From Mycobacterium sp. Root265 (lineage in GTDB: Bacteria; Actinomycetota; Actinomycetes; Mycobacteriales; Mycobacteriaceae), in NCBI RefSeq assembly GCF_001428895.1, contig NZ_LMJA01000017.1, positions 1-40,962 on the forward strand: a DNA stretch of 40,962 nucleotides, in the 5' to 3' direction. Below the pieces are notes generated by a model that had not been told where the DNA came from, did not search any database, and saw only the letters and a list, made by a program, of their open reading frames with translations. Position numbers and translations under genes: made by a program. Below, piece by piece: positions 1-40,962 of the stretch. Position 1 is the first letter of the stretch. Each line of letters starts with the position of its first letter.

Positions 1-197
1 ACGGTGCCGCGCCGCGACAGCGGGACCAACGCCAGGGTGTCGCTGTCACAGGCCGGGTTGGGGCAGTTGTTCTCCCGCGGCGGGAACACATAGGTCGCAC
101 ACGCGGTGCATTTGCCGCCGATCAGATGGGTGTCACCGTCGTCATCGGTGGCGAACCACCCTCCGAACGCGGGCTCTGTGTGGAAGTCGACTTTCAT
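1..197 (-). CDS. Zinc-ribbon/OB-fold (DUF35-type) protein, 3' end outside window
   Basis: Only the first 65 codons lie in the window; the gene runs off the left edge. The reading starts at ATG 197-195 and overlaps the thioesterase stop by 4 bases (ATGA), so the two are translationally coupled. Four cysteines (C30, C33, C45, C50) form a CxxC...CxxxxC zinc ribbon, preceded by a short N-terminal segment with FGGWFATDDDG. This is the usual head of DUF35 proteins, which carry an OB-fold after the ribbon. Family members sit beside thiolase-like or lipid-transfer-like (Ltp) proteins and often bind them, for example the ChsH2/Ltp2 aldolase of steroid side-chain removal. I infer that a thiolase/Ltp gene follows just beyond position 1. 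The OB-fold itself cannot be seen here. Confidence 0.8.
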   Translation of the reverse strand, partial: MKVDFHTEPAFGGWFATDDDGDTHLIGGKCTACATYVFPPRENNCPNPACDSDTLALVPLSRRGT

Positions 198-805
198 GAT
201 TTCGCTTTCGGTCTGATGAAGGTGCCTTCTGCTTGCACGGTCACAACGCCGTTCGTATCCGTGATACGGCCTACAGCAATCGTTTTCGAATCGGTCTCGC
301 TTTCGATCCAAGCCTCGACCCGAATCGTGCCGAGACGAGTAGGGGCGACGTAGCGCAGATTCAGCGTGCCGGTGAAGGCGGGCTTTCCTGGGCGGTGTGC
401 GGTTGCCCCGAGAACATGGTCCAGTATGAGTGCGCATACCCCGCCGTGAACGTGGCCGGGCGGGCCTTCATAAGGAGCGCGGAGCGTCAAATCCGCTGAT
501 GTACAGCCATTTTCGCCATGAACGACGTTCAGCGGGGGTGCGATGGCATTTCGCATCCCTATCGCCACATTGCCCCAGGTGAGAATGCCGCCCTCGGTGG
601 TGGTGCGCACTCCGAAGGGTTCGGGATCCAGACGTGAACTCAACAGTGCCGCGGCTTGTTCGATCAGGGCGTGCGCTTGTGTTACATCGTCGTCGGCAGC
701 CTCGCTGCGGATCACGACGTCAATGAGGGCCCGCAGTGACTGGGTGAGCGGACCGTAGAGTCCGTCCGCATGCCGAGCCTGCTCGGCGCTGATCGGCGTG
801 CTCAC
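194..805 (-). CDS. PaaI-family hotdog thioesterase
   Basis: This 203-residue protein starts at GTG 805 and overlaps the preceding KSTD stop by 4 bases (GTGA). The hotdog core fills the second half: GHVHGG at residues 117-122, followed by CALILDHVLG with a candidate catalytic Asp at D129, then two strands containing TLNLRYVAPT. This matches acyl-CoA thioesterases of the PaaI/4HBT superfamily. The first 65 residues look like a helical extension, common in actinobacterial members. Co-translation with a steroid dehydrogenase and a DUF35 protein suggests it releases CoA from a steroid or ring-fragment thioester, perhaps as a relief valve. That role is inference; the fold is well supported. Confidence 0.85.
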   Translation of the reverse strand: MSTPISAEQARHADGLYGPLTQSLRALIDVVIRSEAADDDVTQAHALIEQAAALLSSRLDPEPFGVRTTTEGGILTWGNVAIGMRNAIAPPLNVVHGENGCTSADLTLRAPYEGPPGHVHGGVCALILDHVLGATAHRPGKPAFTGTLNLRYVAPTRLGTIRVEAWIESETDSKTIAVGRITDTNGVVTVQAEGTFIRPKAKS

Positions 806-2349
806 CCGGCGGAGTCCGTGCCGGCCATGTGTCGTGCTGCCAAGTGGCTGAACAGCATGGAGGCACCGATGGGGTTGCCGCCACCTGGGTAGGTCTCACC
901 CGAGACCGCTGCCATGGTGTTGCCCGCCGCATAGAGGCCAGGAATCGGTGTCCCCTCTGCGCTCAGCACGCGGGCGTGTGCGTCAGTGCGAAGCCCGCCT
1001 TTGGTCCCGAGGTCGGAAAGGCCGAATGCGGCAGCATGATAGGGCGGTTGGTCGATCGGGACCAGGGGTGACTCGCCACTCGTGAAAGCCCGGTCATAAG
1101 CTTCGCCGCCGCGGTTGAAATCGTCGTCGACTCCGGTTGCGGCCAGCTTGTTGTACCGCTGCACCGTGGCCTCCAGTTCGGTGGCGGGTACGCCGATGGA
1201 TTCGGCAAGCTCCGCCAAGGTGTCGGCGGAGTGCCATAGGCCTGCTTCGCGGTAGTGCGCGGTGTCGACCATCGACACGTTGGTGGCCTTCACCGGTGGA
1301 ACCTCACCTTCCCGGTCGTCATAGATCATCCAGAACGGCAGGGCGGTCGAGCCGTCGTCGAGTTGGCGTATCACCTCACGGCCAATGCGGTCGTACGGCG
1401 CGGATTCGTTGACGAAACGCTGACCGTTCTGATTGACGAAGATGCCTCCGGTGAACCACAGCGCGAACGCGGATCGTCCATCGGGATGGGTCATCCCAGG
1501 CGACCACCAGGCCTGATCCATCAGGTCGACATCAGCGCCCGCGGCGATTGCGGCCCGGTGCGCGGCGCCGGTGCTGCCGGGACCGCCCATGGTGTCGATC
1601 GCGCTTCCGGGTACGCCGTACTGCGCGCGCATGGTTTCGTTCTGTTCGAAGCCGCCGCTGGCGAGCAGTACCCCGCGACGTGTCCGCACCCGCACCGGGA
1701 TCCCGTTCTGTTGGATAAGCGCGCCGAGGACGTGGCCGTTATCGGTGATCAGCTCCGTCAGTGCTGCGTTGCGCCAGCAGGAGACATCGGGCATTGCGTT
1801 CAGTGCGGCAAGGAATCGGCCGATCAGCGCGCGACCGCCGGTGAGCAGGTCCGGCGCAGCAGTGCCGAGTCGCTCGACGTCCAGCGGTCCTCGCACCAGC
1901 CCGGCGTAGCGGCCCAGTTCGCTGTCGGGCAGCGGCAGCGGGATGATGTGACGGAAGCCGTCGTTGCGGGCGTCGGGCACCGAGCCGTAGTAGTCCGGCC
2001 ACGGCAGCACGGTGAACTCGAATGCGGGATCCTGCTCCAAATACGCGATGAGTGAGGCGCCACCGCGCACATAGGTTTCCTGCAGGGCTCTCGGCGTCCG
2101 GTCGCCGACAACGGCGTGAAAATAGGCGAGTGCGGCATCCATGGTGTCGTCGGTGCCGGCCCGCTCTACGACGGGGTTGCACGGGTACCACATCCCGCCG
2201 CCTCCCGAGTACGCCGTGGTGCCGCCGAACTTGTCGGTGGCTTCGGCGAGAAGTACCGAAAGGCCCTCGCGCCCAGCGGTGTACGCGCCGGTGATACCGC
2301 CTCCGGAACCGGCGACGACTACGTCGACCTCGACATCGAAGTCAGGCAT
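802..2349 (-). CDS. kstD: 3-ketosteroid delta1-dehydrogenase (FAD)
   Basis: This 515-residue flavoprotein would insert the C1-C2 double bond into 3-ketosteroids. It starts at ATG 2349, giving MPDFDVEVDVVVAGSGGG with the FAD Rossmann GxGxxG at once; a longer in-frame reading upstream runs through hsaB and is not used. All KSTD catalytic positions are present with almost the numbering of Rhodococcus KstD1: Y120/Y121, Y319 (in NESAPY), and Y487 with G491 in TYPGGG. The second FAD segment is PGLYAAGN, residues 470-477. The start overlaps the hsaB stop by 8 bases and the end overlaps the thioesterase by 4, so the genes form one coupled operon. The substrate preference within 3-ketosteroids cannot be told. 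A second delta1-type copy lies at 3708-5384. Confidence 0.88.
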   Translation of the reverse strand: MPDFDVEVDVVVAGSGGGITGAYTAGREGLSVLLAEATDKFGGTTAYSGGGGMWYPCNPVVERAGTDDTMDAALAYFHAVVGDRTPRALQETYVRGGASLIAYLEQDPAFEFTVLPWPDYYGSVPDARNDGFRHIIPLPLPDSELGRYAGLVRGPLDVERLGTAAPDLLTGGRALIGRFLAALNAMPDVSCWRNAALTELITDNGHVLGALIQQNGIPVRVRTRRGVLLASGGFEQNETMRAQYGVPGSAIDTMGGPGSTGAAHRAAIAAGADVDLMDQAWWSPGMTHPDGRSAFALWFTGGIFVNQNGQRFVNESAPYDRIGREVIRQLDDGSTALPFWMIYDDREGEVPPVKATNVSMVDTAHYREAGLWHSADTLAELAESIGVPATELEATVQRYNKLAATGVDDDFNRGGEAYDRAFTSGESPLVPIDQPPYHAAAFGLSDLGTKGGLRTDAHARVLSAEGTPIPGLYAAGNTMAAVSGETYPGGGNPIGASMLFSHLAARHMAGTDSAG

Positions 2350-2869
2350 GGGCCGCTCCGTCGAATGCGCCGTACCCGCCGCGGTAGAACAACAGTGGTC
2401 CCCGTTCTTCGTGTGCCCACAGGCCCGACACGCGGGCAACGACGATCGAGTGGTCGCCGGCCCCGTGTTCGAACTCAAGCTCGGCTTCGATCGATGCCAG
2501 CGTCCCGTGCAGTGTTGGGGCACCATTGGCGCCGCGGCGCCATTCGATCCCGGCGAACTTGTCCTCGCCGCGTGTTGCGAATTGTGCGCACACATCGTGC
2601 TGATCAGCGGCGAGGACGTTGACACACAGCGCCCCGACGGCGCGGATCAGCGGCCAGCTCGTCGATGAGTTCGACGGGCAGAAGGAGATGTAGGGCGGAT
2701 CCAGCGACACCGAGGTGACCGATTGACAGGTGAACCCGATCGGACGGGTGTCGTCGTGAGCGGTGACCACGGCGATACCGGTGCAGAAGTGGCCCAGCAC
2801 GCGCCGCATCTCGGGTGCCGCCGGCGTGATCAAGCCACTGCCTCGAGCCGCGGTCAACTCCTCGGTCAT
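2342..2869 (-). CDS. hsaB: HsaB-type flavin reductase, partner of 3-HSA hydroxylase
   Basis: A 175-residue flavin:NAD(P)H reductase of the HpaC/HsaB fold, which supplies reduced flavin to an HsaA-type monooxygenase. The ATG at 2869 follows a strong GGAGG 4-8 bases upstream; a 36-codon longer reading lacks such a site. Matches to mycobacterial HsaB include RRVLGHFCTGIAVVT (22-36), GFTCQS (45-50), SLDPP (55-59), VNVLAADQ, DKFAGIEWR and PLLFYRG near the C-terminus. It is first in a minus-strand operon with kstD, thioesterase and the DUF35 protein. The only HsaA in the window is about 32 kb away, so the two-component enzyme is split across the locus. A general flavin reductase role is possible but less likely. 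Confidence 0.85.
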   Translation of the reverse strand: MTEELTAARGSGLITPAAPEMRRVLGHFCTGIAVVTAHDDTRPIGFTCQSVTSVSLDPPYISFCPSNSSTSWPLIRAVGALCVNVLAADQHDVCAQFATRGEDKFAGIEWRRGANGAPTLHGTLASIEAELEFEHGAGDHSIVVARVSGLWAHEERGPLLFYRGGYGAFDGAAHA

Positions 2870-2980
2870 ACCCCTCCTTCGAAAATGGGACTCGCCGCCA
2901 CCTTCTCGCCTTTCCTTCTCGGTATGCAACGCGTCCTCCCGGTCAGCGGTAGTAGCGCGCTCCCCGGATGTCACCATTGC

Positions 2981-2986
2981 TAGCCT
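2981..2986 (+). promoter_or_regulatory. Candidate -10 element for leaderless padR
   Basis: TAGCCT fits the actinobacterial TANNNT -10 pattern and ends 6 bases before the GTG start at 2993. No ribosome binding site precedes that GTG, so a leaderless transcript is plausible. The divergent hsaB operon starts at 2869, so the 123-base gap must hold both promoters and probably the PadR operator. I could not find a convincing palindrome in it. Confidence 0.4.
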
Positions 2987-2992
2987 TGGCGG

Positions 2993-3688
2993 GTGACGGA
3001 TGAAGCCGCGACTGGATCTGGTGGGTTGAATGTGTCGCCCACCGGGTGGGCGTTGCTCGGGATGCTTTCCGGCGGCGCGGAATTGTCGGGCTACGACATC
3101 AAGAAATGGATCAACTGGGCCATCCGCTTCTTTTACTCGAGTCCGGCCTACAGCCAGATCTATTCAGAGCTGAAGCGACTGGAGAAGCTGGGTCTCTTGA
3201 GCTCGCGGGTCGAAGCCGGAATCCGCAGCCGCCGCATGTACAAGATCACCGATGACGGGCTGGCGGCAGTCTCGCGCTGGGCAAACGAAGATACGGTCGA
3301 ACCTCCGACCCTCAAACACAACCCGATGCTGCGAGTCATGCTCGGACATCTGCTCAATCCGGGCCGGCTCAGAGAAATTCTCATCGCACACGCCGAGTAC
3401 GCCGAGCAATTGCAGCAGGCCGCGGCCGTTGAAGTGCGCTGGACCAGTGAGCAACCGGCTTGGTCGTATGCCAGGCTGGCGTTGAAATGGTCGGAACAGT
3501 ACTACGCCGCCGAACGCGAACTGGCCATGCAGATCATCAAGGACCTGGACGCCGCCGAAGAGACGTTCGGCGAATCCGGTCCCCAGGGCGTTGAGTTTCC
3601 CGTGCGGGAATACTGGTACGAAGTCGAGCGCCGGATCGCCGCCGAGAATGCCGGCGACACGTCCGACGGAGGCGATCCGCCGGACTGA
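2993..3688 (+). CDS. PadR-family transcriptional regulator
   Basis: A 231-residue regulator. The N-terminal winged helix-turn-helix spans about residues 15-95: WALLGMLS, LSGYDIKKWI, a recognition segment with PAYSQIYSELKRLEKLGLL, and a wing with RRMYKITDDGLAAV. The C-terminal half (about 105-200) is helical with aromatic pairs (WSEQYYAAERE), typical of the PadR/Vir C-terminal dimerisation domain. The start is GTG 2993 with no Shine-Dalgarno and a -10-like hexamer just upstream. It is divergent from the hsaB-kstD-thioesterase operon, so it probably represses that operon and itself until a steroid intermediate or its CoA ester binds. Family assignment is firm; target and ligand are inferred from position. 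Confidence 0.88.
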   Translation: MTDEAATGSGGLNVSPTGWALLGMLSGGAELSGYDIKKWINWAIRFFYSSPAYSQIYSELKRLEKLGLLSSRVEAGIRSRRMYKITDDGLAAVSRWANEDTVEPPTLKHNPMLRVMLGHLLNPGRLREILIAHAEYAEQLQQAAAVEVRWTSEQPAWSYARLALKWSEQYYAAERELAMQIIKDLDAAEETFGESGPQGVEFPVREYWYEVERRIAAENAGDTSDGGDPPD

Positions 3689-3707
3689 GCGTATTGCCGG
3701 TGGTGAC

Positions 3708-5384
3708 TCAGACGAGGCGCCCGGCCGCGTGTTGCGCTATGACGTAGCCGAACACCAATCCTTGCCCGATGGTGGCACCGGCACCGGGATAGGTCTTCCC
3801 AAACGTGTTCGCAGAGACGTTGCCGAGTGCGTACAGACCGTTGATCGTGGATCCGTCTTCTTTCAGTACCCGACCTCGGGTATCGGCGCGCACACCACCG
3901 CAGGTGCCCAGGTCGCTCAAGACCACCTTGACCGCGTAGAACGGTCCGGAGTTCAGTGGACGCAGGTTGGGATTCGGGGCGACGGTCGGATCGCCGTAGT
4001 AACGGTCATAGGCGCTGGCGCCTCGGTGGAAGTCGGAGTCGACGCCGGCATCCGCCAAGCCGTTGAAGCGGTCCATCGTGGCGGTGAAAGTCGCCGCCTC
4101 AATGCCGATCTGGGCGGCGAGGGACCCGAGATCGTCACTGCGGTGGGCTATCCCGGCGTCATACCAAGCCTGGGGGATCGGCATGCGTGGGAAGAGTTCG
4201 GCGGCAAGTAGATAGCTGTTCCGGTACCGCTGGTCGAAGATCATCCACATCTCCTCCACCGGCACGCCCGACTGCTCGCGACGCAACAGTTCCTGGCCGA
4301 AGGACATGTAGTCCGTTGCCTCATTGATGAAGCGTTCACCGTTCTGATCGACGAGTAGGCACCCCGGCAGCGAGCGTTCGGCGAGCATGACCGTGGATTC
4401 GCCACCGGGTAGCGGGGCAAAGGCGGGGAACCACCACGCCTGATCCATCAGTGCGGTGTCGGCGCCCAGGTCCTGAGCCAGGCGGATACCGTCGCCGGTG
4501 TTGCCTTCAGCGCCCAGGCTGGCGTTGTCTCCCAAGCGTTCCGACTGGAACTTGTGCCGCCAACTCATCAGGTGATCGAAACCGCCGGTGGCGAGCACGA
4601 CACCGCGGCGCGCGGTCACCGTCACTCTGGTGCCGTTCCGGCCTACGACCGCACCGGTCACCCGATCGCCATCTTCGACCAGTTCCAGGAGAGGTGTATC
4701 GGTCCAGATCGGGATGCCCGCCTGGACGACGCCGGCGAACATACCCGCGGCCAGTGCCTGGCCGCCGGCAGCGTAGCGACGACGCAGCGCCAGACCACCG
4801 ATGCCCTGCGCGGCGCGCAGCAGGATGCGCGGCCACGATTTGCGGGGAGTGCGTGCCATCAGGTTCAACCAGCGGTAGTCGGCACCGGTGACCGGCATCG
4901 GAAACGAAGACTTCATCACACCGGGGCGGAGGCGGGCCAATTCAGTCCCGAGCTTCGCGGTGTTGAATGGCCGGCACTCGCAGGTGCGCCCTACGGCACT
5001 GCCGCCGGGTTGCTCCGGGTGGTAATCCGAATAGCCCTTGGCCCACTGAAATTTCATCGGGGTGGTACGCCGCAGCATGTCGATGGTGGCCGAGCCGAAA
5101 TCCACAAACGCGTCTACGCGGTCCAGTGCAGCGTCCTGGCCCACCAGGGTTTTCAGGTAGGTCCGCCCCTTGTCCACGCTGTCCGAAGATCCGCTCTCGG
5201 TGAGGACAGGATTTCCCGGCATCCAGAACGCGCCACCGGAACGAGCGGTCGAACCTCCCACATAGGCAGTCTTCTCCACAATCAGGGTGGACAACCCCAA
5301 CTCGTGTGCGGCGAGCGCCGCGGCCATTCCGGTACCTGAACCGACGACGAGAAGATCGACGGTGATGTTCTGCAGATCAGTCAC
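3708..5384 (-). CDS. kstD: 3-ketosteroid delta1-dehydrogenase, second copy
   Basis: A 558-residue FAD enzyme, close in length to M. tuberculosis KstD. The Rossmann motif VVGSGTGMAAALAA is at 13-26. Catalytic positions are visible: Y118/Y121 in GYSDYHPEQPGG, Y359 in NEATDY, and Y532 with G536 in TYPGAG. Two long stretches shared with mycobacterial KstD, TPMKFQWAKGYSDYHPE and the ASAYDRYYGDP region, make this the more canonical delta1-KSTD of the window. The start is GTG 5384 without an obvious ribosome site. It is divergent from kshA, and the 132-base gap holds a KstR-like site. KstD and KshA act together to open ring B, so joint control from this gap makes sense. It converges with padR at 3688. 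Confidence 0.92.
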   Translation of the reverse strand: MTDLQNITVDLLVVGSGTGMAAALAAHELGLSTLIVEKTAYVGGSTARSGGAFWMPGNPVLTESGSSDSVDKGRTYLKTLVGQDAALDRVDAFVDFGSATIDMLRRTTPMKFQWAKGYSDYHPEQPGGSAVGRTCECRPFNTAKLGTELARLRPGVMKSSFPMPVTGADYRWLNLMARTPRKSWPRILLRAAQGIGGLALRRRYAAGGQALAAGMFAGVVQAGIPIWTDTPLLELVEDGDRVTGAVVGRNGTRVTVTARRGVVLATGGFDHLMSWRHKFQSERLGDNASLGAEGNTGDGIRLAQDLGADTALMDQAWWFPAFAPLPGGESTVMLAERSLPGCLLVDQNGERFINEATDYMSFGQELLRREQSGVPVEEMWMIFDQRYRNSYLLAAELFPRMPIPQAWYDAGIAHRSDDLGSLAAQIGIEAATFTATMDRFNGLADAGVDSDFHRGASAYDRYYGDPTVAPNPNLRPLNSGPFYAVKVVLSDLGTCGGVRADTRGRVLKEDGSTINGLYALGNVSANTFGKTYPGAGATIGQGLVFGYVIAQHAAGRLV

Positions 5385-5472
5385 CCGACGATTCTGGGAT
5401 CGGCTCAGCGGATTTCGATCACCGATGCCCGGTCAGTGGAACGCCTCACCTATCAGCTGGGAGTGCCGGTGC

Positions 5473-5486
5473 TAGAACGGGTTGAT
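5473..5486. promoter_or_regulatory. KstR-like operator between kstD and kshA
   Basis: The bases TAGAACGGGTTGAT match the published KstR consensus TnnAACnnGTTnnA at seven of eight fixed positions; the last base is T instead of A. The site lies 30 bases upstream of the kshA start and 88 bases from the kstD start. KstR is the TetR-type repressor of mycobacterial and rhodococcal cholesterol genes, relieved by a steroid-CoA ester. I found no second good copy in the other gaps. Confidence 0.55.
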
Positions 5487-5516
5487 CCCTGGAAGCAATC
5501 AAGAGCGAGGTTGACC

Positions 5517-6674
5517 ATGACATCGTTGCAGCCCGACGGTGCCGGAGACGTTCGTCAGATCGAGGCGCAGTCGGCACCCACGAGGTTCGCCCGTGGTTGG
5601 CACTGCCTGGGTCTCACCCGCGATCTCGGCGACGGAAAACCGCATGCCATCAACGCGTTCGGCGGCAAGTTGGTGGTCTTCCGCGGTGAAGACGGCGCGA
5701 TCAACGTTCTTGACGCCTACTGCCGGCACATGGGTGGTGACCTTTCCGACGGTGAGGTCAAGGGCAGCGAGATCGCCTGCCCGTTCCACGACTGGCGCTG
5801 GGGCGGCGATGGCCGTTGCAAGCAGATCCCCTACAGCCGCCGGGTGCCCAAGCTCGCGCGCACCGCGACCTGGCCGGCCATGGAGCAGGACGGCATGCTC
5901 TTCGTCTGGAATGACCCCGAGAAGAAGCCCCCGCCCGCCGATGTGACCATCCCGCGCATCGAAGGGGTCGGTGGCGATGGATGGACCGACTGGCACTGGT
6001 ACACCACGATCGTCGACACGAACTGCCGCGAGATCATAGACAACGTCGTGGACATGGCGCACTTCTTCTACATCCATGGCGGCTTGCCGACCGGGTTCAA
6101 GAACATCTTCGAGGGGCACACCGCCACGCAGTACTACGAGAGTGTCGGCCGGCCCGACCTTGGCTCCGGCGAGGGCGCCAAGATCTCCGGCACCACCTCG
6201 GTGGCCTCCTACCACGGCCCGTCTTTCATGATCGATGACCTCACGTACCACTATGAGCACGGCGATCAGCGCACGGTGCTGCTGAACTGTCACTACCCGA
6301 TCGACGCGAATTCGTTTGTGCTGCAGTACGGAATCACTGTCGAGAAATCTGAGGACGTGCCCGAGGATGTCGCGGTGCAGATGGGTATCGCGTTGGGCGA
6401 CTTCGTGAAGATGGGCTTCGAACAGGACGTGCACATCTGGCGGCGGAAGGCACGCATCGACAATCCGCTACTCTGCGAAGAAGATGGCCCCGTCTACCAG
6501 CTGCGTCGTTGGTACGAGCAATTCTACGTCGACGTTGCCGATGTGACGCCGGACATGGTGGACCGCTTCGAATTCGAAATCGACACCACCCGCCCACGTG
6601 AGGCCTGGATGAAAGAGGTCGAGGCCAACCTTGCCGCCAACCGGCTGCCGAGGCTGGTGGGTGTGACCAAGTGA
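5517..6674 (+). CDS. kshA: 3-ketosteroid 9alpha-hydroxylase, Rieske oxygenase subunit
   Basis: A 385-residue Rieske non-haem iron oxygenase that 9alpha-hydroxylates 3-ketosteroids; together with delta1-dehydrogenation this makes ring B collapse to 3-HSA. The [2Fe-2S] ligands are C69, H71, C88 and H91 (CRHMGGDL...CPFHDW). The mononuclear iron ligands are H182, H187 and D304, with D179 as the bridging Asp in NVVDMAHFFYIH. Length and spacing match mycobacterial KshA. ATG 5517 is chosen because a GAGG precedes it by 7 bases and the conserved domain starts soon after; an upstream in-frame ATG at 5436 would swallow the KstR-like site. Electrons probably come from KshB at 36204-37265, 30 kb away. 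The next gene overlaps by 4 bases. Confidence 0.93.
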   Translation: MTSLQPDGAGDVRQIEAQSAPTRFARGWHCLGLTRDLGDGKPHAINAFGGKLVVFRGEDGAINVLDAYCRHMGGDLSDGEVKGSEIACPFHDWRWGGDGRCKQIPYSRRVPKLARTATWPAMEQDGMLFVWNDPEKKPPPADVTIPRIEGVGGDGWTDWHWYTTIVDTNCREIIDNVVDMAHFFYIHGGLPTGFKNIFEGHTATQYYESVGRPDLGSGEGAKISGTTSVASYHGPSFMIDDLTYHYEHGDQRTVLLNCHYPIDANSFVLQYGITVEKSEDVPEDVAVQMGIALGDFVKMGFEQDVHIWRRKARIDNPLLCEEDGPVYQLRRWYEQFYVDVADVTPDMVDRFEFEIDTTRPREAWMKEVEANLAANRLPRLVGVTK

Positions 6675-6949
6675 GTGTCCGCCCGGACAACCGGCTGCGC
6701 GACGCACCGATGACGCCGGTCACCTGCGGGTCTTGTGGGGCTCGGGTGCACGCCCGCAAGAGCAGCTGGGAGCAGACCAGCGTGCAGTGGGATGCGGACT
6801 CGGTCGCGAGCTGTGCTCGACGCCGCATGTCACCGCACGGAACCGGAGTGACGACGTCGCGGGACGTGCCCGTTTCGCTGTGTCTGGATCTGCGCGATTC
6901 CATCGAGGCTGCGGTGCGCCGCGGCGCATTACCGGTTCTCGACGAGTAA
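6671..6949 (+). CDS. Small four-cysteine protein coupled to kshA
   Basis: This 92-residue protein begins at GTG 6671, overlapping the kshA stop (GTGA), so it is made with the oxygenase. It has four cysteines: C19 and C22 in VTCGSCGARVHARK, then C48 and C71. The segment SSWEQTSVQWDADSVASC is distinctive, and it ends DSIEAAVRRGALPVLDE. The CxxC looks like half of a zinc ribbon or a small iron-sulfur site, but the spacing (2, 25, 22) is not that of a classical plant-type [2Fe-2S] or bacterial 4Fe ferredoxin. I recall similar short proteins after Rieske oxygenases in actinobacteria, sometimes labelled ferredoxin. Function unknown; assembly, electron transfer or stability of KshA are possibilities. 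Confidence 0.7.
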   Translation: MSVRPDNRLRDAPMTPVTCGSCGARVHARKSSWEQTSVQWDADSVASCARRRMSPHGTGVTTSRDVPVSLCLDLRDSIEAAVRRGALPVLDE

Positions 6950-7004
6950 TCCGTTCCCTGCGTGCGAGTTCGGCGCAGCAGCGGTTCCAAACATGGGAGC
7001 AAAG

Positions 7005-8630
7005 ATGCCTAGAGATCGCGAGTATGACGTCATCGTGGTCGGATTCGGTGCCGCGGGCGCAGCCGCGGCGATCGAGGCCGCCGATCGCGGTGCGCGGGTA
7101 CTGGTCTTGGACCGCGGCTACGGCGGCGGTGCCACTGCATTTTCCGGCGGGATCGTGTACGCCGGCGGCGGAACCGCCGAACAATGGGCCGGCGGCTATG
7201 AGGACAGCGTCGCAAACATGCTGGCTTATCTCACCGAGGAAGTGGCGGGCGCGGTGTCTGCGGGCACTTTGAGAAGGTTCTGCGAGCAGAGTCCAGCGAT
7301 GATCGATTGGCTCAAAGTGCAGGGCGTTGAGTTCAGCGGCGGTCGGGTGTCGTCGTACAAGACGTCCTATCCCACTGATGATCACTACCTCTATTACTCG
7401 GGCAACGAGAAGGCCTTTCCGTACATGACCCACGCTCAGCCCGCTCCACGGGGTCATCGGGTGCTGGCGCCCGGGATGAGCTCGGGCAGAGTCCTGTTCG
7501 ATCGCCTGCGAGATTCGGCGTTGGCCAAGGGCGTCGAGTTCATCCCGTTGGCGCAGGTGCTCCAACTGCTTCAGGCTGGCGATGGGCGCATCACCGGAGT
7601 TCGTTACCAAGTACTGGACCCCGCCCACAGGAGCGCGCGGCAACACCGGATGATCGCCAAAGCCACTGGAAAACTGGGCACTTGGATGCCGGGCGTGGTC
7701 GAAGGCGCCGCCACCCGCGCCGAGCGGTTGCGTGCTCGGGCCAGTACGGACGCGCAGGTTGGGGCCGGCGCGGTGATCCTGGCCGCCGGCGGCTTCGTCC
7801 ACAATCGTCAGTGGATGAACGAATTCGCCCCGAAGTTCCGCAGAATCTCGCCGCTGGGAACCGTCGGAGACGACGGCGCGGGCATCAAGCTCGGGTTGGA
7901 TGCCGGCGGGATGACCGACAAGATGGGCAACATCACCGCGTGGCGATTCCTGGCCCCGCCGAGCGCATTCCTGGAAGGCATCACCGTCGGTGCGAACGGT
8001 CGACGCATCGCCAATGAAGATCTCTACGGGGCCACCCACGGCAATTCGCTGATGCGCGACTTCGACGGCACGGGGTGGGCGATCTACGACGCCGCGACCT
8101 GGCGGAAAATCCGAACCCAGATCGCGGATCAGACCCAGCTCTTCCAACGCCTGCAACTGGTATATCTACTGACCATCGGACACAAGAAGGCCGCGACGAT
8201 CGACGGTATCGCCGCCAAGAACGGCATCGACGCCGCCGCTCTGCGCCGCACCGTCGACGCCTACAACGACGGAATCCGCAGCGGTGCAGGCGATCCAGCT
8301 CGCAAAGACCCGGCATTGTGCCCGCTGTTGGAGCGAGGGCCGTTCTACTCGATCGACATCTCGGCCGATTCGTCGATGTTCTACCCCATCCCCGGGTTGA
8401 CACTCGGAGGTCTGGTTGTCGACGAGAGCACGGGCGCAGTCGTAAACCGTGGCGGCGGCACCGTGCCCGGCCTGTATGCCGTCGGCCGCAACGCGGTCGG
8501 CGTCTGCTCCAACAGTTACGTCAGTGGTCTGTCGATCGCAGATTGCATCTTCAGCGGGCGCCGCGCGGGAGCGGACGCCGCGATCAGCACAGGGGCCGGA
8601 GCAGATTCAGATTCCCGACGATCGCCCTGA
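7005..8630 (+). CDS. Delta4-(5alpha)-KSTD-like FAD dehydrogenase
   Basis: A 541-residue flavoprotein of the fumarate reductase/KSTD superfamily. The start is ATG 7005, because GGGAG lies 5 bases upstream; ATG 6993 lacks a site. The FAD motif VVGFGAAGAAAAIEAADRG begins at residue 11. The C-terminal active-site segment reads NSYVSGLSIAD: Y505 and S507 replace the TYPGxG of delta1 enzymes, and Y341 sits in ANEDLYG. This Tyr / Tyr-x-Ser set is that of 3-ketosteroid-delta4-(5alpha)-dehydrogenase from R. jostii RHA1 (Y319, Y466, S468 as I recall). It would convert 5alpha-3-ketosteroids to 4-enes, the form used by KstD and KshA. An insertion near 205-250 makes it longer than that enzyme. It follows kshA and the small protein in one direction, 55 bases after the latter. 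Confidence 0.72.
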   Translation: MPRDREYDVIVVGFGAAGAAAAIEAADRGARVLVLDRGYGGGATAFSGGIVYAGGGTAEQWAGGYEDSVANMLAYLTEEVAGAVSAGTLRRFCEQSPAMIDWLKVQGVEFSGGRVSSYKTSYPTDDHYLYYSGNEKAFPYMTHAQPAPRGHRVLAPGMSSGRVLFDRLRDSALAKGVEFIPLAQVLQLLQAGDGRITGVRYQVLDPAHRSARQHRMIAKATGKLGTWMPGVVEGAATRAERLRARASTDAQVGAGAVILAAGGFVHNRQWMNEFAPKFRRISPLGTVGDDGAGIKLGLDAGGMTDKMGNITAWRFLAPPSAFLEGITVGANGRRIANEDLYGATHGNSLMRDFDGTGWAIYDAATWRKIRTQIADQTQLFQRLQLVYLLTIGHKKAATIDGIAAKNGIDAAALRRTVDAYNDGIRSGAGDPARKDPALCPLLERGPFYSIDISADSSMFYPIPGLTLGGLVVDESTGAVVNRGGGTVPGLYAVGRNAVGVCSNSYVSGLSIADCIFSGRRAGADAAISTGAGADSDSRRSP

Positions 8631-8634
8631 CGAC

Positions 8635-8680
8635 CGCCGGGTTTGGAACTCACACTGCCGCAGTCGGCGTTCAGCCGGCG
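8635..8680. terminator. Nested hairpin between convergent genes
   Basis: CGCCGG at 8635-8640 pairs with CCGGCG at 8675-8680. Inside are GAAC/GTTC and ACTG-ccg-CAGT pairings, giving an interrupted stem-loop across the 40-base gap between the flavoprotein and the isomerase gene. There is no T-run. It could end transcription from both sides, but the stem is imperfect. Confidence 0.35.
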
Positions 8681-9048
8681 ATCACATCCGACGCCGCGAA
8701 ATAGCTGCGCAGGGACGTGATGGCGCCGCTGTCGTCGAACACCACGGTGTCGATCGGTTGCAGGCGCATCGGAGTGTCACCGACGGTGAACGTGATCGTG
8801 AAGACGAAGGCCGCCTCGGCGCCTGCGATCCGGAGGAGGGTCAACTCCGTTCGGCGATCGAGGCTCTCCAACGTGCTGAAGAATTCTCGGATGGCATTCC
8901 GGCCGGAGCGAACGTCCCTTCCGACCGGATCTTCTACCGTGGCATTCTCGGCGAACAGCGCGACCAGTTCATCGGCACTGCCAGACTGGAGCAGCTCGAC
9001 GTACCTTCTGACGGTCTCAGCTGCCGCATCGGCCGTGTGCTTCGACAA
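8671..9048 (-). CDS. Delta5-3-ketosteroid isomerase
   Basis: A 125-residue NTF2-fold protein that moves the 5-ene of 3-oxo-5-ene steroids to the conjugated 4-ene. It closely resembles the Comamonas testosteroni isomerase: RRYVELLQSG, LVALFAENATVEDPVG, SGRNAIREFF, and PIDTVVFDDSGAI. The catalytic set is intact: Y16, D40 and D100, corresponding to Tyr14, Asp38 and Asp99. The start is TTG 9048, chosen because AGGAGG lies 4 bases upstream and the conserved region begins soon after. It is the last gene of a sulfotransferase-MBL-SDR-ADH operon, 21 bases after the ADH. Such dedicated isomerases are uncommon beside actinobacterial steroid genes, where the 3beta-HSD usually does this step. Confidence 0.9.
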   Translation of the reverse strand: MSKHTADAAAETVRRYVELLQSGSADELVALFAENATVEDPVGRDVRSGRNAIREFFSTLESLDRRTELTLLRIAGAEAAFVFTITFTVGDTPMRLQPIDTVVFDDSGAITSLRSYFAASDVIAG

Positions 9049-9069
9049 TGTTCCTCCTCGACCGCCTGA

Positions 9070-10080
9070 TCAACCGAGCGTGATGATGACCTTGTCGGCT
9101 GCGCCCGGCGTCGAAACACAGCGCAATGCCTCATCGAGCTCGTCGAATCCGAAGGTGTGGCTGATGATGAGCCGGTACTTCTCCCAGTTATCGACGATGT
9201 CCTCGGTCACTTCGAAGATCTCGGTCGGGTAGCCCATCGATCCGATAACCGTCAGTTCGTTGCTCATCACGTTCATGAGGTCGAGGGTTACCGGTTCCTT
9301 GTGAACGGCGACAACGCCGAGTTTGGCGCCGCGCTGAGCGAGGCCGAAGGCCGTGTCGATGACCGTCGGTACCCCGGCGGCATCAAGATAGATGTTCGTG
9401 CCGGCCCTGTCGGGCCACATCGAATCGCCCGTTCCGTGTAACTCGATCAGACGAGCGGTCAGGTCCTCCTCTTGGGAGTTGATGACAGCGTCAGCGCCTA
9501 CCCGCAGCGCCTTGTCCAACCGGTCGGGCAAGACGTCGGCGACCACGACATGTTTGACGCCAGCCGATTTCAACGAAATCACGATGCCCAGACCGATGGG
9601 GCCGGCGCCGAAGACCAGCACCTGGTCGGTGGACCGGGGAGCAACCTGGTTCACCGCGTGCCGTGCCACCGCCATCGGCTCGTTGAGTGCGGCGACCTCG
9701 AAGGGAACGTGACCGGGGATGACTTCGATACTTCGGCCGCGCACCGCGTCTTTGATGAGGAGGTAATCGGCCAGGGCCCCGGTGGTACCACCATTGCCGA
9801 TGATGTCTTCGGGTACGGCCATCGGATTGATCACCACCCGGTCACCGACGGCGATGTCCCGCACGTTCTGGCCGACCTCAATGACCTCGCCGGCCGGTTC
9901 GTGCCCGATCGGCATGCTGCCCTGATGTGGCGGCAGCCCACCGATGGAGATGTAGAGGCTGTCCGAACCGCAGATGCCGCACGCGCGGATCTTGACCAGC
10001 ACGTCATCAGGACCGGCTGTCGGCTTGGGCACCTCCACGATCTCGGTCTTGCCTGGCGCAGTGATGATGGCAGCTCTCAC
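9070..10080 (-). CDS. Zinc-type medium-chain alcohol dehydrogenase lacking the structural-zinc loop
   Basis: A 336-residue MDR dehydrogenase. The start is GTG 10080 with AAGGAAG about 6 bases upstream; the longer reading overlaps the neighbouring SDR. Catalytic zinc ligands are C37 (CGICGSD), H60 and E61 (IGHEPAG). The NAD(P) fold begins at VLVFGAGPIGLG. The lobe that normally carries four structural-zinc cysteines reads NPMAVPEDIIGNGGTTGALADY, with no cysteine at all, so that site is lost. The fold otherwise follows threonine/sorbitol dehydrogenases. Together with the SDR upstream it may oxidise a steroid hydroxyl (3beta-OH being the attractive choice before the isomerase downstream), but the substrate is unproven. 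Confidence 0.8.
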   Translation of the reverse strand: MRAAIITAPGKTEIVEVPKPTAGPDDVLVKIRACGICGSDSLYISIGGLPPHQGSMPIGHEPAGEVIEVGQNVRDIAVGDRVVINPMAVPEDIIGNGGTTGALADYLLIKDAVRGRSIEVIPGHVPFEVAALNEPMAVARHAVNQVAPRSTDQVLVFGAGPIGLGIVISLKSAGVKHVVVADVLPDRLDKALRVGADAVINSQEEDLTARLIELHGTGDSMWPDRAGTNIYLDAAGVPTVIDTAFGLAQRGAKLGVVAVHKEPVTLDLMNVMSNELTVIGSMGYPTEIFEVTEDIVDNWEKYRLIISHTFGFDELDEALRCVSTPGAADKVIITLG

Positions 10081-10126
10081 AATGATCTTCCTTGAGTGGC
10101 TAGGCGGGTGGGGTGGGTCGGGCAGC

Positions 10127-10876
10127 TCATAACACGCTGTAGCCGCCGTCGACGACGAGCGCCGATCCGGTGCTGTACGACGCATTGGCGCTACACAAAT
10201 ACAGGATCGGATTGGCGATCTCTACAGGTGTGGCGAATCGGCCGAGCGGGGTGTGATCGATCTGGTCTTGCTTGACGTCGGGCACGTAGTCCATGGGTGC
10301 GGTCATCCGGGTGGTGACCAGTCCCGGAACGACAGCATTGACCCGGATGCCGTCGACGGCCCACTTCGCGGCGAGGTTGCGGGTCAGCGCGAGCACACCG
10401 GCCTTGCCCGATCCGTAGCCGGGAACAACCGGTACCGCACGGATCGCCGCCATCGAGGCGAGCATGACAACGCTCGCGCCGCCGTCGGATTCTGACGTCT
10501 TGAGCGCACCATGCAGACCTTCGCTCAGCCGGAAGGGCGCGAGCAGATTGACTTCGACCGATGCGGTGAATCCCGCCGCGGTGGATTCATCGACTCCGCC
10601 GGGAAAATTGGCGCCTGCATTGTTGATCAGGATGTCCAACACAGTGACCGAGTCGGCGAGTGCCTCTATACCGGCGGGGTCGGTGAGAGACAGTTGGCGG
10701 TACTCCAGTCCCGACAGGTCGACGTCGTAGTCCTCGGGTTTCGCTCTGGTTCCGGTGATCGTGACGTGCGCCCCGCTGTCGCGGAGTAGCGACGCCGTCG
10801 CATGACCGATGCCGCTTGTGCCGCCGGTGACCAGCGCCGTCGCACCGGTGAAGTCGAAATGGACGCGGTTGGTCAC
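10127..10876 (-). CDS. Short-chain dehydrogenase/reductase
   Basis: A 249-residue classical SDR. The cofactor motif TGGTSGIG is at 17-24, NNAG at 85-88, and the catalytic triad is S141, Y154 and K158 (YGSGK). The C-terminus VVDGGYSVL is typical of tetrameric oxidoreductases. The start is GTG 10876, overlapping the MBL gene stop by 4 bases (GTGA), so the two are coupled; ADH follows after 46 bases. In this operon it is a candidate hydroxysteroid dehydrogenase, for example for 3beta-, 7- or 17-hydroxyls. It lacks an obvious Arg/Lys after the glycine motif; the bases of cofactor choice cannot be read safely. The family is certain, the substrate is inferred from context. Confidence 0.85.
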   Translation of the reverse strand: MTNRVHFDFTGATALVTGGTSGIGHATASLLRDSGAHVTITGTRAKPEDYDVDLSGLEYRQLSLTDPAGIEALADSVTVLDILINNAGANFPGGVDESTAAGFTASVEVNLLAPFRLSEGLHGALKTSESDGGASVVMLASMAAIRAVPVVPGYGSGKAGVLALTRNLAAKWAVDGIRVNAVVPGLVTTRMTAPMDYVPDVKQDQIDHTPLGRFATPVEIANPILYLCSANASYSTGSALVVDGGYSVL

Positions 10877-12117
10877 GACAGTTCCTCAATTCGTTTGCGC
10901 AGCCATGCGGCTTCCCAGAAGTTGGCGCTGTCTCGCAGCAGCATCTCGTGTGCGGTGATCAACACCTGTGTGGCCTCCACATTGTCGGCTTCGGCGTGGT
11001 TCACCAAGTCGGCGAGTCGAATCGCCCGTACGGGTTCGCCCGTGTCCAGCAGCAATCGGGCGCGTTCGAGAATTGCTGTCGTGCCGGCGATGTCCAGCAA
11101 GTCAGATTCGGTGCGGCCCGGAGATTCGGCATACAGCTCCGCTGTGGACTGATGGTGAAACCAGCCCGCATAGTTCTCCCAGATTGCGCGGATGTTCCAG
11201 CGGACCATGCCGTAGCCCTCGCCCACCTGCAGATCCGGCGGCAGCGCCACCTCACGCATGAGGGTGTGAACGTCCTTGCCGGCGTTCATACCCTCGACGG
11301 TGCGGTCATGGATGTAGGTCACAGCATCACGCAGCCTGGTCAACTCCCACTCGATGCGGTCCTTTCCGGTGATCGGTCCGAAGTGCCCGGTGAGCAACAT
11401 CTCTGCGCCCAGGGCGCGCACCCGATCAATGGATTCCACGACCGTCAGCGCATCGCGGTAGCGGTCGCCACGCATCGTGACGAGATTGGGAATGTGACCG
11501 AACAGCGCCCCGAAAACATTGCCGCACAAGCAGACACCGTCGTCGGGGAGCCAAGCCACCAGGCTGTCGGTGGTTTCACCGCCGGGTGTGGCATACAACT
11601 CGAGCACGCGGTTGCCCAAGCTGATACCGAAGCTGTCCTCGAAGGTGATCGTCGGGGTCGGGACACTCTGTGATGGGACCGATCCGAATCGTGATGAGGT
11701 GTTCTCTATCGTCGCCATCACCTTGTCGAGCCAAGCGAAGGACGAGTTCTGCGCGCGAAAAGCCGCCAACAGATCATTGTCGCGACGCCAGGTCTTCCAA
11801 TTCGCTTGTGCGACGATCTGACTGTCCGGGTCGCTCACGGAACCGAGGCCCCCGACGTGGTCGACGTGTCCCTGCGTCAGGATGACGTAGCGAATCGGTG
11901 CTGGGTCGATAGCGTCGTAGTTGGCGCGATGCACGGGCCCTTCGAAGCCCATACCGGTATTGAGAACGATCCGGCCGTCATCGGTGGCCAGCATGAACGA
12001 ATTGGACAAACCAGGCGACATCCAGATGCCGGGGCCCACCTCCCGGGCGGGTGCACCGGCGCCGACGATGTCCTCGGCACCCGGTCGATCGAGATAGAGC
12101 GGCCGATAGGTGCTCAC
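10873..12117 (-). CDS. Alkylsulfatase-like metallo-beta-lactamase-fold protein with altered metal site
   Basis: A 414-residue MBL-fold protein with the layout of SdsA-type alkylsulfatases: MBL domain (about 25-275), then a helical dimerisation domain with GMVRWNIRAIWENYAGWF, then a C-terminal part. The hallmark motif reads TQGHVDHVGG at 81-90, where TH.H.DH is usual, so the first metal His is Gln82. The region that normally offers a Glu ligand (AE.V...FPNLYT) reads GNVFGALFGHIPNLVT, with Asn in the Glu place. H84, D86, H87 and the later TGHFGP His remain. It may bind one metal or have another reaction. It starts at GTG 12117, overlapping the sulfotransferase stop by 4 bases. Hydrolysis of a steroid sulfate or ester is an appealing but untested role. 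Confidence 0.75.
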   Translation of the reverse strand: MSTYRPLYLDRPGAEDIVGAGAPAREVGPGIWMSPGLSNSFMLATDDGRIVLNTGMGFEGPVHRANYDAIDPAPIRYVILTQGHVDHVGGLGSVSDPDSQIVAQANWKTWRRDNDLLAAFRAQNSSFAWLDKVMATIENTSSRFGSVPSQSVPTPTITFEDSFGISLGNRVLELYATPGGETTDSLVAWLPDDGVCLCGNVFGALFGHIPNLVTMRGDRYRDALTVVESIDRVRALGAEMLLTGHFGPITGKDRIEWELTRLRDAVTYIHDRTVEGMNAGKDVHTLMREVALPPDLQVGEGYGMVRWNIRAIWENYAGWFHHQSTAELYAESPGRTESDLLDIAGTTAILERARLLLDTGEPVRAIRLADLVNHAEADNVEATQVLITAHEMLLRDSANFWEAAWLRKRIEELS

Positions 12118-13367
12118 ACTTCCTCCCGGACGTCGAAGCGGTCGAAATAGAACGCGAAACGCGAGCGGACCTCTGATGGTGTCCGGCCGAAGTGCCCTTG
12201 CAGGTCGTAGCGCAGGCTGCCGTGCTTGCCCCGGGGGTTGTCATCGAGGTAGTGGCGGAACGCGGCCTGCGCATCTGCGGTCATCTCGGTGCCGCTGGTG
12301 GCGTACAGCCTGCCCAAGATCTCCATCTCATTGCCGTTGAGGTGGTGAAAGGAGATGTCCGTGCTCTGTTCGGCAGGAATCAGTTCGCGGTCCCGTACAC
12401 AGGCGCGCAGCAACCGCTCGATACGGTCGATCCAGTAGTCGACGAGACCGGACGGATCAATTTCCTTGCGGCGGATGCGATCTCCGTATGCCAGCATGGT
12501 GACCGCCGACTGGATCACCGCCACCGGATCGCGGTGGGTAAACGCAACGGTGGCATCGGGGAAGGTACGGATCAGCGGACCGAGTTGTTCACAGTGCTGC
12601 GGTGACTTCAGCACCCACCGTCGTGGACCTCGCAGAAAAGTCAGCGCCTGCAGAGTTGTCCGCAAGTATGCGTAGTGGACGTCCTGGTCGAGCGCGAGAT
12701 AGAAGTCTCGCCACTTCGGTACTCGGGCATGCCACTCCAATACGTAGCTGGCGAAGTCCAGGTCGAGAAGTTCGACCTCTTCCTCGATCGCCTGGGGAAA
12801 GCGGTCGTGCATGGCCTGCACGAGCGGAGTCATCGTCATCGCTGCTTCATGCTCGGCAGTGCTGCGGGCGAACCGCGGATCGACGCCGTCGGCATCCGGT
12901 CCTTCGCCGCGTAGCGGGAATGGTTCCTGGCTTTCCCAGTAGGGCAGTGCTCGGCGCCTGGAGTCTGCCGCAATCAGATTGACCAAATGTGTTGTTCCCG
13001 AACGAGGTAGACCAACGACGATGATCGGCTTCTCGATGTCGATATCGTGAATCTCAGGATGCCGGCGCAGCAGGTCGGTCAGCAGCAGACGCTGAGACAG
13101 CAGGCGCACGATGCGGTTCCGCAGGATGAAGCGGTTCAGATTCGTGTTGCCGCCGTCGGAGTCGGCGGCATCCGCGTATACGCCGAGTCGGCTGCGGAAG
13201 TCTACCGGCCCGAAATCGTCCAATCCGGTGTGCTTCATCGCCTCTTCGATGAGCACGTCCGGGTGGAGCTCGATCGGCAACCCGGCGAAGTGGCCGAGTA
13301 TCTCTTGCTGGGCCGGGGCCAGAACCGGCTTTGTCAGATCGTCGATCGTCAGCGTGCTTGTCTGCAT
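12114..13367 (-). CDS. PAPS-dependent sulfotransferase family protein
   Basis: A 417-residue member of the Sulfotransfer_3 family. The 5'-phosphosulfate loop is VVGLPRSGTTHLVN (117-130), and the 3'-phosphate region includes WVLKSPQHCEQL (251-262) and THRDPVAVIQSAVTM (277-291). An N-terminal 110 residues of unclear fold precede it, as in many mycobacterial paralogues. The ATG at 13367 has GGAGGT 7 bases upstream. It is the first gene of a five-gene operon (MBL, SDR, ADH, isomerase) and is divergent from an IclR regulator. Cytosolic sulfotransferases of this type move sulfate from PAPS to hydroxyls; here the acceptor might be a sterol. Some family members may have drifted to other roles, so activity is likely but not sure. 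Confidence 0.85.
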   Translation of the reverse strand: MQTSTLTIDDLTKPVLAPAQQEILGHFAGLPIELHPDVLIEEAMKHTGLDDFGPVDFRSRLGVYADAADSDGGNTNLNRFILRNRIVRLLSQRLLLTDLLRRHPEIHDIDIEKPIIVVGLPRSGTTHLVNLIAADSRRRALPYWESQEPFPLRGEGPDADGVDPRFARSTAEHEAAMTMTPLVQAMHDRFPQAIEEEVELLDLDFASYVLEWHARVPKWRDFYLALDQDVHYAYLRTTLQALTFLRGPRRWVLKSPQHCEQLGPLIRTFPDATVAFTHRDPVAVIQSAVTMLAYGDRIRRKEIDPSGLVDYWIDRIERLLRACVRDRELIPAEQSTDISFHHLNGNEMEILGRLYATSGTEMTADAQAAFRHYLDDNPRGKHGSLRYDLQGHFGRTPSEVRSRFAFYFDRFDVREEV

Positions 13368-13395
13368 TCAGGGACCTCCGCGCGCCAGGTGTCGA

Positions 13396-13419
13396 ATATT
13401 CGTTGTAATATCCGAATAT
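13396..13419. promoter_or_regulatory. Candidate IclR operator: 7+7 inverted repeat
   Basis: ATATTCG (13396-13402) and CGAATAT (13413-13419) are perfect inverted repeats around a 10-base spacer. The left arm is also part of the palindrome CGAATATTCG (13393-13402), and CGAATAT recurs directly 20 bases on, two helical turns. The site covers the IclR -10 region and touches its ATG, in a 52-base gap shared with the divergent sulfotransferase operon. This is where an autoregulating IclR protein would bind. Confidence 0.6.
13406..13411 (+). promoter_or_regulatory. -10 element for leaderless iclR transcript
   Basis: TAATAT is a near-ideal -10 hexamer, 8 bases before ATG 13420, with no ribosome binding site between. 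This supports a leaderless message and the shorter start. The hexamer lies within the inverted repeat at 13396-13419. Confidence 0.55.
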
Positions 13420-14337
13420 ATGAACGCCAACCTAGATCCGGCTCAGCGGCACGGTCAAGACCCATCTCCGCCTACCCGACGTGTCATAGACGTCATCGAG
13501 CTGCTGGCCGATACTCTCGGGCCGCCGTTGACGCTCGCCCAAATATGCCGTCAGCTGCGGATAAGTCGATCAACCGGGCATGCCATTCTGGCCACACTGG
13601 CCGCGGCCGACTGGGTTTCGCGCGACCCACTCAGTGGGACATACTCGCTCGGCGGCAATTTTCCCCGGCCGCAGCCGACGAGCATGCCGGTGACGAGGAA
13701 GCTACGCGAACCCTTGGCCCGATTGAGCGCCGCAATAGATATGGCCGTGTGCGTTTCGGAAGTACAGGCCGGCCACATCGCAGTCGTCGAGTCGGCGGCT
13801 CCGGACACCGCGCCTGCGCGCGTGGCGGCCGGTCAGCGGCTGCCCTTCGTTGCGCCCTTCGGGCGCGAATTCGTCGCGTGGGCGTCCGCGGCGACACGCG
13901 ATGAGTGGCTGGAATCTGCCGGACCGGTCAACGATGTGTTCCGCGTCCGTATGCCCCATGTGCTGGACGAAATTCAGCGGCGCGGATATGGCATCGAGCG
14001 GCTCAGTGATCCTCTCCTGCGGGTATATTCGGCACTCTTGGCGCTGGACAGCGGCGAAGAGCCCGATCCCGTAGCGGTGCGGCTGGCCGGCGCCGTCGCC
14101 GATCTGACGATCGTCGACTTCCTGCCGGGTGAGCTGGCCGATGTCGCAGAGTGTTCGCTCGCAACGATCTCGGCGCCGATCTTCGACGCTCGTGGTGAAG
14201 TCGTCATGACCGTGTCGGCGCAGCCCTACACGCACCTCACGGTGGACAAGGTGCGCTGGATCGGCGATCGGGTCCGCGAGTTCGCCGGGCATGCACATTC
14301 ACTCATGGCGGGTGCGCTCACCGCCGGCGATCATTGA
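13420..14337 (+). CDS. IclR-family regulator of the sulfotransferase/isomerase operon
   Basis: A 305-residue regulator. The start is ATG 13420 (MNANLDPAQRHGQD); a longer in-frame reading reaches back into the sulfotransferase gene and is rejected. The winged helix-turn-helix is at about 20-82: RRVIDVIELLADTLG, LTLAQICRQLRISRSTGHAILATL, WVSRDPLSGTYSLG. A GAF-like effector domain follows, with AAGQRLPFVAPFGREFVAW and DPLLRVYSALLAL. It is divergent from the sulfotransferase-MBL-SDR-ADH-isomerase operon across a 52-base gap holding an inverted repeat. IclR proteins are repressors or activators that bind small metabolites; here the effector is probably a steroid or steroid derivative. The gene ends before a strong hairpin at 14432. 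Confidence 0.87.
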   Translation: MNANLDPAQRHGQDPSPPTRRVIDVIELLADTLGPPLTLAQICRQLRISRSTGHAILATLAAADWVSRDPLSGTYSLGGNFPRPQPTSMPVTRKLREPLARLSAAIDMAVCVSEVQAGHIAVVESAAPDTAPARVAAGQRLPFVAPFGREFVAWASAATRDEWLESAGPVNDVFRVRMPHVLDEIQRRGYGIERLSDPLLRVYSALLALDSGEEPDPVAVRLAGAVADLTIVDFLPGELADVAECSLATISAPIFDARGEVVMTVSAQPYTHLTVDKVRWIGDRVREFAGHAHSLMAGALTAGDH

Positions 14338-14431
14338 GCCGCTGCCTAGCGCCGTTGGCAAGACGCTCGAGTCCCTACTGGTCGCCAACCCTTGGCCGGC
14401 AGGATGACTGGCGTCGCGCAGCAACAGCGAC

Positions 14432-14466
14432 GTGGCCCCGCGTTCACAGGGGCTGCGCGGGGCCAC
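14432..14466. terminator. Bidirectional hairpin terminator
   Basis: GTGGCCCCGCG (14432-14442) pairs perfectly with CGCGGGGCCAC (14456-14466) around a 13-base loop. This 11-base GC-rich stem lies in the 147-base gap between the convergent iclR gene (ends 14337) and the gene ending at 14485. There is no T-run, as is common for mycobacterial hairpin terminators. Confidence 0.7.
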
Positions 14467-14484
14467 CGAGCATTCGACGCCAAT

Positions 14485-15561
14485 TCAGGCGAACTGGAAC
14501 GCGCTCAACGGAGCCTCTTCTGGATAGGTCGCGGGTCCTCCGAGGTCATAGCCGGCGTTCAACGCGCCGATGAAGGCAGCGTCATGCAGCGGGGCGCTGG
14601 GGATGTCGAGCTTGAGGCCCTTCTTGTTGAGATCGTCGACCATCATGTCGATCGCCTTCTCGATGGTGATGTCGTCTGAATGATCCATGTTCTTCTTCAA
14701 CTCGTCGGAGTCTTCAAACACTTCGGCCGACCAGTGCACCAGGAACCGAAGGTCGTCGGTGTGATGACGGGCGATCACGTTCTCACCGTTCTTGAGCACC
14801 CAGTGGTCACGGGAAGCGGGATCGCCGGCGAAGACGGTGTCGAACTCCAGGCCGGCCGGAACCTGTTGATCCAGGGGGCCATTGGCTTCACCGCGGTGCA
14901 TCAGCATCTCGTTCTGCACGACGACGCCGCGGTTGTACACCGGCGGCATCAAACGTTGGGGAGCCTTGAGTGGGCCTTCAGGCCAGTAGGTGAACCCGCT
15001 GCCGGCATCGTGGGAGAACCAGGTGATGACTTGGGCCATCTTGATCAGGTAGTCCTGGAACAGGCCGGACTTGCCCATCACACTGGTCAGCCAGGTGGGA
15101 GCGTTTTCGTATCGGACGCCACGGAAGCTGGGAGAATCCAGATGGCCGGGATCGCGGTTGGCGCATGGCCCGTTGATGTTGAACAGCATCATCTCAGGCT
15201 TCGCGTACTCAGCGCCCCAGTACGACTTCGCCTGCGTGAGGAAATCCGCGTTGTAGAAGCAGTCATGCAGTTCTGGGTATAGCACCGTGCCGTGATTGGC
15301 GAGGAAGCCGCGGAAAGTCGGCGTGAGGAACAGGTCCAGGGTGGGAGTGAAGCCCTCCGGGAACTTGCCGCTCATCGTGGCCATCAGTTCCTCGGGTGAG
15401 GCGAAGTGCTGAGCGATGATCAGCCGCCATGGGGCATCCTTGCGAACGACCTCGAGCAGGCGATCACGCTGATCGTCGGTGTAGACGTTGTCGATCTCGC
15501 GTGGTGGTGAAACGGGGCGAAGGATGTCGGACAGCTCCATCCTTCGATCATCGGTGAGCAT
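14485..15561 (-). CDS. Unrecognised protein with an HxD...H metal-site pattern
   Basis: A 358-residue soluble protein that I cannot place in a named family. ATG 15561 has AAGGAG 8 bases upstream; GTG 15564 immediately before it is also possible. Counting from the ATG, H140-x-D142 in DPGHLDSPSF and H222 in NEMLMHRGEANG are about 80 residues apart, the layout of a 2-His-1-carboxylate iron site in 2-oxoglutarate/phytanoyl-CoA-type dioxygenases. Aromatic-rich strands (ITWFSHDAGSGFTYWPEGPLK) lie between, as in a double-stranded beta helix. No signal peptide or membrane segment is seen. It closes the long minus-strand operon headed by fadD, or has its own promoter in the 119-base gap upstream. An oxygenase acting on a steroid intermediate is a hypothesis only. 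Confidence 0.6.
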   Translation of the reverse strand: MLTDDRRMELSDILRPVSPPREIDNVYTDDQRDRLLEVVRKDAPWRLIIAQHFASPEELMATMSGKFPEGFTPTLDLFLTPTFRGFLANHGTVLYPELHDCFYNADFLTQAKSYWGAEYAKPEMMLFNINGPCANRDPGHLDSPSFRGVRYENAPTWLTSVMGKSGLFQDYLIKMAQVITWFSHDAGSGFTYWPEGPLKAPQRLMPPVYNRGVVVQNEMLMHRGEANGPLDQQVPAGLEFDTVFAGDPASRDHWVLKNGENVIARHHTDDLRFLVHWSAEVFEDSDELKKNMDHSDDITIEKAIDMMVDDLNKKGLKLDIPSAPLHDAAFIGALNAGYDLGGPATYPEEAPLSAFQFA

Positions 15562-15603
15562 CACGGGGACTCCTTTTCTTGGTACCGGCGTTGTCGGACG
15601 CCA

Positions 15604-15632
15604 TGGGTATGTTTGATTGTGGGCGGATTCAA
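15604..15632 (-). promoter_or_regulatory. Weak candidate promoter upstream of the HxD...H gene
   Basis: On the minus strand TTGAAT (15632-15627) and TACCCA (15609-15604) are separated by exactly 17 bases. They resemble -35 and -10 boxes at 4/6 and about 3/6 positions. The following start is 43 bases away with a good AAGGAG. This would let the last gene be transcribed apart from the esterase upstream. Confidence 0.25.
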
Positions 15633-15680
15633 CGCTGCGGCGACCATCGATGCCCGGCTATCGGGACGTCGGTCGTCGCG

Positions 15681-16637
15681 TCAGAACGGCAAGGGGTGAG
15701 CGAACTTCGCCCGGAGCAGTGCGCCGACCTCGGCCATGGCCAGGCGCCCGCGGGCTGTCGTTTCCGAACGCATGAGGAACCCGTGATAGATCCCGGGATA
15801 TCGGGTGACGGTGGTCTGCACGCCGGCGTCACGTAGACGTGCCGCGTAGCGCTCACCCCAGTCAGAAATGGGATCCAATTCTGCGGTCACCACAATGGCC
15901 TGGGGTAGCGCGCTGAGATCGCTGGCATAGGCCGGAACCCGCCGGATGTCATGCGAGGAACCCGCTCCCTGATCCGCGAGTTCGTGCAGAAAGACGATGT
16001 CGTCGTGGATGAGCAGGGGCGCGTCGGGTTGGGTGACGATTGACGGCGCGCCCATGTCTCGGTCGACGCCCGGATACAGCAGCACCTGCGCGAACAAGCG
16101 GGGTGCACCGGCCTCGCGCGCGGCCAAGGCCACCGCGGCAGCGATGCCACCGCCGGCGCTGTCCCCGCAGATGGCGACCCTCTCACGGTCGATTCTCAAC
16201 GTGTCTGATTCGGCGCCAACCCAATTGGTGACGGCGAGTGCATCGTCGAACTGGGCGGGCGGGGGGTTCTCCGGCGCGAGCCGGTAGTCGACGGCCACCA
16301 CCACGGCATCGCTGGCCGCGGCGAGTGCCCGTGCCATCGGCTCGAACGAATGGTTGGAGCCCATCACGAGCCCGCCGCCGTGCAGGTGCACGATCACGGG
16401 TGCCGGCTCGTCGGTGTTGTTCGGGCGGTAGATGCGTACCGGGATTGCGCCCCCGGGCCCGTCGACCATCGTGTCACTGATGTCCGCCATGGCGGGCATA
16501 TCGACGGGGAGTGGTGCTGTTTCGATGCTGTCGCGAACTGCTTGCAGCCCGCGTTCACGCATGGGTGTCGGCGGACCGAAGGCGACAACGCGTTGCGCAG
16601 CGTCGGGGTCGAGTCCCGGACGATTGTTGCCGCTCAT
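15681..16637 (-). CDS. HSL-family alpha/beta hydrolase (esterase)
   Basis: A 318-residue esterase of the hormone-sensitive lipase group (Lip family in mycobacteria). The oxyanion motif HGGG is at 86-89 in VHLHGGGLVMGS, the nucleophile S160 in GDSAGGG, and the other triad members are D255 (AELDPISDWGE) and H285 (IYHGF). No signal peptide is present, so it is cytosolic. The start is ATG 16637, 5 bases after the SDR stop, in the long fadD-headed operon. HSL enzymes cut short-chain esters of bulky alcohols. In a locus with two Baeyer-Villiger monooxygenases it could hydrolyse a steroid acetate or lactone, but the substrate is unknown. Confidence 0.88.
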   Translation of the reverse strand: MSGNNRPGLDPDAAQRVVAFGPPTPMRERGLQAVRDSIETAPLPVDMPAMADISDTMVDGPGGAIPVRIYRPNNTDEPAPVIVHLHGGGLVMGSNHSFEPMARALAAASDAVVVAVDYRLAPENPPPAQFDDALAVTNWVGAESDTLRIDRERVAICGDSAGGGIAAAVALAAREAGAPRLFAQVLLYPGVDRDMGAPSIVTQPDAPLLIHDDIVFLHELADQGAGSSHDIRRVPAYASDLSALPQAIVVTAELDPISDWGERYAARLRDAGVQTTVTRYPGIYHGFLMRSETTARGRLAMAEVGALLRAKFAHPLPF

Positions 16638-16642
16638 GGCTT

Positions 16643-17518
16643 TCAGTGTTCGGCCGGGTCGAAGCGGCGCTCGGTGCGTAGCCGCGGAGCGGTGAGGTTG
16701 CTCAAGATCTCGGCGCGCTCGGCCATTGCCGAACCCACGTATTCCGGCTGCGTCAACAGGTAGAACGCATCCTGGGCGGATTGTTCGAATACCACCTCGG
16801 CCGCGGCGTCGGGATTCATTGCCGCAGCTTTGATGTCGAGCATCGCCGCCCGTTGGTTCTCGGCCGCTGCGACATCGGTGCCTGCAGCGGCGGAGTCGAC
16901 GCCGCCGGCCGCCTCGAAGATGTTCGACTTCACCGCACCGGGGAGAACGGCCTGCACCCGAATGAAGTCGGCGTGTCCGGCGAGTTCCACCTCAAGACGC
17001 AAGCACTCGGTGAGCGCCAGCACCGCGTGCTTGCTGACGATATAAGGCGCCTGCAATGGCACTGCGGCGACCCCGCCGATCGACGACAGATTCCACACCC
17101 AGGCAGGGGTGGCGGCGGCGATCATCTTGGGCAAGAACGCCCGTACCCCGTGGAACACGCCACTGACATTGATGTCCATCACCCGCTGCCAGTTCGCCAC
17201 CGGCGTGTCCCACAGATACCCGAACTGTTCGATACCGGCGTTGTTGACCAGTAGGCGCACCGGGCCGATCTCGCGGTAGGTGAAGTCGGCGAGATCCTGG
17301 ACCGCCTGGGCGTCCCGCACATCGCAGGCGACTGCGAGGGCAGCGCCGCCGCCTGCGTTGAGTTCGTCGACAAGACGTTCGGCTGACTCAAGGTCGATGT
17401 CGGCCGCCACGACCGTCATGCCGAGAGCGGCGGCGTGCCGGGCCAGGCCGGCGCCGATGCCGGCACCGGCGCCGGTGATGACCGCGACGCCGCCGGAAAA
17501 GAGGTCCCGGGCGCTCAC
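16643..17518 (-). CDS. Short-chain dehydrogenase/reductase
   Basis: A 291-residue classical SDR. The glycine motif TGAGAGIG is at 15-22, an Asp at D40 (VVAADID) suggests NAD preference, NNAG is at 92-95, and the triad is S146, Y159 and K163 (YIVSK). The C-terminal extension of about 40 residues (VFEQSAQDAFYLLTQPEYV...) is typical of a mycobacterial SDR subgroup. The start is GTG 17518, overlapping the SnoaL-like gene stop by 4 bases, and the esterase follows after 5 bases. A hydroxysteroid or hydroxyacyl substrate fits the operon. I cannot name the position oxidised. Confidence 0.85.
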   Translation of the reverse strand: MSARDLFSGGVAVITGAGAGIGAGLARHAAALGMTVVAADIDLESAERLVDELNAGGGAALAVACDVRDAQAVQDLADFTYREIGPVRLLVNNAGIEQFGYLWDTPVANWQRVMDINVSGVFHGVRAFLPKMIAAATPAWVWNLSSIGGVAAVPLQAPYIVSKHAVLALTECLRLEVELAGHADFIRVQAVLPGAVKSNIFEAAGGVDSAAAGTDVAAAENQRAAMLDIKAAAMNPDAAAEVVFEQSAQDAFYLLTQPEYVGSAMAERAEILSNLTAPRLRTERRFDPAEH

Positions 17519-17994
17519 GAACCAGCGGCGATGTCAGCGGTCAACTCGGACAGCAGCACTGAATTCGTGGTGTCCAGGACCATGTCGACGTCGGTGAACT
17601 CCAGACCAGTGGCGCCGCGACGGACGGTGACGTTACCGATGCCGCTGGACACGGCGAACGGGACGAAGTTCGCGATCTGGTTGACGAAGATGTAAAACCG
17701 CACCCGGACGCCGTCACCGTCGGTACCGGTGCGGTGGATATTGGTGGCATGGTGGCGCAGTGGGTACGGGCTCTGCCTACGGTGATCGGACAGCCACTCG
17801 ATGACCGCCTCGCGGCCGTGCAGCTCGGGAGACATCAGTTCTTCGAACGGGCTGGCGCCCGAGTCGCTTCGGGTCCGGTAGTGGACGTCCTCGGAATGCG
17901 CCGCGGCCATCGCATCGTAGTTGGCCTCGTCGTAGTCGTACCAGAACCCGGCGAGAAACTCCTGCAGTTCGGACAGCGTGATGTCGTTGCTCAT
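17515..17994 (-). CDS. SnoaL-like/NTF2-fold protein
   Basis: A 159-residue protein of the SnoaL-like NTF2 fold. It begins with the helical segment LQEFLAGFWYDYDEANYDAMAAAHSEDVHYRTR, then GREAVIEWLSDH and LRHHATNIHRTG, and ends in beta strands with RVRFYIFV. It lacks the Tyr/Asp/Asp set of the true isomerase at 8671-9048. Close families include hydratases, cyclases and aromatic dioxygenase beta subunits. Coupled to the SDR downstream by 4 bases, it could hydrate or dehydrate a ring-derived or side-chain intermediate. It follows the acyl-CoA dehydrogenase gene after 66 bases that contain a short hairpin. Confidence 0.75.
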   Translation of the reverse strand: MSNDITLSELQEFLAGFWYDYDEANYDAMAAAHSEDVHYRTRSDSGASPFEELMSPELHGREAVIEWLSDHRRQSPYPLRHHATNIHRTGTDGDGVRVRFYIFVNQIANFVPFAVSSGIGNVTVRRGATGLEFTDVDMVLDTTNSVLLSELTADIAAGS

Positions 17995-18017
17995 GACATC
18001 GAGTCAACCGCGGCCCG

Positions 18018-18035
18018 GCGGCTCCCGACAGCCGC
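18018..18035. terminator. Short hairpin within the long operon
   Basis: GCGGCT and AGCCGC pair as a 6-base stem with a 6-base loop in the 66-base gap between the acyl-CoA dehydrogenase and the SnoaL-like gene. It might attenuate transcription or mark a processing point. The stem is short, so this is a weak call. Confidence 0.3.
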
Positions 18036-18060
18036 GTGGCCCGTTCAGTGGAACACTGCC

Positions 18061-19107
18061 TCAACCGGTGATCAAGGCCCACAGGCCGGAACCGCCGGCC
18101 CGCAGTGCGGAATCGGTGATCTGCTCGTCCCAGGACCGGACCGAGCCGAATTCCGATCGCCAGGTCAGCGCGGGCCGGGTGAACTCGTGCAGTCGGTGCT
18201 CGCGGGTGGTGCCGATGGCGCCGTGCACCTGATGGGCATTGCGGACCACCACCGACACCGCGTGGCCCGTGCACGAGCGCGCCACCGCGGTCAGGAAACG
18301 CAGGTTGGGGCTTGACCAGTCGTGACCGATGGCGACCGTCACGGCGGCTTCGGTCGCCGTCCTGGCCAGCGCAGCCTCGGCGGCGATATCCGAGATCAGG
18401 TTCTGGATCGCCTGGAACTTCGACAACGACCGACCGAACTGGACCCGCGAGGTGGTGTGCTCGATTGACATCGCCAAGACGCGATCCAGTGCGGCGCACA
18501 CCTGAATCGCGCGGATGAGCGCCGATTTCAGCGCCAGGGTTTCGAGTTGCCCGGCGGTCACGGGTACGCCTTCCAGCACAGCGATTTCTGCCTTCACCGC
18601 GTCGCGGGGCTCGCCGATCATATTGGCGCCCGGTATGATTCGCAGAGCGGTGGCCGTTGCGTCCAGGTCGCCGACGGCATGACCGTCGGTGGTCGGCCAC
18701 ACCGCGACGATGCGCTGCGCGCCGGACGCCCAGGGAACCGCCCGAGCTCGCCCCTGCGGGTCGAGGACGGCGACGGTGCGCACCCCGTCGTCGACGGGCA
18801 AGCCGACCGCCTCCAGCAGCCAGCAGGCCAGCAGATCATGCTCGGCCAGCGGGATCCGCACGCCGTGGTGTACCGCGGCGGAGAGCAACGCGACCGCCTC
18901 GGGCCATCCGGCGCCGCTGCCACCGGATGATTCGGCACCGGTGAGGCGCACCAGGCCGAGATCCTCCAGGTTGCGCCACAACCCGGCATCGAGTTCGACC
19001 CGCTCGCCCGGCGGGTGGTTCTGCCGGTAATCGGCGAACACCGCGTCCATCATCGCGGTCAGATCGGGGTCGACGCCCGTTGCCGACGTGGTTCCGGTGG
19101 CCGTCAT
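18061..19107 (-). CDS. Acyl-CoA dehydrogenase, short subunit of a heteromeric pair
   Basis: A 348-residue acyl-CoA dehydrogenase-fold protein, shorter than homotetrameric enzymes (about 380-400). It retains the FAD-adenine/tetramer motif TSRVQFGRSLSKFQAIQN in the third domain and ends with a helical bundle including HQVHGAIGTTREHRLHEF. The N-terminal substrate/FAD segment is reduced, with no clear SEPxxGSD motif. The start is ATG 19107, overlapping the companion gene's stop by 4 bases. This complementary loss is the pattern of alpha2beta2 steroid dehydrogenases such as ChsE1-ChsE2 in M. tuberculosis, where each subunit supplies part of the active site. The likely substrate is a CoA ester of a steroid side chain or ring remnant. 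Confidence 0.85.
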   Translation of the reverse strand: MTATGTTSATGVDPDLTAMMDAVFADYRQNHPPGERVELDAGLWRNLEDLGLVRLTGAESSGGSGAGWPEAVALLSAAVHHGVRIPLAEHDLLACWLLEAVGLPVDDGVRTVAVLDPQGRARAVPWASGAQRIVAVWPTTDGHAVGDLDATATALRIIPGANMIGEPRDAVKAEIAVLEGVPVTAGQLETLALKSALIRAIQVCAALDRVLAMSIEHTTSRVQFGRSLSKFQAIQNLISDIAAEAALARTATEAAVTVAIGHDWSSPNLRFLTAVARSCTGHAVSVVVRNAHQVHGAIGTTREHRLHEFTRPALTWRSEFGSVRSWDEQITDSALRAGGSGLWALITG

Positions 19108-20270
19108 CGCATTCCCAATCCGCGCGCGATCACTCCGCGCAGCACCTCGTTTGTCCCGCCGCGCAGCGTGAAACCCGGTCGTTGATCCACCGCTGTCGCC
19201 ATCAGTCCCGACAGGGCCGGGTCGAGGGCATTGACGTCGCCGAGGTGCAGATCGGCGAAGTCCACCACGTCACCCTCGGTGGTGGTGCCCAGCACCTTGA
19301 CCACCGCGGCCGGGACATCGGCGGGTTCGTGGCGTTGTAGCGCTCCGGCAACCGCGGTGGACATCTGGTGCAGGCCGGCGACCCGAGCAACCAGTCGGCC
19401 CAGGCCGGGATCGTGGGAGATCTGTTGTGCAGCCATACCTTCGGTGCTGGCAGCCAGTACCACGAACGAGGAGAGGAACCGCTCAGGCCCGCTGCGTTCG
19501 AAGGCCAGCTCCGAGGTCACCTGCCGCCAGCCATTACCGATCTCGCCGAAGACCATGGCATCCGGCACGAACACGTCGTCGAGGATCACCTCGTTGAAAT
19601 GGTGCGCACCGTTCATGGACACGATGGGACGGACGTCGACGCCGGGGGAGTCGAGTGCGACGATGAACTGGCTCAGGCCGGCGTGGCGGTGTGCAGAGTC
19701 CACCGGGGCCGTGCGAGCCAGCACGATGAAGGCGTGCGCGCGATGAGCCCCCGACGTCCAGACCTTGGTGCCGGTGACCGACCAGCCGCCGTCGGACCGA
19801 ACCGCCTTGGTGCGAACGCTGGCCAGGTCCGATCCGGAGTCCGGTTCGCTCATCCCGATACCGAAGAAACATTCGCCGCGCACGATCGCCGGCAGGAACT
19901 CCGACTTCTGGCCCTCAGTACCGTATTTGAGCAGCGAGGGCACGATCTGCCGGTCGGCGATCCAATGTGCCGCCACCGGTGCGCCGGCCGCCAGCAGTTC
20001 CTCGGCGACGACGAACCGTTCGACGAATGTCATGCCATGTCCGCCGTACTCGGTCGGCACTGTCATGCCCAGCCAGCCCCGTCGGGCCAGTGCGGCGGTG
20101 AAGTCTTCGTCCCAGCCCGACAGCCAGGCGTCCACCGAGGGGGTGAAAGCTCCGGCTGCGAGCTGTTCGGCGACGAACTGGCGAACCTCACCGCGCAATC
20201 CGGCCGTCTCCGCGGCGTCGGTGGTGGCTGGGGGCACCAGCCGGGACAGTGCGGTCACTGGCTCCGCCAC
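19104..20270 (-). CDS. Acyl-CoA dehydrogenase, long subunit of a heteromeric pair
   Basis: A 388-residue subunit with the classical N- and middle-domain motifs: LARRGWLGMTVPTEYGG, the FAD/CoA segment FGIGMSEPDSGSDLASVR, and GTKVWTSGAHRAH. The middle segment FERSGPERFLSS holds a Glu in the place where FadE29-type subunits carry the base. The third domain lacks the RxxFG...FQ motif that its partner has, and it ends LRGGTNEVLRGVIARGLG. The start is GTG 20270, inside the end of the enoyl-CoA hydratase gene (16-base overlap). It is coupled to the short subunit downstream (4-base overlap). Together they probably desaturate a steroid-CoA at C-alpha/C-beta. Confidence 0.88.
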   Translation of the reverse strand: MAEPVTALSRLVPPATTDAAETAGLRGEVRQFVAEQLAAGAFTPSVDAWLSGWDEDFTAALARRGWLGMTVPTEYGGHGMTFVERFVVAEELLAAGAPVAAHWIADRQIVPSLLKYGTEGQKSEFLPAIVRGECFFGIGMSEPDSGSDLASVRTKAVRSDGGWSVTGTKVWTSGAHRAHAFIVLARTAPVDSAHRHAGLSQFIVALDSPGVDVRPIVSMNGAHHFNEVILDDVFVPDAMVFGEIGNGWRQVTSELAFERSGPERFLSSFVVLAASTEGMAAQQISHDPGLGRLVARVAGLHQMSTAVAGALQRHEPADVPAAVVKVLGTTTEGDVVDFADLHLGDVNALDPALSGLMATAVDQRPGFTLRGGTNEVLRGVIARGLGMR

Positions 20271-21031
20271 TTCGCGACACGTCGTTCATGCTCGGCGTCA
20301 CGGTGTGCCAGCGGTTGCATGGCGGCGGCCATGCCCAGGGTCGATTCGAGCATGCCGGTGCGGGATTCCTGCAGGAGGCGTTTGGCCATCCGCAACGCGT
20401 GCGGCGGATTCTTGGTGATCCGCTCGGCGAGTTCCCCTGCTGCGGTCAGCAGTTCGTCGTGCGGAACGACCCGGCTCACCAGTCCCCAGGCCAGTGCGGT
20501 CGCGGCGTCGATACGATCACCCGTCAGGGTCATCTCGGCGGCGCGTTCATAGCCGATGGCGCGTTGCAGAAACCAGGTGCCACCGTCGCCGGGGACCAGG
20601 CCGATCTGCACGAAGCTCTCCGCGAAGGAGGCGCGTTCGGAGGCGATCCGCAGATCGCACATGGTCGCCAGATCACAGCCTGCGCCGATGGCGGGTCCGT
20701 TGACCGCAGCGATCAGTGGTACTTCGAGGCGGGCAAGCGCCCGTGGGATGCGCTGGATGCCGTCGACGTAAGCGTAGCGCTGGTCGATCGCGTCCAGACC
20801 GAACATGCCCTGCCGGTCGGCCATCTCCTTGACATTGCCGCCGGCAGAGAATATCTTGCCGGCTCCGGTGAGGATGACCGCGCGGATCATGCTGTCGGAG
20901 TTGACGGTTTCCACAGCGGACTCCAGCGCACCGATGAAGCCGATGTCGGTGATCGCGTTACCCACCTCGGGCAGGTCGATGGTCCAAACCTGGGTGGCAC
21001 CGGACGTCTCGATGTTCAGCGGTGCGCTCAT
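20255..21031 (-). CDS. Enoyl-CoA hydratase/isomerase (crotonase)
   Basis: A 258-residue crotonase. The first oxyanion segment is GAGKIFSAGGNVKEM, the second is VNGPAIGAGCDLATMCD, and the catalytic loop region reads SFAESFVQIGLVPGDGGTWFLQRAIG. A Glu is kept in FAES, while the second catalytic position is Asp/Gly-like (GDGG) as in many variants, so hydratase and isomerase activities are both possible. The start is ATG 21031, overlapping the aldehyde dehydrogenase stop by 4 bases; the end overlaps the acyl-CoA dehydrogenase start by 16 bases. The position directly before the FadE pair fits hydration of its enoyl-CoA product. Confidence 0.88.
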   Translation of the reverse strand: MSAPLNIETSGATQVWTIDLPEVGNAITDIGFIGALESAVETVNSDSMIRAVILTGAGKIFSAGGNVKEMADRQGMFGLDAIDQRYAYVDGIQRIPRALARLEVPLIAAVNGPAIGAGCDLATMCDLRIASERASFAESFVQIGLVPGDGGTWFLQRAIGYERAAEMTLTGDRIDAATALAWGLVSRVVPHDELLTAAGELAERITKNPPHALRMAKRLLQESRTGMLESTLGMAAAMQPLAHRDAEHERRVAKWRSQ

Positions 21032-22452
21032 GAGGGCAGCTGCAACGACTTGACCTGGAGGTACTCTTCGAAGCCGATACGGCCGAGTTCGCGCCCGATC
21101 CCGGACTTCTTGTACCCGCCGAACGGCGCCGCCGGGTTGTACCGGCCGCCGTTGATGTCGACCTGGCCCGTGTGTACCTGCCGCGCAAATGCGATGGCGG
21201 TGTCATCGTCGGCGGCCCAGACCGCGCCGGAAAGGCCGTACGGGGTTCCATTGGCGATCCGCAATGCGTCGTCGGTATCGCTGAACGGGATGACGGCGAG
21301 GACGGGGCCGAAGACCTCTTCCTGGCCGAGCTCGGAATCGGGGTCGACGTCGGCGAACACCGTCGGGGCGACGTAGTAGCCGACGTCGCAAACCCTCTGC
21401 GCACCGCCGGTCAGCAGCCGGGCGCCTTCGCCCGGCGCACGCTCGATGAATCCGAGCACCGTCTGCTGTTGCGATGCGGATGCGGATGGTCCGATGCGGG
21501 TGGCTGGATCCCATGGATCGCCCACGGTGTACTTGGTCACCGCCTCCTCGATGAGGTCCAACGCCTCGCCGTAGCGGGACTTTGGGACCAGCATCCGGGT
21601 CCAGGCCATGCAGGTTTGGCCGCCGTTGAGGAACGCGTTGGCGACGCCGACCTTGACCGCGGTGGCGAGGTCGGCGCCCTCGAGGATGACGTTGGCGGAT
21701 TTCCCGCCGAGCTCGAGCGCCACCTTCTTGATGGTCCTGCCGGCCAATTCCCCGACGCGGCTGCCGACGCCGGTGGATCCGGTGAATGAAACGAAATCGA
21801 CGTCCGGATGTTCGGCCAACCGCTCCCCGATGACGCGGCCCGGACCGGACACCAGGTTGATGACACCGGGAGGCAGACCGGCGTCCTCGAGCGCCTCGAC
21901 GAACTCGAACACCGACAGCGGTGCCTCGTTGCTGGGCTTGAGCACCACCGTGCAGCCCGCCGCGATCGCCGGGATGACCTTCGCCACGACTTGGTAGAGC
22001 GGGTAGTTCCACGGGGTGATCGCCGCGACCACACCGTAGGGTTCGCGGGTCACCAGCGAATTGCCGATCCGCTCCTCGAACTCGAAAGTCGCCAAGGCGT
22101 CGGTGAATCCGCGTGCCACTGCGAGCGGCACCTGGGTCTGGACGGACTGCGAGATACGTATCGGGGCACCCATTTCACCGGTGATCGTCTCGGCGATATC
22201 GGGCAGTCGCTTCTCCATGGCGGTGATCACCGCCTCTAGGCGCTCGCGTCGGTCCGCAACGCCGATCATCGGGTCGAACGCCTTGCGGGCCGCGGCCACC
22301 GCGGCATCGACGTCCGCAACGTTGCCGCCGGGTACGGTGCCCAGTACCTGTTCGGTGGCGGGATTGATCACGTCGATGACATCGGTGCCGCTGGGGGGGA
22401 CCCACTCACCGTCGATGTAGAGCTCGGTGCGGTCGTAGTTGTGGTTACTCAT
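21028..22452 (-). CDS. NAD(P)-dependent aldehyde dehydrogenase
   Basis: A 474-residue aldehyde dehydrogenase with all active-site residues: N149 (TPWNYP), E247 (ALELGGKS) and C281 (NGGQTCMAW). The NAD motif GSTGVGSRV is at 225-233. ATG 22452 is preferred over the TTG just before it; GGAG lies about 9 bases upstream. It sits 25 bases after the zinc alcohol dehydrogenase and overlaps the crotonase by 4 bases. Alcohol to aldehyde to acid, then activation by the FadD upstream and beta-oxidation by the FadE/Ech genes, reads as one pathway for a terminal side-chain alcohol. That order is inferred from gene context. Confidence 0.9.
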   Translation of the reverse strand: MSNHNYDRTELYIDGEWVPPSGTDVIDVINPATEQVLGTVPGGNVADVDAAVAAARKAFDPMIGVADRRERLEAVITAMEKRLPDIAETITGEMGAPIRISQSVQTQVPLAVARGFTDALATFEFEERIGNSLVTREPYGVVAAITPWNYPLYQVVAKVIPAIAAGCTVVLKPSNEAPLSVFEFVEALEDAGLPPGVINLVSGPGRVIGERLAEHPDVDFVSFTGSTGVGSRVGELAGRTIKKVALELGGKSANVILEGADLATAVKVGVANAFLNGGQTCMAWTRMLVPKSRYGEALDLIEEAVTKYTVGDPWDPATRIGPSASASQQQTVLGFIERAPGEGARLLTGGAQRVCDVGYYVAPTVFADVDPDSELGQEEVFGPVLAVIPFSDTDDALRIANGTPYGLSGAVWAADDDTAIAFARQVHTGQVDINGGRYNPAAPFGGYKKSGIGRELGRIGFEEYLQVKSLQLPS

Positions 22453-22477
22453 CAATCGGTCTCCGGGTTACAGGGAT

Positions 22478-23596
22478 TCAGGGCACGATGCTGGCGCGGA
22501 CGTCACGCTTGTCTTCGGCGGCAGCGAACGCCTCGTTGATGTCGTCGAGGGAGTAGCAGGCCGATGCCAGACGCTCGAAAGGCAGCCTGTCCTGGTAAGC
22601 GGCAAGGAAATCCAGGGCGCGCGACAGCACCGAGGGGTCGTAAAGGGAGACCCCGACCATTGTCTTGTTGGAGAACACGAACCGTGACGGGTCGAACTCG
22701 AAAGTCTTCCCGACATTGATGTTGCCGATCTCGACGTACCGGCCGAACTGGCCGAGCAGTTTGAGGCCTTCGTCGATCGCCGACGGGTGCCCGACGACTT
22801 CGACCACAACGTCGGCGCCCAGGCCGTCGGTGAGCTTGCGGACGATCTTCGCGCGCTCCTTCTCGGTGGTGACCTCGGTGATGTCGATGACGGCGTCGGC
22901 CCCGAACGCGGTGGCCAGTTCGAGGCGTTCCTGCACACCGTCGATCGCGATGACCTTGGCCGCGCCGCGTGCTTTGGCCACTGCCACCGCATACAGGCCC
23001 AGCGCGCCCGCGCCCTGCACCACCACGTATTCGCCGAGCTGCTGGTTCACCCGTTCCAGCCCGTACATCACCTGAGATAGAGCACAATTCGCGCCGGCGG
23101 CAATATCGTCGGGCACGGCATCGGGGACCGTGTAAAGCACAGCGCCCGCAGGCAACACGAAGTAATCTGCGTAGCCGCCGACGAAGTACGGGGGTTCGTC
23201 GGCGCGCCCCAGCATTGCCATCTTCAGGTTCAGGCAGGCATTCCTTCTGCCCGCCAAACAGTTTCGGCAGGTATGACAGCAGAAGAAGTACGGGAAGACC
23301 ACGCGTGTCCCGATGTGCAGCGGTTTGCCGTTGGAGTCTGAACCGACACCGTCATCCATGGCGGCGATCACACCGACCATCTCGTGGCCCAGCACGGTCG
23401 GTAATTGCCCGCCCAAGCCACGCGTGGCGAACGTGCCGTGCCAGGCATGCACATCGGAGCCGCAGATATTGGCCCTGGTGACCTTGATGAGGATTTCACC
23501 TGGCCCGATACCGGGTAGGGTGATCGACTCGATCTCGAACGGCTTGCCCGGCTCGTCGAAGCGGGCAATGCGACCCTTGATCGGGGCTTGACTCAC
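22478..23596 (-). CDS. Zinc-dependent medium-chain alcohol dehydrogenase
   Basis: A 372-residue MDR enzyme with both zinc sites. Catalytic ligands are C45 (ANICGSD), H71 and E72 (LGHEMVG). The structural lobe has C106/C107, C110, C113 and C121 (CCHTCRNCLAGRRNAC). The NAD fold begins VVVQGAGALGLYAVAVAKARG. GTG 23596 (VSQAPIKGRIARFDEPG) is the preferred start because the conserved N-terminus follows; a GAGAGG lies somewhat far upstream, so the start is not certain. It contrasts with the MDR at 9070-10080, which has lost the structural zinc. It is followed by the aldehyde dehydrogenase, so a primary alcohol is the likely substrate. The 166-base gap upstream (23597-23762) may hold a promoter. Confidence 0.87.
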   Translation of the reverse strand: MSQAPIKGRIARFDEPGKPFEIESITLPGIGPGEILIKVTRANICGSDVHAWHGTFATRGLGGQLPTVLGHEMVGVIAAMDDGVGSDSNGKPLHIGTRVVFPYFFCCHTCRNCLAGRRNACLNLKMAMLGRADEPPYFVGGYADYFVLPAGAVLYTVPDAVPDDIAAGANCALSQVMYGLERVNQQLGEYVVVQGAGALGLYAVAVAKARGAAKVIAIDGVQERLELATAFGADAVIDITEVTTEKERAKIVRKLTDGLGADVVVEVVGHPSAIDEGLKLLGQFGRYVEIGNINVGKTFEFDPSRFVFSNKTMVGVSLYDPSVLSRALDFLAAYQDRLPFERLASACYSLDDINEAFAAAEDKRDVRASIVP

Positions 23597-23762
23597 GGTG
23601 CTGAAAACCTCTCGCTCGTAGACGGTTCCGAGCGTGTCCGAAGAGTGGCACGCACCGCCGACATCGCTGCGAACGCTAACGCCGTGGCTGTCCGGGAGGA
23701 TTCGGGTGTCCCGCCCAGCGGTCACTGCCGGATGCGGGCCCGATCACAGTCCTCGGCGCGGA

Positions 23763-25331
23763 TCAGTGATCGCTGAACTGATCCCGCAGGAGGCGTTTGA
23801 GCAGCTTGCCGCTGGGATTCTTGGGTAGCGTATCGACGAAGAACACCTGCTTGGGTGTCTTGAATCCGGCCAGATGCGTTCTGCAATGGGTCATCAGCTG
23901 GTCCTCGGTGATCTGCGTCCCCTCGCGTGGAACCACGGCGGCGACCACCGCCTCCACCCACACCGGATGGGGAAGGCCGAACACCGCCACCTCTTCGACA
24001 CCGGCGTGCCGGTAGATCACTTCCTCGACCTCTCGGCTGGCGACGTTCTCGCCACCGGTCTTGATCATGTCCTTCTTGCGGTCCACGATGTACAGCAGGC
24101 CGTACTCGTCGTAGTAGCCCAGGTCGCCGGAGTGAAACCAGCCACCGCGGAAGGACTCGGCGGTCTTGGCGTCATCGTCCAGATAGCCGAGCATCAGGTG
24201 CGGACTCCGATGGGCGACCTCGCCGACGATGCCCGGCGCGACCGGTGTGTCGTCCTCGTCGAGAATTGCGGTCTCCACGTTGATCACGGGCCGTCCCGCG
24301 GATCCGGCATGAGCATCCTGGTCCTCCGGGCCCAATGCCGATGCCAGCGGCGCCATCTCCGTCTGGCCGTAGAAGTTCCACAACCGCAGATGGGGAAGTC
24401 GCTCTCGCATCTCGGCCAGGATCTCGACGGGCATGGCGGACGCGCCGTAATAACCCTTACGCAAGCTGGACAGGTCGACGTCATCGAAGATCGGTGAGCG
24501 CAGCAGCGAGATCCACACCGTCGGCGGGCCAAAATAATTGGTGACGCGATACTTCTCGATGGTGCGCAACACCAACTCAGGGTCGGCTCTCGGCACGATG
24601 ATGCTGGTGGCGCCCAGATAAATATCGGTGATCAGGAAGTTGTCGAGTTGAGCGCAGTGGTAGAGCGGCAGCGAATGGATTTCGACATCGCTTCCCTCCA
24701 TCGAGCCGGCGATGATGGAGCTTATGTAATTGCCCATCAGACTCCTGGTGGAGTGCATGGCGCCCTTGGGATACGACTCGGTGCCGCTGGTGTACATCAG
24801 CCGGATGAGTTGGTCGTCGTCGATGAGCGGATTGGGCGCCACCGATTCTGTGCGCAACCAGTCGTCGAAATCCGGCCACCCCGCCGGAACGGTCTGGCCG
24901 GGCAACACGAGCGTGGCCGTCGTCGTGACGCCTCCTCCGCGCTGCATCGCCGCCTCGGCCACCGGGATCAGACCGGCTTCGACCACGAACCCCGTCGCCC
25001 GGCTGTGCCCGAGGATGAAGGCGATTTCCTCGGCGGTGAGCATGAAGTTGACCGGGACGAGCACCACCCCGGAGCGGGCGGTCGCGAACACCAGCACCGC
25101 ATACTGCCAGCAATTGTGCGCCAGCACGGCCATCCGGTCGCCCACCCCGAATCCATTGTCGGTCAACGCGGCGGCCGCGCGGTCCACCAGGCGTTCGAAC
25201 TCGGCGAACGTCAAGCTCACATCACCGTCGATGATCGCGATTTTGTGCGGGTGTTTGCGCGCCGGGCGGCGCGGAACGTCGCCGAGCGCGTGGCCGCGAG
25301 CCGACGCAAGCACGGCCTTCAGATCATTCAT
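23763..25331 (-). CDS. Acyl-CoA synthetase (AMP-forming, FadD type)
   Basis: A 522-residue adenylate-forming ligase. The phosphate loop reads YTSGTESYPKGAMHS (180-194), a variant of the common TSGTTGxPKG. Later cores are present: YYGASAMPVEIL, WNFYGQTEMAPLAS (A5), GWFHSGDLGYYDEYGLLYIVDRKKDMIKTGGENV (A7-A8) split across the hinge, and the A10 lysine in PKNPSGKLLKR. The start is ATG 25331, with TACAGT 7 bases upstream and no ribosome site, suggesting a leaderless message. It heads the long minus-strand gene row and is divergent from a BVMO. It probably activates a steroid carboxylate (side chain or propionate) for the FadE/Ech genes. Confidence 0.9.
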   Translation of the reverse strand: MNDLKAVLASARGHALGDVPRRPARKHPHKIAIIDGDVSLTFAEFERLVDRAAAALTDNGFGVGDRMAVLAHNCWQYAVLVFATARSGVVLVPVNFMLTAEEIAFILGHSRATGFVVEAGLIPVAEAAMQRGGGVTTTATLVLPGQTVPAGWPDFDDWLRTESVAPNPLIDDDQLIRLMYTSGTESYPKGAMHSTRSLMGNYISSIIAGSMEGSDVEIHSLPLYHCAQLDNFLITDIYLGATSIIVPRADPELVLRTIEKYRVTNYFGPPTVWISLLRSPIFDDVDLSSLRKGYYGASAMPVEILAEMRERLPHLRLWNFYGQTEMAPLASALGPEDQDAHAGSAGRPVINVETAILDEDDTPVAPGIVGEVAHRSPHLMLGYLDDDAKTAESFRGGWFHSGDLGYYDEYGLLYIVDRKKDMIKTGGENVASREVEEVIYRHAGVEEVAVFGLPHPVWVEAVVAAVVPREGTQITEDQLMTHCRTHLAGFKTPKQVFFVDTLPKNPSGKLLKRLLRDQFSDH

Positions 25332-25338
25332 GAGCCGG

Positions 25339-25344
25339 ACTGTA
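25339..25344 (-). promoter_or_regulatory. Candidate -10 element for leaderless fadD
   Basis: On the minus strand TACAGT fits TANNNT and ends 7 bases before the fadD ATG at 25331, with no Shine-Dalgarno sequence between. It supports the chosen start. Confidence 0.4.
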
Positions 25345-25411
25345 TGTCCGGGATCGTCGGTGGAATCACCTGACGTCCCGCTCAGTAGAAGACGGTCCAC
25401 CGGCGCCGACC

Positions 25412-25427
25412 GAGTAGTCACATACTC
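25412..25427. promoter_or_regulatory. Inverted repeat between fadD and the BVMO gene
   Basis: GAGTA (25412-25416) and TACTC (25423-25427) form a perfect 5+5 inverted repeat with a 6-base spacer. It lies in the 119-base divergent gap, 23 bases before the BVMO start. Its length fits a small dimeric repressor such as a TetR-type protein. No such regulator gene is nearby in the window. Confidence 0.35.
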
Positions 25428-25450
25428 AGCCCGACGAGCAAGGAGGATCG

Positions 25451-27370
25451 ATGACGATCGCTGTGACCGTGGCCGCCGGCGAGAAATCGCTGGACCCAGA
25501 GGAACTGCGTGCGAACCTGCGCCAAGCCGACGCCGGCATCCTGGTGGCGGTGCTGGCCCAGCTGACCGGTGACGACGCCGTCGCGGACCGGTACGTCGGC
25601 AAGATTTCATTCACCCCCGATCCACCCGAACAGGTGGGCACAACCGATCCGGACACCCAGGCGGCGCTGGTCGAGGCAGTGATGGCCGCGCTTGAAGCAC
25701 CGCGCCCGGCTGGTGCGCTGCCTTCCGATGACCCCGGCCTGTTCGCACGCGTCGCCCCGTTGGCGTTCGGCAGCGAGGTCGGCGAGGAGTACATCGGCCT
25801 GTTGTTGGAGCAGGGTGGATTCCATCCACCTCAGCCGGTGCTGCCGAGAACCGCGACGCTGCCGTCAGATTTCAAGGTCGTAATCGTGGGCGCCGGCATC
25901 GCCGGGATGGCCATGGCGCTGGAGTGCGGCGCAGCGGGCGTCGCGTACGAGATCATCGACCGCAACCCCGAGGTGGGGGGCACGTGGTTGACGACCCGCT
26001 ACCCGGGCATCGGTGTCGACACACCGTCGGCCTACTACTCGCTGTCCCGCGATATCAACGGCGACTGGAGCAGCTATTACCCACAGGGCGCGGAGTACCA
26101 GCGTTACCTGCAATCGGTGGCGGACAAGAACGCGTTGCGCGGTCACACCAGGTTCAACACCAGCGTCGAAGCGCTGTGGTGGGACGAGGAACGAAAGATG
26201 TGGGAGGTGCGCACCGTCACGGCCGACGGCGCCCGCGAGGTGTTCTACGCCAATGTTGTGGTGCCCGCGGCCGGTTACCTCAATCGCCCGCGCTGGCCTG
26301 AGCTCGCAGGGAAGGAGACGTTCGGCGGCGTGAGCGTCCATACCGCCGAGTGGAATCCCGAGCTGTCGCTGCGCGGGAAACGAGTGGCCATCATCGGTGC
26401 CGGATGCACCGCAGTCCAGATCGTGGACGCCTCGGTCGACGAGGTTGCTCATTTGACGGTGTTCCAACGCCAGCCGCACTGGGTGGCACCGCGCAAACGA
26501 CTGACCGATGACGTGCCCGAGCACCGCCGGTGGCTCAACGCACATGTGCCCTACTACGCCAACTGGACTCGGCTGAAATCCTTCTGGGGTACCGCCGACA
26601 ACAACCATCCCGTGATCATGCGGGACCCGGAGTGGGCGGCAGAACATCTGTCGATCTCGCGGCCCAACGACGTGCTGCTGCAGATGTGCCTGCAGTACAT
26701 CGACCGCGTTTTCGGGGCAGGGTCGGAACTGGCGAAAAAGGTCACCCCCGACTTCGCGCCGTACGGTAAGCGCATCATCCGCGACCCCGGTGGTTACTAC
26801 GCGGCGTTGGCCCGAGAGCATGTCGACGTCGAGGCCAGCGAACCCGCCCGGGTGAACGAACGCGGCATCGTCACCCAGGACGGCCGACAGATCGACCTCG
26901 ACGTGATCATCTACGCCACCGGGTATTACCTGGACTTCCTTTCGACGGTTGATGTCCGCGGCCGCGACGGTCTCAAGCTCACGGATGTGTGGGGCGAGAG
27001 CCCAAGTGCCTACCGAGGCGGTCTGGTTCCGGGCTTCCCGAACATGTTCATTTCTTCTGCCCCCAACTACAGCCCGGGGCACGGCGCCGGACACAATTTC
27101 GGTGTCGAGGTGATGGTGCATTACGTGATGGAATGCCTGCAGTTGATGGCGGAGCGTCAGGCGGAGATGCTGGAGGTGACGCCCGAGGCCTTCGAAGACT
27201 ATGTACGACAGATCGACGAGGCGATGGCGCAGACCGTGTGGTGCCATACGCCCACTGCGCATACCTATTACCGCTCCGGTGGCCGCATCGTCACCGCCTT
27301 CCCGTTCCGTCTGGTCGACGTGTGGCAGAGCCATCGAGCGCCAAAGTCCGAGGATCTCGTCGTCCGGTGA
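25451..27370 (+). CDS. Baeyer-Villiger monooxygenase, long (HAPMO-like) type
   Basis: A 639-residue flavin monooxygenase. ATG 25451 has GGAGG 4-8 bases upstream. About 135 residues precede the FAD motif VVIVGAGIAGMAMALE, an extension like that of 4-hydroxyacetophenone monooxygenase (about 640 residues). The BVMO fingerprint reads FGGVSVHTAEWN, where FxGxxxHxxxW(P/D) is usual, so the last position is Asn. The NADPH fold is VAIIGAGCTAVQ, and the C-terminal region has NMFISSAPNYSPGHGAGHNF. It inserts oxygen next to a ketone, giving an ester or lactone; a steroid ketone fits the locus. The SDR that follows overlaps by 4 bases and could provide the ketone from an alcohol. Confidence 0.88.
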   Translation: MTIAVTVAAGEKSLDPEELRANLRQADAGILVAVLAQLTGDDAVADRYVGKISFTPDPPEQVGTTDPDTQAALVEAVMAALEAPRPAGALPSDDPGLFARVAPLAFGSEVGEEYIGLLLEQGGFHPPQPVLPRTATLPSDFKVVIVGAGIAGMAMALECGAAGVAYEIIDRNPEVGGTWLTTRYPGIGVDTPSAYYSLSRDINGDWSSYYPQGAEYQRYLQSVADKNALRGHTRFNTSVEALWWDEERKMWEVRTVTADGAREVFYANVVVPAAGYLNRPRWPELAGKETFGGVSVHTAEWNPELSLRGKRVAIIGAGCTAVQIVDASVDEVAHLTVFQRQPHWVAPRKRLTDDVPEHRRWLNAHVPYYANWTRLKSFWGTADNNHPVIMRDPEWAAEHLSISRPNDVLLQMCLQYIDRVFGAGSELAKKVTPDFAPYGKRIIRDPGGYYAALAREHVDVEASEPARVNERGIVTQDGRQIDLDVIIYATGYYLDFLSTVDVRGRDGLKLTDVWGESPSAYRGGLVPGFPNMFISSAPNYSPGHGAGHNFGVEVMVHYVMECLQLMAERQAEMLEVTPEAFEDYVRQIDEAMAQTVWCHTPTAHTYYRSGGRIVTAFPFRLVDVWQSHRAPKSEDLVVR

Positions 27371-28254
27371 GCGGAATTCTCAGTGGGAGAACAGCTTTGG
27401 TGACCGGCAGCAGTCGCGGAATCGGTCGCGCCGTCGCCCAGCGGCTGGCCGCCGAAGGTGCCACAGTTGCTGTGACGGCACGGTCGTATCTGCCTTCGGT
27501 GTCCACGCGGGCCGGTACGGCGTCGGAGTTGCCGGGCACGATCGGGGAGACGATCGAATTGATCGAGTCGGCGGGCGGTTCGGCGTTCGGGGTCGCCTGC
27601 GACCTGGAAGACGCCACGCAGCGGGCGCGCCTCGTCGATCAGGTTGTCGAGCGGACGGGGCGGCTCGACATTCTGGTGAACAACGCCGGTTATGCCGATT
27701 ACTCGGTGATCGAAGACATGCAGATGGACACCTTCGACCGCACCATCGAGCATTACATCCGCACGCCGTTCGTGTTGACCCAGAGCGCAGTCCCGCACAT
27801 GAAACGCCAGGAGGCGGGTTGGATCGTCAACATCGGTTCGGTGACCGGGCTGTCGCCGGCACGGCCCTACCGGGAGTACAACAAGACGTCCGGTGACGTC
27901 GTCTACGCATCCATGAAGGCTGCGCTGCACCGCTTCACCCAGGGCGTCGCCGCCGAACTGCTCGATGCGAACATCGCCGTCAATGTCGTCGGCCCGTCCA
28001 GCGCCATCCGCACACCCGGCGCATCGAGTCTGATTCCCGACACCTTCCCGACAGAGCCGGTGGAATACCTCGCCGAGACCGTGCTCGCGATGTGCCATCT
28101 GCCCGCCGCCGAACGCACGGGTTTGGTCGCCTTCAGTCTGCACTACCCGTGGTCACAGAAGCTGACGGTGCACGGCCTGGACGGGAAGACCGTCTTGCCG
28201 CCGCTGGAGCCCCCGCCAAATGCGAATCCGAATATTCTGCCGCTGGGCTTGTAG
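27367..28254 (+). CDS. Short-chain dehydrogenase coupled to the BVMO
   Basis: A 295-residue SDR starting at GTG 27367, which overlaps the BVMO stop (GTGA); a longer in-frame reading inside the BVMO is rejected. The motif TGSSRGIG is at 13-20, with Arg39 (TARS) suggesting NADP. NNAG is at 105-108, and the triad is S158, Y180 and K184 (YASMK); the S-to-Y spacing is longer than usual (22 against 13 residues) because of an insert RPYREYNKTSGD. The C-terminus is a loose Pro-rich tail (LEPPPNANPN). It may oxidise a hydroxyl to the ketone used by the BVMO, or reduce the product. It ends at a strong hairpin. Confidence 0.83.
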   Translation: MSGILSGRTALVTGSSRGIGRAVAQRLAAEGATVAVTARSYLPSVSTRAGTASELPGTIGETIELIESAGGSAFGVACDLEDATQRARLVDQVVERTGRLDILVNNAGYADYSVIEDMQMDTFDRTIEHYIRTPFVLTQSAVPHMKRQEAGWIVNIGSVTGLSPARPYREYNKTSGDVVYASMKAALHRFTQGVAAELLDANIAVNVVGPSSAIRTPGASSLIPDTFPTEPVEYLAETVLAMCHLPAAERTGLVAFSLHYPWSQKLTVHGLDGKTVLPPLEPPPNANPNILPLGL

Positions 28255-28256
28255 AG

Positions 28257-28278
28257 GGTGCTGCGTCAGCGCAGCACC
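28257..28278. terminator. Bidirectional hairpin terminator with a stop codon in the loop
   Basis: GGTGCTGCG (28257-28265) pairs perfectly with CGCAGCACC (28270-28278) around the loop TCAG. It starts 3 bases after the SDR stop and includes the stop codon of the convergent gene (28266-28268, TGA on the minus strand) in its loop. The 9-base GC-rich stem could end transcription from both sides. No T-run is seen. Confidence 0.65.
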
Positions 28279-28895
28279 TGCCCGGTGTCCAGGCAGAAGC
28301 TATGGCAGACACGTTCGCGCACAATGGCATCGGGGCACTCCGGATCGAACCAGCGGTCGACCACAGCCCAGTGAATGGGATGCATCAAGTACGCGCCCAT
28401 GATGCCGTCGGCATCGCTGAACTCCTGTTCGAACACGTGCGTCCATCCCGTCGACCCCACGGTGTGGTTGGGCCGGCTCAACTGCCACGCGCTGATCGTG
28501 GACACGTAGCCGGGCAGTCTTTTCAGGTCCTCCTCGAACCGGGACAGGTGCTCCGGGTTGCAGTCTGGCTGCACTCGCAGCAACAGTGCACGGTAGACGG
28601 TGCCGGCCGAGCGGTCGGCGATGGCCGTGGGGGAGCCGGGATACCCCGCCCCGTTGACACGGGTGATCGCCGGATCAGCAAGGGCGGCGCCGAACTCTGC
28701 GGCCGTCCCGGCCCACTGCGCGATATCGGTGAAGCGCAGATGCAGCAGCAGGTCGCCACCGTTTCGGCTGCCCGGCAGGGTAGGGGCGACAAGGTGTCGG
28801 TGTGCTCCGCTGCGGTGCGCGAGGTGTTGCAGGCTGTCGCACAAGCGCTCGCGGTGGGCCTCGTCGACATCGATGAGGCGCGTGACGTTATACAT
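28266..28895 (-). CDS. Dabb (stress-responsive alpha/beta barrel) domain protein
   Basis: A 209-residue protein with a clear C-terminal Dabb domain (about 105-200): YRALLLRVQPDCNPEHLSRF, LKRLPGYVSTISAWQLSRPN, WTHVFEQEFSDADGIMGAYL, HPIHWAVVDRW. The N-terminal half (MYNVTRLIDVDEAHRERL...) looks like a diverged second copy of the same ferredoxin-like fold. The start is ATG 28895, overlapping the upstream gene's stop by 8 bases. Dabb proteins form dimeric barrels; members include cyclases and small-molecule binders, but many have no known role. Coupling to another small barrel protein, and divergence from an OYE-type reductase, suggest a joint part in one modification step. Confidence 0.75.
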   Translation of the reverse strand: MYNVTRLIDVDEAHRERLCDSLQHLAHRSGAHRHLVAPTLPGSRNGGDLLLHLRFTDIAQWAGTAAEFGAALADPAITRVNGAGYPGSPTAIADRSAGTVYRALLLRVQPDCNPEHLSRFEEDLKRLPGYVSTISAWQLSRPNHTVGSTGWTHVFEQEFSDADGIMGAYLMHPIHWAVVDRWFDPECPDAIVRERVCHSFCLDTGQVLR

Positions 28896-29235
28896 CGCAA
28901 AGCTTCTCGACGTCATCGTATGCAGCGGCGGCAGTGCGATCACGTTCGACGATCAGCTCTGCCACACCGTCCCACCAGGCGCCCACCTCGGGATCGGGGC
29001 GCCCCTTCCAGGTCATCTCCCACCACGCCTGCGCGCTGGGCAGTGTCCAGGTGATGGTCACGGTGTTGGGTTGAGAGTTGTACCAGATCGGCGGGGACAC
29101 CAGCACGGTGCACAGCGTCATCCCCCGCTTTCGGGCTTCCGGGGCGTATCCGGCCAGATAGGTATCGACGAACTCGCGGGCGCGTCCGGGACGCGTCACT
29201 ACTCTGTCGATGACAAAGACCTCACCGCCTGCCAT
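28888..29235 (-). CDS. Small alpha/beta-barrel (NIPSNAP/Dabb-like) protein
   Basis: A 115-residue protein, start ATG 29235 and stop TAA at 28890-28888. The pattern is one ferredoxin-like repeat: VFVIDRVVTRPGRAREFVDTYL, APEARKRGMTLCTVLVSPP, NTVTITWTLPSAQAWWEMTW, then a helical end. This resembles NIPSNAP and antibiotic-biosynthesis-monooxygenase folds that dimerise into an alpha/beta barrel. It is tryptophan-rich, which could line a hydrophobic pocket. The Dabb gene overlaps its end by 8 bases, so they are co-made. It lies 101 bases from the divergent reductase gene. Function unknown. Confidence 0.65.
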   Translation of the reverse strand: MAGGEVFVIDRVVTRPGRAREFVDTYLAGYAPEARKRGMTLCTVLVSPPIWYNSQPNTVTITWTLPSAQAWWEMTWKGRPDPEVGAWWDGVAELIVERDRTAAAAYDDVEKLCDV

Positions 29236-29336
29236 GGGGCCAAGTCTAGGCAGTGATCGCGGTGTGGAAGTTTGCCAATCCCGACCATCGGGAGAGCACC
29301 ATTGACGTACGCCGACAGAGCGGCGACGGTGCCCTG

Positions 29337-30572
29337 ATGACCGACCTCAGCCCGGATCCGTTCGCCCCCGTCCAACTCGGGCCCGTTCGGCTGCGCAACA
29401 GGATCATCAAAGCCGCTACGTCGGAGGGACGTTCGCCCAACGGCCGCGTCACCGACGACCTCATCGATTTCCATCGCAGCTTTGCCGAGGGTGGCGTGGG
29501 CATGACGACCGTCGCCTATTGCTGCGTGTCACCCGAGGGCGCCAGCGCCCCGGGGCAGATCGTCATGAACGCCGCAGCGCTACCCGGCCTGCGCACATTG
29601 ACCGACGTCGTACACGCAGCCGGCGCCGGCATTTCGGCACAGCTCGGGCACGCGGGCGTGGTGGCTCAGAAGAAACTCACCGGGGTCACCGCTGTGGCGC
29701 CGAGCCGCTTCATCAATCCGACCTCGTTCGCTTATTGTCGTGAGATCCGGCGCGACGAGATCGCCACCGTCGTCGATCAGTTCGGATCTGCGGCCCAGGT
29801 GGCCGTCGATGCCGGATTCGATGCCGTGGAGCTGCATTTCGGTCACCTGTACCTGCCGAGCTCATTTCTCAGCCCACTGATCAATCGGCGCAAGGACGAA
29901 TACGGCGGCGATATCGACAACCGGTCACGGCTGGTCCGTGAGATTGCCCACCGGGTCCGGGAGGTGGTCGGTGACCGTATCGCGGTGATCGCGAAGCTCG
30001 ACATGGATGACGGACTGCCCGGCAGCATCTGGATCGATGAGGCGCTACGGACCGTGCAGCTGCTCGACAACGATGCCACCCTGGACGCGATCGAGTTGAC
30101 GCAGGGATCGTCGGTGTACAAGCCGATGTATCTGTTCCGTGGCGATGTGCCGGTGCGCGAGTTCGCCAGGGTGATGCCGCCCGCGCTGCGCCCCGGGGTA
30201 CGTATCCTCGGCAAGGGCGTGATGGGATCCTATGCCTACGAGGATCTCTACATGCTCTCCGCCGCACGCCAGTTCGTGCCGATCATGCGCAACACCGAAC
30301 TGATCCTGCTCGGTGGCATCACCAATCGCGAGCATATCGAGACTGGTATGCGGGAAGGGTTCGGCTTCGTCGCGATGGGGCGAGCGCTGCTGCGTGAACC
30401 CGATCTGGTCAACAAGATGAACACCAACCCTGCCGTCCGCAGCCGCTGCAACCACAACAACAAATGCATGGTCACGGTGTTCGCCCGGACACACTGCGTG
30501 CTGGACCCAGGCCAGCGCTACGGTGCGCCCGAACCGGTTGCGGCACCCCAGATGCCCTCGGTCACTTCCTGA
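29337..30572 (+). CDS. Old Yellow Enzyme-family NAD(P)H:flavin oxidoreductase
   Basis: A 411-residue FMN reductase with a single TIM-barrel domain. Typical segments are FAPVQLGPVRLRNRIIKAAT (9-28), AQLGHAG (101-107), ELHFGHLYLPSSFLSPLINR (165-184), DEYGGDIDNRSR and the phosphate-binding LLGGITN and MGRALLREP. ATG 29337 places the start just before the conserved region; GTG 29253 would add 28 residues of unusual sequence, so the start is moderately sure. A cysteine pair CNHNNKC lies near the end, but there is no second domain with iron-sulfur plus FAD as in dienoyl-CoA reductases or BaiCD. It could reduce or re-oxidise a steroid enone. It ends overlapping the convergent esterase gene by 11 bases. 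Confidence 0.85.
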   Translation: MTDLSPDPFAPVQLGPVRLRNRIIKAATSEGRSPNGRVTDDLIDFHRSFAEGGVGMTTVAYCCVSPEGASAPGQIVMNAAALPGLRTLTDVVHAAGAGISAQLGHAGVVAQKKLTGVTAVAPSRFINPTSFAYCREIRRDEIATVVDQFGSAAQVAVDAGFDAVELHFGHLYLPSSFLSPLINRRKDEYGGDIDNRSRLVREIAHRVREVVGDRIAVIAKLDMDDGLPGSIWIDEALRTVQLLDNDATLDAIELTQGSSVYKPMYLFRGDVPVREFARVMPPALRPGVRILGKGVMGSYAYEDLYMLSAARQFVPIMRNTELILLGGITNREHIETGMREGFGFVAMGRALLREPDLVNKMNTNPAVRSRCNHNNKCMVTVFARTHCVLDPGQRYGAPEPVAAPQMPSVTS

Positions 30573-31509
30573 TCGGGCGGCCGACCAGTTCGGCGACGTC
30601 TGCGCACACCTGGGCGCGCGCGCGATCGCAGATGTCGAAGGCGGGCATCGTCATAAAGCCGTGGACGCCGCCTTCGAAAAATCGACAGACGGTCGGCACG
30701 CCCGCCGCCTCGAGAGCCTTGACGTAGGCAAGTCCCTCGTCGCGCAACGGGTCATGACCGGCCACCACGGCGATGGTCGTCGGCAATCCGGAAAGATCTG
30801 CGGCGTACAACGGTGACGCGTACGGATGGGTGCGGTCGGCTGTCCTGGGTACGTACTGATCCCAGTACCACTGAAGAGCGGGCCGCGGGTTGTAGTAACC
30901 GCGGCCGAACTCGCGGTACGACGGAGTGTCGAAGTCGGCGGCGATGACCGGGTACAGAAGGATCTGGGCGGCGAGTCGGGGCCCGAGTCGGTCCCGTGCC
31001 ATCAGTGCCGTGACGGCGGCGAGATTACCGCCCGCACTGTCGCCGCCGACGAGCAGTGCCGACGGGTCACCGCCGAGATCGTCGATGTGCGCTGCCGCCC
31101 AAGCTGTTGCGGCATACATGTCCTCGGCTGCTGCGGGCCACTGGCCCTCCTCCGATGCGCGGCGGTAATGCACCGACACCACCACGGCTGACAGGCGATT
31201 GGCGAAGTCGCGGCACAACCCGTCGTGACTGTCCAGATCGCAGAACACCCAGCCCCCGCCGTGGGCGTACACGAGGGTGGGAACCGTGGTGTGCGTCGCG
31301 GCATCGGGATGGTAGATCCGCACGCTCACCGGACTGTCGGGCCCCGGAATGTCCAGATTCTCGACCGAGGCGACCGGTTCCGGCATTGCCGGCGCGACCA
31401 AACGGGCACTGATGGCGGCGCGGGCCTGCACGCCGGTCATCGTGTGCACCGGCGGAAAACCCGCGTCCAGCGTCTCGATGATCGCGGCGATCTGTGGATC
31501 GAGGTTCAT
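30562..31509 (-). CDS. HSL-family alpha/beta hydrolase (esterase), second copy
   Basis: A 315-residue cytosolic esterase. HGGG is at 83-86 (VYAHGGGWVFCD), the nucleophile S158 in GGDSAGGN, D253 (GHDPLRDEG) and H283 (GGVHGF). The start is ATG 31509, which overlaps the IclR stop by 4 bases (ATGA), so regulator and esterase are one transcription unit; the longer reading is not used. It is a different lineage from the esterase at 15681-16637, with only motif-level likeness. As the sole enzyme tied to this IclR protein, its substrate or product may be close to the effector. A steroid ester is a reasonable guess. Confidence 0.88.
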   Translation of the reverse strand: MNLDPQIAAIIETLDAGFPPVHTMTGVQARAAISARLVAPAMPEPVASVENLDIPGPDSPVSVRIYHPDAATHTTVPTLVYAHGGGWVFCDLDSHDGLCRDFANRLSAVVVSVHYRRASEEGQWPAAAEDMYAATAWAAAHIDDLGGDPSALLVGGDSAGGNLAAVTALMARDRLGPRLAAQILLYPVIAADFDTPSYREFGRGYYNPRPALQWYWDQYVPRTADRTHPYASPLYAADLSGLPTTIAVVAGHDPLRDEGLAYVKALEAAGVPTVCRFFEGGVHGFMTMPAFDICDRARAQVCADVAELVGRPIRK

Positions 31510-32384
31510 GCGGGACGCAAGCTGTTGGCGTGCACGGCAGGGCGTGCGACCGGACCGCCCCGCAGCGGACGCATCTGCTGAAGTGTCGGCGCGACCCGAG
31601 GGCCACCCTCGACGGCACGCCAGATGCCCAGTGCCGCCATCCGGACAGGGGCGACCATGCGCTGGTCGAACATCATCTGATTCATCGGCCCGCACACCGA
31701 CACCGCAGCAACCGCCTCACCGGGGTCGCCGATCGGTGCCGCCACACATCCGAAGCCGGGCACCGACTCCTCGCGGTCGAAGGCGATGCCGTGCGATCGC
31801 ACCTTGAGCAGCTCGCTGCGCAACTGAGCCGGCGTCGAGATCGAGTATTTGGTGCGCCGGGCGAGGCCGTCGGCGTCGGGCATCCCGGTGTCGTCGCCAT
31901 CGTTGAAGGCGAGCATCGCCTTGCCGACCGCGGCGCAGTGTGCGGGCTGGCGACCGCCGACCCGCGTTGGGATGGCTGCCGTCATTCGGTTGCCGACCTT
32001 CTCCATGTACACGACGTCGGATCCTTCGAGGACCGCGAGATGCACGACCAATCCTGTCGCGGCGTGCAGTTCGTGCAGCATCGGGATGGCTGCCTTGTGC
32101 AACCGATCCTGGTGCACCGCCAGCGAGCCCAGCTCGACGAGCCGCATTCCGAGCTCATAGTCCCGGCCGCTGCGCCGGAGCCAGCGCAGCTGGACCAGCC
32201 GCTCCAGCATCCGGTGAGCCGATGAGCGTGGCAGACCGGTGCGGCGAACGATCTGCGCGAGCGTGAGGCGCCCCGGTCCGTCGAAGGCGTCGAGTACGAG
32301 GGATACCCGGTCGATGACGGCGCTCGGGGTTTCGGCAGCGGCCTTTCCGGCGGACGCGGGCGGGCGATCGATCATCACGGTCAT
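31506..32384 (-). CDS. IclR-family regulator, second copy
   Basis: A 292-residue regulator. The winged helix-turn-helix is at about 22-90: VIDRVSLVLDAFDGPG, LTLAQIVRRTGLPRSSAHRMLERLVQL, and the wing YELGMRLVELGSLAVH. The effector domain has LHELHAATGLVVHLAVLEGSDVVYMEKVG, GGRQPAHCAAVGKAMLAF and the later FDREESVPGFGCVAAPIGD, the standard IclR signature. ATG 32384 has GGAGG 7 bases upstream. The esterase gene overlaps by 4 bases. Two overlapping palindromes lie 18-51 bases upstream, so autoregulation is likely. The unrelated IclR at 13420-14337 has a different operator, so the two probably control separate modules. Confidence 0.92.
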   Translation of the reverse strand: MTVMIDRPPASAGKAAAETPSAVIDRVSLVLDAFDGPGRLTLAQIVRRTGLPRSSAHRMLERLVQLRWLRRSGRDYELGMRLVELGSLAVHQDRLHKAAIPMLHELHAATGLVVHLAVLEGSDVVYMEKVGNRMTAAIPTRVGGRQPAHCAAVGKAMLAFNDGDDTGMPDADGLARRTKYSISTPAQLRSELLKVRSHGIAFDREESVPGFGCVAAPIGDPGEAVAAVSVCGPMNQMMFDQRMVAPVRMAALGIWRAVEGGPRVAPTLQQMRPLRGGPVARPAVHANSLRPA

Positions 32385-32401
32385 CGTGATCCTCCGGTGC
32401 T

Positions 32402-32435
32402 ATATGTCTAATAGGCATATGACTAATGCTCATAT
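32402..32435. promoter_or_regulatory. Tandem palindromic IclR operator
   Basis: Two overlapping 19-base copies with a 15-base period are present. The first, at 32402-32420, is ATATGTCTAATAGGCATAT, a palindrome with one mismatched pair. The second, at 32417-32435, is ATATGACTAATGCTCATAT, with two mismatched pairs. Both share ATATGnCTAATnnnCATAT. The outer bases CTATATG (32400) and CATATAG (to 32437) also form an inverted repeat. It is AT-rich against a GC-rich background and sits just upstream of the IclR gene (start 32384). A pair of IclR dimers is the natural reading. Confidence 0.75.
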
Positions 32436-32506
32436 AGGAGTACCACAACCGTGTGGCTGCTGTCACATAATCGCGCCGATCTGCTCGCTGGTAGGGAGCG
32501 CCGATG

Positions 32507-32530
32507 GCGGGTAGCGACACCGCTACCCGC
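32507..32530 (-). terminator. Hairpin terminator after the delta4-KSTD operon
   Basis: GCGGGTAGCG (32507-32516) pairs perfectly with CGCTACCCGC (32521-32530) around a 4-base loop. It lies 33 bases downstream of the delta4-KSTD-like stop (minus strand) and separates the hsaA-hsaC-KSTD genes from iclR. No T-run follows, as in many mycobacterial terminators. Confidence 0.7.
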
Positions 32531-32562
32531 ATTGCGCCGAGGCCCGGTGGGGCGCACGCGCG

Positions 32563-34020
32563 TCAGACCGACGCTGCGCGGCCGGCGCGGCGACCGTAGA
32601 AGCTCCCGTCACCAAGTGAGACACCGCTGGCATATCCCCACGCGGCGAGCCCGGCGGCCGACCGACCGGCCGCGAACAACCCGGGAATCGGGTCACCACT
32701 GACATGTAGAACTTCGGCATCGAGGGTGGTGGCCAGGCCGCCGAGGGTGAATCCGCCGGTGGATTCCCTGAGGTCGATCGCGCCGACGGGGGAGCCGATC
32801 GGCCGGAGCCACTGCGGCTTCTTGTGCAGCAGCGGATCCTCGCCGCGCCCCGCACCCTCGTTGTAGGCGGCGACGGTGGCTTGCAGGGACCCCGGCGCCA
32901 ACCCGATCTCGTTCTCCAACTCGGCGACGGTCTCGGCGACCCATGTCGGTGGTCGCATCATCAACTGTGGTGACAGCGAGTTCATCGCCTCGTCCTGGGC
33001 TTCACCATCGATGATCAGATACGCCGTGTTGTCCTGGTGATACAGCGTCAGCTGGCCGATACGTCCCGGGTAGGTGTCCTCGGCGACGTAGCGTTGCCCG
33101 CGGCTGTTGACCAGGATGCCGCGTACCAGTTGCTGCGGGTCGGCAAAGATGGCGACCTCGGTGGCGTCCATATGCGCGAGGTCGGCCCCGAGCGCCTGAG
33201 CCATCTGGATGGCGCGGCCGTCGTGTTGCTCGATCGAGGCGGCCGGGCGGCCTGCGATGCGCGGCGCGTACTGCGCCACCATCGCCTCGTTGTAGGCGAA
33301 ACTGCCAGTGGCCAGGACCACGCCGCGACTGGCCCGGATGTTCAGCTCGCTGCCGTACCGGCGGGCGATGACACCTACGACCCGGCCACCGGTGTTCACG
33401 ACGAGTTGTTGCACGCGAACGTCGTACAGCGCCCGGGCGCCTGCCGTCTCGGCGGTATCGACGAGCGGTTTCATCAACATGAAGCCGGCGCTGGCTTCGC
33501 CCTGCTTCTTGTTCGACATCTGCGGCACGTGGCCGCGCGGCGCCGGCGCGGCAACCGTGTTGAAGGGGAACGAGTTCTCGCCGCCGGAGTACATCAATCC
33601 CTGATCGCCCATCGGCTCCCAGCCTGGCTCGCCGAAAAACTCCGACTTGAACGTCACTCCGCAATCGACAAGCCAATCGAAGTGCGCGACACTACCCGCG
33701 CAGTAGTCGGCGATCCGCGCTTCGTCGGCGCCGGGCCCCATGGCCGCGTTGAGGAAAGCGGCCATATTGTCGACCGAATCGCTGAAACCGCATGCTGTTT
33801 GGAGTGCGGTGCCACCGCCGAGGTAGATGAATCCACCTGCCATGGCGGCGGCACCGCCCCAGGAGCCGGTGCGCTCCAGCACGAGCACATCGGCGCCGGC
33901 GCGCGCAGCTTCGACTGCCGCGGCGGCCCCGGCGATGCCATAACCGGCAATGACGACGTCGGCTTCATGATCCCAGTGCGAGATCTTTGCTTCCGGCACC
34001 GGGACCAGGTCGGTGCTCAC
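32563..34020 (-). CDS. 3-ketosteroid-delta4-(5alpha)-dehydrogenase-like flavoprotein
   Basis: A 485-residue FAD enzyme, start GTG 34020, overlapping the hsaC stop by 4 bases; a longer reading through hsaC is rejected. The FAD motif VVIAGYGIAGAAAAVEAARAG begins at 22. Active-site positions are Y317 (AEDTYPG), Y463 and S465 (WGYASGVSLGD). They fall 2-3 residues from Y319, Y466 and S468 of the R. jostii delta4-(5alpha)-KSTD as I recall them, and the length is also close. It would turn 5alpha-dihydro-3-ketosteroids into 4-en-3-ones. The FAD-binding PGLFAAGRSAAG is at 446-457. It is the last gene of the hsaA-hsaC unit, before a terminator. A second, longer protein of this class is at 7005-8630. 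Confidence 0.85.
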   Translation of the reverse strand: MSTDLVPVPEAKISHWDHEADVVIAGYGIAGAAAAVEAARAGADVLVLERTGSWGGAAAMAGGFIYLGGGTALQTACGFSDSVDNMAAFLNAAMGPGADEARIADYCAGSVAHFDWLVDCGVTFKSEFFGEPGWEPMGDQGLMYSGGENSFPFNTVAAPAPRGHVPQMSNKKQGEASAGFMLMKPLVDTAETAGARALYDVRVQQLVVNTGGRVVGVIARRYGSELNIRASRGVVLATGSFAYNEAMVAQYAPRIAGRPAASIEQHDGRAIQMAQALGADLAHMDATEVAIFADPQQLVRGILVNSRGQRYVAEDTYPGRIGQLTLYHQDNTAYLIIDGEAQDEAMNSLSPQLMMRPPTWVAETVAELENEIGLAPGSLQATVAAYNEGAGRGEDPLLHKKPQWLRPIGSPVGAIDLRESTGGFTLGGLATTLDAEVLHVSGDPIPGLFAAGRSAAGLAAWGYASGVSLGDGSFYGRRAGRAASV

Positions 34021-34925
34021 GGACGCATCGCGGCGGGAAGGTCGTCGACCCACTGGTGTCCCCAGTAGCTGTCGGCGGTGATCTCCTCGGCGGTGTAGTA
34101 GTTCTCGTCGACCCGCATGCCTTCGGTGCCGAACTCGATGTCCCAGTCGCCGGGGGCGCGGACATAGAACGAGACCATCTTGTCGTTGGTGTGCCGTCCC
34201 AGCGTCGAGGACAACTGGAACCCGTCCGTGTTGATGCGGTCGAGGGCTTGGCCGACCGCATCGAGGGTGTCGACCTCCACCATCAGATGGATGAGTCCTG
34301 GGTCCCGCAGGGTGGCGGACGGGCACAACGCCAGGCTGTGGTGGCGCTGGTTGACGCCCAGGAAGCGCACCCGGACGGGGCCGAACTCCGGCGGAACCGG
34401 GACACGGAACGCACCGCGGGATTTGAATCCCAGCACGTCGGTGTAGAAGTCGAACATCCCCGGCACATCGAGCGCGGGCAGTACCACGTGTCCCAGGCCC
34501 TGCTCGCCGGTCACGAACCTGGCACCAAACGGTGTGACGACGGGGCTGTGGTCGAGCACGGCGCCGTGGAACACCTCCAGCGATGTCCCCGCCGGATCCT
34601 CGAACGCGATGACCTGTTCCACCCGGCGACTGTCGGCCTCGGCCAGTGACAACTCTTTGTACGGCGTGCCCGCGCCCTCCAACTTGCGCTTGACCTGAAC
34701 GAGATCGGCACTGTCGCGGACCTCCCAGCCGACCGTGACGATCTTGTCGGTGTTGCCGGGGGAGATGATGATCCGTGCGGCCCGCTCGTCCATCCGTAGA
34801 TACAGCGATTCGGGATCGGGCCCGGTGCCGGTGGCAAAACCCAGTGCGCCGAGGGCGAATTCGTGCCAACGCTGCATGTCGGTGGCCTGTACCGTCACGT
34901 AGCCGAGGCTCTTGATCAGTCCCAT
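34017..34925 (-). CDS. hsaC: Extradiol dioxygenase, 3,4-DHSA type
   Basis: A 302-residue type I extradiol dioxygenase that cleaves the catecholic ring A of 3,4-DHSA. The iron ligands are H146 (GLGHVVLP), H213 (GLIHLMVEV) and E264 (WDIEFGTEG), one or two residues from those of M. tuberculosis HsaC. Conserved second-shell residues are seen: H196 in NQRHHSL and Y254 in VSFYVRAP. Two vicinal-oxygen-chelate repeats make up the N- and C-terminal halves; the N-terminal one has no iron ligands, as normal. ATG 34925 follows GGAGG by 7 bases, 12 bases after hsaA. The delta4-KSTD-like gene overlaps its end by 4 bases. Confidence 0.93.
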   Translation of the reverse strand: MGLIKSLGYVTVQATDMQRWHEFALGALGFATGTGPDPESLYLRMDERAARIIISPGNTDKIVTVGWEVRDSADLVQVKRKLEGAGTPYKELSLAEADSRRVEQVIAFEDPAGTSLEVFHGAVLDHSPVVTPFGARFVTGEQGLGHVVLPALDVPGMFDFYTDVLGFKSRGAFRVPVPPEFGPVRVRFLGVNQRHHSLALCPSATLRDPGLIHLMVEVDTLDAVGQALDRINTDGFQLSSTLGRHTNDKMVSFYVRAPGDWDIEFGTEGMRVDENYYTAEEITADSYWGHQWVDDLPAAMRP

Positions 34926-34937
34926 GTGTCGGCCTCC

Positions 34938-36119
34938 TTAGATCATCGCCCGAAGGGGACCCTGTGGGTCCACTCCGAGTGAACTGAGTGCCGATGCGTG
35001 ATACACCGTGCTCGGGACGTGGATCGCATGTGCTTGACCCACGTGGACATCACGCCAGTACCGTTGCAGCGGCTTGTCCATTCGCGTGCCATTGCCACCG
35101 CAGCGCGCGAAGATCTCGTCGACCGCGGACACCGCACGCCAGACCGCGCGGACCTGGGTACGGCGCCCCGCGGCACGGTCTTCGAAGGAGACCTCTTTGC
35201 CGGCATCGACCATGTCGTAGATCCGGTCGACGTTGGCCAGCAGTTCCTGCCGTGCGGCGTTGATATCGGCAGCCGCCTCACCGATGGCGTACATGACATA
35301 CGGATCGTCCTTGATGGCGACTCCGCTGGAATTCACGCGCTGGCGCTGGTAATCCAGCGCAGCGGCGAGAGCGCCCTCGGCGATACCGATGGTGGCCGAC
35401 GAGATGCCGAGCGGAAACATCGTCGACCACGGCATCAGGTAGAGGGTTTCGGTCATCCCGGCTTCGCGCTGGGCGGTGCCGTCCATCACCTTCATCGCAT
35501 CCATGGTGCGGTAGGACGGCACGAATGCATCCTTGACGATGACGTCCTTGGATCCGGTGCCGCGCAAGCCGACGACATCCCACGAGTCCTCCACGATCTC
35601 GTAGTCCGAGCGCGGCAGGATCATGTGCAACATCTGCGGCGGCATCAGCGGCTCGCCTGCGTCGTCGCCGATCATGGCGCCGAGAAAGATCCAGTCGCAG
35701 TGGTCGGTGCCCGAGCTGAACTGCCAACGGCCGTTGAAGATGTAGCCGCCGTCAACGGGCCTGGCCACACCCTGCGGGGCATAGGGGGAGGCGACCCAGG
35801 TGTCGACATCGTCGGCCCAGATCTCGGCACCGACTCGGGGATCGGCGTAGGCGAGCTGATAGGGGTGCACTCCGACCACGCCGTTGATCCAGCCCGCGGA
35901 CGGGTCGAGTGCCGCGGTGGCCATCACGGTCTCGGCGAACTCGCGGGGATGAACCTCCATGCCACCGTGCAGCTTTGGCTGTAGAAGGCGGATGTTGCCG
36001 AGCTGCTTCATCGTCTTGACCGTGTTGTCGGTCAGCTTGCCGATCTTCTCGGCTTCCTCGGCCTGTCCGCGTAGTTGCTCTGCGACCTCGCCGAGACTGT
36101 CGATCACCCGTTGTGTCAT
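34938..36119 (-). CDS. hsaA: 3-HSA hydroxylase, oxygenase component
   Basis: A 393-residue flavin-dependent monooxygenase of the acyl-CoA dehydrogenase fold. It hydroxylates the phenolic 3-HSA to the catechol 3,4-DHSA with reduced flavin from HsaB. It matches M. tuberculosis HsaA in length and in blocks such as LLQPKLHGGMEVHP, SSGTDHCDWIFLG, ILPRSDYEIVEDSWDVVGLRGTGSKDVIVKDAFVP and RYWRDVHVGQAHA (given here in parts of a continuous alignment). ATG 36119 gives the family length; GTG 36143 would add eight residues. No clear ribosome site precedes it. hsaC follows after 12 bases. The reductase hsaB is at 2342-2869, far from here. Confidence 0.92.
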   Translation of the reverse strand: MTQRVIDSLGEVAEQLRGQAEEAEKIGKLTDNTVKTMKQLGNIRLLQPKLHGGMEVHPREFAETVMATAALDPSAGWINGVVGVHPYQLAYADPRVGAEIWADDVDTWVASPYAPQGVARPVDGGYIFNGRWQFSSGTDHCDWIFLGAMIGDDAGEPLMPPQMLHMILPRSDYEIVEDSWDVVGLRGTGSKDVIVKDAFVPSYRTMDAMKVMDGTAQREAGMTETLYLMPWSTMFPLGISSATIGIAEGALAAALDYQRQRVNSSGVAIKDDPYVMYAIGEAAADINAARQELLANVDRIYDMVDAGKEVSFEDRAAGRRTQVRAVWRAVSAVDEIFARCGGNGTRMDKPLQRYWRDVHVGQAHAIHVPSTVYHASALSSLGVDPQGPLRAMI

Positions 36120-36203
36120 GTCTACGATGGTGGCGGCACCCACGGTGGACCTGCATGTCCCGTCCCGGTGAGCGGACGAGATTCGCTCCGGCGGCCGGCC
36201 AGA

Positions 36204-37265
36204 TCAGAACTCCACGGTAACCGTATCGGACAGCGGGCAGGCCTGACAGGCCAAGAACAGCCCCTCGGCGATGTCCTGTTCTTCAAGGATCCCGGCGTTA
36301 CCCAGATCGACTTGGCCTGCCGTCACCGTGGCCGCGCACGAACCGCAGTTGCCTTCCCGGCAGGAGTAGGGGACCTCGATGCCGGCCGCCATCATCGTAT
36401 CGACGAGGTTGCGCCCTACCGGCCAGCGCAGTTGGTGCACTTCGCCGTCGATGGTGATCTCGGCGTCGGCTGCTTGGCCGTCGGACGGCAGGTCTTCGAT
36501 CACCACTTCGGCGAACGGATCGCCGTCCAGTGACTGGAACACCTCCAGATGGATGTGTTCGCGCGGGATTCCGGCCGCAGTCAGTGTTTCCTTGACGACT
36601 GACATGAACGGTGCGGGCCCGCAGATGAACGAGTGGTAGCCCGAGTACAGCAAGGCGAAATTGCTCAGTTGCGCGAGGGTGGGCAGACCTTGGATCGACT
36701 CCAGCCAATGCAGCACGGTGAGACGGCCTGCATAACGCGCCGCCAGTTCACGCAATTCGGCCGCGAAGATGACCGATGCCTCGTCGCGATTGGCGTAACA
36801 GAGCACGACCCGGCCGGTCCCGACCGCGAGCACGGACTTGAGAATCGACATGACGGGTGTGATGCCGCTCCCGGCGGCCCACAGCAGGAAGTCACCGTGC
36901 AGGTCGTGTGGCGTGAACACTCCCGAGGGTGGCAACGATTCGATCGTGTCACCCACGGAGACGTTGTCGCACAGCCAGTTCGACCCGTACCCGCCATCGG
37001 TGCGCTTGACGGTGACCTTTGGGGCATCGCTGGTGTGCGGTGAGCTCGCCAGGGAGTAGCAGCGCGCCACCGATCCGGTCTCGTCGCTCGGGATGCGCAG
37101 GGTCAGGAACTGACCGGGCCGATACCCGAAATGCTCTTGGTGTTCGCCGGGCACCGCGAAGACAAGTGATCTCGCGTCTCGACTTTCTTCGATCACTTCA
37201 GTGACGGTCAAAGGAACTGCTCGGGGGGAAGCCGGGGGGCGGCTGCCGGTGTCGACGTCGCTCAT
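36204..37265 (-). CDS. kshB: 3-ketosteroid 9alpha-hydroxylase reductase
   Basis: A 353-residue FNR-type reductase with a C-terminal plant-type [2Fe-2S] domain that passes electrons from NADH to KshA. The FAD motif RCYS is at 68-71, the nicotinamide motif GSGITPVMSILKS at 132-144, and the CGPAPFM segment at 215-221. The cluster cysteines are C302, C307, C310 and C340 (CREGNCGSC...C). Length and domain order match mycobacterial KshB (about 358). The start is ATG 37265 without a clear ribosome site; a 9-codon longer reading is less likely. It is divergent from the BVMO at 37334 and is followed by hsaA after 84 bases. Its partner kshA is at 5517-6674. Confidence 0.92.
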   Translation of the reverse strand: MSDVDTGSRPPASPRAVPLTVTEVIEESRDARSLVFAVPGEHQEHFGYRPGQFLTLRIPSDETGSVARCYSLASSPHTSDAPKVTVKRTDGGYGSNWLCDNVSVGDTIESLPPSGVFTPHDLHGDFLLWAAGSGITPVMSILKSVLAVGTGRVVLCYANRDEASVIFAAELRELAARYAGRLTVLHWLESIQGLPTLAQLSNFALLYSGYHSFICGPAPFMSVVKETLTAAGIPREHIHLEVFQSLDGDPFAEVVIEDLPSDGQAADAEITIDGEVHQLRWPVGRNLVDTMMAAGIEVPYSCREGNCGSCAATVTAGQVDLGNAGILEEQDIAEGLFLACQACPLSDTVTVEF

Positions 37266-37333
37266 GGACTGCAGTTTGGCCGAGCACCGCACGGTTATGG
37301 AGTTGCGCTGCCAGTGGCCGGGACGAAATTCCG

Positions 37334-39004
37334 GTGACCGGTCAACGGGATGTGAACGGGCCCGGTGAGTACGCAGCTTCTACCGTTCCTGATGTGAGTG
37401 CGACTCAGGACACTGTCGACGTTGTTGTGGTTGGTGCCGGCTTCGGCGGCCTGTACGCCCTGCACAAGTTCCGCCATCAGGGACGGTCGGTGCGGGTCTT
37501 CGAAGCCGCACCCGAGGTGGGCGGAACCTGGTATTTCAACCGGTACCCGGGCGCGCGATGCGATGTGGAGAGCCTGGACTACTGCTACTCGTTCTCCGAC
37601 GAACTCCAGCAGGAGTGGACGTGGACGGAGAAGTACGCCACGCAACCCGAAATACTTTCCTACATCAAGTGGGTCGCGGACCGCCTGGATCTGCGCAGCG
37701 GAATCACCTTTGACACGAGAGTCTCGTCGGCGGTCTTCGATGAAGACGCGCTGTTGTGGACGGTGACCACCGAGGGCGGTGAGACGGTCCGGTCGCGTTT
37801 TGTGGTGATGGCCACCGGGCCGCTGTCTTCGCCGTTGACCCCGAACATCAACGGCCTCGACAGTTTTGGTGGCGAGGTGTACCACACCGCGCACTGGCCG
37901 CACGAGGGCGTCGACTTCACCGGTAAACGGGTGGCCGTGATCGGTACCGGTTCCTCAGGCATTCAATCGATCCCGATCATCGCCGAACAGGCCGCACGGC
38001 TCTACGTGTTCCAGCGCACCCCGAACTACAGCGTGCCGGCAGGCAACCGCACGCTCGATCTCGACGAAATCAAGCATGCGAAGGACACCTACGCCGAGCG
38101 GCGACGAATGTCGTGGCGCAGCGGCGGCGGGTCACCGCACGTGGCACATCCCAAGATGACGATGGAAGCCAGCCCGGAGGAACGCCGCGCAGCATTCGAA
38201 AAGCGCTGGCAGTTGGGCGGTGTGCTGTTCTCGAAGACCTTCGCCGATCAGATGATCGACATGGACGCCAATGACGAAGCCCGCAAGTTCTACGAGGAAA
38301 AAGTACGCGCCGTCATCGACGATCCCGACGTCGCCGACCTGCTGATCCCCAACGATCACCCGATCGGCACCAAGCGGATCTGCACCGACACCAACTACTT
38401 CGAGACGTACAATCGCGACAACGTAGAACTGGTGAGTGTACGCAAAACACCGATCGAGTCGATCGATGCGACCGGGATCAACAGCTCCGAAGACCATTAC
38501 GCAGTCGACGCGATCGTGCTGGCCACCGGTTTCGATGCCATGACCGGGACGCTGGCCAAGATCGACATCGTGGGCCGTGACGGGCGGAAGCTGATCGACG
38601 ACTGGGCCGATGGCCCGCGGACCTACCTGGGGCTCGGAGTCGACGGATTCCCCAACCTGTTCCTGGTTTCCGGCCCGGGTGCGCCGGCGGTGTTGGCCAA
38701 CATGGTGCTGCACGCCGAGGCACACATCAATTGGATCTCCGATGCGATCGACTACCTCGATGAGCACGGCCTGAGCGCTATCGAAGCGACCACCGATGCG
38801 GTGGACGACTGGGTCGCCGAATGTAACCGACGGGCCGACGGGACGCTGTTCCCCAAGGCGAACTCGTGGTACATGGGCGCGAACGTGCCCGGTAAACCGC
38901 GCGTCTTCATGTTGTTCATCGGCGGTTTCGCGGTCTATCTCGACATTTGCGCCGAGGTCGCCGACGCCGGATACAAGGGCTTCAGCCTGCTCAAGAATTC
39001 GTGA
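37334..39004 (+). CDS. Steroid-type Baeyer-Villiger monooxygenase
   Basis: A 556-residue BVMO. The fingerprint FGGEVYHTAHWP is exact. FAD motif: VVVGAGFGGLYALHKF; NADPH motif: VIGTGSSGIQ. Blocks such as RYPGARCDVESLDY, EKYATQPEILSYI and KRVAVIGTGSSGIQSIPI closely follow the steroid monooxygenase of Rhodococcus rhodochrous, which turns progesterone into testosterone acetate. GTG 37334 gives a length and N-terminal spacing like that enzyme; GTG 37394, with TACCGT 7 bases upstream, is the alternative leaderless start. It is divergent from kshB and is followed after 7 bases by a hydroxysteroid-dehydrogenase-like SDR. C20- or C17-ketosteroids are the likely substrates. Confidence 0.88.
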   Translation: MTGQRDVNGPGEYAASTVPDVSATQDTVDVVVVGAGFGGLYALHKFRHQGRSVRVFEAAPEVGGTWYFNRYPGARCDVESLDYCYSFSDELQQEWTWTEKYATQPEILSYIKWVADRLDLRSGITFDTRVSSAVFDEDALLWTVTTEGGETVRSRFVVMATGPLSSPLTPNINGLDSFGGEVYHTAHWPHEGVDFTGKRVAVIGTGSSGIQSIPIIAEQAARLYVFQRTPNYSVPAGNRTLDLDEIKHAKDTYAERRRMSWRSGGGSPHVAHPKMTMEASPEERRAAFEKRWQLGGVLFSKTFADQMIDMDANDEARKFYEEKVRAVIDDPDVADLLIPNDHPIGTKRICTDTNYFETYNRDNVELVSVRKTPIESIDATGINSSEDHYAVDAIVLATGFDAMTGTLAKIDIVGRDGRKLIDDWADGPRTYLGLGVDGFPNLFLVSGPGAPAVLANMVLHAEAHINWISDAIDYLDEHGLSAIEATTDAVDDWVAECNRRADGTLFPKANSWYMGANVPGKPRVFMLFIGGFAVYLDICAEVADAGYKGFSLLKNS

Positions 39005-39011
39005 GGGAGGG

Positions 39012-39875
39012 ATGGTGGCTACCTTTCTCGTGACGGGTTCGGCTTCGGGCATGGGGCAGGCCGCGGCGGAGCGGTTGCGCAGTTCGGGCCACCGCGTGAT
39101 CGGCGTCGACGTCAAGGACGCCGATGTGGTGGCCGACCTGTCCACCGACACCGGACGCGCCGTTGCCGCCGCCGCCGTGGTCGAGCAGTGTGGAGGCGTC
39201 TTGGACGGTGCGGTGCTCGCCGCGGGTTTGGGGCCGATTGCAGGCCGAGATCGACTGATAGTTCAGGTCAACTACTTTGGGGTTGTCACCCTGCTGACCG
39301 CACTACAGCCCGCCTTAGCCCGATCCGGGCGGGCCAAGGTTGTGGTGGTTTCCAGTAACTCGACGACCACCACGCCTGCCGTCCCACGGCGCGCGGTGCG
39401 GGCACTGCTGGACGGTGATGCGGAAAGGGCGCTGCGGGCGGTCCGCTGGTTCGGCAAACGATCGTCGCCGATGATCTACGCCGCGTCGAAAATTGCGGTA
39501 TCCCGCTGGGTGCGGCGGCACGCGGTCACACCGGAGTGGGCGGGTGCCGGCATCCGGCTCAACGCGCTCGCGCCGGGGGCAGTCATGACGCCGCTGCTGG
39601 CCGAGCAACTGGCCAATCCGTCGGAGGCCAAGGCAATAGGCGCTTTCCCGGTTCCGGTCGGCGACTACGGAGACGCCGGTCAGCTCGCCGACTGGATGGT
39701 GTTCATGCTTTCCGATGCCGCGGATTTCCTTTGCGGCAGCGTGGTGTTCGTCGATGGTGGCTCAGACGCGTACTTCCGCTCGGAATCCTGGCCCGCTTCG
39801 GTGCCGGCCAGGATGCTGCCGCGGTACGCGCTGCGGTTCCTGGGCTATCGACGTTTCATGCATCGCTCTCAGTGA
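39012..39875 (+). CDS. 3alpha-hydroxysteroid dehydrogenase-like SDR
   Basis: A 287-residue SDR. It is notably like the 3alpha-HSD/carbonyl reductase (HsdA) of Comamonas testosteroni: HRVIGVDVKDADVVADLST, VLAAGLGP, VNYFGVVTLLTALQPALA, RALLDGDAERALRAV, IRLNALAPGAVMTPLL. The motif TGSASGMG is at 8-15, and the catalytic set is S114/S115, Y156 and K160 (YAASK). D33 (GVD) indicates NAD. ATG 39012 directly follows AGGGAGG; GTG 39015, one codon later, would have better spacing. It is coupled to the BVMO upstream (7-base gap). Its last 20 bases overlap the end of the convergent hsaD. It probably oxidises a 3alpha-hydroxyl, as in bile acids or reduced androgens. Confidence 0.83.
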   Translation: MVATFLVTGSASGMGQAAAERLRSSGHRVIGVDVKDADVVADLSTDTGRAVAAAAVVEQCGGVLDGAVLAAGLGPIAGRDRLIVQVNYFGVVTLLTALQPALARSGRAKVVVVSSNSTTTTPAVPRRAVRALLDGDAERALRAVRWFGKRSSPMIYAASKIAVSRWVRRHAVTPEWAGAGIRLNALAPGAVMTPLLAEQLANPSEAKAIGAFPVPVGDYGDAGQLADWMVFMLSDAADFLCGSVVFVDGGSDAYFRSESWPASVPARMLPRYALRFLGYRRFMHRSQ

Positions 39876-40716
39876 GGAAAGCGAGCACAGTCCGCTCGAA
39901 CGCCGCCTTGGCTTCGATCATCACCCAGTGCCCGCAATTCGGGAACACATGCAGTTCGGCGTTGGGGATGGTCCGCATCGGTATCAGCGCCATATCCAAC
40001 GGGCTCACCCGATCATCGCGTCCCCACGTCAACAACGTCGGAGCAGCGACTTTGTGCATGGTCGACCATGGCAGCGGGAAGTCGGCGTTGCGCATCATTT
40101 CCATCATCGCCGCGAAGGCGGCCTTGCCGTACATGCGCCGTGCCGCGGCGAGTGTTTCGGGGTCGGTGGCCAGCTCCCAGCGTTCGGCGATCAGTTCTTC
40201 GGTCACCAGCGCTTCGCTGTAAACCATGGAGCGTAGCCAATCGATCAGCCTCTGCCGGGTCGGTTCCTCGGTGAATTCCTGAAGTAGTCGGATTCCCTCA
40301 CTTGGCCCGGGGCTGAATATGTTGGTGCCGATGCCACCGATGGTGACCAGCTTGCCGACCCGGTCGGGGTGGTGAGTGGCGAAGTTGATGCCGACCCCGC
40401 CTCCCATGGAGTTGCCGATCACGTCGACTTTCTGTAGGCCGAGCGCATCCACGAACTGCACGGCAGCGCCCTGCGCGTCCAGCATCGGGTGGCCACCGAA
40501 GTCGTCGCTGACGCCGAAGCCGGGGAATTCCAGCACCAGGCAGCGGAAATGCTCGGCGAAGAACCCGAGGTTGCCGCGATAGTTTCGCCAGCCCGTCACG
40601 CCCGGACCGGAGCCGTGCAACAGCAGCAGAGGAGGGCCGTCGCCGGTCTCGTGGTAACGCAGGACACCGGATGGTGTGCTGACTTCACGCTGGGTCTCTC
40701 GGTAGTCGACAGTCAT
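39856..40716 (-). CDS. hsaD: Meta-cleavage product hydrolase, 4,9-DSHA type
   Basis: A 286-residue alpha/beta hydrolase that splits the C-C bond of the ring-cleavage product made by HsaC, giving DOHNAA and a hydroxydienoate. The catalytic triad is S103 (GNSMGGG), D235 (GRDDRVSPLD) and H263 (NCGHWVMIE). The oxyanion region is LLLHGSGPGVTGWRNYRGN, and AMMEMMRN and the WGRDDRVSPLDMAL block also follow mycobacterial HsaD. The start is ATG 40716, without a clear ribosome site. It is divergent from the hsaE-like gene across 187 bases with a 14-base palindrome, so the two are probably controlled together. It ends inside the convergent SDR gene. Confidence 0.92.
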   Translation of the reverse strand: MTVDYRETQREVSTPSGVLRYHETGDGPPLLLLHGSGPGVTGWRNYRGNLGFFAEHFRCLVLEFPGFGVSDDFGGHPMLDAQGAAVQFVDALGLQKVDVIGNSMGGGVGINFATHHPDRVGKLVTIGGIGTNIFSPGPSEGIRLLQEFTEEPTRQRLIDWLRSMVYSEALVTEELIAERWELATDPETLAAARRMYGKAAFAAMMEMMRNADFPLPWSTMHKVAAPTLLTWGRDDRVSPLDMALIPMRTIPNAELHVFPNCGHWVMIEAKAAFERTVLAFLTESDA

Positions 40717-40841
40717 AGTTTCATTTCACACGACCGTGGCGACAGCACCACCGCCGGTGCCGGAGAGCGGGATGCTTCCGCCAATGTGAACTGCGAGACT
40801 TCCGGTGAGTGGACGCCGCAGTGGATGTTGCCGTCGGCGGC

Positions 40842-40855
40842 GGCACAATTGTGCC
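40842..40855. promoter_or_regulatory. 14-base perfect palindrome between hsaD and hsaE
   Basis: GGCACAATTGTGCC is a perfect palindrome, 48 bases before the hsaE-like start and 125 bases before hsaD. It lies in the shared divergent promoter region. It does not match KstR (AACnnGTT) or KstR2 (CAAGnnCTTG) sites. The regulator is not evident. Confidence 0.5.
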
Positions 40856-40903
40856 AACGCCGGCCCGACTGGTTTGGCGCAACGGTTTTGGAGAGGTGGC
40901 GCC

Positions 40904-40962
40904 GTGTTACCCGTGCAGGTCCGTGACGAGCTCGCTGCCGACCTGGCTCAGGCCGAGCGTAG
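40904..40962 (+). CDS. hsaE: 2-hydroxypenta-2,4-dienoate hydratase-like, 5' end only
   Basis: Nineteen codons are visible before the window ends. The reading from GTG 40904 is MLPVQVRDELAADLAQAER, very like the opening of mycobacterial HsaE, which hydrates 2-hydroxyhexa-2,4-dienoate released by HsaD. GGAGAGG lies about 7 bases upstream. It is divergent from hsaD, the enzyme that makes its substrate, and I expect hsaF and hsaG (aldolase, acylating aldehyde dehydrogenase) to follow. The call rests on a short stretch plus context. Confidence 0.65.
   Translation, partial: MLPVQVRDELAADLAQAER

Follow-up and report, generated by a model that had tools for sequence, protein, structure and literature searches.

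A conserved sulfotransferase and alkylsulfatase-like gene pair in actinobacteria: a possible catabolic role for temporary sulfation

Sulfation of a hydroxyl so that it becomes a leaving group is familiar from biosynthesis, as in the CurM-type sulfotransferase-thioesterases and in aziridine formation in ficellomycin, and to our knowledge a temporary activating sulfate is known only from biosynthesis and not from catabolism. Among the alkylsulfatases, Pisa1 gives an inverted alcohol as its product. In the mycobacterial cholesterol region Rv3529c-Rv3531c, a sulfotransferase-like gene adjoins an oxidoreductase. That gene is entered as conserved hypothetical in one source (PMC6429209), and another gives KstR-type sites for the Rv3531c promoter (PMC1995591). 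Enzymes of the Pisa1 type are described as attacking at carbon while a histidine protonates the sulfate (PMC3920027), and SdsA1, Pisa1 and SdsAP as three-domain proteins (PMC5426288).

Here we consider an operon within a window of 40,962 nucleotides (the whole stretch of Mycobacterium sp. Root265 DNA that was analysed), in which a sulfotransferase (STF) gene stands beside that of an MBL-fold protein (MBL). PAPS sulfation is proposed to make a hydroxyl a leaving group here as in the CurM-type and ficellomycin systems; however, those are biosynthetic and employ a thioesterase or an internal nucleophile, in place of which the operon has an alkylsulfatase-type MBL. The window STF has the same domain, with its PRSGTT and THRDP stretches, as the Sulfotransfer_3 PAPS sulfotransferases of PDB entries 2zq5 and 2z6v, but differs from them in being coupled to an MBL. 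The same genome also carries a locus (L145) with the layout of the Rv3529c-Rv3531c region, an equivalence that we infer from layout; unlike the operon it is without an MBL of the operon kind, and its STF is 27-28% identical. The gene at 14485-15564 (U359) was considered as the 421-aa protein of L145 and rejected, there being no similarity by blastp at E 1. No pair of a sulfotransferase and an alkylsulfatase-type MBL was found in PMC titles and abstract beginnings among the matches listed, a literature outside which subscription journals and preprints mostly lie.

Gene order and regulator of the operon

Five minus-strand genes run from 13367 to 8671 in the order STF, MBL, SDR, Zn-ADH and ketosteroid isomerase (Table 1). 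The preliminary description had reported these five genes with an IclR gene at their flank, and Pfam matches bear this out, all five being present on the minus strand and the IclR gene being divergent. It had also described 4-base overlaps throughout, which applies to two joints only, STF/MBL and MBL/SDR; the SDR and Zn-ADH genes are separated by 46 bases (with the Zn-ADH GTG start at 10080) and the Zn-ADH and isomerase genes by 21. No luciferase-like or VOC gene was found in the window with clade B queries.

Table 1. Features of the operon and its flank, in window coordinates
Feature	Position	Strand	Remarks
STF, Sulfotransfer_3 family, 417 aa	12114..13367	-	operon gene 1; PF13469 E 1e-33
MBL-fold protein with altered metal site, type III sulfatase (alkylsulfatase) kind, 414 aa	10873..12117	-	PF00753 + PF14863
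SDR, 249 aa	10127..10876	-	PF13561 E 5.6e-46
Zn-ADH (MDR), 336 aa	9070..10080	-	PF08240/PF00107; GTG start, AAGGAAG upstream
delta5-3-ketosteroid isomerase, SnoaL-type, 125 aa	8671..9048	-	PF12680; C. testosteroni isomerase alignment
Divergent IclR-type regulator, 305 aa	13420..14337	+	PF09339 HTH E 3.1e-8
Candidate operator ATATTCGG-N9-CGAATATTCG	13393..13419		between IclR and STF
MBL Gln82 codon	11872..11874	-	replaces zinc ligand His169 of SdsA1
MBL Gly199 codon	11521..11523	-	replaces bridging zinc ligand Glu299 of SdsA1
MBL His208 codon	11494..11496	-	invariant in STF-linked family; 4-residue insertion near Pisa1 His317 position

The HTH domain of the IclR protein scored over its cut-off and the C-terminal domain reached 23.9 bits against a cut-off of 24; the gene most likely starts at 13420 and not at 13111. 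Of the 12 intergenic regions compared from clade A (L073 and L074, which are without IclR, were left out), 11 carry the element CGAATATTCG of the candidate operator, and that of L065 differs by one base. This element occurs once in the window, and the gapped pattern of the candidate operator has a single exact match in the 6.67-Mb genome, at the STF operon. The operon is probably controlled by its own IclR.

The STF-MBL pair across genomes

In total, 124 distinct loci were compared, the named loci being the best 80 of 236 related stretches. The STF gene lies 5' of the MBL gene on the same strand in every one of the 77 named loci that have 400 bases or more upstream (L101, L114 and L129 have less), and the distance is 150 bases or less in 75 of the 77, a Zn-ADH gene lying in between in L093 and L098. 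Within the own family, an STF gene was found within 3 kb in eight of eight loci and on the same strand in six, those of L217 and L218 being on the strand opposite to the MBL gene. Another class contributes 36 loci that carry the Gln82 signature; 33 of these have an STF gene within 3 kb on the same strand, and none was found near the MBL gene in the other three (L229, L232 and L233). Genome G518 has a 52% STF elsewhere, whilst the best STFs of G599 and G602, at 44-46%, may be of a kind without an MBL link. The counts are not additive, because some loci belong to more than one data set: the named 80 include eight of the 18 neighbour loci of relatives, and L219 is the same as L088. The match genomes G416, G432, G872 and G934 were left out of the neighbourhood counts. 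Loci L173-L176, which hold five MBL copies each with an adjoining STF, stand outside the 45-locus count; L173 is on the same contig as the named L094, and L176 as L135.

The possibility that the pairing is a by-product of choosing loci by their MBL was rejected. A reverse search with the STF returned the same 17 of 61 genomes, with 19 MBL places (57% identity or more) and 19 STF places (55% or more); the two genes are neighbours at 18 of the 19, the nineteenth MBL being at a contig end. Nor does the choice of loci account for the pairing, because none of 15 canonical or His82 relatives has an STF in the flanks examined, whereas 16 of the 17 short-flanked cassette loci do. The MBL clade also pairs with a second STF clade (L039, L218, L221, L228 and L230), in an STF tree where L076 is present twice. 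The STF and MBL distances correlate with an r of 0.96, a figure that ignores species phylogeny. The association of STF and MBL is far beyond chance.

Of the 79 named loci that have 500 bases or more downstream (L075 has less), 63 have the SDR gene directly 3' of the MBL gene and 16 do not. In clade B, 45 of 54 loci showed no Zn-ADH gene over a distance of 4.5 kb; the later steps therefore vary. The unit kept in evolution is STF and MBL, usually with SDR.

Genes for making PAPS lie beside the cassette in five of the 124 loci, one of them partial. L172 has CysD and CysNC genes on the cassette strand, as does L076 (Nocardia), where a CysQ-like gene follows them; L214 and L215 have them in divergent orientation together with a CysQ-like gene; and L216 has part of CysNC. 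The genomes of these five loci have further CysN or CysNC copies, and there are no PAPS-making genes beside the operon in the window. As the PAPS-making genes adjoin the cassette, sulfate would be put on, at least in those five loci. The last gene of the L172 operon was considered as CysQ and discarded, having no CysQ or other match; its relatives are in L171, L206 and L208. A P450 was likewise discarded as a core member, a close relative adjoining the MBL gene only in L172, L206 and L208.

The two enzymes of the pair

The Sulfotransfer_3 domain of the STF (PF13469) scored 117.9 bits against a cut-off of 27. Its PRSGTT (121-126) and THRDP (277-281) stretches, which we take to be the PAPS-binding loop motifs, reach a conservation of 98% or more in the 74 relatives compared, these being the loci out of 80 that have a single STF match of at least 330 aa. 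By domain and motifs the protein is a predicted PAPS-dependent sulfotransferase. The closest paralog of this STF within the genome lies on contig C25 (43%), and the 19.9 kb around it contain no relative of the operon MBL.

In the MBL protein, PF00753 is followed by PF14863, the alkylsulfatase dimerisation domain, both over cut-off, and its best PDB matches are the type III alkylsulfatases SdsA1 and Pisa1. Unlike these and SdsAP it is without the third, SCP2-like domain, the protein ending at 414 aa with no further Pfam domain, and has a sulfotransferase gene as its partner. Metal-site residues were assigned by sequence alignment with SdsA1 and from the published ligands (PMC5426288), the broken MBL of G009 (L057) being left out of the alignment. 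Five of the seven aligned ligands (H171, D173, H174, E280 and H344) are kept in the window MBL, so that the dizinc set, as aligned, is incomplete; these five and the SdsA1-aligned R312, R317 and N307 are kept in all 80 named loci, whereas H169 is replaced by Gln and the bridging Glu299 by Gly or Ser in 80 of 80 STF-linked MBLs. We take the kept Arg, Asn and His positions to be the sulfate pocket of alkylsulfatases. A third ligand is lost in one MBL subclade of 21 sequences, in which the aligned His344 is replaced (Arg245). A further difference from the described alkylsulfatases is the 4-residue insertion with an invariant histidine, His208, conserved in 80 of 80 named loci. Pisa1 His317 being presumably a proton donor, His208 is a candidate proton donor to the leaving sulfate. 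The STF-linked MBLs are a clade of their own in the sequence comparison.

Proposed transient sulfation and competing readings

The reading that we consider best, and hold with about as much confidence as doubt, is a catabolic cassette for transient sulfation. Its observed basis is the gene pairing and its depth, the PAPS genes in five loci and the metal-site residues found altered by alignment; we infer the action of the MBL on the STF product, the C-O cleavage and the identity of the substrate. The STF would use PAPS to sulfate a substrate hydroxyl inside the cell, and the co-translated MBL would expel the sulfate by breaking the C-O bond, giving a product that differs from the starting alcohol, either an inverted alcohol, as with Pisa1, or, should water activation be lost at the weakened metal site, an alkene. 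The SDR and Zn-ADH would carry out oxidations beside the desulfated carbon, the released sulfate would be available for re-activation, and the ketosteroid isomerase would be added in the steroid-cluster version. A crude scan gave no strongly hydrophobic N-terminus for the STF or the MBL; if both are cytosolic, S-O cleavage would be a futile cycle and C-O cleavage would not. The near-constant co-encoding of the two is easiest to understand if sulfation followed by desulfation yields something other than the starting compound.

A more specific form, possible though tentative, is a PAPS-driven dehydration machine, in which the STF would sulfate an unactivated secondary or tertiary alcohol and the MBL would be a sulfate lyase that gives an alkene. 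The partial loss of the dizinc water-activating site, with the Arg, Asn and His positions kept, is consistent with a lyase. If true, the MBL superfamily would gain an enzyme activity new to it, and catabolism a new strategy in which sulfate serves as a recyclable leaving group, with the genes of a PAPS/PAP cycle lying nearby in some lineages. More generally, our results suggest that in many actinobacteria sulfate is a temporary activating group in the degradation of hard-to-attack molecules, sometimes steroids. If transient sulfation is correct, bacteria use such a group in the breakdown of molecules, and a widespread MBL clade, which would be annotated from sequence as alkylsulfatase-like or as an MBL-fold hydrolase, would gain a function with new chemistry; it also makes testable how actinobacteria handle hydroxyls beyond ordinary dehydratases and dehydrogenases, in steroids and perhaps other compounds.

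The ligand losses (two, with His344 as a third in one subclade) could perhaps mean another function of the MBL, which would then not act on sulfate and instead hydrolyse, for example, a lactone, thioester or C-C bond of another intermediate in the same pathway, leaving the STF product as a stable sulfated intermediate; MBL folds have many functions (PMC7785958). This is unlikely in our view: the alkylsulfatase dimerisation domain is present, the best-matching proteins of solved structure are alkylsulfatases, and the positions for Arg, Asn and Glu that the MBL has in common with them are invariant. We think it quite unlikely that the sulfate is a tag, with the STF trapping or dissolving a hydrophobic alcohol and the MBL later giving back the same alcohol. 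The pairing and the PAPS supply would fit, and sulfation generally raises solubility; however, the STF/MBL overlap in the window suggests simultaneous expression, and hence a futile cycle if sulfate is a tag, and no transporter family was found among the window proteins scanned with Pfam (part of the ORFs). Detoxification or export, the STF inactivating toxic alcohols and the MBL only correcting over-sulfation, would suit the 38 of 43 clade B cassettes without steroid genes within 9 kb, but the cassette is accompanied by dehydrogenases, and in some loci by a P450 or luciferase-like monooxygenase, which suggests a pathway more than a protective function, and we regard this option as highly improbable.

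The preliminary description had read the whole set as a route for steroid sulfates or 5-ene-3-ols, from the handling of a sulfate group through oxidation of a 3beta-hydroxyl to a shift of the 5-ene to a 4-ene. On this route the MBL would desulfate a 3beta-sulfate, a dehydrogenase would give the 3-ketone and the isomerase would give the 4-ene, the STF being a side activity. Its "true" delta5-3-ketosteroid isomerase holds at the level of sequence, matching the C. testosteroni isomerase at E about 1e-22 and keeping Tyr16, Asp40 and Asp100, which we take to be the catalytic Tyr14, Asp38 and Asp99. The steroid setting is found around the window's own clade A, with KstD/KshA/HsaA/KshB-type genes (at least 50% identity) in nine of 13 loci, but in only five of the 43 clade B loci with 9 kb on both sides. 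KshA-like matches over the cut-off are commoner in genomes with the cassette (17/26 vs 4/16); however, nine of the 26 have none, and within one class the association is weak (11/20 vs 4/16, p 0.096). Also against this route, the near-constant partner of the MBL is the STF and not the isomerase, PAPS genes adjoin the cassette in five loci, and the one exact genome match of the candidate IclR operator is at the operon. Conservation is lower for the full order of five genes than for STF and MBL: the isomerase is within 3.5 kb in eight of the 13 clade A loci and downstream on the same strand in six. It is an add-on of the steroid-cluster clade, outside the conserved core. Since the isomerase is outside the core, nine of 26 core-bearing genomes are without a KshA-like match and the MBL zinc ligands are partly lost, the desulfation, oxidation and isomerisation pathway finds no support as the joint function of the five genes, and we judge it very unlikely; the window version of the cassette may take part in steroid breakdown. 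The "sulfate cycling" that had been offered as another option gains support from the near-constant STF/MBL partnership and the PAPS-making genes of five other loci.

As for the dehydrogenases, sequence comparison tied neither to a steroid substrate, and no NCBIfam model reached its cut-off among the best 25 of 231 listed for the SDR or the best 25 of 26 listed for the Zn-ADH. The best 60 of 166 PDB matches of the SDR are generic, with 7alpha-HSDs among them.

The sulfotransferase–MBL pair and its distribution

The unit that is conserved is the pair formed by the sulfotransferase (STF) and the metallo-beta-lactamase-fold protein of the alkylsulfatase kind (MBL), and the newness lies in this system as a conserved unit; the constituent enzyme families are known and the chemistry is a proposal. 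Of 61 genomes (our own and 60 relatives), 17 hold MBL matches of at least 57% identity, at 19 places in all; the identical 17 hold the STF matches of at least 55%, likewise at 19 places. The two adjoin at 18 of the 19; in the exception, G018, the MBL borders a contig end and a different contig carries the STF. Within the named loci (the best 80 of 236, 77 of them with at least 400 bases upstream of the MBL), the STF lies upstream on the same strand in 77/77, that is 13/13 of clade A (the window's kind, defined here as L063–L074 and L079) and 64/64 of clade B (the other named loci), and the gap is below 150 bases in 75/77; these and the later pairing counts are uncorrected for relatedness among loci, and eight of the relatives' loci recur among the named ones. 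A zinc-type alcohol dehydrogenase (Zn-ADH) sits between STF and MBL at L093 and L098. When flanking DNA was examined as a control, an STF was found near 0/15 canonical or His82 MBL relatives (those with His at the position described below) versus 16/17 short-flank cassette loci.

The accompanying genes are less constant. A short-chain dehydrogenase (SDR) immediately follows the MBL in 13/13 clade A and 50/66 clade B loci, a Zn-ADH occurs within 4.5 kb in 12/13 versus 9/54, and an IclR-type gene within 4.5 kb in 11/13 versus 18/54. One contig of Mycobacterium colombiense E1334 carries two distinct STF-MBL-SDR cassettes in tandem (L094 and L173), with differing STF clades. The STF is split into two frames at L051 (G036; also L122) and L043 (G021, contig C8; also L138), as is the MBL at L057 (G009), each a pseudogene or a sequencing error. 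Two loci labelled as Bifidobacterium breve MAGs (L075 and L083) hold mycobacterium-like cassettes (60–61%), their contigs being probably misbinned.

Profile A1 matched 12 of 396 genomes sampled across the phylum (E ≤ 1e-40), and 36/296 genomes in the class of genome G222 and 16/251 in our own family (E ≤ 1e-60). Neighbourhoods were read at 45 places, 37 in that class and 8 in our own family, one of which (L219) is the named locus L088. Gln82 was found at 44 of the 45, and the sole His82 locus, L211, had no STF within 3 kb. In the class of G222 an STF lies within 3 kb, invariably on the same strand, in 33/36 Gln82 loci; of the three exceptions, G518 has a 52% STF elsewhere, whilst the best STFs of G599 and G602 reach 44–46% and could be of the unlinked kind. 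In our own family an STF lies within 3 kb in 8/8 loci, six on the same strand.

Gene content recurs although the order varies (ADH-SDR-STF-MBL, STF-MBL-ADH, STF-ADH-MBL-SDR and MBL-SDR-STF). At L169, L209, L212 and L232, the four loci inspected for this, no Zn-ADH was found and a Gfo/Idh/MocA oxidoreductase fills the gap beside the SDR; at L231 a PhyH-type dioxygenase (8260–9129) replaces either gene between SDR and MBL. A second STF clade partners the same MBL clade at L039, L218, L221, L228 and L230, and in the STF tree it joins L144, an unlinked paralog of our own genome, separate from the main linked clade (51 tips, support 0.851). A conserved gene near the MBL of L171, L172, L206 and L208 (about 60% identity to that of L172) bears, in L171, a weak likeness to xylose-isomerase-type TIM barrels; a related P450 also adjoins the MBL at the latter three.

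Metal site and proposed chemistry

Judged by its residues, the MBL is a modified relative of the alkylsulfatases, and among solved structures SdsA1 and Pisa1 match it best. The zinc ligands of SdsAP are D196, H197, H367, E322 and H192, H194, E303, E322 (PMC5426288), which by alignment and counting correspond to SdsA1 D173, H174, H344, E299 and H169, H171, E280, E299. At the H169 position (residue 82 here) Gln occurs in 80/80 named STF-linked MBLs versus His in 14/14 canonical relatives, and at E299 there is Gly (73) or Ser (7) versus Glu in 13/14. The positions aligned with R312, R317, N307, H171, D173, H174, E280 and H344 are retained in 80/80, and His208, located in an insertion, is invariant across the 80; in a subclade of 21 MBLs (support 1.0) Arg takes the place of the aligned H344. 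The Gln82 MBLs (56 sequences) form a clade with support 0.938. Pisa1-type enzymes cleave the C-O bond with inversion, water being activated by the dizinc cluster and the sulfate protonated by a His (PMC3920027, PMC3725421, PMC7785958). The dizinc site of the STF-linked MBLs appears partly lost, whilst other positions common to alkylsulfatases are retained.

Gene content points to sulfate being attached in some lineages at least. CysDNC produces PAPS and CysQ clears PAP, and PAPS-making genes adjoin the cassette in five of the 124 distinct loci (the 80 named ones and the 45 places above, minus one overlap). The L172 genes share a single strand, in the order ADH-SDR-STF-MBL-P450-CysD-CysNC. The STF-MBL-SDR of L076 (Nocardia carnea) has CysD, CysNC and a CysQ-like gene after it, L214 and L215 have a divergent group of a CysQ-like gene, CysD and CysNC next to SDR-STF-MBL, and in L216 CysNC is matched partially, by two pieces. 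CysD and CysNC score above NCBIfam cut-offs. All three CysQ-like proteins (L076, L214 and L215) belong to the inositol monophosphatase family; for those of L214 and L215 CysQ is the best match, at 115.9 and 104.8 bits, under the cut-off of 228.8. Genomes with these genes carry additional CysN or CysNC copies, the other match in G222 spanning only the CysN part; in our own genome CysNC-like genes lie on other contigs, with none beside the window operon.

Most likely, the STF would sulfate a hydroxyl using PAPS and the MBL would expel sulfate from it. An MBL that simply gave the starting alcohol back within one compartment would spend PAPS for nothing, which makes a changed product, perhaps an inverted alcohol or an alkene, the economical reading; SDR and Zn-ADH, or the Gfo-type oxidoreductase, would act afterwards.

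Likely steroid setting of the window operon

The window is a portion of contig C17 of a 6.67 Mb genome in 30 contigs, and its MBL has its nearest named relative, at 89%, in Mycolicibacterium iranicum (in a genome collection from which own-genome records were possibly excluded). The preliminary description had 4-base overlaps throughout the operon; these stand for STF/MBL and MBL/SDR, the remaining joints being gaps of 46 and 21 bases.

Features of the window
Feature	Position	Strand	Remark
STF, MBL, SDR, Zn-ADH, SnoaL-type protein	13367 to 8671	minus	
IclR-type gene	start ~13420		divergent
27-base element containing CGAATATTCG	between IclR and STF		candidate
3-ketosteroid-delta1-dehydrogenase	3708-5384		above curated cut-off
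Two FMO-like flavin monooxygenases	25451-27370; 37334-39004		within steroid cluster
359-aa protein	14485-15564		80-89% identity in L063, L064, L072, L079 (four named steroid-cluster loci); no match in Pfam, NCBIfam or PDB

The neighbourhood of the operon resembles a steroid catabolic region, with additional KstD-like flavoproteins, a KshA-type oxygenase (PF19298), an HsaA-like protein (366.5 bits, under the cut-off of 450), a reductase with a Fer2 domain, an acyl-CoA ligase and acyl-CoA dehydrogenases. The true ketosteroid isomerase initially proposed holds at sequence level: the SnoaL-type protein is closest to the SnoaL-like proteins 6p3l/6p44 and the C. testosteroni isomerase, and its Tyr16, Asp40 and Asp100 align with what we take to be the catalytic residues, Asp100 occupying the last position, where 6p3l is without Asp. 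An isomerase is nearby in 8/13 clade A loci.

The CGAATATTCG of the intergenic element occurs in 11 of the 12 clade A intergenic regions compared. The gapped 27-base element has one exact match genome-wide, suggesting that through this element IclR controls no more than this operon, leaving out the steroid genes around it.

Steroids are a likely setting for the cassette, but not the sole one, as seen from the distribution of KshA-like matches. These exceed the cut-off in 17/26 cassette-bearing versus 4/16 cassette-free genomes (Fisher p 0.025), or 11/20 versus 4/16 within the class of G222 only (p 0.096), many scoring far under the window KshA and some genomes being incomplete. Luciferase-like monooxygenases (46/81 loci, three of them clade A) and VOC proteins (34/81) are often near clade B cassettes.

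In our own genome, L145 (contig C13) comprises a KshA gene, an STF (27–28%), an SDR and a 421-aa protein without a Pfam match, in a layout like that of Rv3526–Rv3531c of the KstR region; it is a further example of STF and SDR paired among steroid genes, but without this MBL kind. Among the other STF paralogs of our own genome, L144 and L146 lie beside DUF1214 proteins, and L146 and L147 beside luciferase-like monooxygenases; operons of catabolic appearance in this genome thus seem to include sulfotransferases repeatedly.
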